A DNA stretch of 48,069 nucleotides from positions 1 to 48,069 of the IMG/VR virus record IMGVR_UViG_3300010151_000020; one strand, written 5' to 3'. Position numbers and translations under genes: made by a program. This DNA is from a virus. Positions 1 through 48,069 of this stretch are shown here, one piece after another (within the stretch, counting starts at the first letter, position 1; each line of letters starts with the position of its first letter). Under the pieces are notes generated by a model. It was not told where the DNA came from and ran no database searches. It was given only the letters and a program-made list of their open reading frames with translations.

Positions 1-1
1 A

Positions 2-1717
2 GAATCTTGGCTAGAAGCCTGTATGATGATTTATAATAAATTAGGTTTTAAAATACTGGTTCAAAGTGTTGAAGACGGTAAAGGGTTTATTCCAACTCTA
101 AAGTCTGCGCCGCTTCTATTAAGAGAATTAGATAAACCACCAGTAACCACTATTTTAGACGCTAGAGCTAACATAAATAAAGCAGGATATCGAGTTCAAT
201 TGTCTGGGTGGGCAGGTAAGACTACGCTAGGGGATATTATTTCTGGTTTAATGACCAACTTAAGTAATTTTATAACCAATTATAAAGGGCATAAAGCTTT
301 TAATGAGAATGCTGAGGGGCACAACCCTTCGCTATCTCCACCAATCAATGCATTTGAGTCCGAGATGTTTGTAGAAACTGATGCTGATATGCTTACGGTT
401 ATGTTTGGTCATGGACTAATAGATGATCCAACATCCCCTGCGATTATAGTTGGAGAAAGAACTTTTATTGATAATGTATTATACGGTCGTGCATTTGAGA
501 GTGCTCAAGCAGACCCTGATAATAACCCAACAGACTTTAGTTTAGGGCAAATTCTTACTAATATAGCATCAACTGAGCAAAGTTTATCCCATAAGGTTAG
601 TCCATTAGATAGGTTAGCAGGACTTGATACTGGGTATTTTGAAGATGTACTAAGTGTAGCTAAAAAGCAAAACTCTTTAGGCCAAGGTTCTTATGGGTTC
701 TTGACTGACCACAATAAAGAGGGGGTTGAGAAGTGGATGGTTGCTAACGACCCTAATAGTCAGAAGGGTTCGAAAGGAGATCAACTGAAAGCTTATCCGA
801 TATTTACTTTAGGCATTAGTGACTCTAATATATTATCTGTAAATTTTAATATCAATAAGTGGTATTTAGGATGGTTAAATAGTTTTGTTTATGATAGAAA
901 CCAGTCTTCTATTTTAGTAAGCTTATTAGGAGGACATGATATTATGAATATTACTTTAGCTTATCTTATTGAAATAGAAGAAATGTTTAAGGAAGGAGAG
1001 AGTTGGGAGCCTTTAACCGTTGGGATGTCTCCTGTAGGACCTACCTTCACAGGAGGTATAAATAAGCCACCCCAAAGAGATCGGGAAGAAGATCCAACAG
1101 TATATGACCTAAATGTTCCCAACAAGTTTATAGATATGGTTTTACCATTTTACCGTGGGGAAAAAGATGCAATAGATCCTGGCACTTTAGAGGGTTGGGA
1201 AAAAGCGATTGCTCAATTAAATAAAAACAATTGGCCTGAAGGGTACGAAGATATGTGGGGCCATGTGATAAAGAAAAACCCAGAAAAGCACGCTGGGGAT
1301 CAGATCCGAATAGCATATGAAAAGTATTATATGGCTCATTTATGGAATTTATTTTGCGCTATCGTTGAGAGAAGTAAGCCTTCCACTAAAGTTATTATTG
1401 ACGCACCTTCGATTACACATGGGATGGTCTCTCATCAAGCAAAAGTTTTTGATAGAGCCATGAAAACTGCCATCATGGGGAATATTAAAACGCTTCCTAA
1501 TTTTTGGTTATCTTCGTACTTATCAGCTATAGGAAGAAGAGCGTTATTATATTGTGTTGAGCCTTCGTATGTAAATCCAATAGGAGATATGAAAGAACAT
1601 GTGTCAAAATTTTCGTGGTACAGTGGCTACTATAATATTATAGGGTTTAGGCATATAATAAGTTCTAGAGAAGTAAGCTCAGAGTTTAGAATGTATAAAG
1701 AAATGGCAGGTAAATAA
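2..1717 (+). CDS. Baseplate hub-like virion protein, 5' end outside window (partial)
   Basis: The reading frame is open from base 2 to the stop at 1717. The first ATG (base 23) has no Shine-Dalgarno, and codons before it (ESWLEAC) read through, so the gene most likely begins upstream of the window. At least 571 residues are visible. The C-terminal stretch, with SGYYNIIGFRHIISS near the end, resembles the last domain of gp27/gpD-type tail hub proteins, where a small beta-barrel ends in a 'G-Y-x-I-x-G-x-x-H' strand. The gene sits 1 nt before a gp5-like spike gene, which is the expected partner of a hub. The hub assignment is inference from context and this weak motif; the rest of the protein is not recognised. 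Confidence 0.5.
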   Translation, partial: ESWLEACMMIYNKLGFKILVQSVEDGKGFIPTLKSAPLLLRELDKPPVTTILDARANINKAGYRVQLSGWAGKTTLGDIISGLMTNLSNFITNYKGHKAFNENAEGHNPSLSPPINAFESEMFVETDADMLTVMFGHGLIDDPTSPAIIVGERTFIDNVLYGRAFESAQADPDNNPTDFSLGQILTNIASTEQSLSHKVSPLDRLAGLDTGYFEDVLSVAKKQNSLGQGSYGFLTDHNKEGVEKWMVANDPNSQKGSKGDQLKAYPIFTLGISDSNILSVNFNINKWYLGWLNSFVYDRNQSSILVSLLGGHDIMNITLAYLIEIEEMFKEGESWEPLTVGMSPVGPTFTGGINKPPQRDREEDPTVYDLNVPNKFIDMVLPFYRGEKDAIDPGTLEGWEKAIAQLNKNNWPEGYEDMWGHVIKKNPEKHAGDQIRIAYEKYYMAHLWNLFCAIVERSKPSTKVIIDAPSITHGMVSHQAKVFDRAMKTAIMGNIKTLPNFWLSSYLSAIGRRALLYCVEPSYVNPIGDMKEHVSKFSWYSGYYNIIGFRHIISSREVSSEFRMYKEMAGK

Positions 1718-1718
1718 A

Positions 1719-2900
1719 ATGGAATTAAGAGTAGGTACAGTCGAATCAAATGCTGATGTTATGCAAGAGGGGTATTTTTACGCTTCTTTTAAAGAAGGTA
1801 TTGAGCCTGTTCGCTATGTAACTCCTTATGGGGGAGAACATGCTGCATTTATTGCGATTCCACAGCCTGGAAATACCGTGCTTATAGGAAGAAATTTAGA
1901 TACTTATACAGGTGAGGACACGGGAAATTTTTACTTAGGCTCTTTATTTGGGAATGCGCCAGGAAAAAATCAAGCAGACATACATATTAACCAAACTCCA
2001 GAGCAGGGTGATTACCAACCTCAAATATCAGGAGACCCAGGGCATACAGACGGACCTCCAAACCCTAAGGGAGCTAACATTTACCCAAAAGAAGAGTCTA
2101 ATATTCCTGATGGATTTAAAGATATGTACCAGGGAAAGGGGATAATTCCTGAAATTGTTGGATTAATGTCTCACAAGGGATCAGGAGTTACAATTCATGA
2201 TAGGTATAGGGGAGGAGACTCTCCCGAACAAGATCCATTCCAAGATTATACAGCACAAATTCAAAGTGGACAAGGAAAGTCGGTATCAGTCATAGATAGT
2301 GCCGAAGTGAACGGTATAGTAATAAAGAATGAGCATTCTCCTAGAGATTATATTATACTAAGCTCAGGGAGTAAAGGAGCCTTCGCAGAGGGCGAACTTT
2401 TCATTAGAACTCATGGACCTATTAATCAGTACACCGAAGGGGGGTATATGAAGTTATGGGTAGAAGAGGGCACTAATTTAGATATTATAAATAAAGCGAC
2501 AGGCCAAGACTCTACCATACTTCCTGATGATCCTCTTAGAACCATGCAGCCCATGACCGTTGATGACGCAGACAATGTAAAGGACAGAATTTATGAGTTT
2601 GCAGACGAGACTTGGGGTTGCATAAAATTAGTTTCTGAACTTAATAATATTGCCGTCAGTGCATTAGCGGAAGATGCTGTTATTCACCTACATACTTCTG
2701 GAGCTAATAGTAAAGTAATCGTACATTCTGCGGGAACAGTAGATATAGTAGCAGAGAAGAAGATTACTTTGCAAAGTAAATCAGAAATAGAAATTAATGC
2801 TCCTGTAGTAGATATTAATGGAAAAGATTTTGTATATGTGGATGGAGGTGAAGTACACCTCAATAAACCACACACCCCTGCACCTGATTGGGAGTTTTAA
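1719..2900 (+). CDS. gp5: Baseplate central spike protein, gp5/VgrG-like
   Basis: This 393-aa protein starts with an OB-fold-like region (residues about 1-75, with GTVESNADVMQEGYFYASF and the later FIAIPQPGNTVLIG), as in gp5 and gpV spikes. The C-terminal 80 residues are short repeating beta segments (VIVHSAGTVDIVAEKKITLQ, then SEIEINAPVVDINGKDF), the pattern of the triple-stranded beta-helix needle. There is no lysozyme domain between them, unlike T4 gp5, so it looks like a spike without cell-wall hydrolase. It follows the hub-like gene by 1 nt, with a weak AGG upstream of its ATG. Its tip partner is probably the PAAR protein at 23371-23685, at the other end of the module. Spike role is well supported; the hub contact is inferred. 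Confidence 0.75.
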   Translation: MELRVGTVESNADVMQEGYFYASFKEGIEPVRYVTPYGGEHAAFIAIPQPGNTVLIGRNLDTYTGEDTGNFYLGSLFGNAPGKNQADIHINQTPEQGDYQPQISGDPGHTDGPPNPKGANIYPKEESNIPDGFKDMYQGKGIIPEIVGLMSHKGSGVTIHDRYRGGDSPEQDPFQDYTAQIQSGQGKSVSVIDSAEVNGIVIKNEHSPRDYIILSSGSKGAFAEGELFIRTHGPINQYTEGGYMKLWVEEGTNLDIINKATGQDSTILPDDPLRTMQPMTVDDADNVKDRIYEFADETWGCIKLVSELNNIAVSALAEDAVIHLHTSGANSKVIVHSAGTVDIVAEKKITLQSKSEIEINAPVVDINGKDFVYVDGGEVHLNKPHTPAPDWEF

Positions 2901-2902
2901 TT

Positions 2903-5900
2903 ATGGGACATTTTGATATGACCAAGGCTGCGTCGATTATAACGACTTCGCCTAACCCAATACTAGATTCCTTAGGCACTGCTTTTGGAATCCCCGTATG
3001 TCAATTAGATTTTGCTAAATCTATATTAAACTCTTTCCCTTCTCCTGTTCTCGATTCAATGATGGGAGGTATCGAATCTGGAAAGCAAAAAGCTATTCAA
3101 AAAACTCAAGAGATCATGAGAGCGATCTTTAATGAGACTGGTATAATCGAATACGATACTAATTTAGGGCGATTTGTGTGGGTCGGTTCAGGGTCAGGTC
3201 TTGGAATATTTGGATCTAGTCAGAAAGCTATGGACAATGCCTTCGGCTTCGGTGAAATTCTAGGGGCAGTTGGACAAGCTTGGTTAATTGGGGATACTTT
3301 AGTAGATCAAGTAGAAGGTATTTTAAATTGTTTTAATCAGGACTCGGCGCAGAAAGCGTTGCAGCAGGGGCCTTCAGGGGGCGCACATCACATGAAAGGG
3401 TTCACAGCCATAGACCCCGTGACAGGTGAGGAACTTACCTTTGAGCCTCCCCCACCCCCCACAGAGGCAGCGTCCTTAGCTTATGCAGCCAACAAATCTC
3501 AGTTAGAAGTCGCCGCAGGTTTTGTGGAAAAATGCCAGCAGCAGGTCAGAAAAATTTCTGAAATTAAGTTAGCGCGACTTAACGACCCTGTTAACAACCC
3601 TGAGCCCTGCTTCAACGGGGATGTTTTAACCGCTGAAGGGGTTCCTCTACGAGACGCACTATCTGCTACTGATTTTTGCGTGGAAAGTGGAGTGGAAGTT
3701 GACGCACAGGGTAGACCGATTAGACCTTTAGATAGTGATTTTAATCCTTATGTAGATATTATAACTTTATCAGGTATACAACCTCCTCTAGCCAAACGAG
3801 GGCAGTTCTTTTATTCCAAGACAGGGATGTATTATGATGTGTATGGGGAAGGATTACATTTCTCAGAAGATGATGTAGAGTCTATAGTTAGTGCAGTATA
3901 TTTTGATGAGGATGGGAAGGCGATCCCAGGCACAGGGGTTCCCGAAAATTCAGTAAAGTGGTTATTAAATTATAACCCTAACTTAGGAGGCAGAGGCACT
4001 AGCGTTTCTTTAAAAACCTTTAAAGAGTGGACTGGCACAGTATTTGATCAAACTCAAGTTGATGAAAGTCCTGATCTGCATATTTTTTATAATAACGACC
4101 ACTTCCTTCAAGTGCTTATTGATCAACGCAATAAAGAAATTTACGACGTTTCCAGCCATTTAACTAAGATGATAGATAGTGGCGACTACACTACTGACTC
4201 AGCTTTATACCTCAATCAACGACAAAATTTAGAATCCACTATCGCTACCCACAAGGGAAAGATAAATAAAAGAAAAAAACAGATACAAATTCTAGCTACT
4301 TTAGGACGCGATGGAGCAAACTTAACTCCTGGTAACATACCTATAAATGATTTTAGTTTAATTGAAAGCGATCTAGTAGCCGTAGAGAGAAGAAAACAAG
4401 AGAAGCTAATATTCAATCCAGGGGATGTGTCAGGAATGGTGCTGCCTATTTCACCTAAGTTTATTAATAGTGACTCCAATAATGCTTATGTAGCTAATGA
4501 TTTAATGTTAGGACAGGTGGGGATAGGCTCTATCCTTTCGTCGGACCAAACCGTTAGTGGAACAGAGGGGACTATTCTTTCGTTAACAGATCAAATCAGT
4601 ACTAAAGGACTTGTGGCTATTTATAACTTTTTAGATACGGATATGGTGAAACCTGATTCAGGAGAATACCCTTCTATAAACTGCGCCACCTCAGGAGCCA
4701 ACCAAAAACCCGCTCAATTAGTAGCATCTTCTATTGATTCTTTATTCCCATCAGGATTAGGGATTCCTTATTTTAGAGGGCTTTGTACTTTGTTTAGTGG
4801 GATGGACGGTAACCCAAAATCAGTTGATTACACAGGAAATCAGGCGTATCTTTACAGTCCTTACAGACCTTATGGATACGCTAGGTTGCAAAGTGGTTGG
4901 GATGATATTGATAGTTTATTCTATAAAAGAAGTGGGTTCTCCTTCCAAACCTGGGTCCATGTTCCTGACCTTGCCTCGACAAACGGACAGGGATGGGCTG
5001 GAGATCAATCGGTGTCTGCATTACATCGAGTAGTATTAGGATGTGAAAACAGAGGAGGTAGTGCGTCGAGTCTTAATAGTGATTTAATTGTAGGCCCCAT
5101 ACGAGGAGACACTGGTTTAGCAGGTACTGATGATTCTAGGGGTACTTCAGTGAGAGGACTTTTATTAGGCTTTACTAGAGATAGAAGGTTTACCCAAAAT
5201 GGGCCTCCGTCTAATAACCCAGAGGACAATAATCTTAATCATGGCTTATCCTTTTATATGGCTCCTACCCAATCTCTTAATACGAGTTGCGTCACTTTTT
5301 TAAATGTTTCAGCCTCTACAGAAGGATGTGTAGATGACAAGACTATTGCTTCTAATAAATACTATGGGGCATTTGTTGATGTTTCCACTACCGTAAATGA
5401 TGAAAAATTTGCGGATTGCTCATCATCATTTAAATTAGTAACGGTTACTGTTGATTATGGTTTAGATAAAGTTACTATGTATTGTAATCAAGAGAAGCTT
5501 TTAGCTCAAAGCACTGAAGAAACTTTCGGTATTTCGCAAACTCCTCCTAGAATTCCTAGTGAGATGGATTCTTCTAGTTTCCTATACACTAATATATATG
5601 AAGGAGTATTGCCATGGATGCCTCCTCGCTTCCCTCCTAATGGAATAGGTCAACAAGATTTTTGGTATTGGGACGGACCCCAGCCAGATGGAGGAACTAT
5701 GCCACTTACTCCGTGGATAATTGGAGGAGGATATACAGACGGCATGACGGTGAGGGAGTTTGGGTCTGATTCCAAGGAGGGTATGAACTTCTTAGGTAGT
5801 ATCTTTGGTGGAAGAAAAAGTGGACTCCATGGATTTTTAGGAAGTATTAAACTATATAATAGAGCTATAACTTCAGAAGAAGTTATACAAAACTATAACG

Positions 5901-5935
5901 CCCAGAAAGGGTTCTTCGAAAATATTCAAGTATAA
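2903..5935 (+). CDS. Large virion protein with C-terminal LamG/concanavalin-like domain
   Basis: The start chosen is ATG 2903, preceded by GGGAG 8 nt upstream; an in-frame TTG at 2888 lies inside the preceding gene and is less likely. The product has 1010 residues. Residues about 1-130 form a helical, Gly/Ser-rich N-terminus with no recognised fold. The last 370 residues look like a LamG/concanavalin-A beta-sandwich: GFSFQTWVHVPD, a strand with VTVDYGLDKVTMYCN, and the ending FLGSIKLYNRAITSEEV, which is the usual last strand and helix of such domains. These domains bind glycans or other surface ligands in phage tails. The gene lies between the spike and wedge genes and its stop shares a base with the gp25-like ATG (TAATG), so it is probably a baseplate or fibre component. 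The exact position in the virion is unknown. Confidence 0.65.
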   Translation: MGHFDMTKAASIITTSPNPILDSLGTAFGIPVCQLDFAKSILNSFPSPVLDSMMGGIESGKQKAIQKTQEIMRAIFNETGIIEYDTNLGRFVWVGSGSGLGIFGSSQKAMDNAFGFGEILGAVGQAWLIGDTLVDQVEGILNCFNQDSAQKALQQGPSGGAHHMKGFTAIDPVTGEELTFEPPPPPTEAASLAYAANKSQLEVAAGFVEKCQQQVRKISEIKLARLNDPVNNPEPCFNGDVLTAEGVPLRDALSATDFCVESGVEVDAQGRPIRPLDSDFNPYVDIITLSGIQPPLAKRGQFFYSKTGMYYDVYGEGLHFSEDDVESIVSAVYFDEDGKAIPGTGVPENSVKWLLNYNPNLGGRGTSVSLKTFKEWTGTVFDQTQVDESPDLHIFYNNDHFLQVLIDQRNKEIYDVSSHLTKMIDSGDYTTDSALYLNQRQNLESTIATHKGKINKRKKQIQILATLGRDGANLTPGNIPINDFSLIESDLVAVERRKQEKLIFNPGDVSGMVLPISPKFINSDSNNAYVANDLMLGQVGIGSILSSDQTVSGTEGTILSLTDQISTKGLVAIYNFLDTDMVKPDSGEYPSINCATSGANQKPAQLVASSIDSLFPSGLGIPYFRGLCTLFSGMDGNPKSVDYTGNQAYLYSPYRPYGYARLQSGWDDIDSLFYKRSGFSFQTWVHVPDLASTNGQGWAGDQSVSALHRVVLGCENRGGSASSLNSDLIVGPIRGDTGLAGTDDSRGTSVRGLLLGFTRDRRFTQNGPPSNNPEDNNLNHGLSFYMAPTQSLNTSCVTFLNVSASTEGCVDDKTIASNKYYGAFVDVSTTVNDEKFADCSSSFKLVTVTVDYGLDKVTMYCNQEKLLAQSTEETFGISQTPPRIPSEMDSSSFLYTNIYEGVLPWMPPRFPPNGIGQQDFWYWDGPQPDGGTMPLTPWIIGGGYTDGMTVREFGSDSKEGMNFLGSIFGGRKSGLHGFLGSIKLYNRAITSEEVIQNYNAQKGFFENIQV

Positions 5936-6423
5936 TGGCAACCACTACAACTACAAATACCTACGGGGCTAATAACCCTTATATACCCACTAAAGGGGTT
6001 GAATCAAAACATAAAAGTATTTATGGATTAGGTTGGCCTTTTGTCCGTCCAAAAAATAGAGTAGTTGAAACAGAGGATATAAAAATATCTAATGAATCTA
6101 GTTATGTATCTAAAGAAGCAGGGGTGGCTTTGATTAAAAATAATGTAAAACAATTACTATCCACCACTACGGGAGAGAGATTGATGTTACCTGACTTTGG
6201 AGTAGAATTAGAGAAATATCTTTTTGAGCCTGCAGATGAGACAACTTTTTCAATGATTAAAGAAGAAGTCTCCGCAGCTTTAGATACATATTTTGATACG
6301 GTAAAGATTATTGCCTTAAGGGTTATGTCTCCTATAGGGCAAAATAGTATTTTAATTGAGCTAACGCTTCAAGTACTAGATGAATCATATGATATGTTTG
6401 ATATCGAGGTTAAGGTAGGATAA
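5935..6423 (+). CDS. gp25: Baseplate wedge protein gp25-like (GPW/gp25 family)
   Basis: At 162 residues this is near the usual gp25 length plus a short N-terminal tail. The middle carries the gp25/GPW signature: NNVKQLLSTTTGERLMLPDF followed by GVELEKYLFEP, then a helix and the strand IIALRVM. The family is the conserved wedge component that touches the sheath base and, with gp6 and gp7 homologues, forms the wedge. The ATG overlaps the previous stop (TAATG) and there is no clear Shine-Dalgarno, so translation is probably coupled. The downstream gene is gp6-like, again joined by TAATG, as expected for a wedge operon. Confidence 0.9.
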   Translation: MATTTTTNTYGANNPYIPTKGVESKHKSIYGLGWPFVRPKNRVVETEDIKISNESSYVSKEAGVALIKNNVKQLLSTTTGERLMLPDFGVELEKYLFEPADETTFSMIKEEVSAALDTYFDTVKIIALRVMSPIGQNSILIELTLQVLDESYDMFDIEVKVG

Positions 6424-8033
6424 TGGTATTTTCAGGAACTACGCAGTCGGATTTTATGAAACTGGTCTCCATGCCAGAAGTAAGGAAAGCAGAATTTATT
6501 AATTATGCGGGAACGGATTTTTTATCAATAAGAGAAGATCTTATTAATTATATAAAATCAGTTTACCCTTTAGATTATACTAACTTCTCAGAGTCGGACT
6601 TAGGGATGATGCTTGTGGAGTTAGTGGCATATATGGGAGCTTCCCTTTCTTTAAAAAGTGATATGCTTGCTAATGAGAATTACATAGGAACGGTAAAAAC
6701 TCGGCGTAATTTGCAAAAACTTTTAGAGTTAATTGGAGTAAGTATGCGCGGTCCCCTTGCAGCCGCTGCGGCTGGGACAATAACCGCTCAGGAGGGTGTT
6801 TCTGTGGGGTATTTTCCTCTAGAGATTCAACCCTCTAATCGCGTTGTTGCTATTCCATCCACACAAGATGGAGGGCTCGTTAATTACACTCTTTACAAAG
6901 TTGCCAATAATACTATTCAAGGTATAACTGGATTAGGTGCAAGTATCTTCTTAGAACAAGATGAGACTGCCGACAATACTACTAGCGGAGTATTTACAAA
7001 TTTGGCATTACTAGAAGGTAAACTAGTTAGCCAAGAGGGGACCTTTACAGATTTAGAAGGGCTTAAAACTGTAACATTAAACAATACTCCTGTTATAGAC
7101 GGAAGCGTTCATGTGTATGTGGATGCAGGTACTGATAATATAGCAACTGGAGCGTATCGAGAAACACAGAGGCTATACTCAGCTTCAGGACCAACAGATA
7201 AAATTTATCAAGTATCCTATGATGGGGATTATGGAGCGACTGTTCTTTTTGGAGATAATTTAATGGGTATTGAGCCTCCTACAAGTTCTAAGTTTTTTGT
7301 AACTTATCGTGTGGGAGGAGGAACCCGAGGAAATATGAAGGCTGAAACGCTAAATGCTCCCATTAATGTGAAAATTGCTAGTGAAGCTGATGCTACTACT
7401 CCGTTTATTTTAGAGAATCGGACTGCTGCAACAGGAGGGTCTAACGCGGAAACCGCTGCTCACGCAAAGCGTTATGCTCCATTAACATTTAAGAGGCAAG
7501 ATCGAGTAGTAACTCTACAGGATTATACTACCGTAGCCAACTCTTTTAGAACTACGCAAGGAACTGTGGGCAAAGCTACTGCCGTAGTGAGAGATGCATT
7601 CTCTTCTGCAAATGTAATTGATGTGTTTGTATTAGAAAAATCCTCTGATACCACTCTTCAAAAAGCATCTACTGCCTTTAAAGAATCTTTATTAAATGAG
7701 TTAGAGCCTAAGAAGATGATTACTGACGAAGTAGTGGTATGTGATGGTTTGATTAGAACTTTAGATATTGTTATATCCATCAGAGTAGACAAAGAGCTTA
7801 TAGATATTGAAGCTCAAATCCAACAACAAGTAGTAAATGAGTTATTAGACTTCTTTAATGTGGATAACATGGATTTTGGAAAGCCTTTTATTATTGCAGA
7901 CCTTAACCGAAGAATCTTCCAGCTACCTAATGTGAGGTATGCTACTATTGATAACTTAGATGATATTATATCTGTAGAATTCAATGAGATTATCCAGCTT
8001 AACAACTTTACAATAAACACGATCCCTGTCTGA
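6423..8033 (+). CDS. gp6: Baseplate wedge protein gp6/gpJ-like
   Basis: The 536-aa product has a gp6-like N-terminal region (DYTNFSESDLGMMLVELVAY, residues about 56-75), followed by a helix with NYIGTVKTRRNLQKLLELIG. The middle contains the beta-rich part with YDGDYGATVLFGDNLMG, seen in gpJ-type proteins as D-x-x-G-x-x-x-V-x-F-G. The C-terminal part (about 350-536) has the conserved APLTFKRQDRVVTLQDYTTV. gp6 homologues form the ring that links wedges. AGG-rich sequence lies just before the ATG, which overlaps the gp25-like stop. It is followed by the gp7/gpI-like gene, matching the usual order. Confidence 0.88.
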   Translation: MVFSGTTQSDFMKLVSMPEVRKAEFINYAGTDFLSIREDLINYIKSVYPLDYTNFSESDLGMMLVELVAYMGASLSLKSDMLANENYIGTVKTRRNLQKLLELIGVSMRGPLAAAAAGTITAQEGVSVGYFPLEIQPSNRVVAIPSTQDGGLVNYTLYKVANNTIQGITGLGASIFLEQDETADNTTSGVFTNLALLEGKLVSQEGTFTDLEGLKTVTLNNTPVIDGSVHVYVDAGTDNIATGAYRETQRLYSASGPTDKIYQVSYDGDYGATVLFGDNLMGIEPPTSSKFFVTYRVGGGTRGNMKAETLNAPINVKIASEADATTPFILENRTAATGGSNAETAAHAKRYAPLTFKRQDRVVTLQDYTTVANSFRTTQGTVGKATAVVRDAFSSANVIDVFVLEKSSDTTLQKASTAFKESLLNELEPKKMITDEVVVCDGLIRTLDIVISIRVDKELIDIEAQIQQQVVNELLDFFNVDNMDFGKPFIIADLNRRIFQLPNVRYATIDNLDDIISVEFNEIIQLNNFTINTIPV

Positions 8034-8034
8034 G

Positions 8035-11000
8035 ATGTCCAGAAGATACATAAAAACCAGTAGGACTAATTCTAAAGGAGAAATTACACCTGTAATTACT
8101 TCTGTGGTCTCTACTGGAAATGATATGCAACAAAAGACTAGGGCTCAGACATACTTTAAAACTAATTATATTGATGTTATAAAAGATTCTATTCCTAAGT
8201 TTTATATAAGAGAGGATGCCGCTTTAAGTGGAACTCATGTTAGTTATATTAATCAACTTATTAACTCTTATTGCCTAGTTTTAGAAAATTTAAACACCGT
8301 CTTCCCTGTTTCAGGTTTAGCAGACGATAGTTATCTGAGTGGTATAAATACTCCAGAAGGATTTGCTCCTCAAATGTATAAAAGAGGGACCCCTCATAGT
8401 ATTACTCCTGATCAATTTCAAAGGAATGTATTACTTCCACTAGGAAAAACATTTGAACAATTTTCACATGAAGAAGATTTTGTTTCTTATTTAAGTAATA
8501 CTTTTCTTCCTAGTATCCCTGCTGTCACTACAACTGATAGTGATTTAGCTTCATTAACTACTAGCGCATATAATTCTGACTCCTCTGGAACTTATAGATT
8601 TCTAGTTAATAATTTAGGGTGGTTATACTTTTTAAATAGAGCCGCACCCGTAGGTGGGGGGTACTCTCCTTCGGGAGACCTTGCCACTTTAATGGGGCAA
8701 ACCTTATGGAGAGGGTTTTCTTTAGAGAAAGAAGATCTAATGGGACTCTTCCAAGAGTATTTGTGGAGAAACTACGAGGCTTTTGGAGTTACAGATGACA
8801 TCATCCCTCCTGATTATTTATCAAGCACTTTAGGAGATACAAGGGTTAACACCAGTGGGTCCCTTCTTTTAGATAAACTAAAACTATTAAATAAGGTTTT
8901 ATATTCTCCTCATTATTTAGACACAAACGATACTGCTTTAGAGGCTGCCTTAGAAACTTATATTAGTACATCTTCTATAAGTACTTTACCTACTTTAATT
9001 ACTGAAAAAGTTTCCAATGGACCTTTTTATAGATTTTTAAATGGTATTTCGTTTAGTATTGCAGACCGTGTATCTGAAGCTAATGAGTTAGAAGTACTTT
9101 ATGATTTAGGTCGGTGTCCCGTAGAATTTTTAGAACCTTTAGCTGATTTAATCGGGTGGAGATTCATTGGTGCGGATAAAGCTAAGTGGAGAAACCAATT
9201 AAGAACGGCAGTTCAAATTTATAAATCAAAAGGTACTAAGAAGTCTATTCAAACCTTATTAGATACTTTGTTTTCTCAAGATGTGTTCAATATTACAGAC
9301 GATAAGGTTTCAGAATTATGGGAATCATATGTCCCCGACCTTATTTATTATTCTTTAGCTACTAGCTCTACCCTTTTCTCTAGCTTCAGAGAGTACACCC
9401 CACAGGTTGCACAAGAGTTAAATGTAAGTAAATATTCAAACACTAGCATGGATGAGAATATTAGACTAGCAGTCGATCAAATACTTTTTGATTTAGCACG
9501 GGAATTCCCTAAAAATTTCTGGCTAGGAACGGAACCTTTTTCAATTCCTCATTTCATTCTTGGAGGTACACAGCTTCCATATGATGGACCCTATCATATC
9601 CATGAGCTTGGAGATCATTATTATTGGACCGAGGAAGAGCACTCAGACGATTCCCTACCTTTAGAATTACGGATAGATCCAAATTTTGTGTTTAATTATA
9701 GGGGGCGAGTCTTTGGGATGCCACCCTTTGAGAAAAGACAGTACTATACTGCTACTTATTTAAGCGATAATTTAATAAGTAAGTTAGGGGAGATACTGGT
9801 TTGCTTTGGAGTAAATTACGATTATGTAGTTTCCCTTATTGAGTACCTACGAGGTATAAATCGAGGATTAGAGGATGCCGACACTATCAACTCTTTCTTG
9901 TTATTTACAAAGAAAAAAGAATACCCTGTAAATTATGGTGAGGTACTTAAAACTGTTACTCAAGATAAATCACCTGCGCCTATCGAGCTATTGAGTATGT
10001 GGAGCGGAAAATCTTCGCATTTCTTAGTAGTATTAGACTCAAGCTCTTTTGATTGGAAATCTAATGCTTTGGATTCCGATAGTGCTTATAGTTTAAATAA
10101 AATTTTAGGAGTAATGGATGAGGTTATTCCCGCTCACGCTATCCCAAGTGTAATTCTAAATGTTTCAGCAGTAACCGACTCTACAACGATACAGGATATA
10201 CCGTGTCGAGAAGTTAGACCAAATTTCTACGATCTTTATACAGGGTCAGGAGATGTTACTAATAACTATGCTAGTAAAGCTGTGAATATGGCAGCGTTAG
10301 CGACAGCTAACGGTATAACTCCCAACCAATTCACTAGATCCCAAGTTTCCAATGTTAATGATGTATTATTATCGGGAACTACTTATCTTACGAATGCTAA
10401 GAGAAACTCTTTGCGTAGAAGAAATTTTAGACATCTTTTGCCTGAGACTAAAATGTTTACACGGGGAGGAAGAAATAATCCAGGAAGTTTAGAGCTTTCT
10501 ACTTCCTACTATTCTTCCGCTATAGGGTATATCCCTTTGGGATATACCCCTTCTTCCCTAGCGTTTGAGACTGTAGCTCTAAGAGCTAATCCCTATGGTT
10601 ATGAAATAGGAGAGTTAATTGATTATCGAGAATTGAGCAGAGTGTGGGATCAATGTTATAATATTAATTCTGGTGAATCCATTTACGGGTATGATGTGAG
10701 TAATACATTTGCTTCTCGCGCTAGGCAAAATATTACAAGCTCTGATTGTAATTCGTATGGAAGACGGGGGCAATTACCTGAAATAATAAGCACTATGAAT
10801 AGTTTACATAATAGGACTAAGTATTTACAGGCATATGCTATGGTATCTGGTTATTATAATACGAATGGTACTCTTAATCCTAATTGGCCTTCTGGAGATT
10901 CTTTAATTACTCCATATGATTTTAGTGCATGGTATGGTAATACAAATTCAACTAACTCGGTAGCGCGATCAATTGGAAATTATCTCCTTAACCAAGAAGC

Positions 11001-12417
11001 CAATGATGATTCCATTAAATACTACGAACACTTTGAATTTGGAAGAAAAATAAATTCATTGTATAGTGAGTATATATCGACTTACGGACAACACGGAACT
11101 TTTAGTAATTACTCGCTACTAGGGGGACCAAATATTTTTAGCCATACATTTGGTCCCTATATTTATAATAATGATTTTAATGTAGACGGATCAGCCGTTG
11201 ATAGCAGCGCATTCTTACAAGCTAGTAGCTATGAGATGGAAACAGATATATCCTATTACGGGGGGAGTGGAGTTCTTAGTGTCTCTGGTGGGGATGTAGG
11301 TTCTTATATAGTGTCCGACAGTAGCTCTCTTTATGTAGGTACTTCTGAGTTTAGAAATCCATATATAGTTAGTTCTATTACTCTTGTAGATAGTGTTACT
11401 GATTATCTGTATGATGTTCATCCTATCTTCTCTGTTTTTAAGCTAAGAAATAAAAATGACTCCAATAGGTATAAGTATAATGATAGTATGATTGGGAATG
11501 GTATAATCAAATACCATAGACCAACATCTTCTAATAGTTTTCCGCGTATTATACTGAGCATAGATAATAGTGATACTGATGATAAATCTCGAAATTTTTT
11601 AACTCCTAATCATGAGTATGAGATTGAAGTTCTTGCTCATAATTTAGATTTAGCTGCTCCAGATAAATTAGGAGGCTTGAGCTTAGGGTGCTGGATCCAC
11701 ACCCAGTCTGAAAACGGTCAGAGTTGGAATTTTGTAAAAGACAGAGGGGATGGGTGGCAGCAGTATACTAATACTTCGTTTACGAAAAAAGGATCGGAAT
11801 CATTAGTAAAGAGTCTGAGCCAATCAGTACCTTTTAATATAGGAACTATTAACCAGAAGGCATTGGAAGGTGGTGGTAGCAGTCCCGCTCCTTTTACTAA
11901 GTGTTTGGAGGAGTTTAAAGAGGGCACTATTATCCCTGGAACCTCTCCATCCTTATTAGGCTATCTTGGAGAAAACACAAGGCAGTCACTTAAGTTCGCT
12001 TTTTCTACCTATAATAATAATGTTGCTACTTCTAATGATTATTTTCATAAGGTTGGGAAGGTACATCGTACTAATCAGAAGTATAATTTAGAGTTTTTTA
12101 TTACGAGAGGATCGCAAACTAAGTTTGTCGTTATAGAAGAAATTAGAATTTATGATAAAACTAGACAGAGTGAGTGTGTTATTAATACTCCCTACGGAGA
12201 GCTTCCCGCAAACAAAAAAGAAGTAGTAGCTATCTTTAGATATTATAATGACTTGAGAGCAGGGATTGCAAGTAGAAATTCTTCTATTACCTCAGGAACA
12301 ATGGAGGTAAGCGGTGGAGCAAGAGCCAACTATAGATCAAACATGGACATGTATTATACTGTTTATAATTCTGGGGAGAATCCCCAATTAGAAGAAATTC
12401 ATATTGAGGATTTATGA
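8035..12417 (+). CDS. gp7: Baseplate wedge protein gp7-like with P2 gpI-type domain
   Basis: This 1460-aa protein has a P2 gpI-like segment at residues about 356-413: CPVEFLEPLADLIGWRF, then WRNQLRTAVQIYKSKGTKKS. That is the typical 'tail protein I' helical pair. T4 gp7 is the counterpart of gpI and partners gp6, encoded immediately upstream, so gp7-like is the best call. It is longer than T4 gp7 (1032 aa). The extra C-terminal 900 residues are Tyr/Ser/Asn-rich and beta-like, with a carbohydrate-binding-module look near 1150-1400 (LSLGCWIHTQ), and may reach outward as an extension. No strong Shine-Dalgarno precedes ATG 8035. Three strong inverted repeats lie inside the gene and are listed separately. 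The C-terminal role is unknown. Confidence 0.75.
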   Translation: MSRRYIKTSRTNSKGEITPVITSVVSTGNDMQQKTRAQTYFKTNYIDVIKDSIPKFYIREDAALSGTHVSYINQLINSYCLVLENLNTVFPVSGLADDSYLSGINTPEGFAPQMYKRGTPHSITPDQFQRNVLLPLGKTFEQFSHEEDFVSYLSNTFLPSIPAVTTTDSDLASLTTSAYNSDSSGTYRFLVNNLGWLYFLNRAAPVGGGYSPSGDLATLMGQTLWRGFSLEKEDLMGLFQEYLWRNYEAFGVTDDIIPPDYLSSTLGDTRVNTSGSLLLDKLKLLNKVLYSPHYLDTNDTALEAALETYISTSSISTLPTLITEKVSNGPFYRFLNGISFSIADRVSEANELEVLYDLGRCPVEFLEPLADLIGWRFIGADKAKWRNQLRTAVQIYKSKGTKKSIQTLLDTLFSQDVFNITDDKVSELWESYVPDLIYYSLATSSTLFSSFREYTPQVAQELNVSKYSNTSMDENIRLAVDQILFDLAREFPKNFWLGTEPFSIPHFILGGTQLPYDGPYHIHELGDHYYWTEEEHSDDSLPLELRIDPNFVFNYRGRVFGMPPFEKRQYYTATYLSDNLISKLGEILVCFGVNYDYVVSLIEYLRGINRGLEDADTINSFLLFTKKKEYPVNYGEVLKTVTQDKSPAPIELLSMWSGKSSHFLVVLDSSSFDWKSNALDSDSAYSLNKILGVMDEVIPAHAIPSVILNVSAVTDSTTIQDIPCREVRPNFYDLYTGSGDVTNNYASKAVNMAALATANGITPNQFTRSQVSNVNDVLLSGTTYLTNAKRNSLRRRNFRHLLPETKMFTRGGRNNPGSLELSTSYYSSAIGYIPLGYTPSSLAFETVALRANPYGYEIGELIDYRELSRVWDQCYNINSGESIYGYDVSNTFASRARQNITSSDCNSYGRRGQLPEIISTMNSLHNRTKYLQAYAMVSGYYNTNGTLNPNWPSGDSLITPYDFSAWYGNTNSTNSVARSIGNYLLNQEANDDSIKYYEHFEFGRKINSLYSEYISTYGQHGTFSNYSLLGGPNIFSHTFGPYIYNNDFNVDGSAVDSSAFLQASSYEMETDISYYGGSGVLSVSGGDVGSYIVSDSSSLYVGTSEFRNPYIVSSITLVDSVTDYLYDVHPIFSVFKLRNKNDSNRYKYNDSMIGNGIIKYHRPTSSNSFPRIILSIDNSDTDDKSRNFLTPNHEYEIEVLAHNLDLAAPDKLGGLSLGCWIHTQSENGQSWNFVKDRGDGWQQYTNTSFTKKGSESLVKSLSQSVPFNIGTINQKALEGGGSSPAPFTKCLEEFKEGTIIPGTSPSLLGYLGENTRQSLKFAFSTYNNNVATSNDYFHKVGKVHRTNQKYNLEFFITRGSQTKFVVIEEIRIYDKTRQSECVINTPYGELPANKKEVVAIFRYYNDLRAGIASRNSSITSGTMEVSGGARANYRSNMDMYYTVYNSGENPQLEEIHIEDL
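8665..8678 (+). other. Intragenic UUCG-loop hairpin in the gp7-like gene
   Basis: TCTCC, the tetraloop TTCG, and GGAGA form a compact hairpin closed by a C-G pair, a very stable loop in RNA. It lies inside coding sequence and has no T-run, so it is not a standard terminator. It may be chance. Confidence 0.35.
10525..10549 (+). other. Intragenic 11-bp perfect inverted repeat
   Basis: GGGTATATCCC, a TTT loop and GGGATATACCC form an 11-bp perfect stem within the gp7-like gene. No U-tract follows (the next bases are CTTCTTCCC). The 3-nt loop makes a stable RNA hairpin or a DNA cruciform. The function is unknown; it could slow translation at a domain boundary or be a protein-binding palindrome. 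Confidence 0.5.
11124..11157 (+). other. Intragenic 10-bp inverted repeat
   Basis: GGGACCAAAT and ATTTGGTCCC are perfect complements separated by 14 nt, inside the gp7-like gene about 575 bp after the 11-bp hairpin. No T-run follows. Confidence 0.45.
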
Positions 12418-12418
12418 T

Positions 12419-13492
12419 ATGAGAGGAATTGTAGAGGTATACGAGATATTGAGTGATGGGAGTGAGGACCTTATCTTTAAGGACTCCAACCTTGTAGTTG
12501 ATACAGGGCATGAAGCTGTTGTAGATATGCTTACTACTCCCTCTAGTGTTCTGGGAATCAACCCCAGAATAATGGATACATCTAATTTCAGAATAGGGGC
12601 TATGTCTTTTGGTCCTGCGTTGTCATCTTTTTCTGAGAATGCTTATACTTTGTCTACGGTAGACAAGGTTATTAATCCTCAAGTAAGTTCTTGGTATCAA
12701 GCTATCGCTGATGATCATATTATGCGTGTTTTGTGGAATCATGACACTCAAACCTCCACCTATATTCCCCCTTATCAACTACCTAGTTATCCTGATCCTT
12801 TAGATACCCAGTTGGAGCCTTTAGCAAAAACTGCATTGATGACCGCTTCATCAGTACCTACTGTATCTTCTTTTGGACAGTTTGAGAATAGGATTAACTT
12901 TAGTCCCAATGATACTTCTAGTTATTTCCAGGGGGCGTATCCTCATACTAGTGGTTCTACGATTGCCACTACCTCTTCCTTAGAGTTAGATTTTCAGACA
13001 GATACTTGGGCAGGGTTTTGGGCGAGTGCTACGGTAACCTCTACTTATAACGAAAAAGGAAATATGGATTATAGAGGGTTTGTATCGGCAACCCCTATAG
13101 TTGAGGCTAATCCTTCTGATAGCTCTGGGGTGGTTTCTTTTCGGGGATATGGAGGACAGACTAACGCTAGTGCTTTCTTCGTAGAGCCGAAGGTAGTATT
13201 TGAAACAACGATAGGGTATGGAGATAGTTGTTTTATGAATATGTACGGTGGGTTACATCAGATTGGTTTGTGGAGCTTAGATTGCCAACAAAGCCTTAAG
13301 AATGGGACAGCCCCGTTTGCCTGGGTAGACTCTAATGGAGTAACCCCCAGAGAGTTCAAGCTGTTTGCTAAGAAGACTTTTACAGAGAACCTTGTTAGAC
13401 GGTGGGATCAAAGTAGCCCACCTATTGATGGATTAGCTAGTCCCAATCCTCTTAAAATAAAATGGATGTTAGATTTTAGGTCAGTACGATGA
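12419..13492 (+). CDS. Virion protein, first of three tandem paralogues
   Basis: ATG 12419 is chosen over an in-frame TTG at 12404 because GAGGA ends 8 nt before it and the TTG lies within the previous gene. The product has 357 residues. The N-terminus (GIVEVYEILSDGSEDLIFKD then SNLVVDTG) matches those of the next two genes. The C-terminus also keeps their pattern: IGLW, then FAKKTFTE, then LKIKWMLDF. The middle, about 200 residues of Ser/Thr/Pro-rich sequence, is unique to this copy. Placement directly after the gp7-like gene and before fibre-like genes suggests a baseplate-periphery or fibre-linked role. No fold is recognised and no function is asserted beyond a structural protein. Confidence 0.6.
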   Translation: MRGIVEVYEILSDGSEDLIFKDSNLVVDTGHEAVVDMLTTPSSVLGINPRIMDTSNFRIGAMSFGPALSSFSENAYTLSTVDKVINPQVSSWYQAIADDHIMRVLWNHDTQTSTYIPPYQLPSYPDPLDTQLEPLAKTALMTASSVPTVSSFGQFENRINFSPNDTSSYFQGAYPHTSGSTIATTSSLELDFQTDTWAGFWASATVTSTYNEKGNMDYRGFVSATPIVEANPSDSSGVVSFRGYGGQTNASAFFVEPKVVFETTIGYGDSCFMNMYGGLHQIGLWSLDCQQSLKNGTAPFAWVDSNGVTPREFKLFAKKTFTENLVRRWDQSSPPIDGLASPNPLKIKWMLDFRSVR

Positions 13493-14160
13493 TAAAAGGA
13501 CACATAACAATTTGTAAAGTCTATAAAGATGGTACTAAAGATATAGTATTAGAAAATCAAAATCTAATCACAGGGGGTTTTGGGTATTCATTTTCTGATC
13601 TTTTATCTCAAGGAGGATCCAATGAGAGGTTGGACTATGCTCCTGGTTATTTTGCTGTGGGAACTTCAAGTGTAGATTTTGATGCTTCCTTGGCGACTTC
13701 GGCTGATTTTTACAACCTATCGGCTCCTCTTTCGTGGGAAGAGTACGGTTTAGACAGTACATTATATATTGAAAAATTAAATAGAGGTTTTCCTGCCTCT
13801 ACTGTGGATAGTGGAGTTAGTTATTCGGAATTGTATTTTACTACAGCCCCGCTTTCATCAGTAGTCTTCTCCTCCTCTCCTGCTTATCTCGCAAAAACCT
13901 CTCCTAATTTTTTAACTAATTGGATTTTTGATTCGATGGAATCTGAGATTTCACTAGATGAAACTACAGCAAACGGTAAAACGATTTCAGAGATTGGTCT
14001 TTTTTCCACTAACCCTAAAGGGTTAAATAGCCCTACTCCAGTAATGATAGCCTATAAAACATTCACTGGTATCCCAAAGACTTCTGAGTTCAGTTTAGTA
14101 TTTCATTGGTCCATTGGGTATATTGGGATGTCACCAACAATCAATATTAATAGTCGATGA
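13489..14160 (+). CDS. Virion protein, second tandem paralogue
   Basis: The 223-aa product opens with GHITICKVYKDGTKDIVLEN, then QNLITGGFG, paralleling the first and third copies. It ends with ISEIGLFSTNP, MIAYKTFTGIPKT, EFSLVFHWSIGY, the same C-terminal signature. The ATG overlaps the previous stop (ATGA), pointing to coupled translation; a weak AGG lies 9 nt upstream. It is probably virion-associated because of its paralogues and neighbours. The function is unknown. Confidence 0.6.
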   Translation: MIKGHITICKVYKDGTKDIVLENQNLITGGFGYSFSDLLSQGGSNERLDYAPGYFAVGTSSVDFDASLATSADFYNLSAPLSWEEYGLDSTLYIEKLNRGFPASTVDSGVSYSELYFTTAPLSSVVFSSSPAYLAKTSPNFLTNWIFDSMESEISLDETTANGKTISEIGLFSTNPKGLNSPTPVMIAYKTFTGIPKTSEFSLVFHWSIGYIGMSPTININSR

Positions 14161-14177
14161 CTATATAAGAGTAGATT

Positions 14178-14795
14178 ATGAAACAAAATGAAGTATTAGA
14201 TGTATCAGGCCACTTAGAGGTTTGGAAAGTATATGAAACTGGGGATGAAGAACTATTTTTTGATGACCATAATGTGATCACCTCAGGAATGGGAGCAGGT
14301 GTGGGTATGCTTTATGCTGGGTCAGGGTCAGCAAGAATAACAGACTTCCAGATCAGATATTTTCAAATTGGAGTAAGTGGAGATTCTATTGTAGACACCT
14401 ATGGAGTAAGCCAGTATTCCTTAGTTTCCGCGTTAGGGCAAGTAGATGGGGTGAGTGACTATCAGAGTGGGCAATCTAATATACCTCTATCTGAACATCA
14501 ATTAATGGATTGGAACGGAGGCCCTAAAACAAATTCAGAGGCTGTGTGGGATTGGTACTTTGGTCTTATCCCTGATAATGCAATTAAACGAGTAGATTTA
14601 AACTCCGTAACCTATATAATTTATATAGATCGTCATACCGCTAACAACCATACGCTAAATGAAATTGGTTTATATATGGATAATCCTCTTGGGGAGGATC
14701 CTAAAAGGTCTAATATGGTTGCATATAGACCTTTCACTAACATCGTAAAAACTGATAACTTTTCTTTAGTTTTTAAATGGACTTTAAACTTCTAA
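14178..14795 (+). CDS. Virion protein, third tandem paralogue
   Basis: The 205-aa product has the shared N-terminal motif (GHLEVWKVYETGDEELFFDD then HNVITSGMG) and the clearest C-terminal motif of the three: LNEIGLYMDNP, MVAYRPFTNIVKT, NFSLVFKWTLNF. AAGAG lies about 6 nt before ATG. It is the smallest copy and so may show the minimal fold, a head motif and a beta-rich tail motif around a short core. It precedes the beta-helix fibre gene by 1 nt. The role is inferred as baseplate or fibre attachment from position only. Confidence 0.6.
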   Translation: MKQNEVLDVSGHLEVWKVYETGDEELFFDDHNVITSGMGAGVGMLYAGSGSARITDFQIRYFQIGVSGDSIVDTYGVSQYSLVSALGQVDGVSDYQSGQSNIPLSEHQLMDWNGGPKTNSEAVWDWYFGLIPDNAIKRVDLNSVTYIIYIDRHTANNHTLNEIGLYMDNPLGEDPKRSNMVAYRPFTNIVKTDNFSLVFKWTLNF

Positions 14796-14796
14796 T

Positions 14797-17700
14797 ATGC
14801 CCTTTACTCCAACAGATTTATATTTAACTTCAGGAACTTTTAGTCTTTCTAATAGTACTTGGAAAGATTCAGTACATAAATACGACTCAAGTTCTTTTTA
14901 TAATTGGGAACAAGATAATCTTCCTCTATATGATTTAGAGGAGAGGGATAATTTCTTATTCGAACGCTTAGGCAATGTTACCTCTTCCATCACAGGAATG
15001 ATGTTGACGGTATCGGATACGGGTGTAAATAATACATCTATTTTTAGCACCCTCTCTGGAGTAATAGATGCTCTCCCTGGGACCATTACCTTTCCTATTA
15101 TTATTGAGGTAGCTTCATCAGGCACATTAGGAGAACTTAAGCTGGAGAACATCCAGTTCGAAGGGGACACAGCGGGTATAGAGATTATCAATAGAGGGTT
15201 TGCTAAGGTTTTATCTGCGTCTTCCACCCCATCAGCCTCCATCACTACTTTAGATTCAGGCTCAAGTGCTATTATTCAATTCGCTTCAACTGATACAAGC
15301 AATACAATGGGAGATTCTGAATCAATCGGAGCTAGTTGTACGGTGTGGGGTAATTCTCCTAATGCTCAATACGATTGGTGGGATGAATATACTAGGGCTT
15401 TTGCGTTAACGCCTGAATGGAGCAAATATAGTGATGCATCTCCAAAGACAATAACTATTTCATCGAACATTAAGGACGCTGGTAGAGGGTTTTTAACTAC
15501 TACAGCCGACAACTTTGCTGTTAGTATTTATCAAGATTTCTCTACGAGCAGTGATATCGTTACTCTTAATGAGGGGACAGGGGATGTTGTTCAACGACCT
15601 CCCATTGACTCAGGGACCACTGCTAGAACTACGGGATTGGTGTATGCTAATTCTTTATCTAACATTACCATCAATGATTGTACGGGAAAGGTCTACATTC
15701 GAGGGTTCTGTGTAGACGGAGGTAATAAAGCGGATATTAATGCCGCAGGGGGAGCCCAAAATACTAAGAAGGGCATCTCTATTAATAATTCTAATGTAGT
15801 TATTGAAAACTGTACTAGTATAAGGTGTACTGAAGCAGGGTTAGAAGCCGTTAACTCAGATGTTACCCTTAACAGAGGGTTCCTTGCTTTCCATAACTAC
15901 GAACTTTCAAGTGGGTCCAGGCATTTGGATACTAAAGTAACTACTAATCCCACAGCAGGCATTAGGGCAATTAACTCGCATTTACTTTTAAGCTCTACTA
16001 TTGAAGACGATTACGGAATTCCTTTGGACTCCCCTTTCTGTTCTTATAGAAATATGGTAGGGGTTGATTTACAAAACTCACAAATTACTACACCCTCTGT
16101 CTTTAGAAAAGGAAGAAACATTGATGGAACCGAGGTATCTATATCACGGGGATCTCAAACATTAGTTCTTCAAGCATTCTTTAATAAGCATGAAGGGATT
16201 AAGGCATATAACTCTTTAATAGATACAAGCCAAAGGATAGCAGCCTTCCAAAATCAGATAGGTATTTCATTAAATAACTCTCAGTGTAAGGTGGCTGAAA
16301 TTACGGTCGATCATAACGCAGAGCAGGGGATTAAAGCTACTAACTCTTTGATTAATTATAACAAAGATGCTACTTTAGCAGGGTACACAGCGGGGCCGTT
16401 CTATCCTGTTACTAATTTTGTAGGGAACGGTCAGCATGTTACCCTTCAAGAAAATTCGGAGTTTATCCCCACTTATGTCCAAGGAATGGACACGGTGTAT
16501 GAAAGGTTAGAGTTTAGTGGGCATCATCAAATGGCAACTAGGCAGGGGGACTCATTAACAAAAACCTCTCTCCCAGGGGTTGTAGTAACTAACGGATCAT
16601 ACATGGACTCTGTATGTACTAGAGGTGTTCTTCCTACAGCTAACGCTGATAGTAATCAATTTTTAGTAGATAGTCCCATCAAGGGAGCGTTGTTTCAAGT
16701 TACTAATGGGAGCACTTTAAAATTACAAAGCCATGGATCAGATAATACTTACTTATTCGGACCCTACAGTTGGCAAAAACAGCAGGATATTGCTGGGCTC
16801 TATGCGGGGCAATCCTCCAATATACATATTGCAGGACCTACTACTATGATGCAAATGGGGATAAATGTTTTAGCAGAGGATAATTCAACGATTGAATTTG
16901 CTCCACACGAACGGGATGGTATTATTGACGCAAGTGGATGGGGGCTTTTAGACCCTGATAATCATACAAGAGTTCAATTACACTCTACAAGAGCTAATCT
17001 AGTTGTTAATAATAATTCAAATTTAAGTATGAAAAATTTAGGAGATTATCATGCCTATTGGAATGGTAAGTATTTCCTAAGTAACGATGACGCAGACTTT
17101 AACGACACAGACTCTTTTGGAACTTCTGCGTTCCATTATAATGGAAGTATGCAATTTTTCCCTAACCCTTATGCTAGTTATACAACTCTAAATCTGATTG
17201 AGCAAGCTACTCCCATAGATAATGGCGGTTCTTATACTAGAAGTTTCTCCACTATGGCAGGGGGAGCTAACATCTCTACAGTATCCTGGGGAGGGATGTG
17301 TGTAAGAGCGGTTAATGATAGTAATGTGGAAGCTACAAATGTTAACTTCCCTTGTGGGTGGATCAATGCCTCTGAAGCGTACTATGACGCTTCAACTGAT
17401 GGAGGGTGTGCTTTGCTTCGTATTTGGAACATCGCAGACCAGTCTCACTTAAACGCTTCTTACTTAAGTGTTGAAGAAACTCACCCCCAAGATGCGAGTT
17501 CAAGTTATTACGGACCTAGCTCTGTCTATACCTCAGGAGCTTCTGTGGTTTTATCAGGTGCTCCAATTTCAACTAATGATACATCTAGTTTAAGTGTGTT
17601 AGATAGTTTTGGTTCGGGGAAAGATACGGGTACTGGAGTAGGGTTTTATGGAAAAACTCTTCCTGAAAATATTGGACCGTTCCGAATATACATATCTCCT

Positions 17701-18225
17701 ACTGCTAAGGCAAAGTTCTTAGGGTATCCTAAATCTGCTGGAGGATTTTATAACGCTGACTCAGGTATTAGTATGGGCTTTAATTTTGCTCCCGAAGCTA
17801 CACTAGAGACAGGGCCTCCGTATCAAGTAATAGCACAAGGATACAATCCCTCAGGTGATTGTAGTGCTACGACTAACGCTACTAATTTTAGTAATGTAAG
17901 TTCGGTTTATCAGGACTTAGGGTTTAGTGGGTATATTACGACCTTACCTGCGGAACAACAGGTTACTAATGATTCTTCTTCTTTCTTCTATACTGATTCT
18001 ATGATTGCTACCAATACTCAAGATAATATATGGTTAGATAAATCTGCTATAAATACTTTTGCTAATGCAAAAAATGGAACTTTAGGGACTTCAGGAAGAA
18101 AGAAAATATTTAACTACTATGAAGCAACTGTGAACTATCCTGGAGAATCTTTCTGGGAACACCCCGCAGGATTAGGAATAGGATTCGGCTCTGCGAGTCT
18201 TTTTGATTTAAACAGGCACTTATAA
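14797..18225 (+). CDS. Tail fibre/spike with right-handed beta-helix
   Basis: This 1142-aa protein has an N-terminal motif (residues about 35-50, NWEQDNLPLYDLEER) shared with the next gene. Residues about 310-560 and 630-880 contain repeated beta-helix coils of the form 'G-I-x-I/A-x-N-S-x-V/L-x-I': GISINNSNVVIENCTS, GLEAVNSDVTLNRGF, GIRAINSHLLLSS, GIKAYNSLIDTS, GISLNNSQCKVAEI, GIKATNSLINYN. This is the pattern of pectate-lyase-like right-handed parallel beta-helices in receptor-binding spikes. No catalytic residues could be assigned. The likely role is host-surface binding or depolymerisation, with the N-terminus docking on the virion. There is no clear Shine-Dalgarno. Confidence 0.75.
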   Translation: MPFTPTDLYLTSGTFSLSNSTWKDSVHKYDSSSFYNWEQDNLPLYDLEERDNFLFERLGNVTSSITGMMLTVSDTGVNNTSIFSTLSGVIDALPGTITFPIIIEVASSGTLGELKLENIQFEGDTAGIEIINRGFAKVLSASSTPSASITTLDSGSSAIIQFASTDTSNTMGDSESIGASCTVWGNSPNAQYDWWDEYTRAFALTPEWSKYSDASPKTITISSNIKDAGRGFLTTTADNFAVSIYQDFSTSSDIVTLNEGTGDVVQRPPIDSGTTARTTGLVYANSLSNITINDCTGKVYIRGFCVDGGNKADINAAGGAQNTKKGISINNSNVVIENCTSIRCTEAGLEAVNSDVTLNRGFLAFHNYELSSGSRHLDTKVTTNPTAGIRAINSHLLLSSTIEDDYGIPLDSPFCSYRNMVGVDLQNSQITTPSVFRKGRNIDGTEVSISRGSQTLVLQAFFNKHEGIKAYNSLIDTSQRIAAFQNQIGISLNNSQCKVAEITVDHNAEQGIKATNSLINYNKDATLAGYTAGPFYPVTNFVGNGQHVTLQENSEFIPTYVQGMDTVYERLEFSGHHQMATRQGDSLTKTSLPGVVVTNGSYMDSVCTRGVLPTANADSNQFLVDSPIKGALFQVTNGSTLKLQSHGSDNTYLFGPYSWQKQQDIAGLYAGQSSNIHIAGPTTMMQMGINVLAEDNSTIEFAPHERDGIIDASGWGLLDPDNHTRVQLHSTRANLVVNNNSNLSMKNLGDYHAYWNGKYFLSNDDADFNDTDSFGTSAFHYNGSMQFFPNPYASYTTLNLIEQATPIDNGGSYTRSFSTMAGGANISTVSWGGMCVRAVNDSNVEATNVNFPCGWINASEAYYDASTDGGCALLRIWNIADQSHLNASYLSVEETHPQDASSSYYGPSSVYTSGASVVLSGAPISTNDTSSLSVLDSFGSGKDTGTGVGFYGKTLPENIGPFRIYISPTAKAKFLGYPKSAGGFYNADSGISMGFNFAPEATLETGPPYQVIAQGYNPSGDCSATTNATNFSNVSSVYQDLGFSGYITTLPAEQQVTNDSSSFFYTDSMIATNTQDNIWLDKSAINTFANAKNGTLGTSGRKKIFNYYEATVNYPGESFWEHPAGLGIGFGSASLFDLNRHL

Positions 18226-18226
18226 C

Positions 18227-21094
18227 ATGGCAACAGCAAATTATACTTTTTCCCAACCAATACGGTACTATAAAGCAAATGACCCTTATTACTATGAGGT
18301 AGATAATCTTCCCCTTAGGCAACTAGAAGAAAACATCCTATGGGTCAAGGAACGGTTAGAAGATGTAGATGTTCCTGAGCCTGAAAATGACACTCCACAA
18401 GCACTTGACTACCGCTTCCTTACTGGAAATAGTGAAATTAGTTTAGCGAATATCAAAGAGCTAAAACCTAAGTTACAAAGTGGACGAACTATAAAAGTAA
18501 ATGCAGGTAAATTTACGGCTAGAGTTAATGATACTTTTGATATAGCCAAACCTTTAACTAATATGATTCTTGGCCCAGGGGGTCCAGGAGACACCACTGG
18601 GGGTATTAATCCACCTGTTATCATTCCAAATCTTTTGCGAATGTGGCCCAAGATCAAAAAGATAGAGGTATGGGATTCTTTTATAAATTCAATGAGTACG
18701 GGGGGAGCCTCCTACAACATGAATGGTTTAGAGGTGAATTATACATTCTATTCCACTCCAGGAACTATGGGAGGAACCTGGGGGTGGAGAGGTTACCCTG
18801 GGCACACCAGTGCGGAGGTAGGAGATTGCATCGAGACCCACCCCATTAACTGGGGTTACCCCTTCTACGATTTCCCTGGTGAGTTCTGGAATACAATGAC
18901 TTGGCCTCAGGTTGATGCTATTAAGGCTTTATCTCCTGGTGGGTCTAACCAAGGGACCGCTACTAATGCTAATTTATTATGGTCGTATGAAACCTTAGTG
19001 AATCTTCATCAAGAGTTTGTAAAGCTGTGGAGAAGCCCTTTTAGGACAGCAGTTGTTGATGTGCCTGATAGTACGATTGAAATTCCTGAATTTAATACCG
19101 ATGATTTTCGCTTTATGGAGCAAGATTTAGAGGTCTCGTCATTAGAAGAACATGCGACTCATAGAATAGATTTACTTGTTGTGTATACGATGTCTATTGA
19201 TTCTAGTTCCACTACGCTGAATAACTACTCTGATACTATTTGTGGGGCTCCTGCCGCACCTCAAACTATAAACCAGCCTATTTTGGGGCTTGTAAGAGGA
19301 GCAGGTTTTGGATTAAGCAGGGGTTATATTGATTGTTTCGATGACCCTAATAGTATTAATGCATATAATGAGTGTTCAGAAGCAGCAGGAGAACACGGTG
19401 TAGATGTAGGGGACCCAAAAATATTAGGAAACACTAATGACGAAGATACAACTGCTAATGCAGGAATTACGAATAGATTAGGGGCTAAAATACATGGAAG
19501 TTTCCCTTCTCCAGATGACCTACTAAACTTAGCACCTGTTCTTGCATTTAATTCGGTGGACGCTGATGACCTACAGAGGATTGGTCAAACTGCTCTTCCT
19601 CTTGCTTATATTGTTGTTAAAAAGGACACCCCTAACATTACTAATACTGATATTATTGATATTAGGCCCTTCTTACGCACCACAGAGTTTACCTATAATG
19701 AAAGAGCAGGAATTGCAGCAGCGAACCCTCCTTTATCTTTAGCTAACCCAGCTATAGGAGCCTTCCAACTTCAAGATATTATTAATCAAGTCTATAATAC
19801 GATTAATGGACTAGGGGGTGGTGATGCAGGTGCTGGAGACGGGGATGGGGGAGCAGCCCCAACTAACACAGGAAAAGTATTATATACCGATTATGTAATG
19901 GGTGGTTTAGCGTTTGGAGTAGAAGGAACTCTTCTGACGATGAACAATCAAGGAGCCGGAGCCTCAGATCCCTGGGGAAGTATCACTAGAGGGGCTACTT
20001 TTGCAGGACACAACTTTGCAACTTTCACAAACTCCAAAGCTTTTTTAGATGATACAAATCTAAATAGAAGAAATGCATTGTTAAATTACTTTTACCAACA
20101 AAGACAAAGTGATTTAAAGTTGTGGTTATCTGATCCCAACACTGCTGTAGCTTCTAATGGAAACTACTTGAATTTAGCTGCGGAGAGAAATATTCCTGTG
20201 TGGCCCGAATGGGATCCTCCTGCTGATTTATCTAATTATTTAGAAGCTTTAGTGGGTCAAGGTGGAGGCCCAGGTGCTAATGCGGCAACTTGGTGGATGT
20301 GGTTTGAGGGTGTTGAAAGGGCAAGACCTTTCCGCTATGTCCCAGGGGGTGTAATTTCAAACACTGGGGCTAACGCTAATGCTGCTCTAGCATATGAATA
20401 TGCTCCAGGGTTCAAAGGAGGGGCTGCACAGTATGCAGCTACCACTCAAATGTCCTCTAAGGTACTGGAACTTAACCTTCCATACTGGGTTAATGATTAT
20501 GATGTTCAGGTGCAGTATATGAATTGTTTACCTATGTCTTATGCGGGTGACGATGGTGAGGGTGGAGACACCTATGAGCCACACTTAGGACTGCAGAATG
20601 GATTAAGTGTTAATAAAGGTCCTATCAAAGAAGTTGGAGGAATTAAAACGGCTATTATTGCTATTAATTCAGCAGGTCAATCAGTAGCAGCTACCAATGG
20701 AAACTCCTCTACTGAGGGAATGATTAAGGTTTCGAATGGTACTATTAATGATAACCTTTTACTTTGTCCTGTAGCTTCACAGCCTCAAAAGTTTCTTACT
20801 TACTCCGTTATCTTACCCCAGTTCCGTGAAACAAATTGGAGAACCCAACCTCAAGCGGGAGGGAGTTTAAGTAACCATTTACGCTATACTCCTAAGACGG
20901 GGGCTGCGTATTACCCTACTGTTAAGTTTACTATTGTGGGGTATGGAGAAAATAATCAAATATATAACACTGAGTTAAACAGTAATGGAACTTTAATCCC
21001 ACAAACAGCCGCTGGTGGAAGCCCCGCTACTGTCGATACCTTCGGTCCTCCCATCTATGGCATAAGCAAGGTGGATATTACTTCAATACAGTAG
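18227..21094 (+). CDS. Large virion protein with shared DNLPL N-terminal motif
   Basis: The 955-aa product starts with a Tyr-rich segment ending YYYEVDNLPLRQLEEN (residues about 21-36), matching the N-terminal motif of the upstream beta-helix fibre. Residues about 275-330 include PEFNTDDFRFMEQDLEVSSL and EEHATHRIDLLVVYTM, a segment suggesting a beta-sandwich plus helix. A low-complexity Gly-rich linker (GLGGGDAGAGDGDGGAAPTN, about 525-545) separates the N-terminal half from a beta-rich C-terminal half. This resembles a fibre or baseplate protein with a flexible linker. The function is not known; docking through the DNLPL motif is inference. Confidence 0.6.
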   Translation: MATANYTFSQPIRYYKANDPYYYEVDNLPLRQLEENILWVKERLEDVDVPEPENDTPQALDYRFLTGNSEISLANIKELKPKLQSGRTIKVNAGKFTARVNDTFDIAKPLTNMILGPGGPGDTTGGINPPVIIPNLLRMWPKIKKIEVWDSFINSMSTGGASYNMNGLEVNYTFYSTPGTMGGTWGWRGYPGHTSAEVGDCIETHPINWGYPFYDFPGEFWNTMTWPQVDAIKALSPGGSNQGTATNANLLWSYETLVNLHQEFVKLWRSPFRTAVVDVPDSTIEIPEFNTDDFRFMEQDLEVSSLEEHATHRIDLLVVYTMSIDSSSTTLNNYSDTICGAPAAPQTINQPILGLVRGAGFGLSRGYIDCFDDPNSINAYNECSEAAGEHGVDVGDPKILGNTNDEDTTANAGITNRLGAKIHGSFPSPDDLLNLAPVLAFNSVDADDLQRIGQTALPLAYIVVKKDTPNITNTDIIDIRPFLRTTEFTYNERAGIAAANPPLSLANPAIGAFQLQDIINQVYNTINGLGGGDAGAGDGDGGAAPTNTGKVLYTDYVMGGLAFGVEGTLLTMNNQGAGASDPWGSITRGATFAGHNFATFTNSKAFLDDTNLNRRNALLNYFYQQRQSDLKLWLSDPNTAVASNGNYLNLAAERNIPVWPEWDPPADLSNYLEALVGQGGGPGANAATWWMWFEGVERARPFRYVPGGVISNTGANANAALAYEYAPGFKGGAAQYAATTQMSSKVLELNLPYWVNDYDVQVQYMNCLPMSYAGDDGEGGDTYEPHLGLQNGLSVNKGPIKEVGGIKTAIIAINSAGQSVAATNGNSSTEGMIKVSNGTINDNLLLCPVASQPQKFLTYSVILPQFRETNWRTQPQAGGSLSNHLRYTPKTGAAYYPTVKFTIVGYGENNQIYNTELNSNGTLIPQTAAGGSPATVDTFGPPIYGISKVDITSIQ

Positions 21095-21103
21095 TAAAGT
21101 AAT

Positions 21104-23371
21104 ATGAGTGATCGGACGGATAACTTAGTTTCACAGTGCCCTCTACCCCTTAGCACTAATGTAGTACCTCCGTTAGCTCCTGCGTTATGTAGGCCCGAGC
21201 CTACAAGTACTCCTGATGATAGTTTGTGGCAGTTAGGGGGAGGAATGTCTATCCTTAATAGAGATTATTTCTCTATTAATTCGTTACTGCCTACACTTCT
21301 ACCTCATACAAGAACAGTATACAGTACGGATTACAACTTCTTAGTACCCGAATCTACGACCTTATCTTTAGCAACTAATGAATCTAATAAACCTTTGGGT
21401 GTGGATCCAGGTAATATTCTTAAAGATATCCTTCGTACTTTTATAAAAGAGTACTTAGCCGACAGTAAGGATACTTATAATGGAGCCACTTTTGGGTGTA
21501 TGTTAACTACTCCTTTAATAGTTAAAAATTCTATAGGTGAAGATACGAATTGGATCTTAAATGCGTTAGATAATTTTAATAATAGTAGTTATAGTTTGCG
21601 CGGAATACTAACCAATGGAGTACGGGCTGCTATTTATACAGGAACTTTAGCTAATATATCTCCTGGTATTTTGGAGAGTATGAAAGATCCTTTAGGTATA
21701 TTTTTTGAAGAAGGTAGACCCACCCTAGGAACAAGTGTTGCTGATAATAAAATAGTGGCTCTTGATTTTGTACGCAGAGTAAGAAAAAATCTAAAAGCTA
21801 CTTCTACTAATTTTAGTGACTCAGGCACTGCGGGGAGAGCTAAACAAAAGTATTGGGTCCCACCCACAGATATCAATTTAAAAGTTCCAGTCGTACTCCA
21901 GGATGGACGGTGGATAGGGGTTGCAGTGAAGGATAAATGCGGGATAGAAGTTCCTACTGTGGATAATTGTGTTGATTGTTATGGAGGAACTACGACTCGT
22001 TTTGTAAGTTGTGATCATGCTACCGTCAAGAATGCTACTTGTATGCCTGTATGGAAGACTAATAATTGGTGTTATGTTTCTTTAAAATCAGAAATAGATA
22101 AAGCATTTGTATTAGAACAGCCTCATCTTTCGGTGGTGTACCCGTTTTTAAATGATAATGTTAATAGTACACCTATGCAGTACGGGTTTGATCTAACAGT
22201 AACCTCTGCCTATACTGAATATATTGAAAAGCGTCCAGGGCATGACGCAGGTGTTCGTCATGAGTGGAATGGTTATTGCCCTGGTGACCCTGCTACCCCT
22301 GGGGGCCAATTTTGTGTGCCGTCGAATGAAGATGCTCCCCCCGTGGATGATCAAGTTTGGTATAATACTTATAGCCAATGTGTCTCAGGGGTGAATATAA
22401 TCTGTGAAGGAAGTTACCCCGTTCCTGATCTACCTCCCACTCCACAATACAAAGAAGCTTATTTAGTTACTTTAAACTGTAGTAGTCTCTCTGGTGCGCC
22501 TGCAGCAAATCAAAATTTTCGTAATACTGAGGCGACATATGATATTGCCTGGGAGACAGGTGATGCTTCTAGTTTGTTTGAAGCAGCGGTTTCCGCATAT
22601 TCAGGACCTAGAAACACAATATATGTAGACATACATGATCCTTGGTTAAAGCATTTTGTGATAACTAAATCTTTAACTGCTAAATATACTGATTTAGCTA
22701 TAGATGTGGAGGCAGAAGTACGGATTCCTAGGCGTATAAATAGAGATATGCTTATTGTTCCTGTAAATAAGTATGAGTATAACCCTGGTCAAGGACAGTC
22801 TACCTTAGATGAGTATAGCCCTGTTACAGGAGTGGTTAAACGGACATTACAGACCTTCCTAAATCCTATTCCTTCAATTTATGTAGAAGATTATGCGAAA
22901 GCTGTTCATAAGGAAGATAATTTAAATCTATGTGGACAAGCAGATGTTTTTGCAAATAGATATGGCAAAGGGTATGAAGATACTTCCTTAGAAACTAAAG
23001 TATATTATGATGGAGTAAAGCCTAAGACTACAGAAACTCCATTGGGAAAAGTTTTAAATACTATTGATCTGATTGACGCTAATTATGATTTAGATGTAGC
23101 TGGAGTAAAGAAGCTCACTCAGCTTGATGTATTCTCCTTCATGGACCGCTCACAGATTAGCGAGTACTTAACTAGGATTCCTGAATCTGTGCGTTCTCAA
23201 GTTATAAGTGGAGCACTCAATCAAATTACTTTAACCTCTCCTCTGAATACTGATTTGGATTTCAGTTACTTAACTGCAGAACGATTAACAGGAGACACTT
23301 TAGCTCCTCAGAGATTATTTAATACAGTGCCAGAGTTGAATCCTAATTACTTCCCTGCAGGGTCAATATAA
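21104..23371 (+). CDS. Cysteine-rich virion protein of unknown fold
   Basis: The 755-aa product is not recognised. It has an unusual cysteine-rich middle (residues about 280-450), including CGIEVPTVDNCVDCYGG, then FVSC, NATC and NWCYV, and later pairs in GYCPGDP, FCVPS, SQCVSG and IICEG. Such density is rare in phage structural proteins and hints at metal binding. Its C-terminal part is a mix of helical and beta segments. It sits between the DNLPL fibre gene and the PAAR tip gene, and the PAAR ATG overlaps its stop (TAATG). A baseplate or tail-tip role is inferred from that position. Confidence 0.5.
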   Translation: MSDRTDNLVSQCPLPLSTNVVPPLAPALCRPEPTSTPDDSLWQLGGGMSILNRDYFSINSLLPTLLPHTRTVYSTDYNFLVPESTTLSLATNESNKPLGVDPGNILKDILRTFIKEYLADSKDTYNGATFGCMLTTPLIVKNSIGEDTNWILNALDNFNNSSYSLRGILTNGVRAAIYTGTLANISPGILESMKDPLGIFFEEGRPTLGTSVADNKIVALDFVRRVRKNLKATSTNFSDSGTAGRAKQKYWVPPTDINLKVPVVLQDGRWIGVAVKDKCGIEVPTVDNCVDCYGGTTTRFVSCDHATVKNATCMPVWKTNNWCYVSLKSEIDKAFVLEQPHLSVVYPFLNDNVNSTPMQYGFDLTVTSAYTEYIEKRPGHDAGVRHEWNGYCPGDPATPGGQFCVPSNEDAPPVDDQVWYNTYSQCVSGVNIICEGSYPVPDLPPTPQYKEAYLVTLNCSSLSGAPAANQNFRNTEATYDIAWETGDASSLFEAAVSAYSGPRNTIYVDIHDPWLKHFVITKSLTAKYTDLAIDVEAEVRIPRRINRDMLIVPVNKYEYNPGQGQSTLDEYSPVTGVVKRTLQTFLNPIPSIYVEDYAKAVHKEDNLNLCGQADVFANRYGKGYEDTSLETKVYYDGVKPKTTETPLGKVLNTIDLIDANYDLDVAGVKKLTQLDVFSFMDRSQISEYLTRIPESVRSQVISGALNQITLTSPLNTDLDFSYLTAERLTGDTLAPQRLFNTVPELNPNYFPAGSI

Positions 23372-23685
23372 TGCCTTTAATAGCAAGAGGAGGTGGGGTA
23401 GACCAGGTAACTACTAATGAGGCTCCATGTAGTGTTACCACTACTACAGTGGGTATGTCTGAAACTGTATTTATAGAGGGTACAGGGGTGCATTGTTTGG
23501 GCGATGATAATGATACACACTCCTACCCTTGCGGTTCAAATTGCTGCTCCCACAGCACTAATGTTCTTACAGCGTCTGAAACGGTGTTTGCTGATAATAA
23601 GGGCGTAGCTAGAGATGGAGATCCTTATGCTTGCCTTGCGGTGGTGGGTCCCGTACTCCAAAGTACAGTGTTTGCAGACGGTTAA
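23371..23685 (+). CDS. PAAR-like spike-tip protein
   Basis: The 104-aa protein has the PAAR architecture: an N-terminal MPLIARGGGVDQVTT, an ETVFIEG strand, a Cys/His-rich loop (HSYPC, SNCCSH), and a repeat of the strands ETVFADNKGVARDGDPYAC and STVFADG. PAAR proteins form a small cone that caps the gp5 or VgrG spike and hold a metal ion through His and Cys; T4 gp5.4 is the phage example. At about 100 aa the length is typical. It starts on the stop of the previous gene. The matching spike is likely the gp5-like protein at 1719-2900. Confidence 0.85.
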   Translation: MPLIARGGGVDQVTTNEAPCSVTTTTVGMSETVFIEGTGVHCLGDDNDTHSYPCGSNCCSHSTNVLTASETVFADNKGVARDGDPYACLAVVGPVLQSTVFADG

Positions 23686-23705
23686 CAAAAAATAAAAAAA
23701 GTTGT

Positions 23706-23763
23706 AGAGTGGGTCGTAACCCCTCTAGATATATAAGAGGGAATTTCCCTCATTAAAATAGGA
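23706..23763 (+). promoter_or_regulatory. Intergenic regulatory region before the prohead genes
   Basis: The 84-nt gap after the PAAR gene holds an imperfect hairpin (AGAG-t-GGGT, loop CGTA, ACCC-CTCT, 23706-23726) without a T-run. An AT box TATATAAG (23730-23737), resembling T4 late promoter TATAAATA, is followed by a second hairpin (GAGGG-AATTT-CCCTC, 23737-23751). AGGA (23760-23763) sits 6 nt before ATG 23770. A late promoter with a hairpin-bearing leader is the simplest reading. Confidence 0.45.
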
Positions 23764-23769
23764 ATAATT

Positions 23770-24234
23770 ATGACTGACCACATTAAAGTAAATGAAAATT
23801 ATATTGCCTCCCTTTTTGAAGGTGCGGCATGGGATGCTGCTGGAGTTAAGTTTCCAGTAGAAGAAGACGCTACCACAGAAGTCGTTGAAGAGGGAAAAGC
23901 GGAAGTCGTTGAAGAGGCTGAGGTTCATAGTTGCCCACTTTGTGAGTCAGTTCTAGCTGAAGATCTCACCGAAGAGCAACTCCTTGAGCATCTTGAAATG
24001 ATTTCTGAAATTATTGAGTCTCTTAATGAAGAAGCTGAAGAAGTAGACGAGATGCAGGAAAAGAAAAAAGACGATGGAGAAAGCAAGGGAGACAAAGGCA
24101 AAGACAAGGATGATCCCGAAGCGAAAGACTATGAGGATGGTGGAGATCGCAAAGGCGATAAGTCTAAGACCAAAAAAGGTAAGAAAGACTTCATGGATAA
24201 AATAAAGGCTAAGACTAAAAAAGCTGACTGCTAA
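23770..24234 (+). CDS. Acidic prohead core-like protein
   Basis: The 154-aa product has a strongly acidic first two-thirds, including a CPLCES pair and a helical stretch LTEEQLLEHLEMISEIIESL, followed by a mixed-charge Lys/Asp tail. LFE at residues 15-17 before Gly, plus LAE, LTE, LLE and LNE, are candidate sites for a gp21-type protease that cuts after (Leu/Ile)-x-Glu. Position two genes before the gp21-like protease and the acidic composition resemble T4 gp67-type prohead core proteins, but no sequence match to gp67 is claimed. It opens the head gene cluster with a good AGGA Shine-Dalgarno. Confidence 0.5.
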   Translation: MTDHIKVNENYIASLFEGAAWDAAGVKFPVEEDATTEVVEEGKAEVVEEAEVHSCPLCESVLAEDLTEEQLLEHLEMISEIIESLNEEAEEVDEMQEKKKDDGESKGDKGKDKDDPEAKDYEDGGDRKGDKSKTKKGKKDFMDKIKAKTKKADC

Positions 24235-24237
24235 ATC

Positions 24238-24675
24238 ATGGATAATAATAATATAGGTGATTTTGCTGCTAATATTTTAGCACAAGATAGAGGTAATGCT
24301 CCTGTGGCTATGCCTCTTCCTGTTAATAATCAGGATATCCCTGAGAGCTTTGCTAATACCCCTGATATTTCAAATATTGTGGTTCCTACTTCCTTTATCA
24401 GTGGGGTTGTTACAGAGGGTAAGGCTCCTGAGGTAGAAGAGGAAGCAGTTCCTGTGGTTGTTAAAGAGGTTCAGGATACCTCCGAGCTTCGTTCTTTGAT
24501 TGAAGAAGTTAAGACTCTCTTAAGTGAGGTTAAGCAGGTGTTAACAGAGGTTACTGCGGTAGGTGCGGGGATTGGAGCCCCTGCTGCTTCCTCTCAAAAA
24601 AAAGTTTCTAAAGATGATGATTCGATGGAGGATGCTTTATCTAAAATTTTGCGAAAGCGAGCCAGAAAATCATGA
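24238..24675 (+). CDS. Acidic prohead core-like protein with coiled coil
   Basis: The 145-aa product has a low-complexity N-terminal half, then a helix likely to form a coiled coil (ELRSLIEEVKTLLSEVKQVL, about residues 82-101), a Gly/Ala/Ser linker, and a basic tail (ILRKRARKS). The helix holds LIE, LSE and LTE sites consistent with prohead processing. There is no clear Shine-Dalgarno; it lies 3 nt after the previous gene and its stop overlaps the next ATG (ATGA). Its role as scaffold or core is inferred from neighbours (gp21, gp22, gp23). Confidence 0.5.
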   Translation: MDNNNIGDFAANILAQDRGNAPVAMPLPVNNQDIPESFANTPDISNIVVPTSFISGVVTEGKAPEVEEEAVPVVVKEVQDTSELRSLIEEVKTLLSEVKQVLTEVTAVGAGIGAPAASSQKKVSKDDDSMEDALSKILRKRARKS

Positions 24676-25130
24676 TAACACTTTTTGATCTCTTGGAATC
24701 CCGTACCGAGAAGGGTCGTGGATCTAAAAAAGGGAGGAAGAAGTATGCTTCTAAAGAGGGAGCAAAGGGAAAGGGAGGCAGTGTTACCGCTAAGAAAGCA
24801 AGAGCCCGAATTTACGATACATTAAAGCAAGCCCGAAGTAAGGGACAACCTGGAGATATTATTAGTACTGATGGCTCTGATAGGCTTTATGTTTTATCTA
24901 AAGCTAGTTGGGGAGCAAAAAGCTCTGGAACAATTGCAAAAGGATTCACACCAGGAAGCTCCACACCTGGGTCTGAGTTTAAAAGTGTAAAAGCTCACGC
25001 TGCTCGTACTAGAATTAAGCATGGACGAGGAAGTAAAAGAATGAGTCGCCTTTATGGGCCTGGAGCTAAAAATAAAATAGCTAACTCTAAAAAGAAGACT
25101 GCTAAAAAGAAGACTGCAGGAGATGATTAA
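24672..25130 (+). CDS. Highly basic small virion protein, prohead core-like
   Basis: The 152-aa product is extremely rich in Lys/Arg, with KGRGSKKGRKKYASKEGAKG near the N-terminus, ARTRIKHGRGSKRMSRLYG in the middle, and a KKKTAKKKTAG end. The first nine residues (MITLFDLLE) end in an LLE site before Ser, a possible gp21 cut. Basic proteins packed in the T4 head bind DNA and accompany acidic core proteins; this could be such an internal protein. It overlaps both neighbours by ATGA and TAATG. The function is inferred from composition and place only. Confidence 0.5.
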   Translation: MITLFDLLESRTEKGRGSKKGRKKYASKEGAKGKGGSVTAKKARARIYDTLKQARSKGQPGDIISTDGSDRLYVLSKASWGAKSSGTIAKGFTPGSSTPGSEFKSVKAHAARTRIKHGRGSKRMSRLYGPGAKNKIANSKKKTAKKKTAGDD

Positions 25131-25738
25131 TGTTTCTAAGTGATACTTTTATAATTGAAAATTTACAAGTTTTAGAGGAGTCTAAAGCTTCTGGTACTAT
25201 GAAAATCCAAGGTATTTTTCAAAGAGCCAACACCCCTAATCACAACAATAGAATTTATGAGCGTAAACTTTTGTTGAGAGAGATGGATAGATTAGGAGAC
25301 TCTATTCATGAGCGTAGACTTATGGGAGAATTAGATCACCCTAGTCATGATGCTATAAAATTGCAAAATGTTTCTCATCTTATTACTAACCTTAAAATGA
25401 ATGGGAATGAGATGATAGGGGAAGCAGAAATATTGAACACTCCCGCAGGCCAAGTTGCTCAAGCTCTAATTAGAGGAGGAGTTAAGTTAGGTATCTCTTC
25501 TAGAGGGATGGGAAGTTTAAAGGAAGGGCCTGAAGGTCATGCGGTAGTAAATCCAGACTTTAAGTTAGTAACTTTTGATTTAGTTGCTGATCCTTCTACT
25601 AAAGGAGCCTTTCCAGGCTTAGTTAATGAGTCTACTGACTCTAAGTTTATTGAAGAGACTGTTAAGACTGCTTATGATAAAGCATTGTCCGAGCGTGTCT
25701 TCCTTACCATGTTAAAAAATAAACTAAACAAAAAATAA
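25130..25738 (+). CDS. gp21: Prohead maturation protease, gp21-like
   Basis: The 202-aa product has the family's order of catalytic motifs: GELDHP (His at residue 70), then LGISSRGMG (Ser at 123-124), then FKLVTFDLVADPS. T4 gp21 is a serine protease of the herpes-protease-like fold that digests the scaffold and trims capsid proteins after (Leu/Ile)-x-Glu. Length matches gp21 (212 aa). GGAG lies 7 nt before the ATG, which overlaps the previous stop (TAATG). It precedes the gp22- and gp23-like genes in the T4 order. Confidence 0.92.
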   Translation: MFLSDTFIIENLQVLEESKASGTMKIQGIFQRANTPNHNNRIYERKLLLREMDRLGDSIHERRLMGELDHPSHDAIKLQNVSHLITNLKMNGNEMIGEAEILNTPAGQVAQALIRGGVKLGISSRGMGSLKEGPEGHAVVNPDFKLVTFDLVADPSTKGAFPGLVNESTDSKFIEETVKTAYDKALSERVFLTMLKNKLNKK

Positions 25739-25771
25739 AAATTTTTAACTATGTAAGTAGTTAATCCATAC

Positions 25772-25789
25772 ATATTTATAACCACGGAG
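25772..25789 (+). promoter_or_regulatory. AT box and Shine-Dalgarno before the scaffold gene
   Basis: The 60-nt gap between gp21 and gp22 has a small inverted repeat (AACTA/TAGTT, about 25747-25763), an ATATTTATA box (25772-25780) and GGAG (25786-25789) 9 nt before ATG 25799. This may be a late promoter for scaffold and capsid genes. The box on the opposite strand reads exactly TATAAATA, so orientation is uncertain. Confidence 0.35.
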
Positions 25790-25798
25790 ATTAAAGTT

Positions 25799-26434
25799 AT
25801 GTCAAATAAAGAATCAGAGCAAGTTTTACCCATCGCAGAACTCCTTCCTGAAGGACTCAGCGAAGCTGCTATTGGGGAAATTGCAAACCTAGTTAACACG
25901 GTAATCACTGAACAAGTGGAAGAGAAAACCCGTGCTTTAGAAGCCAAAGTGAAGGGTTTTTTACGCCTTCGTGTTGATGAGCTAAAAGAACAAGCCATGA
26001 TAGAGTTACAACAAGATGAGACTTTTGTTAGGAATGCTAACTTATTCGAATCTATTAAAACTCTTATGGCTGTAGAAATGAGGGAAGAGGATGAGGATCA
26101 TGCCATCTCTGAACTTATGAAAGAGCAGACAGAGTTCGAAGAAGAAGTAGATATTTTAACTGAAGAGTTACGCCGATCTTATGAAGAGAGCGAAAAATTA
26201 GAACTTCTTGCCAAAACTCTTTCTACAAAAGTTGAGAAACTTGAAGAAGATAATCAACTTTTAATCGGTGCTGTAGAAACTTTAGAGGAATCCCAAGAGG
26301 CTCCTTTTAAGTCTTCAGAGCAAGCCGTTGTAATCGCTGAGGATGTTGACGCTAGTGTTGAACCCTCGAAAACAGAAGCTAATAGCTTCTTAACCCCTGA
26401 GGTTATGAAATTTATGCCTCACAATCTTAAGTAA
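25799..26434 (+). CDS. gp22: Prohead core scaffold protein, gp22-like
   Basis: The 211-aa product is almost entirely helical and acidic. Its first 30 residues hold IAE, LPE, LSE and IGE sites, all matching the gp21 cleavage rule. A long coiled coil spans about residues 100-170 (EEVDILTEELRRSYEESEKL). It sits between the protease and major capsid genes exactly as T4 gp22 does. gp22 forms the scaffold in the prohead and is cut to small peptides by gp21. The C-terminus (FLTPEVMKFMPHNLK) is consistent with gp22-type tails that touch the capsid. Confidence 0.88.
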   Translation: MSNKESEQVLPIAELLPEGLSEAAIGEIANLVNTVITEQVEEKTRALEAKVKGFLRLRVDELKEQAMIELQQDETFVRNANLFESIKTLMAVEMREEDEDHAISELMKEQTEFEEEVDILTEELRRSYEESEKLELLAKTLSTKVEKLEEDNQLLIGAVETLEESQEAPFKSSEQAVVIAEDVDASVEPSKTEANSFLTPEVMKFMPHNLK

Positions 26435-26445
26435 GGAATCCAAAT

Positions 26446-28002
26446 ATGTTACCAGAAAATTCAGAAATTCTAACAAAGTGGTCACCTGTACTTGAGGGAA
26501 TTAATAACGAGTATACTCGCTCTGTAACTGCACAGCTTCTTGAAAACCAAGCTAAAGCAATTCTTGCAGAACAGACTGATCGGATTGATGAGGCTGATGC
26601 ACCAACTTCTGTTGGTAAACTTGGCACTTTCCAGAAGTTCGCATTCCCCCTTGTTCGTCGTGTTTATCCACAGTTAATCGCAAACAGCATCGTAGGTGTT
26701 CAGCCTATGGGTGGTCCCGTTTCACAAATCTTCTACCTCGGCAATGATCGTGTTGCTGGCGCATGGGGTGAAGACCAGACTGTATACAGCAAGTATAACC
26801 TAACCTATCGTGGTCAGACAGCAAGTGCCAACTTCTCTGGTGCTAATGTTGATGCTACAGGTAACTCGGTTAACTTCTCCGATGTCTTCAACAACACTTC
26901 AGGTGTACCAAGCACCACCATGGGTGGTCAAATTGCTTCTTGGCCTGATGCTTCAACCATTCTTGGTTATAGCGTCTCCGCTGGTGAAGCTCTTAGTGGT
27001 AACGAGATTCCTGAGATCAACATGCATATCGAGCAGCAACCTGTTGTTGCCCGTACACGCAAGATGAGGGCTCTCTGGACTCTTGAGGCTGCTCAAGATC
27101 TTCGTGCCTATCATAACCTTGATCTTGAAGGTGAGCTTACTGATCTTCTCTCAAAGGAACTTACCCTTGAGATCGACCGTGAGCTTATCGAAGATCTTCG
27201 TATGATTGCTTACGATCCTAGTGGTGTCAGTGGTTGGAACCGTGCTTCTCTTGACATGGCTAACTCCAATAACTTCGGTAGTACTGGTCTTAATACGGCT
27301 ACGGCCCCTGGTCAAGGTACTGCATTCGGTAATAACACCGATACCTTCACCCCTTCTGCTTATCTTTATGATTTCGCAAATGTGGGAGCAGGTAATGATG
27401 CAGGTACTAACAGTAATGTGTACCTCCTAGATCTATCTGGTCAATTCATGACCCCCACAGGTAAGTTCGCTCCTCAGCATGTTGGTCACATCTATGCAAA
27501 CCTTCTTGCTATGATCAACTTCGCTGCTAACGATATTTATCGCACGACTTTCCGTGGTCCTGGTAACTGGATTGTTACCTCACCTCTTATCGCTACTATG
27601 CTTGAGTCTGCTGCTAAACTTGAAGGCGGGATGCAATCGAAAGATAGTCCCACCAACATGAATGGCAACAAGATTGAGTACCGTGGTAAGTTTGCAGGTA
27701 AGTATGACCTCTATATTGATCCTATGTATCCTCTTGATGAAATCATGATTGGTTACAAGGGTAGTGGTCCTATGGATGCGGGTTATGTTTACTGCCCATA
27801 CATCCCCCTCCAGCAGCTTCCCACCATCACCGATCCTCAGACCTTCCAGCCCAGGAAAGGTATCCTTACCCGCTACGGTAAGGCTGCTGTTACTCCTGAG
27901 TCGAAGTTCTACAGGATTGTTCGATTGGTTGGTGCAACTGCCGACTTCCTCTTCCAGCCTGGATACAAAGCCGATCAAACTGGTGGCGTGAATACCATTT
28001 AG
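26446..28002 (+). CDS. gp23: Major capsid protein, gp23-like
   Basis: The 518-aa product has the gp23 landmarks: an N-terminal region ending in IDE at residues 47-49 before Ala (a fitting gp21 site), then FAFPLVRRVYPQLIANSIVG and VQPMGGPVSQIFYL. The length is close to T4 gp23 (521 aa). The C-terminal half has the expected YIDPMYPLDEIMIGYKGSGP. AAGGA lies 8 nt before ATG. Codon use differs from most neighbours (Leu CTT, Gly GGT and Asn AAC rather than TTA, GGA and AAT), as for a highly translated gene. It ends at a strong terminator. Confidence 0.96.
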   Translation: MLPENSEILTKWSPVLEGINNEYTRSVTAQLLENQAKAILAEQTDRIDEADAPTSVGKLGTFQKFAFPLVRRVYPQLIANSIVGVQPMGGPVSQIFYLGNDRVAGAWGEDQTVYSKYNLTYRGQTASANFSGANVDATGNSVNFSDVFNNTSGVPSTTMGGQIASWPDASTILGYSVSAGEALSGNEIPEINMHIEQQPVVARTRKMRALWTLEAAQDLRAYHNLDLEGELTDLLSKELTLEIDRELIEDLRMIAYDPSGVSGWNRASLDMANSNNFGSTGLNTATAPGQGTAFGNNTDTFTPSAYLYDFANVGAGNDAGTNSNVYLLDLSGQFMTPTGKFAPQHVGHIYANLLAMINFAANDIYRTTFRGPGNWIVTSPLIATMLESAAKLEGGMQSKDSPTNMNGNKIEYRGKFAGKYDLYIDPMYPLDEIMIGYKGSGPMDAGYVYCPYIPLQQLPTITDPQTFQPRKGILTRYGKAAVTPESKFYRIVRLVGATADFLFQPGYKADQTGGVNTI

Positions 28003-28022
28003 GTAGAAGATAGCTAAGTAAC

Positions 28023-28062
28023 AAGAAGAGCCAGGAAATAATCTTCCTGGCTCTTCTTTTAT
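28023..28062 (+). terminator. Rho-independent terminator after the major capsid gene
   Basis: AAGAAGAGCCAGGAA (28023-28037) and its perfect complement TTCCTGGCTCTTCTT (28044-28058) form a 15-bp stem with a 6-nt loop, followed by TTAT. It lies 20 nt after the gp23 stop and should limit read-through from the capsid operon. Confidence 0.92.
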
Positions 28063-28064
28063 CT

Positions 28065-28080
28065 CTATATACTGTAGAGG
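28065..28080 (+). promoter_or_regulatory. Candidate promoter and ribosome site for the neck operon
   Basis: CTATATACT (28065-28073) directly follows the terminator and resembles the CTATAATA-type boxes elsewhere in the window. AGAGG (28076-28080) is 7 nt before GTG 28088. CTCTA and TAGAG can also pair around the box. A new transcript must begin near here if the terminator works. Confidence 0.45.
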
Positions 28081-28087
28081 TTATATC

Positions 28088-28300
28088 GTGAAATATAAAT
28101 ATACAGGGAAGATCCCAGCAGTGCTACTAATAAATGATGCTTTAGTTTCAGTGGCTCCTGGGGAATTAATAGAAGGTGCAGGTCTTCCTTCCTCTCATTT
28201 TGCAGCGGTGATGCCCACCTCTCCAAAGAAAAAGGTTGTTAAAAAAAAGGAGAACAAAGTAGATGCCACTAACACCGACACTAGCAGCATGGGGAAATAG
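28088..28300 (+). CDS. Small virion-region protein, 70 aa
   Basis: It starts with GTG after a clear AGAGG. The product begins KYTGKIPAVLLINDALVSV then APGELIEG and ends in a Lys-rich tail. A 'l-x-x-P-G-e-x-I-e' pattern also appears loosely in the 58-aa protein at 30517-30693. The C-terminal 38 nt overlap the gp13-like gene in another frame, so the two are probably co-translated. The function is unknown; its place between capsid and neck genes suggests a small structural or connector part. Confidence 0.6.
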   Translation: MKYKYTGKIPAVLLINDALVSVAPGELIEGAGLPSSHFAAVMPTSPKKKVVKKKENKVDATNTDTSSMGK

Positions 28301-29126
28301 TTTTACTGCGTATGGGGGAAAGCCTGTTGACACAGGAGAGACCAAAGGTACTATTAAAGCTGATAAATTAAATGCTACCACCATCCAAGATGGAGTTGAG
28401 TGGACCCATTTTGAAGAAACTATTAAGGATTTTATTCTGGCTCGATTAGGTCATCCTGTGGTGAGAGTAGAGTTGACACCCTTCCAGTTGAAAACTTGTG
28501 TGGATGAGGCAGTTGGGGTGATGTATCATCATGCTCCTCTCTTTGCTACCAACATGGTTACTTTCGATGCTTCGGCTGGTTATAATATCTATACCCTCCC
28601 CACTTATATTTTAGATAATCTAGAGTATGTGGTATACAAAAAGACTCTGCTATCAATTCAGCAGTCAGCAGGGACATTAGAATTTGACTTTTTTATTAAA
28701 TACTTTCAAGACAATTATCTCTTCCAGAACTTTGGGGTAGGTGATTTTTATCTACTTCAACAAAACTTAGAGATGACTAGAAAGATTTTAGGACAGGAAG
28801 GTGCGTTTGATGTAATTAATAATAATCAATTGGTCATCTATCCTAAGCCAGTGGTAACTCCTCAGACAGTAATCGTTGTTTACCGAGCATTAGACTCAGA
28901 TACTATGCATCCTGCATACAGAAATTGGATACAGCAGTACGCTTTAGCTTGTGCTAAGGGAACCTTGGGTCAAATTAGGGGTAAATATGCTACGGTTCCC
29001 TCTCCAGGAGGAGGAGCAAAACTTAACGGAGAAGCTTTAGTACGAGAGGCAGACAAAGAAAAAGAAGTACTTCTTAAAAGATTGTTAGATGAGTTTGAGG
29101 AGCCCCCTAGGTTCTCTTGTTATTAA
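28263..29126 (+). CDS. gp13: Neck protein, gp13-like
   Basis: The 287-aa product shares diagnostic stretches with T4 gp13. The helix IKDFILARLGHPVVRVELTP is followed by LKTCVDEAV. Near the C-terminus are WIQQYALACAKGTLGQIRGK, PGGGAKLNGEALVREA and DKEKEVLLKRL. gp13 and gp14 close the filled head and provide the tail attachment platform. AGGAG lies 10 nt before the ATG, inside the preceding small gene. The following gene is gp14-like, in agreement. Confidence 0.9.
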   Translation: MPLTPTLAAWGNSFTAYGGKPVDTGETKGTIKADKLNATTIQDGVEWTHFEETIKDFILARLGHPVVRVELTPFQLKTCVDEAVGVMYHHAPLFATNMVTFDASAGYNIYTLPTYILDNLEYVVYKKTLLSIQQSAGTLEFDFFIKYFQDNYLFQNFGVGDFYLLQQNLEMTRKILGQEGAFDVINNNQLVIYPKPVVTPQTVIVVYRALDSDTMHPAYRNWIQQYALACAKGTLGQIRGKYATVPSPGGGAKLNGEALVREADKEKEVLLKRLLDEFEEPPRFSCY

Positions 29127-29128
29127 TA

Positions 29129-29731
29129 ATGGGTAAAGATAATAAAAATTATAAGATAAGTAATACACCTCCCCCTCTTCCTACTATAGAGGATTCTACA
29201 GGGGAGTTAAACTTTTTTGATCTTACAAATCCTGATATTAATCTATTTAATTTAATTGATGATGAGATGATTAAGATCTCAGGCTCCGAGTTGCTTTATT
29301 TTAGATACCTACAATCAGATTCTGAATATGATGAGGTGTACATGGAAGAACGCAACAAACCTATATCTAAACTCCCAGTAGTAGTGTACGGGCATTATGA
29401 CCCCACTGTATTAGAAGAAAACTTAAGTGAGTTTGGGATTGAGTTGACCAACGATCAGGTCTTTACTTTTAATAAAAGTTATATAGAGCAGAAGATTGGA
29501 GGTCCTATAAAGGCAGGAGATGTGGTTCAACCTAGGTTTCAAAATCAGAAGTACGAGATTTTTGAGGTTCAAGAAGATAGCTTTGAGATATACGGTGTCT
29601 ATCACTTAGTATGTGCTGCTAAACTTCTTCGTGATTCTCCAGATGTTCAGGACGCTCCCTTAACTAAAACTACAGGAGACCTTCCTCGACCAGGGGGATT
29701 AGATAGTTGGGAGGAGCAGTATGACGCATAA
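29129..29731 (+). CDS. gp14: Neck protein, gp14-like
   Basis: ATG 29129, 2 nt after the gp13-like stop, is preferred to an in-frame TTG at 29117 that lies inside that gene. The product has 200 aa. It has the gp14 pattern: a helix-strand SELLYFRYLQSDSEYDEVY, then NLSEFGIELTNDQVFTFNKS, AGDVVQPRFQNQKYEIFEVQ and VYHLVCAAKLL. The order gp13, gp14, gp15 follows T4. No strong Shine-Dalgarno is seen. The protein is 56 aa shorter than T4 gp14, lacking its C-terminal extension. Confidence 0.82.
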   Translation: MGKDNKNYKISNTPPPLPTIEDSTGELNFFDLTNPDINLFNLIDDEMIKISGSELLYFRYLQSDSEYDEVYMEERNKPISKLPVVVYGHYDPTVLEENLSEFGIELTNDQVFTFNKSYIEQKIGGPIKAGDVVQPRFQNQKYEIFEVQEDSFEIYGVYHLVCAAKLLRDSPDVQDAPLTKTTGDLPRPGGLDSWEEQYDA

Positions 29732-30452
29732 ATATGTAACTAATATGACTACCACTAGTCTCAGCGGAGCCTTTCCTACTTATGCGAAGCCTGAAGATCC
29801 CTCAGTCTGGGCAAGAAATAAAATATTACAATTGAGTAACGTAGAAAATAAGATTTCTTTTTTCTATAAAGATACCTTAAGGTTTTTAATTTCTAAGCTG
29901 GGTACTTTAGGGTATATAAATTCAGAAGATAAGGTCGTTTCTGTGAAGTGTGTTCATGCTAACCCTGAGAGAACCATCTCCAAGCTCAAGGAAGAGACTA
30001 ATATTATCCTTCCCATCCTATCCATCAGCCAAAGTGCTTCCGTTAATGCTGATAATAGGAGGCGTAATTCCCCTGTTTTAATTAATGAGACTTATTGGAG
30101 TGATAATAAAAAACGAGCCTTCCGTTTATTGAGTCTAGCTCCCCGTGCTGTGGATATTCAATATTCTATTAATGTATGGGCTAAGTATAAATCTAATCTA
30201 GATCAAATTATTGAACAAATTAGGTTGCTATTTAATCCTCACTTAGTTATTGAAAATCCATATACTAATGTTGCTCAAAGTTATATTCAAAATGAAATGG
30301 ATAGATCGAGTGTGGATGTGGGGGATAGACAGGAGAGGATTTTGAGGAGATCCTTTGATATTACGGTAGAGGGTTATATCCCCAATCCAAAATTTTTAAT
30401 AACATCTACTGGCGAAATTGAAGAATTTAATGTAGATGCACAAGTATTCTAA
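29721..30452 (+). CDS. gp15: Tail completion and sheath stabiliser, gp15-like
   Basis: The 243-aa product contains RAVDIQYSINVWAKYKSNLD, QIIEQIRLLFNPHLVI and ILRRSFDITVEGYIPN, the conserved core of gp15-type proteins. gp15 caps the tail tube and sheath and joins the neck. It overlaps the gp14-like gene by 11 nt. T4 places gp16 and gp17 (terminase) after gp15, but here a small ORF and the sheath gene follow instead. Confidence 0.85.
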   Translation: MTHKYVTNMTTTSLSGAFPTYAKPEDPSVWARNKILQLSNVENKISFFYKDTLRFLISKLGTLGYINSEDKVVSVKCVHANPERTISKLKEETNIILPILSISQSASVNADNRRRNSPVLINETYWSDNKKRAFRLLSLAPRAVDIQYSINVWAKYKSNLDQIIEQIRLLFNPHLVIENPYTNVAQSYIQNEMDRSSVDVGDRQERILRRSFDITVEGYIPNPKFLITSTGEIEEFNVDAQVF

Positions 30453-30460
30453 GGCGTTTA

Positions 30461-30510
30461 CTATTTTTTGGGATAAAAAATAGGCTCGTAGTGGTACATA
30501 ATAGTAGGGA
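30461..30510 (+). promoter_or_regulatory. AT-rich hairpin and candidate promoter before the 58-aa gene
   Basis: CTATTTTTT (30461-30469) and AAAAAATAG (30475-30483) form a perfect 9-bp stem with a 5-nt loop. TACATAATAGT (30495-30505) resembles the box at 36779. AGGGA (30506-30510) is 6 nt before ATG 30517. If the box is a -10 element, the leader would be very short. Both roles are tentative. Confidence 0.35.
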
Positions 30511-30516
30511 ATAAAT

Positions 30517-30693
30517 ATGAAGATAATAACAAACACAAGTTTACAGAGTTGGTCGATCCCTCTTAACACCCCTAAGGGGATTAGGCATTTTTATCTTACC
30601 CCAAGTAGTAGTATACAAATACCATCAAGTTACTTAACAGAATATGTAACAAGGTATCAACAACGCAGATTGATTGTAGTTAGTAACGCATAG
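30517..30693 (+). CDS. Small conserved-looking virion-region protein, 58 aa
   Basis: This ORF fills most of the 254-nt gap between gp15 and the sheath gene. ATG 30517 has AGGGA 6 nt upstream and the frame runs to TAG 30691-30693. The product begins MKIITNTSLQSWSIPLNTP, continues KGIRHFYLTPSSSIQIP and ends with RRLIVVSNA. The pattern 'hydrophobic strand, G-x-x-H/x-F-Y-L-x-P, I-x-I-P-x-S-Y' resembles small beta proteins found in tail regions of T4-like phages. The stop overlaps the Shine-Dalgarno of the sheath gene. The role is unknown; it may be a small tail accessory or head-decoration protein. Confidence 0.7.
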   Translation: MKIITNTSLQSWSIPLNTPKGIRHFYLTPSSSIQIPSSYLTEYVTRYQQRRLIVVSNA

Positions 30694-30706
30694 GAGAATA
30701 TAATAA

Positions 30707-32872
30707 ATGGCAAATTTCGTTAGTCCTGGTGTATATGTAGTCGAGAAAGATATTTCGGATTACCCTGCATCTATAAACTCATCCGTAGTGGGTATTGTTG
30801 GCTTCGCTGGTCGAGGCCCAATTGCAGGGGTTAGTCATGAAAAAGCTACCCTCATCACAAGCCAGCAACAATTAATTGATACTTTTGGAGAGCCTTCTGA
30901 GGATATTAAAGGTCAAGCCCTTGAGGGTGCTTTAGAAATTCTTAATGGAGGTACTAACTCCATGCGTTTTGTGCGGTGTGCTTCAGGGGCTGTCGAAGCT
31001 TCGGGTGTTGCTACTATTGGTGGGTGTCCTGCGGTGTGGGTTGACCTTACCCCTTCAGTTATGCCTGGGATTGGTCTTGCTGACGCAACAGTAAGTGGAG
31101 TTCGCTTTACAATTACTGGGTATGATAACAGCCGTAATAAGATTAGAGATACTAAAGTTTATACTATTCCAAAAAATACTTTAAGTCTTTCCTCCACAAA
31201 TGGCGGTACTTCTGTTGCCGCTATGTCCCAAGTTATTGGAGGTTCACTAAATGCTGATACGGTAGGCTTCTTTGCTAATGCAAATAATAATGAGTCCACC
31301 ACTTCGGGTTATATTGTAGGATTAGCAGCGGGTCAGTTTGCAACTTTAGAAGTTAAGATGGAACTTCAAAATGATGATGATGCCTGGGTAGGAGTGAATG
31401 CTATAAAAACATTAAACTATCTTGGAGCGGAGAGCAGTGTTACACAGGGAGCCAATACTACAACAGCTTCTGGTACTTCTATTGATCCCTCTAGTGCTGG
31501 TTATCTTGCTCAAAGCCTTTGGCCTGGGGGAGGATATAATGCGGGAACTAAAGCAGATGGAACCACTAGTGGCGTGTCTTTTGAGGTGAATATAAATGGT
31601 GGTGCTACTGTGGCTGCTCAAGTTAACAACTTAGGTACTGCTGCTGAGTCCTTTATTGGAGGATTAACTTCAGGTACTGCCTTTATAGAAAATCAAATAG
31701 GTACTACTTATGATGGAAAAACTTCAGACTATATCACAGGGAATGTTGTAACAGGAACCTATGTGGATATTACTACTACTTCATTACCTCGATTTGAGTC
31801 CTATGCTAAGGATTTAGTTGGAGGGGCTGTAGACTTGAATGGAGACTCTGGTGGTAACGGTGGTGAGGGGGTAACAGAAGTTAACCCTCGCTTTATTAAG
31901 CTAGTCCAAGGAACTTATAATCTTTCAGGAGGTACTAACGGTATTCCCGCTGACGATACTAGCGTCGCGACAGCAATTATAGGTGCAACTCAATCCGATG
32001 GTGGCAAGACGGGTATTGAGGCTCTAGACGATGATGTTCTTAATATCTCAATCGCTTTAGCACCAGGAACAGGAGTAGGTGACCTTCAGAATGTGCAAAA
32101 TGCTCTCATTACTAAAGCCGAGAAAACCCAAAACTTTATAGCACTTATCTCTCCTCCTTATGCAGTAGGGACCCCTGGGGATGCTATTGATTGGACAAAT
32201 GGTTTTGGTGGAACTAGAACTGCTGCAATTAATAACTCTTACGCTGCTATTTACTGGCCTTGGTTGAAGGTGTTCTCTGTATGGGATAACAAAGACCGTT
32301 GGCTCGCTCCTGAGATTTTTGGAGCTAGGCAGATGGGCGTTACGGATGCAGTTGCTGATCCTTGGTTTGCACCTGCGGGTTTCGTTAGAGGTCTTTTAAG
32401 TAAGCCTACCGATGTTGAAGTTTCTCTTAATCAGGGTGATAGAGATTCAATGTACTCTGGTGGAAATGTTATCAATCCCATTGTTAACTTCCCCCAAAGA
32501 GGAATCGCAATCTTCGGACAGCGCACAGCCCAAAGAGATCCTACAGCCTTGGATAGGATTAATATTCGTCGCATGATGATTTACATTAAGAAAGCCCTCC
32601 TTGCTTCTACTCAAAGGCTTGTCTTTGAGCCAAATGATAAGTTCACTTGGCAGAGGGTTGAGCAGCTTGTTAATCCTATGCTTGATGAAATCTCTAGAAG
32701 GAGAGGTATCACAGAGTTTAAATGTGTCTGCGATGAAACAGTTAACACACCCATTCGCGTAGATAGAAATGAAATGTGGTGTAAAGTCCTTATTAAGCCT
32801 ACTAAGACGGCAGAGATTGTTATCTTTGAGCTTAACCTAACCAATCAATCCGCTAATTTAGGATCACTTTAA
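30707..32872 (+). CDS. gp18: Contractile tail sheath protein, gp18-like
   Basis: The 721-aa product begins with the canonical sheath N-terminus FVSPGVYVVEKDIS and GIVGFAGRGPIAG. The C-terminal region has the conserved sheath core: YAAIYWPWLKVF, APEIFGARQMGV, WFAPAGFVRGLLS, LDRINIRRMMIYIKKAL and LVFEPND. Length is close to T4 gp18 (659 aa) with a larger beta-rich protruding middle (about 100-430). AGGAG is 10 nt before ATG. It is followed by the tube gene, the expected pair. Confidence 0.95.
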   Translation: MANFVSPGVYVVEKDISDYPASINSSVVGIVGFAGRGPIAGVSHEKATLITSQQQLIDTFGEPSEDIKGQALEGALEILNGGTNSMRFVRCASGAVEASGVATIGGCPAVWVDLTPSVMPGIGLADATVSGVRFTITGYDNSRNKIRDTKVYTIPKNTLSLSSTNGGTSVAAMSQVIGGSLNADTVGFFANANNNESTTSGYIVGLAAGQFATLEVKMELQNDDDAWVGVNAIKTLNYLGAESSVTQGANTTTASGTSIDPSSAGYLAQSLWPGGGYNAGTKADGTTSGVSFEVNINGGATVAAQVNNLGTAAESFIGGLTSGTAFIENQIGTTYDGKTSDYITGNVVTGTYVDITTTSLPRFESYAKDLVGGAVDLNGDSGGNGGEGVTEVNPRFIKLVQGTYNLSGGTNGIPADDTSVATAIIGATQSDGGKTGIEALDDDVLNISIALAPGTGVGDLQNVQNALITKAEKTQNFIALISPPYAVGTPGDAIDWTNGFGGTRTAAINNSYAAIYWPWLKVFSVWDNKDRWLAPEIFGARQMGVTDAVADPWFAPAGFVRGLLSKPTDVEVSLNQGDRDSMYSGGNVINPIVNFPQRGIAIFGQRTAQRDPTALDRINIRRMMIYIKKALLASTQRLVFEPNDKFTWQRVEQLVNPMLDEISRRRGITEFKCVCDETVNTPIRVDRNEMWCKVLIKPTKTAEIVIFELNLTNQSANLGSL

Positions 32873-32883
32873 GGAGAATATAA

Positions 32884-33489
32884 ATGGCAACCTATGATGC
32901 ATACTTTGTAACTAATGATGAGTCAGGCAAGAGAGAAAGTCTAGGTAATGGTTTACCTGTAATCTCAGAGGGCCTCGATTCAGTAAGAACATATCAGTTT
33001 GAACTTCACTTTGAGCTACCTCCTGATCTCATTGATCCAGGTCAAGACAAACTTACTTTAGCAGCAAAGCAAGTAAGTAATGTTGGGTTTAGCACAGAAG
33101 CTATCGAAGTTCATCGTGTTAATGATAAAGTTTTCTATCCTGGAAAGGGATCTCCAGAAGAAATTTCAGTTACCTTTGATAACTTATATGATCCTCATGT
33201 AGCTAATCAGCTTTGGCGTTGGTTTGCGAGTATTTATAACCCTGTAACAGGTAAGTTTAATGGTAATGGAGGAGGCTTCAAAGCTCTTAAACTAATTCTT
33301 ACACAGTTAGATGCTCAAGGACAACCCATTATGGAGACAAGAATGTTTGGTGTATACCCCACTAGTTGGAAGACTGCGGAGTTTAACTATAGCACAAACG
33401 ATTTCCATACTATCGAAATGTCCTTCCGTTATGATTTCATGGAGCAGGCTGATGCTGACACTAGCATCCCCGCCACAACTGGCATCTAA
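32884..33489 (+). CDS. gp19: Tail tube protein, gp19-like
   Basis: The 201-aa product has gp19-family features: a long first strand (YQFELHFELPPDL), LTLAAKQVSNVGF, the loop VFYPGKGSPEEISVTF, ANQLWRWFASIYNP, and the final strands ETRMFGVYPTSWKTAEF and TIEMSFRYDF. gp19 forms the inner tail tube around which the sheath contracts. AAGGAG is positioned 8 nt before ATG and 11 nt after the sheath stop. It ends with a terminator. Confidence 0.92.
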   Translation: MATYDAYFVTNDESGKRESLGNGLPVISEGLDSVRTYQFELHFELPPDLIDPGQDKLTLAAKQVSNVGFSTEAIEVHRVNDKVFYPGKGSPEEISVTFDNLYDPHVANQLWRWFASIYNPVTGKFNGNGGGFKALKLILTQLDAQGQPIMETRMFGVYPTSWKTAEFNYSTNDFHTIEMSFRYDFMEQADADTSIPATTGI

Positions 33490-33511
33490 ATAAACTAATT
33501 TTATGACCTAT

Positions 33512-33546
33512 AGCCCAGCCTAGAGCCTATCTGGGTTGGGCTTTTT
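33512..33546 (+). terminator. Rho-independent terminator after the tail tube gene
   Basis: AGCCCAGCC (33512-33520) pairs with GGTTGGGCT (33534-33542), with one G-U pair, followed by a T-run TTTTT (33542-33546). It closes the neck and tail operon. Confidence 0.85.
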
Positions 33547-33550
33547 CCTT

Positions 33551-33564
33551 CTATAATATAACAC
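33551..33564 (+). promoter_or_regulatory. CTATAATATA box abutting the start codon of the 892-aa gene
   Basis: TATAAT (33552-33557) ends 7 nt before ATG 33565. No Shine-Dalgarno lies between, and the preceding terminator ends at 33546. A -10 element here would start RNA at or next to the ATG, predicting a leaderless mRNA. The CTATAATATA core is identical to the box before gp32. Confidence 0.6.
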
Positions 33565-36243
33565 ATGGATTATTATTACGCACTTTTAGATAGTTACAAG
33601 CTTCTTAAAAAGCGGAAGCTTAAGTTAACTATTAATGAGCAGGAAGGTGAGGGGATGGGGGACGCGGAGCTTCTTACTTTTTTATTAGCTGGAGCTAACG
33701 GGCATACCTCTGAAAACCAGAACAAAGTGACTAGTTCCATTGGATTATTTAATCCAATGGGTGAAAAGGGTAAAAATGGTGAGGTCGCAGTGCCCGATGC
33801 TAAGTCTGTAACAGGTACATTGGGACAGAACGCAGATAGGCTTGTGAAGGGTGGTGTATTAGTACCTTATGAGCAACTGAATCAGACTGGGAAAAACATT
33901 ATAGATCAACTTAGAAGTGGAGAAGGTGGTTCAGCGGAGAAATCAACTGATGATAACGAGAGGCCCGAAGACCCCGAAGACCCCGCAGTAAGACAGGTGC
34001 TAAACAAGGCAGCAGAGGCTTGGACTAACCTCACAGCTAAAGGGGCTGGGAAAGATGAAGAGGTTTTTGATCCCGCTATGTTCCCAGGGCTAAAGGTTAA
34101 GAAGGGTCGCGCTGCTAAATCTGTTGTAAATATCCTCGCTAAAGGTTCTACGATAACGGGGTTCGGGGGGGACAAACCAGAGGAGGTAGTTCAACAGATG
34201 ATGAGTACTCCTTGTGATGGAGAGTCAGAGGAGGATATAGCAAAGTGTAATGCCTCCAAGGTTGAGGCAGGGAGAGCCTTGGAGTCGTTGGGGAGAGTCT
34301 TTCAATCTTTTAAGGATCAAGGAGGAAATATTGACATAAATACTCCCGAAGGAGAACAGTTAGCTAATGAATTACGAAGACTCAATCCTCAGCTTGCTAC
34401 TACCGACTCAGGGGTAAAGTTTGGGGAGTATTATGTCTTCTACAAGCAGGAATCTTCTTCGGAGACAGATGTTTTAAGAAATACAGTAGATCAACTTAAT
34501 GCAGCCGCTGAAAAATATAATGAGGAGTGGGACGGAGCAACTGAAGGTAAGATTCCTCTAGTGGAGTCGCAGGCAAGGGTGGTGACGGGGAAAACTAATA
34601 GAGCTATGCGTGGAACGGCAGCGGAGGTAATCGTTGGTCTAAGTGTAACCATGATGAATCTAGCTAAAAACCTCGTAGGAACTAAGGGTGATAAAAAGGG
34701 TAGAGGAAAAGTGATGAGCACTGCTAAAAAGGAAGTTACGAGACTTTTAGATGCTGCTAAGAAGAAAAAGGGTGGAAAATCTACCTTAACTGAAATCCGA
34801 GACATGTTTAAGTTAGGTGTAGATGCTATGTTAGGAGATGTATTAGCTAAGAGTGATACAGATGTGGCAAATATCAACTATGTTCAAGCGTTGGGACAGT
34901 TCTTTGCTGATAAAGGTATGGATGATAAAGTTCTTAAGGAATTTTTAACTAAAGCTGGGCAGGACGTTGGACCTGGGTTAGTATTATGCGCTTTTGCTAA
35001 TCGACATTTTGATTACCAATTATTTGGGAAGGATCTCATCCCTGAGAATGTCCAACAAGAAGGTCAGACTGATTCGACAGCCCTAGGGGCTAAGGTAGAT
35101 GTAGGGGTTAACTATGATGCAAAGGATTGTGAGAAGGTAAAGGCTCATTATGATAGCTTGTTGAGTGATGAACAGCGGAATCACTATGCTTTGGGCGACT
35201 GCTCTGAAAATGATGATCAGGAAAATTTAGGGGTGGGGATGGATGATCTAACTCAAAAGATGGATAGAGACCCAGAAGATAAATCCCAGGGTCAGAAGTG
35301 TTATGTGGGAGTTGAGATTAAAACCTTAGATAATCTAAGATCTACGAAGGGTTACGGTCAATCCTCTAATAATAGGATGAGTAAGCTTTTTGATAAAGGA
35401 AACAAACCTTGCTCCAATGACCTGAATACAAGCGACGAAAAAGGTAGCTCTGTTGATTTTATTAAGCTTCATGAGCGTAGGATGCGAAATTGTGGAGTAA
35501 GTGATGAGGCAGCGTGTAAGTTCTCTCAAACTATGGATAAAGCTGTGGAAAAGATACGCACAGGGTTAAATATGAAGGAAGATAAGTGGGGTGATGGGAA
35601 GGCTATCACTCTGAAGGATAGAAAATCCTTATTATCTCAGTGGGCTACGAATAAAGGGGGCGTTTCCAAGCTAAAGGGAGATGCTAAGTTGAGGTATGAA
35701 GGTGCTTTACGACACATTCAAAATAAAAAACAGCCAAAGGGTTTGCCTGAGAAATATAGAGGTGATGCGTATCAGGCTACTGCCATAGGGAATGAGTTGT
35801 GGCAAATTGAATTAGGTGATAACATAGAGAAGAATTCAAAAAAAGGTAAGATTACGGGGGATGCTCAAGACTATCTCTTAAGCAGGCTTCATCTTGGGGC
35901 TGGTTCAACCGAGGAGACGGGCAAGGTAGGACGAATGCTGGATGATGATGTTCAAACCTTTGGGTTAAATAACGCTGAAATTATGGGTTGTATAGGTGGG
36001 GTCAAGAGCGGTGAGTATGACTTGGTGCGTAAAGGAAACACCTACAAAGTTTTGTATACTAAAGGTGCTAACAAAGGAAAATCTCGTATGGAAATCTCAG
36101 CAGAGCGAGGTAACTTTGAAATTTCAGGTGGTAAGGGTACTGGCAATAAGATAGAAGAAGGTACTCTTCAACATTCAGATGACCTGCTCTTAGAGTTCCT
36201 CAAAGGACAGCAGATGCTTCTCAATCAGTTAATGAAACCATAA
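33565..36243 (+). CDS. Unknown 892-aa Lys/Glu-rich protein
   Basis: The protein is not recognised. It has a short N-terminal segment (MDYYYALLDSYKLLKKRKLK) ending in LTINE before Gln, a possible gp21-type cut at residue 25. A disordered, charged region spans about 100-190. A mostly helical middle follows, with basic runs (KKEVTRLLDAAKKKKGGKS). The end is amphipathic (LLLEFLKGQQMLLNQLMKP). A short leader peptide with an (I/L)-x-E end recalls T4 internal head proteins that are targeted to the capsid and trimmed, but this is inference. It lies where T4 has portal gp20, which it does not resemble. Transcription likely begins at the box just before the ATG. Its last 15 nt overlap the minus-strand nuclease gene. 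Confidence 0.6.
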   Translation: MDYYYALLDSYKLLKKRKLKLTINEQEGEGMGDAELLTFLLAGANGHTSENQNKVTSSIGLFNPMGEKGKNGEVAVPDAKSVTGTLGQNADRLVKGGVLVPYEQLNQTGKNIIDQLRSGEGGSAEKSTDDNERPEDPEDPAVRQVLNKAAEAWTNLTAKGAGKDEEVFDPAMFPGLKVKKGRAAKSVVNILAKGSTITGFGGDKPEEVVQQMMSTPCDGESEEDIAKCNASKVEAGRALESLGRVFQSFKDQGGNIDINTPEGEQLANELRRLNPQLATTDSGVKFGEYYVFYKQESSSETDVLRNTVDQLNAAAEKYNEEWDGATEGKIPLVESQARVVTGKTNRAMRGTAAEVIVGLSVTMMNLAKNLVGTKGDKKGRGKVMSTAKKEVTRLLDAAKKKKGGKSTLTEIRDMFKLGVDAMLGDVLAKSDTDVANINYVQALGQFFADKGMDDKVLKEFLTKAGQDVGPGLVLCAFANRHFDYQLFGKDLIPENVQQEGQTDSTALGAKVDVGVNYDAKDCEKVKAHYDSLLSDEQRNHYALGDCSENDDQENLGVGMDDLTQKMDRDPEDKSQGQKCYVGVEIKTLDNLRSTKGYGQSSNNRMSKLFDKGNKPCSNDLNTSDEKGSSVDFIKLHERRMRNCGVSDEAACKFSQTMDKAVEKIRTGLNMKEDKWGDGKAITLKDRKSLLSQWATNKGGVSKLKGDAKLRYEGALRHIQNKKQPKGLPEKYRGDAYQATAIGNELWQIELGDNIEKNSKKGKITGDAQDYLLSRLHLGAGSTEETGKVGRMLDDDVQTFGLNNAEIMGCIGGVKSGEYDLVRKGNTYKVLYTKGANKGKSRMEISAERGNFEISGGKGTGNKIEEGTLQHSDDLLLEFLKGQQMLLNQLMKP

Positions 36244-36762
36244 ACTATCGTGATCTTCTAAGAGTTCATCAAATTTATATATCCTGTATGAACTTTTAGA
36301 CATAGGAGGTTCTTCTTTATATATTTCTATGTATGTCTGGAACTTATTTGTTTGTACATAGTTAGGTACTATTGCTAAAGTAGGTTGTCTATCCTGTTTA
36401 AATATTATCATTGGAATCTTATCACACTTGCTTGAATCTTTTTCACATTGGTTTATAAATCCCCAGAAGTCTGAGCTATAATTATATAAACTATATAAGT
36501 TTTGATTATTGTATCCTTTTTTACATTCGATACAGTATTTAAAATTTGTTGGTGTGATTAAATCCCCATAAATTTTTAGGTGCTCTGGGAGAGTGTGGGT
36601 GGTGGCGAATGCTCCTGATCCAGGACTTCTTGAAAATTCTGTGGTATTGAATCTATCATTAAGTGTGCTGGCGATCTTGCGTTCAAAAGTGCTGCCCTTA
36701 GCCCTGCTGTTCTTGCGTTTGGGCTTTCCTTTAAGCGGAGATAAATCGTAATTATCTTTCAT
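36229..36762 (-). CDS. PD-(D/E)xK nuclease, resolvase-like
   Basis: The 177-aa product has the nuclease signature GSTFERKIASTLNDRF, then FSRSPGSGAF, then GDLITP followed by YCIECKKGY. The Asp of GDL and the Glu and Lys of ECK form the PD-(D/E)xK metal site, and the ER helix supplies the leading Glu. This order is found in RecU/Hjc-type Holliday junction resolvases and related phage endonucleases. T4 uses gp49, an unrelated fold, so this would be a functional substitute. It is the first of three lone minus-strand genes. GAGG lies 9 nt before its ATG, and its 3' end overlaps the end of the 892-aa gene by 15 nt. Confidence 0.75.
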   Translation of the reverse strand: MKDNYDLSPLKGKPKRKNSRAKGSTFERKIASTLNDRFNTTEFSRSPGSGAFATTHTLPEHLKIYGDLITPTNFKYCIECKKGYNNQNLYSLYNYSSDFWGFINQCEKDSSKCDKIPMIIFKQDRQPTLAIVPNYVQTNKFQTYIEIYKEEPPMSKSSYRIYKFDELLEDHDSLWFH

Positions 36763-36771
36763 GTTTGTTAA

Positions 36772-36792
36772 CCTCGTACTATAATAGTTAGA
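36772..36792. promoter_or_regulatory. Divergent AT box between nuclease and 117-aa genes
   Basis: The 30-nt gap holds CTATAATAG (36779-36787). On the plus strand TATAAT ends 7 nt before ATG 36793 with no Shine-Dalgarno (leaderless prediction). On the minus strand the same bases read CTATTATAG, followed by GAGG (36775-36772) before ATG 36762. One near-palindromic box could serve both genes. Confidence 0.55.
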
Positions 36793-37146
36793 ATGACCGA
36801 AGAAAAGAAGGCTAAGTTCACTTTCAAGTTAGATAAGTGGCAAATAAAAGTTACCTATAGGAGTAAAGGACGAATGAAATTCCAAATTAAACTAAACAAA
36901 GAAGAGGCAGAAGCCTTTTCAAATTTCTCTAACAGCGTTAAGCCTCATGAAATTAGCATGGAAGACTTCACGCGATCTATCTTTTTCGCAGGTATCCGTT
37001 CCCTAGAGGAGCAGCTTACCAATAACCTCATTACTCACATGGAAGAGAATCGAGAAGATTATGAAGCGTCAGGGTTCACCTTTGATGATGCTGGAAAGCT
37101 CACAGGGGTTGAGGATAGTAGCGGCTCAGTTGAAGTACTTGAGTAA
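36793..37146 (+). CDS. Unknown 117-aa small protein
   Basis: The product begins with Lys-rich beta strands (KFTFKLDKWQIKVTYRSKGR, KFQIKLNKEEAEAF), has a central helix (FTRSIFFAGIRSLEEQLTNN), and ends in an acidic tail (DDAGKLTGVEDSSGSVEVLE). The acidic tail after a compact beta/alpha body recalls ssDNA-binding or protein-interaction tails, but no family is recognised. It has no Shine-Dalgarno; the TATAAT box just upstream suggests a leaderless start. The stop overlaps the thioredoxin-like ATG (TAATG). Confidence 0.6.
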   Translation: MTEEKKAKFTFKLDKWQIKVTYRSKGRMKFQIKLNKEEAEAFSNFSNSVKPHEISMEDFTRSIFFAGIRSLEEQLTNNLITHMEENREDYEASGFTFDDAGKLTGVEDSSGSVEVLE

Positions 37147-37457
37147 TGTATAATCCTGTCTTTCTCCAAAGTGAGAATGAGCTAAATAAGATTCTTAAAG
37201 CTCAGAAGCGCACGGGACAGCACGTTTCTATCCTTTTCGTCTCTTTGTGGGATCAGTGGTGTAATGACTTGGTTGACACAATCAAGGCGACCGCACTAGA
37301 CGAAGACAAGAAGCTTTATATAGTTAACAGCTTTACGATGCCTCATGCGTTTGTTATCTTTAACACTACTAAGCTACCGCATCTGCTTAAGCTTGGGAGA
37401 GACAAGGTGAGATCGGAAGATTATTTACCTTTGGTTTATAAAGGCTTAGGTTTATAG
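37146..37457 (+). CDS. Thioredoxin-fold-like protein with a single active-site-type Cys
   Basis: The 103-aa product follows the thioredoxin layout: an N-terminal helix, the strand HVSILFVSLW, W-x-x-W-C-N-D at residues 35-41, the strand KLYIVNSF, and a TMP at residues 64-66 in the place of the cis-proline loop, followed by AFVIFN. Only one cysteine (C39) exists, so a dithiol C-x-x-C reaction is not possible; a monothiol, structural or binding role is more likely. It sits just upstream of PolA-type polymerase genes. The final 22 nt overlap the minus-strand sigma gene. Fold call moderate; function unknown. Confidence 0.55.
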   Translation: MYNPVFLQSENELNKILKAQKRTGQHVSILFVSLWDQWCNDLVDTIKATALDEDKKLYIVNSFTMPHAFVIFNTTKLPHLLKLGRDKVRSEDYLPLVYKGLGL

Positions 37458-37789
37458 TTTCCTTTCAATTCGGAGTACTCTTCTATTTTTTTTTCGTACT
37501 TCTTATTTTTAGTATAGAGAAGCTTTAAGTTGTTTACAATTACTGTTGTGAAATAATTAAATGCGCTTCCTCTATTAGGGTTGAAGTTTTTTAGAGTTTT
37601 GAGAATAAGTAAAAAACATTCCTGCTTCGCATCATCTTTTTCGATATTGAATTTGAAGCTCTCAATAATGTTTGTTATTAATAAATCAAAAAGCTCCATC
37701 AATTCCTCTTCATATTTTTCATTTTCTTGAAGGTATAAGGGAATCAATTCTTCAAACCTTTTGTTATTTATATAATAATTTTTACTCAT
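37436..37789 (-). CDS. gp55: Late sigma factor, gp55-like
   Basis: The 117-aa product holds a sigma-70 region-2-like core at about residues 50-92: EKDDAKQECFLLILKTL, then NFNPNRGSAFNYFTTVIVNN. The 'D-D-x-x-Q-E', 'F-x-P-x-R-G-x-x-F-x-Y-F' and N positions match region 2 of sigma factors, and the lack of regions 3 and 4 matches T4 gp55, which directs RNA polymerase to TATAAATA late promoters without a -35 element. It is shorter than T4 gp55 (185 aa). A TATAAT box on its strand (37800-37795) ends 5 nt before ATG 37789, so it may be leaderless. It is the second lone minus-strand gene. Confidence 0.78.
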   Translation of the reverse strand: MSKNYYINNKRFEELIPLYLQENEKYEEELMELFDLLITNIIESFKFNIEKDDAKQECFLLILKTLKNFNPNRGSAFNYFTTVIVNNLKLLYTKNKKYEKKIEEYSELKGNYKPKPL

Positions 37790-37805
37790 AGTATATTATA
37801 GAGAG
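37790..37805. promoter_or_regulatory. Divergent AT box between gp55-like and polymerase genes
   Basis: Only 16 nt separate the two ATGs. On the minus strand TATAATATACT leads straight into ATG (5 nt after TATAAT). On the plus strand TATATTATA (37792-37800) is followed by GAGAG and ATG 37806 (8 nt after TATATT). Neither side leaves room for a normal leader with a spaced Shine-Dalgarno, so both mRNAs are probably leaderless or nearly so. Confidence 0.6.
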
Positions 37806-38828
37806 ATGAGAGAGTTAGATAATTTATATTCAGGGCTTAACCCCTTATGTTCTAATGAGTTATGTGAGGGGTGTTCTATTCTTGCACAAAGTAAGCCCGA
37901 ATACTCCTACATGGATTACGAGTCTCTTCGGCAAGGAGATGTTCTCTTTGTCGCTGACTCCTTTAGGCATAGGTATGGGAAAATGTCTCCCTTCTCTAAG
38001 AAAGAGCGTGAGCTTCTTGAGGAGTTCTACCCAGGCAAGTCCCAATACACAGCGTCCGTTAAGTGTCCTTCAGTGAAAGAGGGAGATATGATTCCTGCTA
38101 ATATGAATCTATGTAGAAAGCACTTGACTGCGACTATTGAGAAGGTGAAGCCGCGCCTTGTTTATGCTTGTGGTAATTTGTCTATGAAAATGTTAGTAAA
38201 GAAGAGCGGTATCATGGACAAGAGAGGAAATTCTTATGAATATGTTACTGATTCTGGGCACACTTGTATTGTTGTCCCTATTTATCACCCTTATGCTGTC
38301 CTTAAAGAGCCTCGTCACAGGTACTTGTTCGAAACGGACATCCGAAATGCGTATGAAAAGTATGTCCTTGGGAAAACAAACCAAGGAAACTTCGAGTACA
38401 AAGTCCTCACAGAGATCAAAGATGTGGAAGTATTGGGGGAGATGTTAAAGGATTCGGAGGAGACAGTCGCAGTAGATATTGAAACGACTGGGCTTAATTT
38501 CTTAACTGATAAGATTCAAACGATTGCTATCTCCTCCCAAGAAACTAATTGGGCTATCCCCTTAGATCATAAGGACAGCCCGTTTAGAAAGGGGATGCCA
38601 CACTATGGTAAGGTATGGAGTATCCTTCGTAAGATCCTAGAGAACCCCAGGAATAAAAAGGTCTTTCATAACGCCAAGTTTGATATGAAGTTTCTTTTAG
38701 AGCATGGTATTGCTGTTAAGAATGTATGGGACACTAAAATAATGCACCATTTTCTTAATGAGACTGCTCCCAAAGGTTTGATGGATTTGGTTAAGCTTTA
38801 CTTTTCTGATGAGTTGGAGAATCTTTAA
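37806..38828 (+). CDS. polA: DNA polymerase I piece 1: UDG-like domain plus partial 3'-5' exonuclease
   Basis: The 340-aa product has a family-4 uracil-glycosylase-like domain (residues about 10-190). Four cysteines (C20, C23, C87, C103) are spaced as in its iron-sulphur cluster (C-x2-C-x63-C-x15-C), followed by VYACGNLSMKML and YHPYAVL. The usual GEAPG-type catalytic loop is replaced by VADSFRH, so glycosylase activity is doubtful. A DnaQ-like proofreading domain follows, with ExoI VAVDIETTGL (D224, E226) and ExoII FHNAKFDMKF (D293). It stops at L340, before ExoIII, which is in the gene at 39294. UDG fused to PolA is known in phages such as SPO1. The last 38 nt overlap the antisense lipoprotein gene. 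Confidence 0.82.
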   Translation: MRELDNLYSGLNPLCSNELCEGCSILAQSKPEYSYMDYESLRQGDVLFVADSFRHRYGKMSPFSKKERELLEEFYPGKSQYTASVKCPSVKEGDMIPANMNLCRKHLTATIEKVKPRLVYACGNLSMKMLVKKSGIMDKRGNSYEYVTDSGHTCIVVPIYHPYAVLKEPRHRYLFETDIRNAYEKYVLGKTNQGNFEYKVLTEIKDVEVLGEMLKDSEETVAVDIETTGLNFLTDKIQTIAISSQETNWAIPLDHKDSPFRKGMPHYGKVWSILRKILENPRNKKVFHNAKFDMKFLLEHGIAVKNVWDTKIMHHFLNETAPKGLMDLVKLYFSDELENL

Positions 38829-39270
38829 GTATTTCTTCTAAAGCAGAGAGCCTAACATCTTGCTCCCCGTCCCGTGCATCAATCTCTTCTTGGGATACCG
38901 TGTTATGGATGGCTCCAAACTTCTTAAACCAAGTCCTACCCTTCTTAGTGAAGAGGGGGAGGAATACAAAGAGGACTAAGTACCAGTACCCTAGGGTCTT
39001 AATCAAACCCCCTGTCTCATGTAGGGTAGATGCGGTAGTTCCTTGAACAGGTCCTGCCCCAGCTACCTGCCCTACAATTGCTGCGGGGCTCGTTGTGGGA
39101 AAGATCATCTCTGATACCATCACGCCCCCTGCTGCCCCTGCTGCTACAGCCGCAGGTTCTGGAACAAAAGCCGCAACCGCTCCCCCTCCTAAAGCCCCTC
39201 CTACTGCGTGTTTAATAGTAGAGCAGCTTGCTAGGCACACTAAGACCAATATAAAAGCTAAATTTCTCAT
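38791..39270 (-). CDS. Lipoprotein with one membrane helix, inserted in the polymerase
   Basis: ATG 39270 (AGGAG 6 nt upstream) is preferred to ATG 39285. The 159-aa product opens with a lipoprotein signal MRNLAFILVLVCLASC: charged start, hydrophobic core and lipobox LASC, with acylation at C16. An Ala/Gly/Pro-rich stretch (17-85) precedes a membrane helix (about 92-108, LGYWYLVLFVFLPLF), then KKGR and a hydrophilic tail. A lipid anchor plus a membrane helix recalls unimolecular spanins or envelope-modifying phage proteins, but no family match is claimed. The last ten or so codons are antisense to polymerase codons, so the C-terminal residues (SPTHQKSKA) were probably gained on insertion. It is the third lone minus-strand gene. 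Confidence 0.7.
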   Translation of the reverse strand: MRNLAFILVLVCLASCSTIKHAVGGALGGGAVAAFVPEPAAVAAGAAGGVMVSEMIFPTTSPAAIVGQVAGAGPVQGTTASTLHETGGLIKTLGYWYLVLFVFLPLFTKKGRTWFKKFGAIHNTVSQEEIDARDGEQDVRLSALEEILKDSPTHQKSKA

Positions 39271-39279
39271 GTTTTCTCC

Positions 39280-39293
39280 TATCATATATAGCC
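39280..39293. promoter_or_regulatory. AT box between lipoprotein and second polymerase piece
   Basis: TATCATATATAG (39280-39291) precedes ATG 39294 by 2 nt with no Shine-Dalgarno; TATCAT ends 8 nt before the ATG. On the minus strand the same bases read CTATATATGATA, followed by AGGAG and ATG 39270. This is the third divergent gap of this kind within 2.6 kb. Confidence 0.45.
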
Positions 39294-39773
39294 ATGCTGA
39301 CTGTAAACAACCCTAAAACTTTTGATTGGGCAAACATGAGTTTGTCTGATTGCCTAGAAGGTAATGCTGCTGATTCTTATTTCACTCTTAAGATTTTTGA
39401 TCTGATTTTTGATAAGTTAAAGGAGATGAGGATGGGTCCAATCCTAACGGAATTAATTATGCCTGCCCTTCCTATGTTTGTGGAAATGGAGCATCGAGGA
39501 ATGGAAGTCTCTGAAGATCAGCTTCAGGTAGTAGGCAAGCAACTAAGACATATGAATATTCATGAAGAAGATTTGCTATACTCCTTTGACGAAGTTCAAT
39601 CAGAAGATAATCTATCCTCAAATAATGATTTGATTGAGATTTTATATACACGGGAAACCGCTTTTGAGTTATACCCTCCCGACCGAACAGCGAAAGGCAC
39701 ACCTTCTGTGTCTGCACCTACCTTAAAGTTACTACTGTCTCAAATTGAAGAGGAGTTGAAGAAGCGTGTCTAA
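39294..39773 (+). CDS. polA: DNA polymerase I piece 2: ExoIII end of exonuclease and part of thumb
   Basis: The 159-aa product continues the polymerase. Residues 17-34 (LSDCLEGNAADSYFTLKI) match the ExoIII region, with D27 as the metal-binding Asp; the usual Tyr four residues before it appears as Gly. Next come the helix IMPALPMFVEMEHRGMEVSE, which begins the thumb, and TPSVSAPTLKLLL, the PolA 'P-S-x-S-x-x-x-L' element. Removing the 474 nt between codon 340 of piece 1 and codon ACT at 39300 restores an uninterrupted polymerase frame. The first two codons (ATG CTG) belong to the inserted DNA. The stop overlaps the GTG start of piece 3. Confidence 0.8.
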   Translation: MLTVNNPKTFDWANMSLSDCLEGNAADSYFTLKIFDLIFDKLKEMRMGPILTELIMPALPMFVEMEHRGMEVSEDQLQVVGKQLRHMNIHEEDLLYSFDEVQSEDNLSSNNDLIEILYTRETAFELYPPDRTAKGTPSVSAPTLKLLLSQIEEELKKRV

Positions 39774-40851
39774 ATGGAATCATCGTGATGAGGGAAAGAA
39801 AATTAGTGAGTCCGTCCTCGCAGGAAAATCTACAGAAGAGCTAAGAAATTCGCAAAAGTTTATCAAGAGTTTGTTAGACCTGCGAAAGTCTCAAAAACTG
39901 GAGAAGACTTATATTAAAGGTACGACCAATGCGATTGAGTATAATGAACAGCCTAAGGTCTTTGTAGATTACAGGTTTGATGGGACTGCAACAGGTCGCC
40001 TCTCTTGTGCTGCTTATTCTGCTAAAAAAGCGATGGGGGTATCTTTTCATACGCTTCCCCGAGAAACGAAGAATAATATTCGCAGCCTGTTTGTTTCACC
40101 TAAAGGGTATAAGTTTATTACTATAGACTACGCAGCGATGGAGCTAAGGGTTCTAGCCCACATCGCTAAGGAGGGGAATATGCAAAAAGCTTTTAATGAA
40201 GGTGCTGATTTGCATACCTACACGGCTCGACTCCTCTTCAACAAGCAGAACATTACTAAGTCTGAGAGGCAGATCGCTAAAACTGTGTCCTTCTTAATTG
40301 TATATGGAGGAGGACCTTTCAACCTCGCAGAAACCACTGGGATCTCCATGAAACGAGCAGAACAAATCATTAAGAACTATCAGAGGGTGTACCCTGGTAT
40401 TTTTGAGTACATGGAGTTCGTGAATAATTATATTAAGACTAATAAGTATGCTTATACTATCTTTGGAAGGAGGAGGAACCTTCCTGATGTAGACTCTAAA
40501 GATTTTAAGGTGGTCAATCGTGCGCTCCGTCAAGGGCTTAACTTCACTATCCAGTCTACTGCCTCGGACATTCTTTTATGTGGGCTCTTAGGGGCTCACA
40601 GAAGGCTCAGAGAGGAAGGTATCCAAGCCTACCCAGTAGCTACTGTCCATGACAGTATCGAAGTGGTATGTAAGGAGGAAGATTTAAGTAAGTGTTTGGA
40701 GATTCTGTACGATGAGTTGGTGAATTATCCTTTTATGAAGGAGAAGTTTAACATTCATTTCGATGTGCCTATGAAGATTGATGCGGAGGTTGGAATATCT
40801 TTCGGGGAAGGTAAAGAGGTTAGCTTTAATAATGGAGTTCCTATCCTATGA
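39766..40851 (+). CDS. polA: DNA polymerase I piece 3: palm and fingers
   Basis: It starts with GTG 39766, with GAGGAG 11 nt upstream, overlapping the previous stop by 8 nt. The 361-aa product has the complete family-A active site: FDGTATGRLS (residues 71-80), motif A ITIDYAAMELR (D121, E126), motif B ERQIAKTVSFLIVYGG (R168, K172, F176, Y180) and motif C VHDS (H295, D296, S297). The usual Glu after the motif-C Asp is Ser. Phe at the position equal to E. coli 762 predicts discrimination against dideoxynucleotides. Piece 3 alone could bind a primer-template but lacks the front of the thumb, so it probably works with pieces 1 and 2. Confidence 0.92.
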   Translation: MSKWNHRDEGKKISESVLAGKSTEELRNSQKFIKSLLDLRKSQKLEKTYIKGTTNAIEYNEQPKVFVDYRFDGTATGRLSCAAYSAKKAMGVSFHTLPRETKNNIRSLFVSPKGYKFITIDYAAMELRVLAHIAKEGNMQKAFNEGADLHTYTARLLFNKQNITKSERQIAKTVSFLIVYGGGPFNLAETTGISMKRAEQIIKNYQRVYPGIFEYMEFVNNYIKTNKYAYTIFGRRRNLPDVDSKDFKVVNRALRQGLNFTIQSTASDILLCGLLGAHRRLREEGIQAYPVATVHDSIEVVCKEEDLSKCLEILYDELVNYPFMKEKFNIHFDVPMKIDAEVGISFGEGKEVSFNNGVPIL

Positions 40852-41819
40852 CACAAACACTTTTAATAACAGACCTTCATTTTTCAGATAAACCTAAAGG
40901 TTTATTAAAAGCACAGCAGCTTGCGATTTATAATCTTTTAATTGCCGAGAAGTATGATGAGGTAATAATCATGGGGGACCTGATGACACATAGGAAGCCT
41001 TCTCCTAGTGTGCTCCTCGCCATTAAAGAGGTAGTTGATTTATGTCAGCGACACGAAGTTCCCATTACTATTATAAGAGGGAATCATGATAGTGAAACTA
41101 AGGCTGATGATGGGGTAACCTCCCTCAGCTTGTTTGATTATCACGCAAAGATAATAACACACACTTGGTTCGATCATAAAACTAAACGAGCTTTCATACC
41201 ACACTACGAAAATGAAGAACGCATTAAAAAAGATCTTAAAAATGTTCCAAAAGACTATGTGGTTTTTGGTCACTTTGGTTATAGGGGTGCTCTTAATTCC
41301 GCTGGTGACGCTGACTTCGATCTTCGCCTTAGCGACTTTGGCAATCGGAGTTTCCTGGGTCATGTGCATGGATTTGTTCAAAAGAAAAACGTAACTGTTC
41401 TAGGGACACCATACACTACCAACTTTGGGGAAGTTAATAAGCAAAGTTACTATGCTATTCTGGAGGGGACTAGAGTAACCTTTAAACCACTAACTCACGG
41501 GCCTCGTCACCTTATTTATGCTGCCAAGGATTTAGAGAGTAATTTAGAGTATATTAATGATCCTAATTGGTTTACAATGTTAAGGGTTATAGTTGGACCA
41601 GACCATTACCCCATTCCATATGAGAAATTACAAGTGCCTCATTTAGATGTAAAGTACGAGCCCATTTTTAACGAGGAAAATTTATCCTCTTATCACCCAG
41701 AGCGAGACCTGTTTACCATTAATGAGATGATTATAGATGATTATGTGGAAGCAGCTAACTCAACTATTTCAAAGGAAATTTTGATGAGTGGGTATAGGAG
41801 ACTTAAGGATGAAAATTGA
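40848..41819 (+). CDS. gp47: Recombination nuclease subunit, gp47/SbcD/Mre11-like
   Basis: The 323-aa product has the calcineurin-type phosphoesterase motifs in order: TDLHFS (D9, H11), MGDLMTH (D44), RGNHDSE (N79, H80, D81), FGHFGYRG and LGHVHG. With gp46 it forms the Mre11-Rad50-type nuclease that resects ends for recombination-dependent replication. The ATG overlaps the polymerase stop (ATGA). Its 3' end overlaps the gp46-like start by 11 nt, matching the usual pairing. Confidence 0.93.
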   Translation: MTQTLLITDLHFSDKPKGLLKAQQLAIYNLLIAEKYDEVIIMGDLMTHRKPSPSVLLAIKEVVDLCQRHEVPITIIRGNHDSETKADDGVTSLSLFDYHAKIITHTWFDHKTKRAFIPHYENEERIKKDLKNVPKDYVVFGHFGYRGALNSAGDADFDLRLSDFGNRSFLGHVHGFVQKKNVTVLGTPYTTNFGEVNKQSYYAILEGTRVTFKPLTHGPRHLIYAAKDLESNLEYINDPNWFTMLRVIVGPDHYPIPYEKLQVPHLDVKYEPIFNEENLSSYHPERDLFTINEMIIDDYVEAANSTISKEILMSGYRRLKDEN

Positions 41820-43404
41820 AAAAATTAAGGTTCAAAATTTTTATTCTTTTATAAATGTAGAATTAAATCTAGGAAACTATAGCGGTCTCACACTTATTAA
41901 GGGGGTTAATGAGGATACTGGAGGCTCCAATGGGTCAGGCAAGAGTGCGCTCATTGAGGCTGTTTACTTCGGGCTAACAGGGAAGACCATTAGAAAAAGT
42001 ACCGAAGATACTCTAGTAAACAACCAAAAAAAGAAGAAGTGTGTTGTTGAGATTCAGTTGGTCCACAATGAGCAGTCGTTCAAGATTGTAAGACAAAAGA
42101 AACCAACGAAGCTACAATTCTTTGTGGGAGATGAGCCTCATACACAAGAGTCTGTGGCTGCTACCCAGCAGGTCATAGATGCAGTCTTAAAATTAAACCA
42201 TAAAGTGCTCTTAGCTTCTATGTTTTTCGGACAGTCTAATGATTTAAATTTTCTAGACTGCACTGCTGATGATAAGAGAACAATCATTAGAAATTTCCTA
42301 AACCTTGATGATTTGTTTGAGATGAGGGATAAGATTAAAGGTTTCAAGTCCACCTACTATCAAAACATGAAGCAAAAGGACGCGATTATTTCGGAGACCT
42401 TAACAAATATACAAAAAATTGAGAATAAGATCGAGGAGACTACTGCAGCCAAGAAGAAGTTTAGCAAGTACGGATCTGAAGTTTTAAGTCTGAGTTTAGA
42501 TGATGTTTTGGGGGCTGAAAAGAAAGAGCGGCAGTTGAGCGCACTACTTGTGGATTCTAAAAGAAATATAAGCGAGTTACAAGACCAACAACAAGGCATC
42601 AAGTATAAACTAGACAACCCTCACGGTAAGAAGATTTGTGATAAGTGTGGGCAACCATATAAGTTTAGAAAGGCTTGGGTAAAGGATGATCTTCTTCTAG
42701 AGCAGGAAAAAATAGAAGAAGGTATTGCAAGAGAAAAGCAGACTATAGAAACCTTATCAACCAGTAGTGTGTCACTACCTATTTCTTCTAGCGAATTCTC
42801 TAAAGTTCTAGGCTATAAAGAGTTATGCAGAGACGAAACAAACTATGAAACCATAAAAGCAGAATTAAAGGACTCCATCGGGGAAGCACAAAAGGAAAAG
42901 GAGGACTTCAAACTCCAGTACGAGGTGATGCGATTTTGGGAGAGAGCTTTTTCTGAGCATGGGGTCGTTAAGTATATAATTAATAATATTTTAGAGTATT
43001 TTAATGAGCGGTGTAATTATTACTTGTCATACTTAACGAATTCTAAATACTCTGTAGAATTTGATCAGGAATTAGTAGAAAAAATTGTAACAAAAGGAAG
43101 ACTGCTTTCGTATATATCCATGTCAGGTGGAGAGAAGAGGAAAATCAACCTCGCTGTTACGCTGGCATTGAAAGATCTTTTGCTATTAACTGATAAATCC
43201 CATATAGATTTGTTATTTTTTGACGAAGTGGCAGAGAATATAGATGAAAGCGGGGTACACGGGCTTTACCAACTCTTGCAAGAAATTAAAAAAGATAAAA
43301 CCGTGTTCATTATCACCCATAATAAGCATTTAAAAACTCTTTTGGATTCTTCCAAACGAATCACTATTATAAAAACGGAAGGAACTTCACAGATTAAGGA
43401 ATAA
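41809..43404 (+). CDS. gp46: Recombination ATPase subunit, gp46/SbcC/Rad50-like
   Basis: ATG 41809 has AGGAG 8 nt upstream and is preferred to an in-frame GTG at 41788. The 531-aa product has Walker A GSNGSGKS (residues 39-46), a coiled coil broken by a zinc hook CDKCG (C277, C280), the ABC signature MSGGEKRK (about 438-445), Walker B DLLFFDE and an H-loop IITHN. The hook and two-part ATPase define the Rad50/SMC-like family. It is close to T4 gp46 in length (560 aa). It works with the overlapping gp47-like nuclease. Confidence 0.94.
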   Translation: MKIEKIKVQNFYSFINVELNLGNYSGLTLIKGVNEDTGGSNGSGKSALIEAVYFGLTGKTIRKSTEDTLVNNQKKKKCVVEIQLVHNEQSFKIVRQKKPTKLQFFVGDEPHTQESVAATQQVIDAVLKLNHKVLLASMFFGQSNDLNFLDCTADDKRTIIRNFLNLDDLFEMRDKIKGFKSTYYQNMKQKDAIISETLTNIQKIENKIEETTAAKKKFSKYGSEVLSLSLDDVLGAEKKERQLSALLVDSKRNISELQDQQQGIKYKLDNPHGKKICDKCGQPYKFRKAWVKDDLLLEQEKIEEGIAREKQTIETLSTSSVSLPISSSEFSKVLGYKELCRDETNYETIKAELKDSIGEAQKEKEDFKLQYEVMRFWERAFSEHGVVKYIINNILEYFNERCNYYLSYLTNSKYSVEFDQELVEKIVTKGRLLSYISMSGGEKRKINLAVTLALKDLLLLTDKSHIDLLFFDEVAENIDESGVHGLYQLLQEIKKDKTVFIITHNKHLKTLLDSSKRITIIKTEGTSQIKE

Positions 43405-43406
43405 TA

Positions 43407-45305
43407 ATGGCACTAGCAAATTTAAACTCGCTCGGACAAGAAATTTTTGAAGCACGGTACGCTTACCCAGGCGAAACCAAATGGGGGGAGAGGGCTAAGG
43501 TAATCGCAAAGACAATTGCCTCGGCAGAAACAGATGAAAATAAAGAAAAAGTTGAGAAGATGTTTTACGATGCCATCGGTTCTGGGGACCTTATTCCGGG
43601 GGGTAGAATTATTTACGGTGCTGGTCGCAACCGTGGGAATCATAATCTGCTTAATTGCTATGTTATTATTCCAGAAGACAGTGTGGATTCCATTGGAAAA
43701 ACTGTACAGGACATGTATAGGATCTCCTGTGCAGGTGGAGGCGTAGGATTTAATGTTTCAAAGATCCGTCCCCGTGGGGATCACATCGGAACGGTAAAGA
43801 ACTCAGCCCCAGGAGCGGTGTCTGTACTGCAAATGATTAATGAGGTAGGTGAACATGTTCGTGCTGGTAAAAATCGTAGAACTGCTCTCATGGGCATTCT
43901 TAATATTACTCATCCTGATCTGCTTGAGTTCCTCTCTGTTAAATTAGATCAAGGACAACTTAATAACTTCAACATCTCTGTTGCTATTACAGACCGATTC
44001 TTAGAAGCAGTGGAATTGGAAGAGGATTGGTACTTTTCTTTTAACAATAAAGAGTATCACTCCTATGAGATGGTCCGAACCAGTTCCGTTAGTGGGGATG
44101 AGGTTATAAGGGTTATCGCCCAAGACGAAGAAGATGCATTAGAGAGAGCCAACAACTTTTACAAAAAAGATTGGAAAGATTCATTTACGGGATTAGGTCG
44201 TAAAGACATTAAGGCCAGGGACTTATGGGATATGATTTGGAAAAACTCTGTAGAATCTGGAGATCCTGGCATTTATAACATAGATCTGGCTAATAAATAT
44301 ACTAATGTTTCGTATTTTGAAAGCCTTGATTCAACCAATCCTTGCGGGGAAATCTCACTCCCATCCTATGGAAATTGCTGCCTCGGTAATATTAATCTCA
44401 GCAATATGGTGCTTGATGATGGGAGCGATCTTGATTGGAAAAGATTGGCTCGTACAGTTCGTACAGGAATTAGATTCCTAGATAATGTTCTTACGGTCAA
44501 TAAGTTTCCTACGGACACCTGCAAGAGAGTTGGAGAACGCTCCCGTAGAATCGGCCTGGGCGTTACAGGGTTACATTATATGCTTATTAAACTGGGGATT
44601 AGGTACGGTAATGAGAAGTGTTTGGAGTTTTTAGACAGATTATTCTCTACCATACGAGATGAGGCATACAAGATGTCTATCTATCTCGCAAGGGACAAGA
44701 GCCCCTTCCCAGAGTTCGACTACAAAAAATATTTAAATGAAGATTACGCTAAAACATTACCTGCTCGTATTAGGATGCTTATTAAGCGTCATGGTATTAG
44801 GAATGCCGTTATGCTCACCATCCCTCCATGCGGAACCATTTCCATGCTTCACGGTGTCTCAAGTGGTATTGAGCCAATATTTGCTGCTATGTATAACCGT
44901 AGGTATCGTCAAGCAAATGTTTGGAAGGAGCAATTAGTTGTTGACCCCCTCTTCAAAGAATTCTACGAAAAGGGAGTCCCGTTGGATAACTTCGTCGGAG
45001 CGTATGATGTGGTCCCCGAAGATCATATCAAGGTACAAGCTACGGTCCAAAAGTACATGGATTCATGCATCTCCAAAACCATCAATCTCCCAGCGGGTAC
45101 AGAACCTGAGGAGTTCTCTCAAGCAGCGTTGGATTATGCTCCGTACCTCAAAGGTCTTACAGTTTATCGCGCTGGCTCTAAGGGCAACGAGCCTCTAGAA
45201 GCTATCTCTTTGACGCAAACAAATGTTGATAAGTATATGAAAAAGGATAAGAGTGCCTCCGTACAGTCTGGGGATGTATGTTCCTTGACAGGAGGGGAGT
45301 GCTAA
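43407..45305 (+). CDS. nrdJ: Class II (B12-dependent) ribonucleotide reductase
   Basis: The 632-aa product converts ribonucleotides to deoxyribonucleotides using adenosylcobalamin. It has C84 (NCYVI), the finger-loop NPCGE (N311, radical Cys C313, E315), C324 in the GNCCLGNINL segment, and PPCGTIS in the barrel. A redox Cys pair at the very C-terminus (CSLTGGEC, C625 and C632) would shuttle electrons. Single-chain class II proteins lack an NrdB partner, and none is encoded here. AAGGA lies 6 nt before ATG, and the stop overlaps the next ATG (TAATG). T4 uses a class I enzyme, so this is a lineage difference. Confidence 0.88.
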   Translation: MALANLNSLGQEIFEARYAYPGETKWGERAKVIAKTIASAETDENKEKVEKMFYDAIGSGDLIPGGRIIYGAGRNRGNHNLLNCYVIIPEDSVDSIGKTVQDMYRISCAGGGVGFNVSKIRPRGDHIGTVKNSAPGAVSVLQMINEVGEHVRAGKNRRTALMGILNITHPDLLEFLSVKLDQGQLNNFNISVAITDRFLEAVELEEDWYFSFNNKEYHSYEMVRTSSVSGDEVIRVIAQDEEDALERANNFYKKDWKDSFTGLGRKDIKARDLWDMIWKNSVESGDPGIYNIDLANKYTNVSYFESLDSTNPCGEISLPSYGNCCLGNINLSNMVLDDGSDLDWKRLARTVRTGIRFLDNVLTVNKFPTDTCKRVGERSRRIGLGVTGLHYMLIKLGIRYGNEKCLEFLDRLFSTIRDEAYKMSIYLARDKSPFPEFDYKKYLNEDYAKTLPARIRMLIKRHGIRNAVMLTIPPCGTISMLHGVSSGIEPIFAAMYNRRYRQANVWKEQLVVDPLFKEFYEKGVPLDNFVGAYDVVPEDHIKVQATVQKYMDSCISKTINLPAGTEPEEFSQAALDYAPYLKGLTVYRAGSKGNEPLEAISLTQTNVDKYMKKDKSASVQSGDVCSLTGGEC

Positions 45306-45739
45306 TGGCTATCTACGAATATTCCTGTAAAGAATGTCAACTTATTTGGGAGTGTGATTTTCCATTCGCCAAAATGGAAAAGAAAACCCCGTGTCCCGAG
45401 TGTGAAGCGGAGTGTAGTCAGCATTGGGCAGGTAGAAATGTTCCTATTCACTTCAAGGGAGCGGGTTGGAGTGGTGTTAATAAGAATACGGGCTTTAACA
45501 AAACAGGAGGTTCTGATGTAGTGAACCTGGAACTTCAACGAGGCTGCGAAGAAAGAATGAAAACTGGCTGGCAACATTACGGTAAGTACGAGATGACCCC
45601 TGCATATGTTGAAGAGGTGGGAGCTAGGAAATTAAGTGAGAATGAAGTGAAAGATAAGCTGGAAGCATCCCGAAAATTGACTGCTCACACCTATGATAAA
45701 GCAGGAATGAACCCTTACGAGAAAACCAAGCCCCAATAA
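45305..45739 (+). CDS. FmdB-type zinc-ribbon protein
   Basis: The start is ATG 45305 (TAATG with the NrdJ stop). The 144-aa product begins MAIYEYSCKECQLIWECDF and then CPECEAECSQHW: two C-x-x-C knuckles of an FmdB-like zinc ribbon, usually about 40-80 aa. The remaining 100 residues are hydrophilic and helical (SENEVKDKLEASRKLTAHTY). FmdB-type proteins are small, poorly characterised putative regulators. Its place between NrdJ and the helicase suggests replication or transcription use, but this is only position. Confidence 0.7.
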   Translation: MAIYEYSCKECQLIWECDFPFAKMEKKTPCPECEAECSQHWAGRNVPIHFKGAGWSGVNKNTGFNKTGGSDVVNLELQRGCEERMKTGWQHYGKYEMTPAYVEEVGARKLSENEVKDKLEASRKLTAHTYDKAGMNPYEKTKPQ

Positions 45740-45744
45740 CCTTC

Positions 45745-47049
45745 ATGTATCAATTTAGTGAAAACATTCAAAGAGGTATCCTTTACCTTTTGAAGTCGGA
45801 TCGAGATTTCTATCTTCAGATCGTAAACTTAGTAAAACCTGAGTATTTTGAGTTCCCTTCTCACAGTAAGATATACACCCTTGTTAGGGATCACTATGAG
45901 AAGTATAAAAGGCTCCCTAGTGATGATTTTATTCTCCAAGAGGTTAAGTCTAACAAATCCGAGAGGGAATCCCTTCATGATTATAGCGACGAACTTCAAT
46001 ACATTAATCGTTTAGACACTTCAGCGATAGAAGGAGAAGATTATTATCTTGACCTGATTGAGACCTTTGCTAAACGCGAGGCTATGAAGGATGCGATAAA
46101 GCAATCCCTTCTTCTCATTAAAGAAGACCGAATGGAAGAGACTGAGACTCTGGTACGCAAGGCACTTACTGTTAGTCGAAGTGTTGATGTGGGACAGAAG
46201 TATTTTTCCGATATTAATGATCGGTGGGATCGAACCTACAATGCGGAAGCGAAAGATAAATACAAAACTTTGCTCCCCTCTCTTAATCACTCCCTAGAAG
46301 GTGGGTTGGGTGAAAAGGAACTTGCTATGGTGATTGCTCCTCCTGGGGTAGGGAAATCACTCTGGTTAGTTAATCAAGCTGTTCAAAGCATGATTGAGGG
46401 TCGCAAGGTGTTGTATGTTTCGTTGGAGATGTCTGAGGATAAAATTGCTCAACGCTTCGATTCTGTGGTATCTCTTATCCCTCAAGGCCACTTAAAGGAT
46501 GGTTCGGCCCAGCTTAAAGTGAGCGAAAGGCTAAGTATTTTCCAAAGTAACTTCCCTGAGAGTAGGTTAGTAATTAAAGAGTTTCCCACAGGCACAGCTA
46601 ATGTAAATGGGTTGAGGGCTTTATTGGTTCAACTTAAGAACTATGAAGATTTTACTCCTGATGTTATTATTGTGGATTACTTGGAGTTGCTGCGTCCTGT
46701 GCGTGAGAATCAGCATGAGTATCAGGCGCAGCAACGGATTGCGGAGGAACTACGGGGATTAGCTATGGAAACCCGAGTTCTTTTGTGGACTGCCACTCAG
46801 ACTAACAGGCAAGGACGAGCGGTAAAAGTTATTACCGATGCGGAGCTAGGAGACTCTTATGGTAAAATCCGTACCTGTGATTTTGCTGTCTCACTAAACC
46901 AAAGTGAGCAAGAGTTCGATGAGGGTCGAATGAGAGCTTATGTGGTTAAGTCTAGAAATGGCCGACCCAGATTTACCGTGCCTATGAATATTGATTACCA
47001 TGTTTTGAGAATGAGTGAAGGGGAGGAATATGACACCGACGAAGAGTAA
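45745..47049 (+). CDS. gp41: Replicative DNA helicase, DnaB/gp41-like
   Basis: The 434-aa product has an N-terminal helical domain (residues about 1-110, with a DnaB-N-like FSENIQRGILYLLKSDRDFY) and a RecA-like motor: Walker A APPGVGKS (198-205), VLYVSLEMSEDKIAQRF, Walker B VIIVDYLELL (D311), then WTATQTNRQG. The E in SLEMSE is the usual catalytic Glu. It unwinds DNA as a hexamer ahead of the polymerase. No clear Shine-Dalgarno lies before ATG 45745, and the start is 5 nt after the previous stop, so translation is probably coupled. Confidence 0.93.
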   Translation: MYQFSENIQRGILYLLKSDRDFYLQIVNLVKPEYFEFPSHSKIYTLVRDHYEKYKRLPSDDFILQEVKSNKSERESLHDYSDELQYINRLDTSAIEGEDYYLDLIETFAKREAMKDAIKQSLLLIKEDRMEETETLVRKALTVSRSVDVGQKYFSDINDRWDRTYNAEAKDKYKTLLPSLNHSLEGGLGEKELAMVIAPPGVGKSLWLVNQAVQSMIEGRKVLYVSLEMSEDKIAQRFDSVVSLIPQGHLKDGSAQLKVSERLSIFQSNFPESRLVIKEFPTGTANVNGLRALLVQLKNYEDFTPDVIIVDYLELLRPVRENQHEYQAQQRIAEELRGLAMETRVLLWTATQTNRQGRAVKVITDAELGDSYGKIRTCDFAVSLNQSEQEFDEGRMRAYVVKSRNGRPRFTVPMNIDYHVLRMSEGEEYDTDEE

Positions 47050-47416
47050 TTCTCATTTGTTTGAGAAAATTAAAGCTAACCCCACCTTACAAACAGTAAA
47101 TGTTGGGTGGGCAGACTTTAGCATTATTATCAAAAAAGGCCTGAAGTCTGGTAAAACTAACTGCTGGGGGACCTGCGATTTTGACAACTATGAAATCCAC
47201 ATAGAAGAGAAGATTGAGGATGCCCCTGCGCGTGAAACGCTTTTCCATGAAGTATGCCATGCTTTTCTAGAGCTTTGTGGCATGGGAGGAGAGGGTGAAG
47301 AAGAAAATGAGGAATTTATTTGGGCTTCTAATGAGAAGCTTACTATAACAATGTCCAGAGCGATACTAATGTTTACTCGCCTCAACCCAGAACTAGCCAA
47401 GGAGCTATTACTATGA
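47030..47416 (+). CDS. HExxH putative metallopeptidase
   Basis: ATG 47030 with GGGAGG just upstream is preferred to an in-frame GTG at 47015; both lie in the 3' end of the helicase gene. The 128-aa product carries LFHEVCHAFLEL (HEVCH at residues 73-77), a zincin motif in a helix, and a following acidic helix (EEENEEFIWASNEKL) that may supply a third ligand. Two cysteines (C45, C49) lie before it. The layout is like small phage and ImmA-like zinc proteases, but no substrate can be named. The stop overlaps the next ATG (ATGA). Confidence 0.65.
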   Translation: MTPTKSNSHLFEKIKANPTLQTVNVGWADFSIIIKKGLKSGKTNCWGTCDFDNYEIHIEEKIEDAPARETLFHEVCHAFLELCGMGGEGEEENEEFIWASNEKLTITMSRAILMFTRLNPELAKELLL

Positions 47417-47853
47417 ATAAATCTCAAAGTTTACTAGAAGTATTTGACGATCTTACATGGGATAATTATGTTGATATTGCGGATAGTGTAACACTATTCA
47501 ATGAGCTTGAAATTGACACAGAGATGGCTCGCCAAGCATCAGTCTATTCTTACTACCAAGGTCTTTTATCTATTTCCAAGCAAAAGCTTGATGACGCAAA
47601 TCTCACTTTAACGCAATATACCGCACTCACCAGAAAGGAGAAAAAAGAGTCTTCTTCGGTGAAACAAACTGCTAAAGATTTGGATGATTTTGTTGAATCT
47701 AGAGACACTTTTCATGTATATAGTAAAGCGGTAAATGACGCACAGTTTAAATACACGCTACTAAAAGGTTTGGTTTCGTCATTGGAGCATAAGAAAGATA
47801 TGCTGGTACAGCTATCATCCAATCGTCGCGCCGAGACAAATTTATACAGATAA
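47413..47853 (+). CDS. Helical protein, possible UvsY-like recombination mediator
   Basis: The 146-aa product is almost all helical. Its shape (short N-terminal helix, YSYYQGLLSISKQKLDDA, a loop with Lys, then KAVNDAQFKYTLLKGLVSS and LEHKKDMLVQLSS) resembles T4 UvsY (137 aa), which loads recombinase onto gp32-coated ssDNA. It precedes the gp32-like gene and follows replication genes. This is a pattern-level similarity only; it could also be an unrelated helical protein. GGAG lies 8 nt before ATG. Confidence 0.5.
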   Translation: MNKSQSLLEVFDDLTWDNYVDIADSVTLFNELEIDTEMARQASVYSYYQGLLSISKQKLDDANLTLTQYTALTRKEKKESSSVKQTAKDLDDFVESRDTFHVYSKAVNDAQFKYTLLKGLVSSLEHKKDMLVQLSSNRRAETNLYR

Positions 47854-47876
47854 TCTAAAAATTTCCCAAACTACGA

Positions 47877-47913
47877 CTATAATATACTAACTGCCACAAC
47901 TAACCATAGGAGG
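47877..47913 (+). promoter_or_regulatory. Promoter and ribosome site for the gp32-like gene
   Basis: CTATAATATACT (47877-47888), with TATAAT at 47878-47883, matches the box before 33565 and the minus-strand box of the sigma gene. Here a leader of about 32 nt follows, with AGGAGG (47908-47913) 7 nt before ATG 47921. This is a conventional arrangement that contrasts with the abutting boxes. Confidence 0.65.
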
Positions 47914-47920
47914 TTCTAAC

Positions 47921-48069
47921 ATGGCTATTGATCTTGATGCCCTTCGGGCAAAACACGCTGAACTCAGCAACCCTGGAGGAGGGAACGCTAATACTGATTT
48001 CCTCTCCAACTTCCTTCAGATTAATGAAGGTACAAATGTTGTTCGCGTCCTTCCTGGCAAGGATGAGGA
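47921..48069 (+). CDS. gp32: Single-stranded DNA-binding protein gp32-like (partial)
   Basis: Only 49 codons lie before the window ends. The N-terminus has DLDALRAKHAEL, then a Gly/Asn linker, and FLQINEGTNVVRVLPGKDE. The last part matches the start of the gp32 OB-fold ('G-x-N-V-V-R-x-L-P-x-K'). gp32 coats ssDNA during replication and recombination. A strong AGGAGG and its own promoter fit a highly expressed gene. Confidence 0.85.
   Translation, partial: MAIDLDALRAKHAELSNPGGGNANTDFLSNFLQINEGTNVVRVLPGKDE

What the first reader, a model, noticed from the sequence alone, without database searches (positions are those of the whole stretch)
33551..39296. TATAAT-like boxes at a fixed 5-8 nt before start codons without Shine-Dalgarno: predicted leaderless transcripts
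At 33552 (892-aa gene), 36780 (117-aa gene), 37800 on minus (sigma), 37792 (polymerase piece 1) and 39280 (polymerase piece 2) a -10-like hexamer ends 7, 7, 5, 8 and 8 nt before ATG. That is the normal -10 to +1 distance, so RNA would begin at the AUG. By contrast gp32, gp23, gp18 and gp19 have spaced Shine-Dalgarno sites. The clustering in one 6-kb region suggests a distinct expression class.
Basis: partly seen in the sequence, partly recalled or inferred. Interest (0 to 1): 0.72.

Follow-up and report, generated by a model that had tools for sequence, protein, structure and literature searches.

The report
Leaderless promoters in a T4-like phage
In a widespread group of uncultured T4-like phages, a short near-palindromic promoter box sits so close to the start codons of key genes that their messenger RNAs probably begin at the start codon itself, and one such box of about nine base pairs appears to serve two genes facing in opposite directions.

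Summary
In detail: all five boxes lie where stated, 5-8 nt before ATG. Within the window only the three exact TATAAT copies beat chance (3 against 0.2 expected). Comparison with relatives settles it. In 22 contigs TATAAT peaks sharply 5-8 nt before starts (26 starts; median 2 for permuted hexamers), in the same genes. The motif is CTATAATA(G), with no -35 or extended -10. Box genes lack Shine-Dalgarno sites (1/37 against 215/463). The 892-aa gene's box directly follows a terminator. Sigma and polymerase start codons lie back to back, mostly 14-17 bp apart, around one palindromic box, conserved in 36 further non-redundant loci. Polymerase piece 2 has the box in 8/8 genomes where an opposite-strand gene cuts the operon, 0/28 otherwise. 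Leaderless (or 0-3-nt-leader) mRNAs from -10-only, partly bidirectional promoters are the best explanation. The 'distinct class' reading needs refining: the same box, further upstream, also serves SD-led genes (gp32, terminase, baseplate hub) and tRNA genes. Which sigma reads it, host or phage gp55-like, is open. No RNA 5' ends were available. New variant of a known kind.

The parts
33512..33546 (+). Intrinsic terminator of the gp18-gp19 operon (13-bp stem, T tract), ending just before the box of the 892-aa gene
   Evidence: fold -23.7 kcal/mol, z -4.6, and the same hairpin in 5 relatives tested; conserved order terminator-box-ATG in orthologs
33551..33559 (+). Promoter box CTATAATAT, hexamer 33552-33557, 7 nt before ATG 33565
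   Evidence: 13 of 15 orthologs in cluster 7 have the box, nearly all at gap 5
33565..36243 (+). 892-aa protein of unknown function, predicted leaderless mRNA
   Evidence: N-terminus MDY[FY]xxLLxSYxxLKKR conserved from this ATG; no Pfam or PHROG hit
36229..36762 (-). PDDEXK / RusA-like endonuclease gene, divergent from the 117-aa gene
   Evidence: PF24608 4e-27, phrog_244
36772..36775 (-). Shine-Dalgarno GAGG of the endonuclease gene, starting about where the minus-strand RNA from the shared box would begin
   Evidence: absent in G017/G019, where this side too is predicted leaderless
36779..36787 (.). Near-palindromic box CTATAATAG; plus side 7 nt before ATG 36793, minus side reads CTATTATAG and feeds the endonuclease gene
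   Evidence: 17 of 20 orthologs carry the box
36793..37146 (+). 117-aa gene, predicted leaderless (or 0-2-nt leader) mRNA
37146..37457 (+). 103-aa gene, overlaps the previous stop codon (TAATG), translational coupling, no box
37436..37789 (-). gp55-like sigma factor (single sigma region 2 domain), predicted leaderless
   Evidence: phrog_234 late sigma in 10 of 14 family members; hhalign to S-CAM4 gp55 E 2.8e-6; model resembles sigma region 2, weak Foldseek E-values
37790..37805 (.). 16-bp intergenic stretch between the two divergent start codons with one shared box: minus CTATAATAT (37801-37793), plus TATTAT 37794-37799 / TATATT 37792-37797
   Evidence: box at essentially all of 36 further non-redundant loci, 31 of 37 with start codons at most 19 bp apart
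37806..38828 (+). DNA polymerase A piece 1 (UDG-like plus 3'-5' exonuclease), predicted leaderless
   Evidence: PF03167 and PF01612
38791..39270 (-). Opposite-strand lipoprotein-like gene inserted between polymerase pieces 1 and 2, start at 39270 with SD GGAGA (39279-39275)
   Evidence: insertion status across relatives
39279..39290 (.). Box CTATCATATATAG region between the inserted gene and polymerase piece 2; TATCAT 39280-39285 is 8 nt before ATG 39294
   Evidence: box present only in genomes with an opposite-strand insert
39294..39773 (+). DNA polymerase A piece 2, predicted leaderless here; translationally coupled (TAATG) to piece 1 in relatives without the insert
47877..47885 (+). Same box CTATAATAT, 37 nt before the gp32 start (47921) with an SD AGGAGG between: same promoter, leadered mRNA
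   Evidence: gp32 identified through orthologs

Best explanation
CTATAATA(G) is a -10-only promoter box of this T4-like phage group. At the five starts its distance to the ATG equals the normal distance from a -10 element to the first transcribed base, so RNA begins at the A of AUG or 1-3 nt before it, and ribosomes start on leaderless mRNA. Because the box is a near-palindrome (CTATWATAG), it can fire both ways, and three divergent gene pairs in the region each share one box. Where the opposite gene needs a leader, its SD begins about where that RNA would start. The same box placed 18-40 nt upstream gives ordinary SD-led mRNAs (gp32, terminase, baseplate hub) and tRNA transcripts. Shown by sequence: the motif, its position, its conservation, the absence of SD and -35. 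Inferred: the transcription starts, bidirectional firing, leaderless translation, and which sigma factor reads the box.
For: (1) Position peak: exact TATAAT at gaps 5, 6, 7 in 14, 7, 4 starts, background about 0.5 per position; 26 against a median of 2 for permuted hexamers. (2) The flanking C (33/38) and A (34/38), not used in the search, are conserved; no -35 or extended -10 signal. CTATAATA is the top intergenic 8-mer, 32 regions against 1.1 expected. (3) Ortholog conservation by gene: 892-aa 13/15, 117-aa 17/20, sigma 13/13; gp18, gp23 and polymerase piece 3 none. (4) SD in 1/37 box starts against 215/463 others, P 1e-8; 19/19 gap-5 sites have a pyrimidine at -1, the initiator preference, P 9e-7. 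(5) Further loci: 32 of 36 non-redundant sigma starts have TATNAT, 28 of them at gap 5 and 27 of those with T at -1; columns -12 to -5 are conserved, -4 to -2 are not, -1 is. (6) Sigma and polymerase start codons are at most 19 bp apart in 31/37, with 0/37 SD on the polymerase side, mostly gap 6 or 5. (7) Natural experiment at polymerase piece 2: box in 8/8 opposite-strand inserts, 0/22 contiguous, 0/6 co-directional inserts. (8) Terminator ends directly before the box of the 892-aa gene, so transcripts from upstream should stop there. (9) Gaps 5-8 put the A 6-9 bp below the -10 element, the range used by E. coli RNA polymerase (8, 55, 29, 7%; PMC5730371).
Against: No RNA 5' end was measured. 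The commonest gap (5) needs initiation 6 bp below the box, only 8% of starts in E. coli; initiation at position 7 would remove the A of AUG, so this polymerase must favour the nearer site. On the polymerase piece 1 side some relatives have the strict box at gap 2-4, too close, and would need an overlapping weak TAnnnT hexamer at gap 8-9. Starts come from my own gene caller. Near-identical contigs were collapsed, but orthologs are not fully independent.
Confidence: 0.84

Rival explanations
1. The boxes are promoters, but the mRNAs carry real leaders from additional promoters further upstream; the box near the ATG is secondary, and initiation is by non-SD, A/T-rich leaders.
For: Many genes of this phage have no SD (248 of 463 non-box starts lack one), so non-SD initiation and coupling occur here anyway.
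Against: The 892-aa gene has a conserved terminator immediately upstream. For sigma and polymerase piece 1 an upstream promoter would have to lie inside the opposite gene. The fixed spacing and the -1 pyrimidine have no reason under this view.
Confidence: 0.1
2. The box is read by the phage's own gp55-like sigma (a variant of the T4 late promoter), so sigma and polymerase form a self-activating bidirectional unit.
For: The sigma is a gp55 relative with only a region 2 domain; T4 late promoters are an 8-bp TATA box without a -35 (PMC2988020); the box lacks a -35 and also precedes genes that are late in T4 (terminase, baseplate hub, UvsW).
Against: The main structural operons of the window (gp18, gp23) lack the box and some have a different CTATATA-like element; sigma itself must be made before it can act; TATAAT is also the bacterial consensus.
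Confidence: 0.4
3. The box is read by the host primary sigma factor (early or middle promoter), as TA-led leaderless genes are in many bacteria.
For: Exact bacterial -10 consensus; genes served include middle-type T4 genes (UvsX, gp32, polymerase, sigma); TA-led genes exist in many phyla (PMC3160421).
Against: No -35 or extended -10 compensates; the strong C before and A after the hexamer are not bacterial consensus features (general knowledge).
Confidence: 0.5
4. Chance AT-rich hexamers near starts.
For: In the window alone TATATT 37792 and TATCAT 39280 are not significant.
Against: Family-wide statistics and conservation.
Confidence: 0.01

Closest known systems
TA-led (leaderless) genes of bacteria, e.g. 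Deinococcus-Thermus and Actinobacteria (PMC3160421; PMC12340547)
   Same: TANNNT -10 box about 10-12 bp upstream of the start, no SD, -35 not needed in Deinococcus
   Different: Here in a T4-like phage, with an extended 8-9-bp near-palindromic box shared by divergent genes; host unknown
Thermus phage phiYS40 leaderless transcripts (Sevostyanova et al. 2007; only the reference was seen; content from memory)
   Same: A large tailed phage with a set of leaderless mRNAs
   Different: Unrelated phage and host; no paired divergent leaderless genes known to me there
T4 late promoters and gp55 (PMC2988020)
   Same: 8-bp TATA-type -10 without -35; gp55-like sigma encoded
   Different: CTATAATA instead of TATAAATA; T4 and S-CAM4 starts show no peak at gap 4-9, T4 mRNAs are leadered; main structural operons here lack the box
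Bidirectional promoters with symmetric -10 elements (Warman et al. 2021; PMC10268837)
   Same: Near symmetry of TATAAT lets polymerase start both ways, start sites typically 18 bp apart
   Different: Here both products are mRNAs of essential-type genes, and the two start codons themselves are 14-17 bp apart

Membership tests
TA-led leaderless genes | TANNNT about 10-12 bp upstream of the start | tested here: met
TA-led leaderless genes | no Shine-Dalgarno site | tested here: met
   1/37 against 215/463
TA-led leaderless genes | mRNA 5' end at the start codon | not testable with these tools
   no RNA data; geometry and -1 pyrimidine only
T4 late promoter | -10-only box without -35 | tested here: met
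T4 late promoter | consensus TATAAATA | tested here: not met
   CTATAATA
T4 late promoter | precedes the main structural operons | tested here: not met
   no box at gp18, gp23, gp19 orthologs
T4 late promoter | recognised by gp55 | not testable with these tools
   a gp55-like protein is encoded
Symmetric bidirectional promoter | near-palindromic -10 readable on both strands | tested here: met
   CTATWATAG
Symmetric bidirectional promoter | divergent starts about 18 bp apart | tested here: inconclusive
   start codons mostly 14-17 bp apart; transcription starts not mapped
gp55 late sigma family | sigma region 2 domain and N-terminal aromatic motif | tested here: met
   direct match to T4 gp55 itself is weak
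gp55 late sigma family | C-terminal sliding-clamp-binding tail | tested here: inconclusive
   family is 113-117 aa, C-terminus not conserved
Sigma70 -35/-10 promoter | -35 element or extended -10 | tested here: not met

The most novel reading that the evidence does not exclude
A phage lineage in which one near-palindromic 9-bp -10 box, read by the phage's single-domain gp55-like sigma, drives two leaderless mRNAs in opposite directions, one for that sigma itself and one for the DNA polymerase, with the two AUGs only 14-17 bp apart: a minimal self-activating switch linking late transcription and replication.
Probability: 0.3. Interest if true: 0.8.

Novelty: new variant of a known kind. Interest (0 to 1): 0.62.

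Why it matters
If true, leaderless translation is a conserved expression mode in an abundant group of T4-like phages (444 sigma relatives in IMG/VR), not a rarity of repressors or thermophile phages. The sigma/polymerase junction would be about the smallest two-gene promoter known, with overlap of both -10 elements and no room for leaders. It also gives a natural test of how operons survive opposite-strand insertions: a bidirectional box restores the downstream gene without needing an SD. Start prediction in such genomes should use the box.

Tried and rejected
Chance AT-richness: rejected by position, permutation and phylogenetic tests. Wrong start codons: rejected for the 892-aa gene, sigma and polymerase piece 1, whose N-termini are conserved from the ATG. 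A general T4-like property: T4, S-CAM4 and RM378 show no such peak. Leaderless class equals promoter class: rejected, since the box also serves leadered genes and tRNAs. Host from relatives in genome contigs: only one weak hit, a Treponema MAG at 33% identity, not informative. Rfam search of the window: nothing. No sequence match to solved structures for sigma worth using. phiYS40 paper not held. My first frame check of the inserts was off by one base and was redone; the query for the inserted gene was also out of frame and is not used.
Full report
What was checked. The window is a 48,069-base linear virus record with T4-like head and tail genes, a family A DNA polymerase split over three ORFs, and a small sigma factor.

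Chance within the window. Over 41 starts, exact TATAAT at gap 5-8 occurs 3 times against 0.21 in dinucleotide shuffles (0 of 1000). Allowing one mismatch gives 6 against 2.5 (P 0.037). Among 1492 other ATGs, 0.4% have an exact box. So the three exact boxes are real on window evidence alone; the two variants (37792, 39280) need comparison.

Relatives. 25 related contigs were found through polymerase piece 3; 21 of them were fetched whole. Over 500 non-redundant starts, exact TATAAT peaks at gaps 5, 6 and 7 (14, 7 and 4 starts) against about 0.5 per position elsewhere. TATAAT at gap 5-8 occurs at 26 starts; the median over permutations of the hexamer is 2. By ortholog group the box is found in 13/15 for the 892-aa gene, 17/20 for the 117-aa gene, 13/13 for sigma and 10/21 as called for polymerase piece 1, and in none for gp18, gp23 or polymerase piece 3. 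Several missing cases were mis-called starts that show the box once corrected.

The motif. Aligned on the hexamer, 38 sites give CTATAATA(G): C before in 33/38, A after in 34/38, with no information at -35 and no extended -10. CTATAATA is the most enriched intergenic 8-mer, 32 regions against 1.1 expected. The core is a near-palindrome, CTATWATAG.

Why leaderless. Box starts have an SD in 1/37 cases against 215/463 for the rest (P 1e-8), and all 19 gap-5 sites have a pyrimidine at -1 (P 9e-7), the usual base before a transcription start. Gaps 5-8 put the A of ATG 6-9 bp below the -10 element, which is where E. coli RNA polymerase starts (8, 55, 29 and 7%; PMC5730371). In the 892-aa gene a strong terminator hairpin ends just before the box, so RNA from upstream should stop and a new start has less than 20 nt of room.

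Two genes, one box. Sigma and polymerase piece 1 are divergent. Their start codons lie 16 nt apart in the window and 10-16 nt in the 20 contigs where both starts could be read. A second search gave 36 further non-redundant loci (some of these contigs overlap the first set): 32 have a TATNAT box before sigma, 28 at gap 5, 27 of these with T at -1; the other four have a close variant or a box at gap 10. Columns -12 to -5 are conserved, -4 to -2 are not, and -1 is. On the polymerase side 23 of 37 have the box at gap 5 or 6, none has an SD, and 31 of 37 pairs have start codons at most 19 bp apart. Symmetric -10 elements are known to fire both ways, with starts about 18 bp apart (PMC10268837). The endonuclease/117-aa pair also shares one box; there the endonuclease side usually carries an SD that begins about where its RNA would start, and in two relatives it too is predicted leaderless.

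A natural experiment. Polymerase pieces 1 and 2 are adjacent in many relatives, with overlapping stop and start (TAATG) and no box. In others a gene is inserted between them. Of 36 non-redundant loci, 22 are contiguous (0 boxes), 6 have a co-directional insert (0 boxes) and 8 have an opposite-strand insert (8 boxes). In the first contig set the same rule holds. The box therefore appears when the downstream gene loses its upstream transcript, as expected of a promoter.

Refining the 'distinct class'. The same box lies 18-40 nt before SD-led genes: gp32 (window 47877; relatives), terminase large subunit and baseplate hub, and just before tRNA genes, while UvsX and UvsW relatives have the leaderless spacing. 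So the box is a general promoter of the phage group, and leaderless spacing is one use of it. The clustering in 6 kb reflects alternating strands. The main structural operons lack this box; some have a CTATATA-like element and an SD.

Who reads the box. The sigma is a gp55 relative: 10 of 14 family members match the late sigma PHROG, hhalign to S-CAM4 gp55 gives E 2.8e-6, the match to T4 gp55 is weak, and its model (pLDDT 81) resembles sigma region 2 structures, with weak Foldseek E-values. T4 late promoters are likewise -10-only (PMC2988020). But TATAAT is also the bacterial consensus, and structural operons lack the box, so host sigma is equally possible. This is left open.

Weak points. No RNA data. 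Gap 5 is the least favoured end of the E. coli window; initiation one base later would destroy the AUG. On the polymerase side a minority of relatives have the strict box at gap 2-4 and would need an overlapping TAnnnT at gap 8-9. The literature search covered open-access papers only, so novelty is stated with that limit.

Noticed in passing
window 33565-36243: Gene after gp19 encodes a protein with a conserved N-terminus (MDY[FY]xxLLxSYxxLKKR) and a very variable remainder (about 330-1300 aa in relatives), no family hit; possibly a virion protein with a targeting peptide.
   Followed up: partly
window 38829-39293 and relatives: The junction of polymerase pieces 1 and 2 is an insertion hotspot for different genes in either orientation.
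   Followed up: partly
G014:C1:22725-22768 (L052), G010:C1:22142-22187 (L043), G019:C1:22459 (L046): Upstream of a glycosyltransferase gene the box is followed directly by a hairpin and a T tract before the ATG: a start, a possible attenuator, then the gene.
   Followed up: no
window 28003-28088 and relatives: A second element, CTATATA, follows a terminator and precedes an SD before a small gene near the capsid genes; may be the late promoter of structural genes.
   Followed up: partly
intergenic regions of relatives: CTATCATTGA-like word is enriched between genes; no explanation.
   Followed up: no
window 37806-40851: Family A DNA polymerase is split into three ORFs, the first fused to a UDG-like domain.
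   Followed up: no
G025 (L062, L063): Contig close to G017/G019 but full of frameshifts and stops, probably sequencing errors.
   Followed up: no

Follow-up and report, generated by a model that had tools for sequence, protein, structure and literature searches.

A family A DNA polymerase gene divided into three reading frames throughout a clade of uncultured T4-like viruses

The window, by which we mean the whole 48,069-nt stretch of DNA analysed here (IMG/VR record IMGVR_UViG_3300010151_000020), belongs to a large clade of T4-like viruses not yet in culture and carries three successive open reading frames, p1, p2 and p3, whose products resemble consecutive parts of a UDG-PolA-type DNA polymerase. 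The three frames, the 8-nt overlap between the second and the third, and the GAGGAG that precedes the latter all lie where a preliminary description of the sequence had placed them, and its coordinates check throughout. The locus comprises the following features:

37806-38828, plus strand: p1, 340 aa; family-4-like UDG domain and the first part of a DEDD 3'-5' exonuclease
38791-39270, minus strand: cargo gene of the window, 159 aa, lipoprotein-like, with a lipobox, a glycine-rich stretch and a hydrophobic segment in mid-protein
38829-39293, no strand assigned: cargo between the p1 stop and the p2 start, 465 nt; absent in the nearest relative, L028; elsewhere in the clade its place is taken by other genes
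39285-39291, minus strand: CTATATA motif (TATATAG on the plus strand), 2 nt before p2
39294-39773, plus strand: p2, 159 aa; ExoIII helix (D27, with Gly23 at the position of Klenow Y497) and part of the thumb
39750-39755, plus strand: GAGGAG, the Shine-Dalgarno core for p3, within p2
39766-39773, plus strand: 8-nt overlap of the p2 stop (TAA) and the p3 start (GTG)
39766-40851, plus strand: p3, 361 aa, GTG start; C-terminal thumb helix, palm and fingers

The first of these chains joins an N-terminal UDG superfamily domain (PF03167, E=3.6e-6, Pfam) to the exonuclease, a domain feature of UDG-PolA proteins, and carries the ExoI (D224/E226) and ExoII (D293) residues. Its Pfam match to DNA_pol_A_exo1 covers positions 3-129 of a profile of 173, so that the domain is cut short in p1, and its C-terminal end corresponds to the loop that connects the ExoII helix with the ExoIII helix. 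The second chain alone had no Pfam match; it matched PHROG 17 (DNA polymerase, E=3.6e-6), and the profile of its family aligned to Klenow at chain positions 160-292, which span ExoIII and thumb (E about 1e-5). The third matched DNA_pol_A (PF00476, E=4.6e-76, Pfam) from profile position 63 onwards and contains motifs A (D121), B (R168/K172/F176/Y180) and C (H295-D296). The single chain that usually holds thumb, palm and fingers is absent, the thumb being divided over p2 and p3 in 79/79 related loci. Unsplit homologues, to which an alignment had been proposed at the outset, are each encoded by one frame, of 1038 aa in BM15, 891 aa in LysYB1 and 690 aa in a fragment from an Aerophobetes MAG.

Scans of IMG/VR yielded 83 distinct p2-bearing sequences, told apart by the first 300 bases of p2, a set that contains near-copies and in which the window's record and a second contig, IMGVR_UViG_3300037634_002698, form two entries. 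This second contig differs from the window by 2 mismatches in 9,188 bases and the relatives all have both breaks, so the frame change at 39766, for which resequencing had been named as a check, is not a sequencing error. The reading of this locus as a PolA encoded by three polypeptides, with one break inside the exonuclease and another in the thumb, extends to all relatives: no fusion of p1 with p2 was found in 78 related loci, and none of p2 with p3 in 79. The p1 stop and the p2 start overlap by one base in 46/78 loci (as TAATG in nearly all), and the remaining 32 have cargo, 151-2,287 nt long, exactly at the junction. The start of p3 is a homologous GTG or ATG in 79/79 and overlaps the end of p2 everywhere except in L016, whose p2 carries a private deletion. 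The geometry of this overlap varies (-4, -5, -8, -23 and -26 nt), with overlaps of 1 nt (p1/p2) and 8 nt (p2/p3) as the commonest arrangement, and both overlaps are kept in the most diverged member, L257, whose p2 is 44% identical.

Among 215 loci having p3 and more than 2 kb upstream, p2 was present in 211, and the other four are distant loci from cellular genomes. The distant relatives L185, L186, L280 and L281 are single long frames, while L279 ends at a contig edge. Searches with L257 for a near outgroup having one break returned only L257 itself and distant relatives, and INPHARED held no record with at least 60% identity to p1, p2 or p3. Judging from these comparisons, the split predates the diversification of the sampled clade.

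In E. coli numbering (PDB chain index + 323, our own conversion), p1 covers about 330-459 of Klenow, p2 about 483-615, and p3 runs from about 622. The first break falls in the loop joining the post-ExoII helix to the ExoIII helix, and the second separates PSVSAPTLKLLL from KFIKSLLDLRKSQKLEKTY in the thumb, inside a stretch of ~40 residues that the aligned unsplit homologues lack or have in another form. Both are located between secondary-structure elements, and their positions look permissive. An AlphaFold2 model of p1, of fair confidence (mean pLDDT 75.8), matched family-4 UDG (4zby) and the Klenow exonuclease in Foldseek. Its weakest parts were mainly residues 1-15 and residues 310-340, of which the second stretch is expected to pack on p2. 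The model of p2 alone was poor (mean pLDDT 46), which is consistent with a need for partner chains, or in part with the shallow alignment of 17 sequences.

We consider it likely, with a probability of about 0.82, that three separately translated chains assemble into one replicative polymerase of the UDG-PolA type. On this reading of the sequences, polA would have been divided into three reading frames before the sampled clade diversified; p3 would be made by restart at the overlapping stop and start codons, and p2 likewise where cargo is absent. The three products would then fold together into one Klenow-like enzyme, in which the 3'-5' exonuclease site is built of D224, E226 and D293 from p1 and D27 from p2, and in which p2 and p3 together complete the thumb.

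All three chains are under purifying selection, with a median pairwise dN/dS of 0.155 for p1, 0.136 for p2 and 0.087 for p3 (66-94 unsaturated pairs). The four metal-binding acids of ExoI-III are present, spread over two chains, and D224, E226 and D293 of p1 and D27 of p2 are invariant in 65-75 sequences; the original assignment of D224 and D293 to the first frame and D27 to the second was right, and it holds across the clade. In p3, no substitution was seen at R78, D121, E126, R168, K172, F176, Y180, R255, Q263, H295 or D296, and gaps in these conserved-residue columns occurred only in truncated loci. The main caution on function comes from the Tyr four residues before the ExoIII Asp (Klenow Y497), which is kept in all five unsplit relatives aligned with p2 and is Gly in 75/75 p2 sequences. 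Such a clade-wide replacement suggests that proofreading may be weak, altered, or dependent on another residue. It also fits an alternative in which proofreading has been lost, p2 and p3 make up the polymerase, and p1 works separately, in UDG-type uracil surveillance or as a structural clamp, with the exonuclease half left as a relic; the faster evolution of p1 and p2 as compared with p3 points the same way. We regard this as unlikely, since the invariance of all four metal-binding acids is unlike a relic and both p1 and p2 are kept throughout the clade.

The signals expected for separate translation of p3 and p2 were assessed by redrawing synonymous codons (2000 draws). Shine-Dalgarno cores occurred before p3 in 70/79 loci, as compared with 48.2 expected, and before p2 in 35/45 cargo-free loci, as compared with 10.6 expected; in neither case did any of the 2000 redraws reach the observed count, a significance that the test overstates because the loci are related. 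The frequency of cores in the p1 tail did not contrast significantly between cargo and cargo-free loci (p=0.20), and no obvious Shine-Dalgarno sequence was found for p2 beside antisense cargo. The shortness of the overlaps in the commonest arrangement would also allow for ribosomal frameshifting or bypassing, which would fuse part of the product and make the fusion the functional enzyme. This is very unlikely, given that the p3 start codon and its Shine-Dalgarno core stay conserved across varying overlap geometries, and that cargo of up to 2,287 nt, often antisense, parts p1 from p2 in 32 loci.

The preliminary description attributed the first break to an insertion of 474 nt (38826-39299) whose removal restores a single frame. 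Such a deletion does keep the frame, by arithmetic only: the natural empty site is a TAATG with a frame change, not a 474-nt deletion. In the nearest relative without an insert, L028, whose p1 is 81% identical, the junction reads GAGAATCTTTAATGCTTACA, and p1 and p2 are in different frames despite the empty junction. A tree of 52 members groups the window (L001) as a pair with this cargo-free locus, and on it the cargo state changes at least 6 times when well-supported branches are counted, or 10 times by parsimony. Because 46/78 loci are split without an insert, the nearest relative included, the insert is later cargo at a stop/start junction that already existed rather than the cause of the break, the split being ancestral to the sampled clade.

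The cargo itself is diverse. For the lipoprotein-like gene of the window, the likelier start is M6 of the listed frame, which has a GGAG upstream, and 14 homologues of this antisense gene were found among the listed sequences (the window counted twice). Elsewhere the cargo encodes small basic antisense proteins, several of them with an SYxRIYxLLxE-like motif, or small proteins on the plus strand; the protein of L020 is glycosyltransferase-like (PF13704) and has homologues in L065 and in L085. In G002 a homologue of the lipoprotein-like gene is located at about 49 kb, some 76 kb away from polA and amid a run of such basic proteins, so that the same gene is found at different places. A TATRTAG sequence is present in the 13 nt that precede p2 in 29/32 loci with cargo and in 0/46 without, the three cargo loci that lack it having plus-strand cargo; the motif may be a promoter for the antisense cargo gene. 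We take the p1/p2 stop/start boundary, which lies within an essential cluster, to have become a place where the landing of accessory genes is tolerated; most of these are antisense, and the TATATAG motif stands beside p2. A bolder proposal, which we hold to be rather improbable, is that the breaks are themselves functional: p1, which has the uracil recognition and half of the exonuclease site, would dock reversibly, so that a core of p2 and p3 switches between proofreading and non-proofreading states, and late antisense transcription of the cargo in the p1/p2 gap would lower the supply of one part late in infection.

An intron, intein or other splicing element that removes the 474-nt segment to give one chain would suit its frame-keeping length, and group I introns are known in phage DNA polymerase genes, according to work cited in PMC10580990. 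However, no Rfam match was found in the window region or in ten cargo loci, no homing endonuclease was found among the ten cargo proteins scanned, the cargo differs among relatives, and the 46/78 loci without an insert are nevertheless split in different frames, which leaves splicing extremely improbable. A split intein was considered separately and rejected by inspection, there being no intein blocks at the fragment ends and no extra domain; p1 ends in ELENL or similar, p2 starts with MLT, and p3 with MSKW or MGKW. An error of sequencing or assembly, or a pseudogene in decay, could be suspected in metagenomic contigs of which one, L025, is noisily assembled and frameshifted throughout, and another, L016, has its private p2 deletion, but is effectively ruled out by the agreement of the second contig, the same breaks in all relatives, the low dN/dS and the selection on restart signals.

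Use of another complete polymerase had been named as an alternative, and no second polymerase of family A, B or C appeared in four viral records of the clade (92-130 kb, not stated to be complete). These records, G002 (129,906 bp), G003 (106,108), G004 (110,937) and G005 (92,147), contain one DNA_pol_A match each, and DNA_pol_B (PF00136) and DNA_pol3_alpha (PF07733) are absent from them. A clade locus (L184) is also held by a Prochlorococcus single-cell assembly, G001, which has one DNA_pol_A match, on the phage contig, and a DNA_pol3_alpha match on a different contig that is presumably the cell's own.

Split replicative polymerases are already known in phages, in two-part forms. The OM43 phages MEP401 and MEP402 (Zobellviridae) have a two-part family A polymerase (PMC10580990), which resembles the present case as a marine phage PolA in separate frames, there with a small ORF of 77 aa between them. 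It differs in having two parts, with the exonuclease domain whole in the first, in the lack of a detected UDG domain, and in being split in the palm (gp13 covers PF00476 positions 48-132, and gp15 154-380). Aeromonas phage 25 has a two-part PolB, gp43A/gp43B, whose products co-purify and are active (PMC2988022), a precedent for a phage polymerase that assembles from separate chains. Phages 25 and 44RR are likewise T4-type phages in which the replicative polymerase is split with something at the break, but their enzyme is of family B and in two parts, and the break holds a homing endonuclease or untranslated sequence, where here it holds lipoprotein-like or small basic-protein genes. The UDG-PolA proteins of SPO1-like Herelleviridae and related phages (BM15, LysYB1, SP8) share the order of UDG, 3'-5' exonuclease and thumb/palm/fingers. 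They differ in being single polypeptides, in the records opened, and in keeping the ExoIII Tyr; they are only about 24-32% identical over p1 and are without the clade's sequence around the second break.

The preliminary description had also drawn a comparison with Rhodothermus phage RM378 (Far-T4). The capsid, sheath, tube and prohead protease of this phage are related to those of the window, and its polymerase and exonuclease do lie on separate genes; however, the enzyme is of family B, with PF03104 near 22 kb and PF00136 near 80 kb, unlinked, and exonuclease and polymerase are each on one chain. It is a split of another kind, and we rejected it as a precedent. The suggestion that a split inside the exonuclease domain is new stands in part: two-part PolA and PolB enzymes exist, while neither a three-part PolA nor a break within the exonuclease turned up in the open PMC papers searched, and it is the three-part form with a split exonuclease that would be new.

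If three chains do assemble as proposed, these viruses would have a natural, clade-wide three-chain family A polymerase whose exonuclease site lies across a subunit boundary. Phages of the clade, in which no other polymerase was found, would then offer a test case for an essential single-chain enzyme becoming an obligate assembly, and the two breaks would mark natural split points for the engineering of Klenow-like enzymes. Annotation that proceeds gene by gene would probably take the three frames for fragments, or overlook p2, for which Pfam alone gives no match. The split inside an essential gene would, in addition, serve these viruses as a landing site for unrelated genes.

Residue 23 of p2, the chain of the three-part family A DNA polymerase that carries ExoIII and part of the thumb, is equivalent to Klenow ExoIII Tyr497 and was Gly in all p2 sequences of the clade (75/75; codon 39360-39362 in the window), and the Asp four residues further on was invariant. 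At one locus, L016 (4590-5001; one and the same contig as L105 and L159), p2 carried a private internal deletion and its frame is interrupted within the thumb, which represents either a fourth polymerase piece or an assembly fault.

In the window and a related locus we recorded the following features:

Window 36229-36762, minus strand: gene for a PDDEXK / RusA-like Holliday-junction resolvase, separating the structural genes from the replication genes.
Window 37436-37789, minus strand: gene for a 117-aa protein with a weak sigma-70 region 2 match, slightly under the Pfam cut-off.
Window 38791-39270, minus strand: lipoprotein-like protein gene, with a lipobox and a hydrophobic segment mid-protein.
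Related locus L271, 4232-4714: further lipoprotein-like gene of this kind.
Window 39285-39291, 33551, 36779 and 37794: CTATATA / CTATAATA motifs, ~15 nt or less from start codons.

The resolvase gene occurs in the same order in the related viral record G002 (L272 4803-5330), and the 117-aa protein gene is kept upstream of p1 in relatives, oriented divergently from it. The lipoprotein-like gene lies at polA in many loci and distant from it in G002; its product could be a unimolecular spanin or another late membrane protein. TATRTAG precedes p2 in 29 of the 32 loci with genes between p1 and p2, and the CTATATA / CTATAATA motifs are possibly late promoters with very short leaders.

Small basic protein families were also seen, in L271 (2574-4232) and between p1 and p2 in seven loci (L016, L049, L061, L065, L075, L225 and L227). 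At their start, or inside them, are M(N/D)xYxxIYxLL(T/L/V)E-like motifs, reminiscent of T4 internal-protein capsid-targeting sequences.

The three-part polymerase also occurs on a 130,604-bp contig (L184; QCKN01000003.1) from the single-cell genome of Prochlorococcus sp. AG-409-P03, which suggests, short of proof, Prochlorococcus as host.
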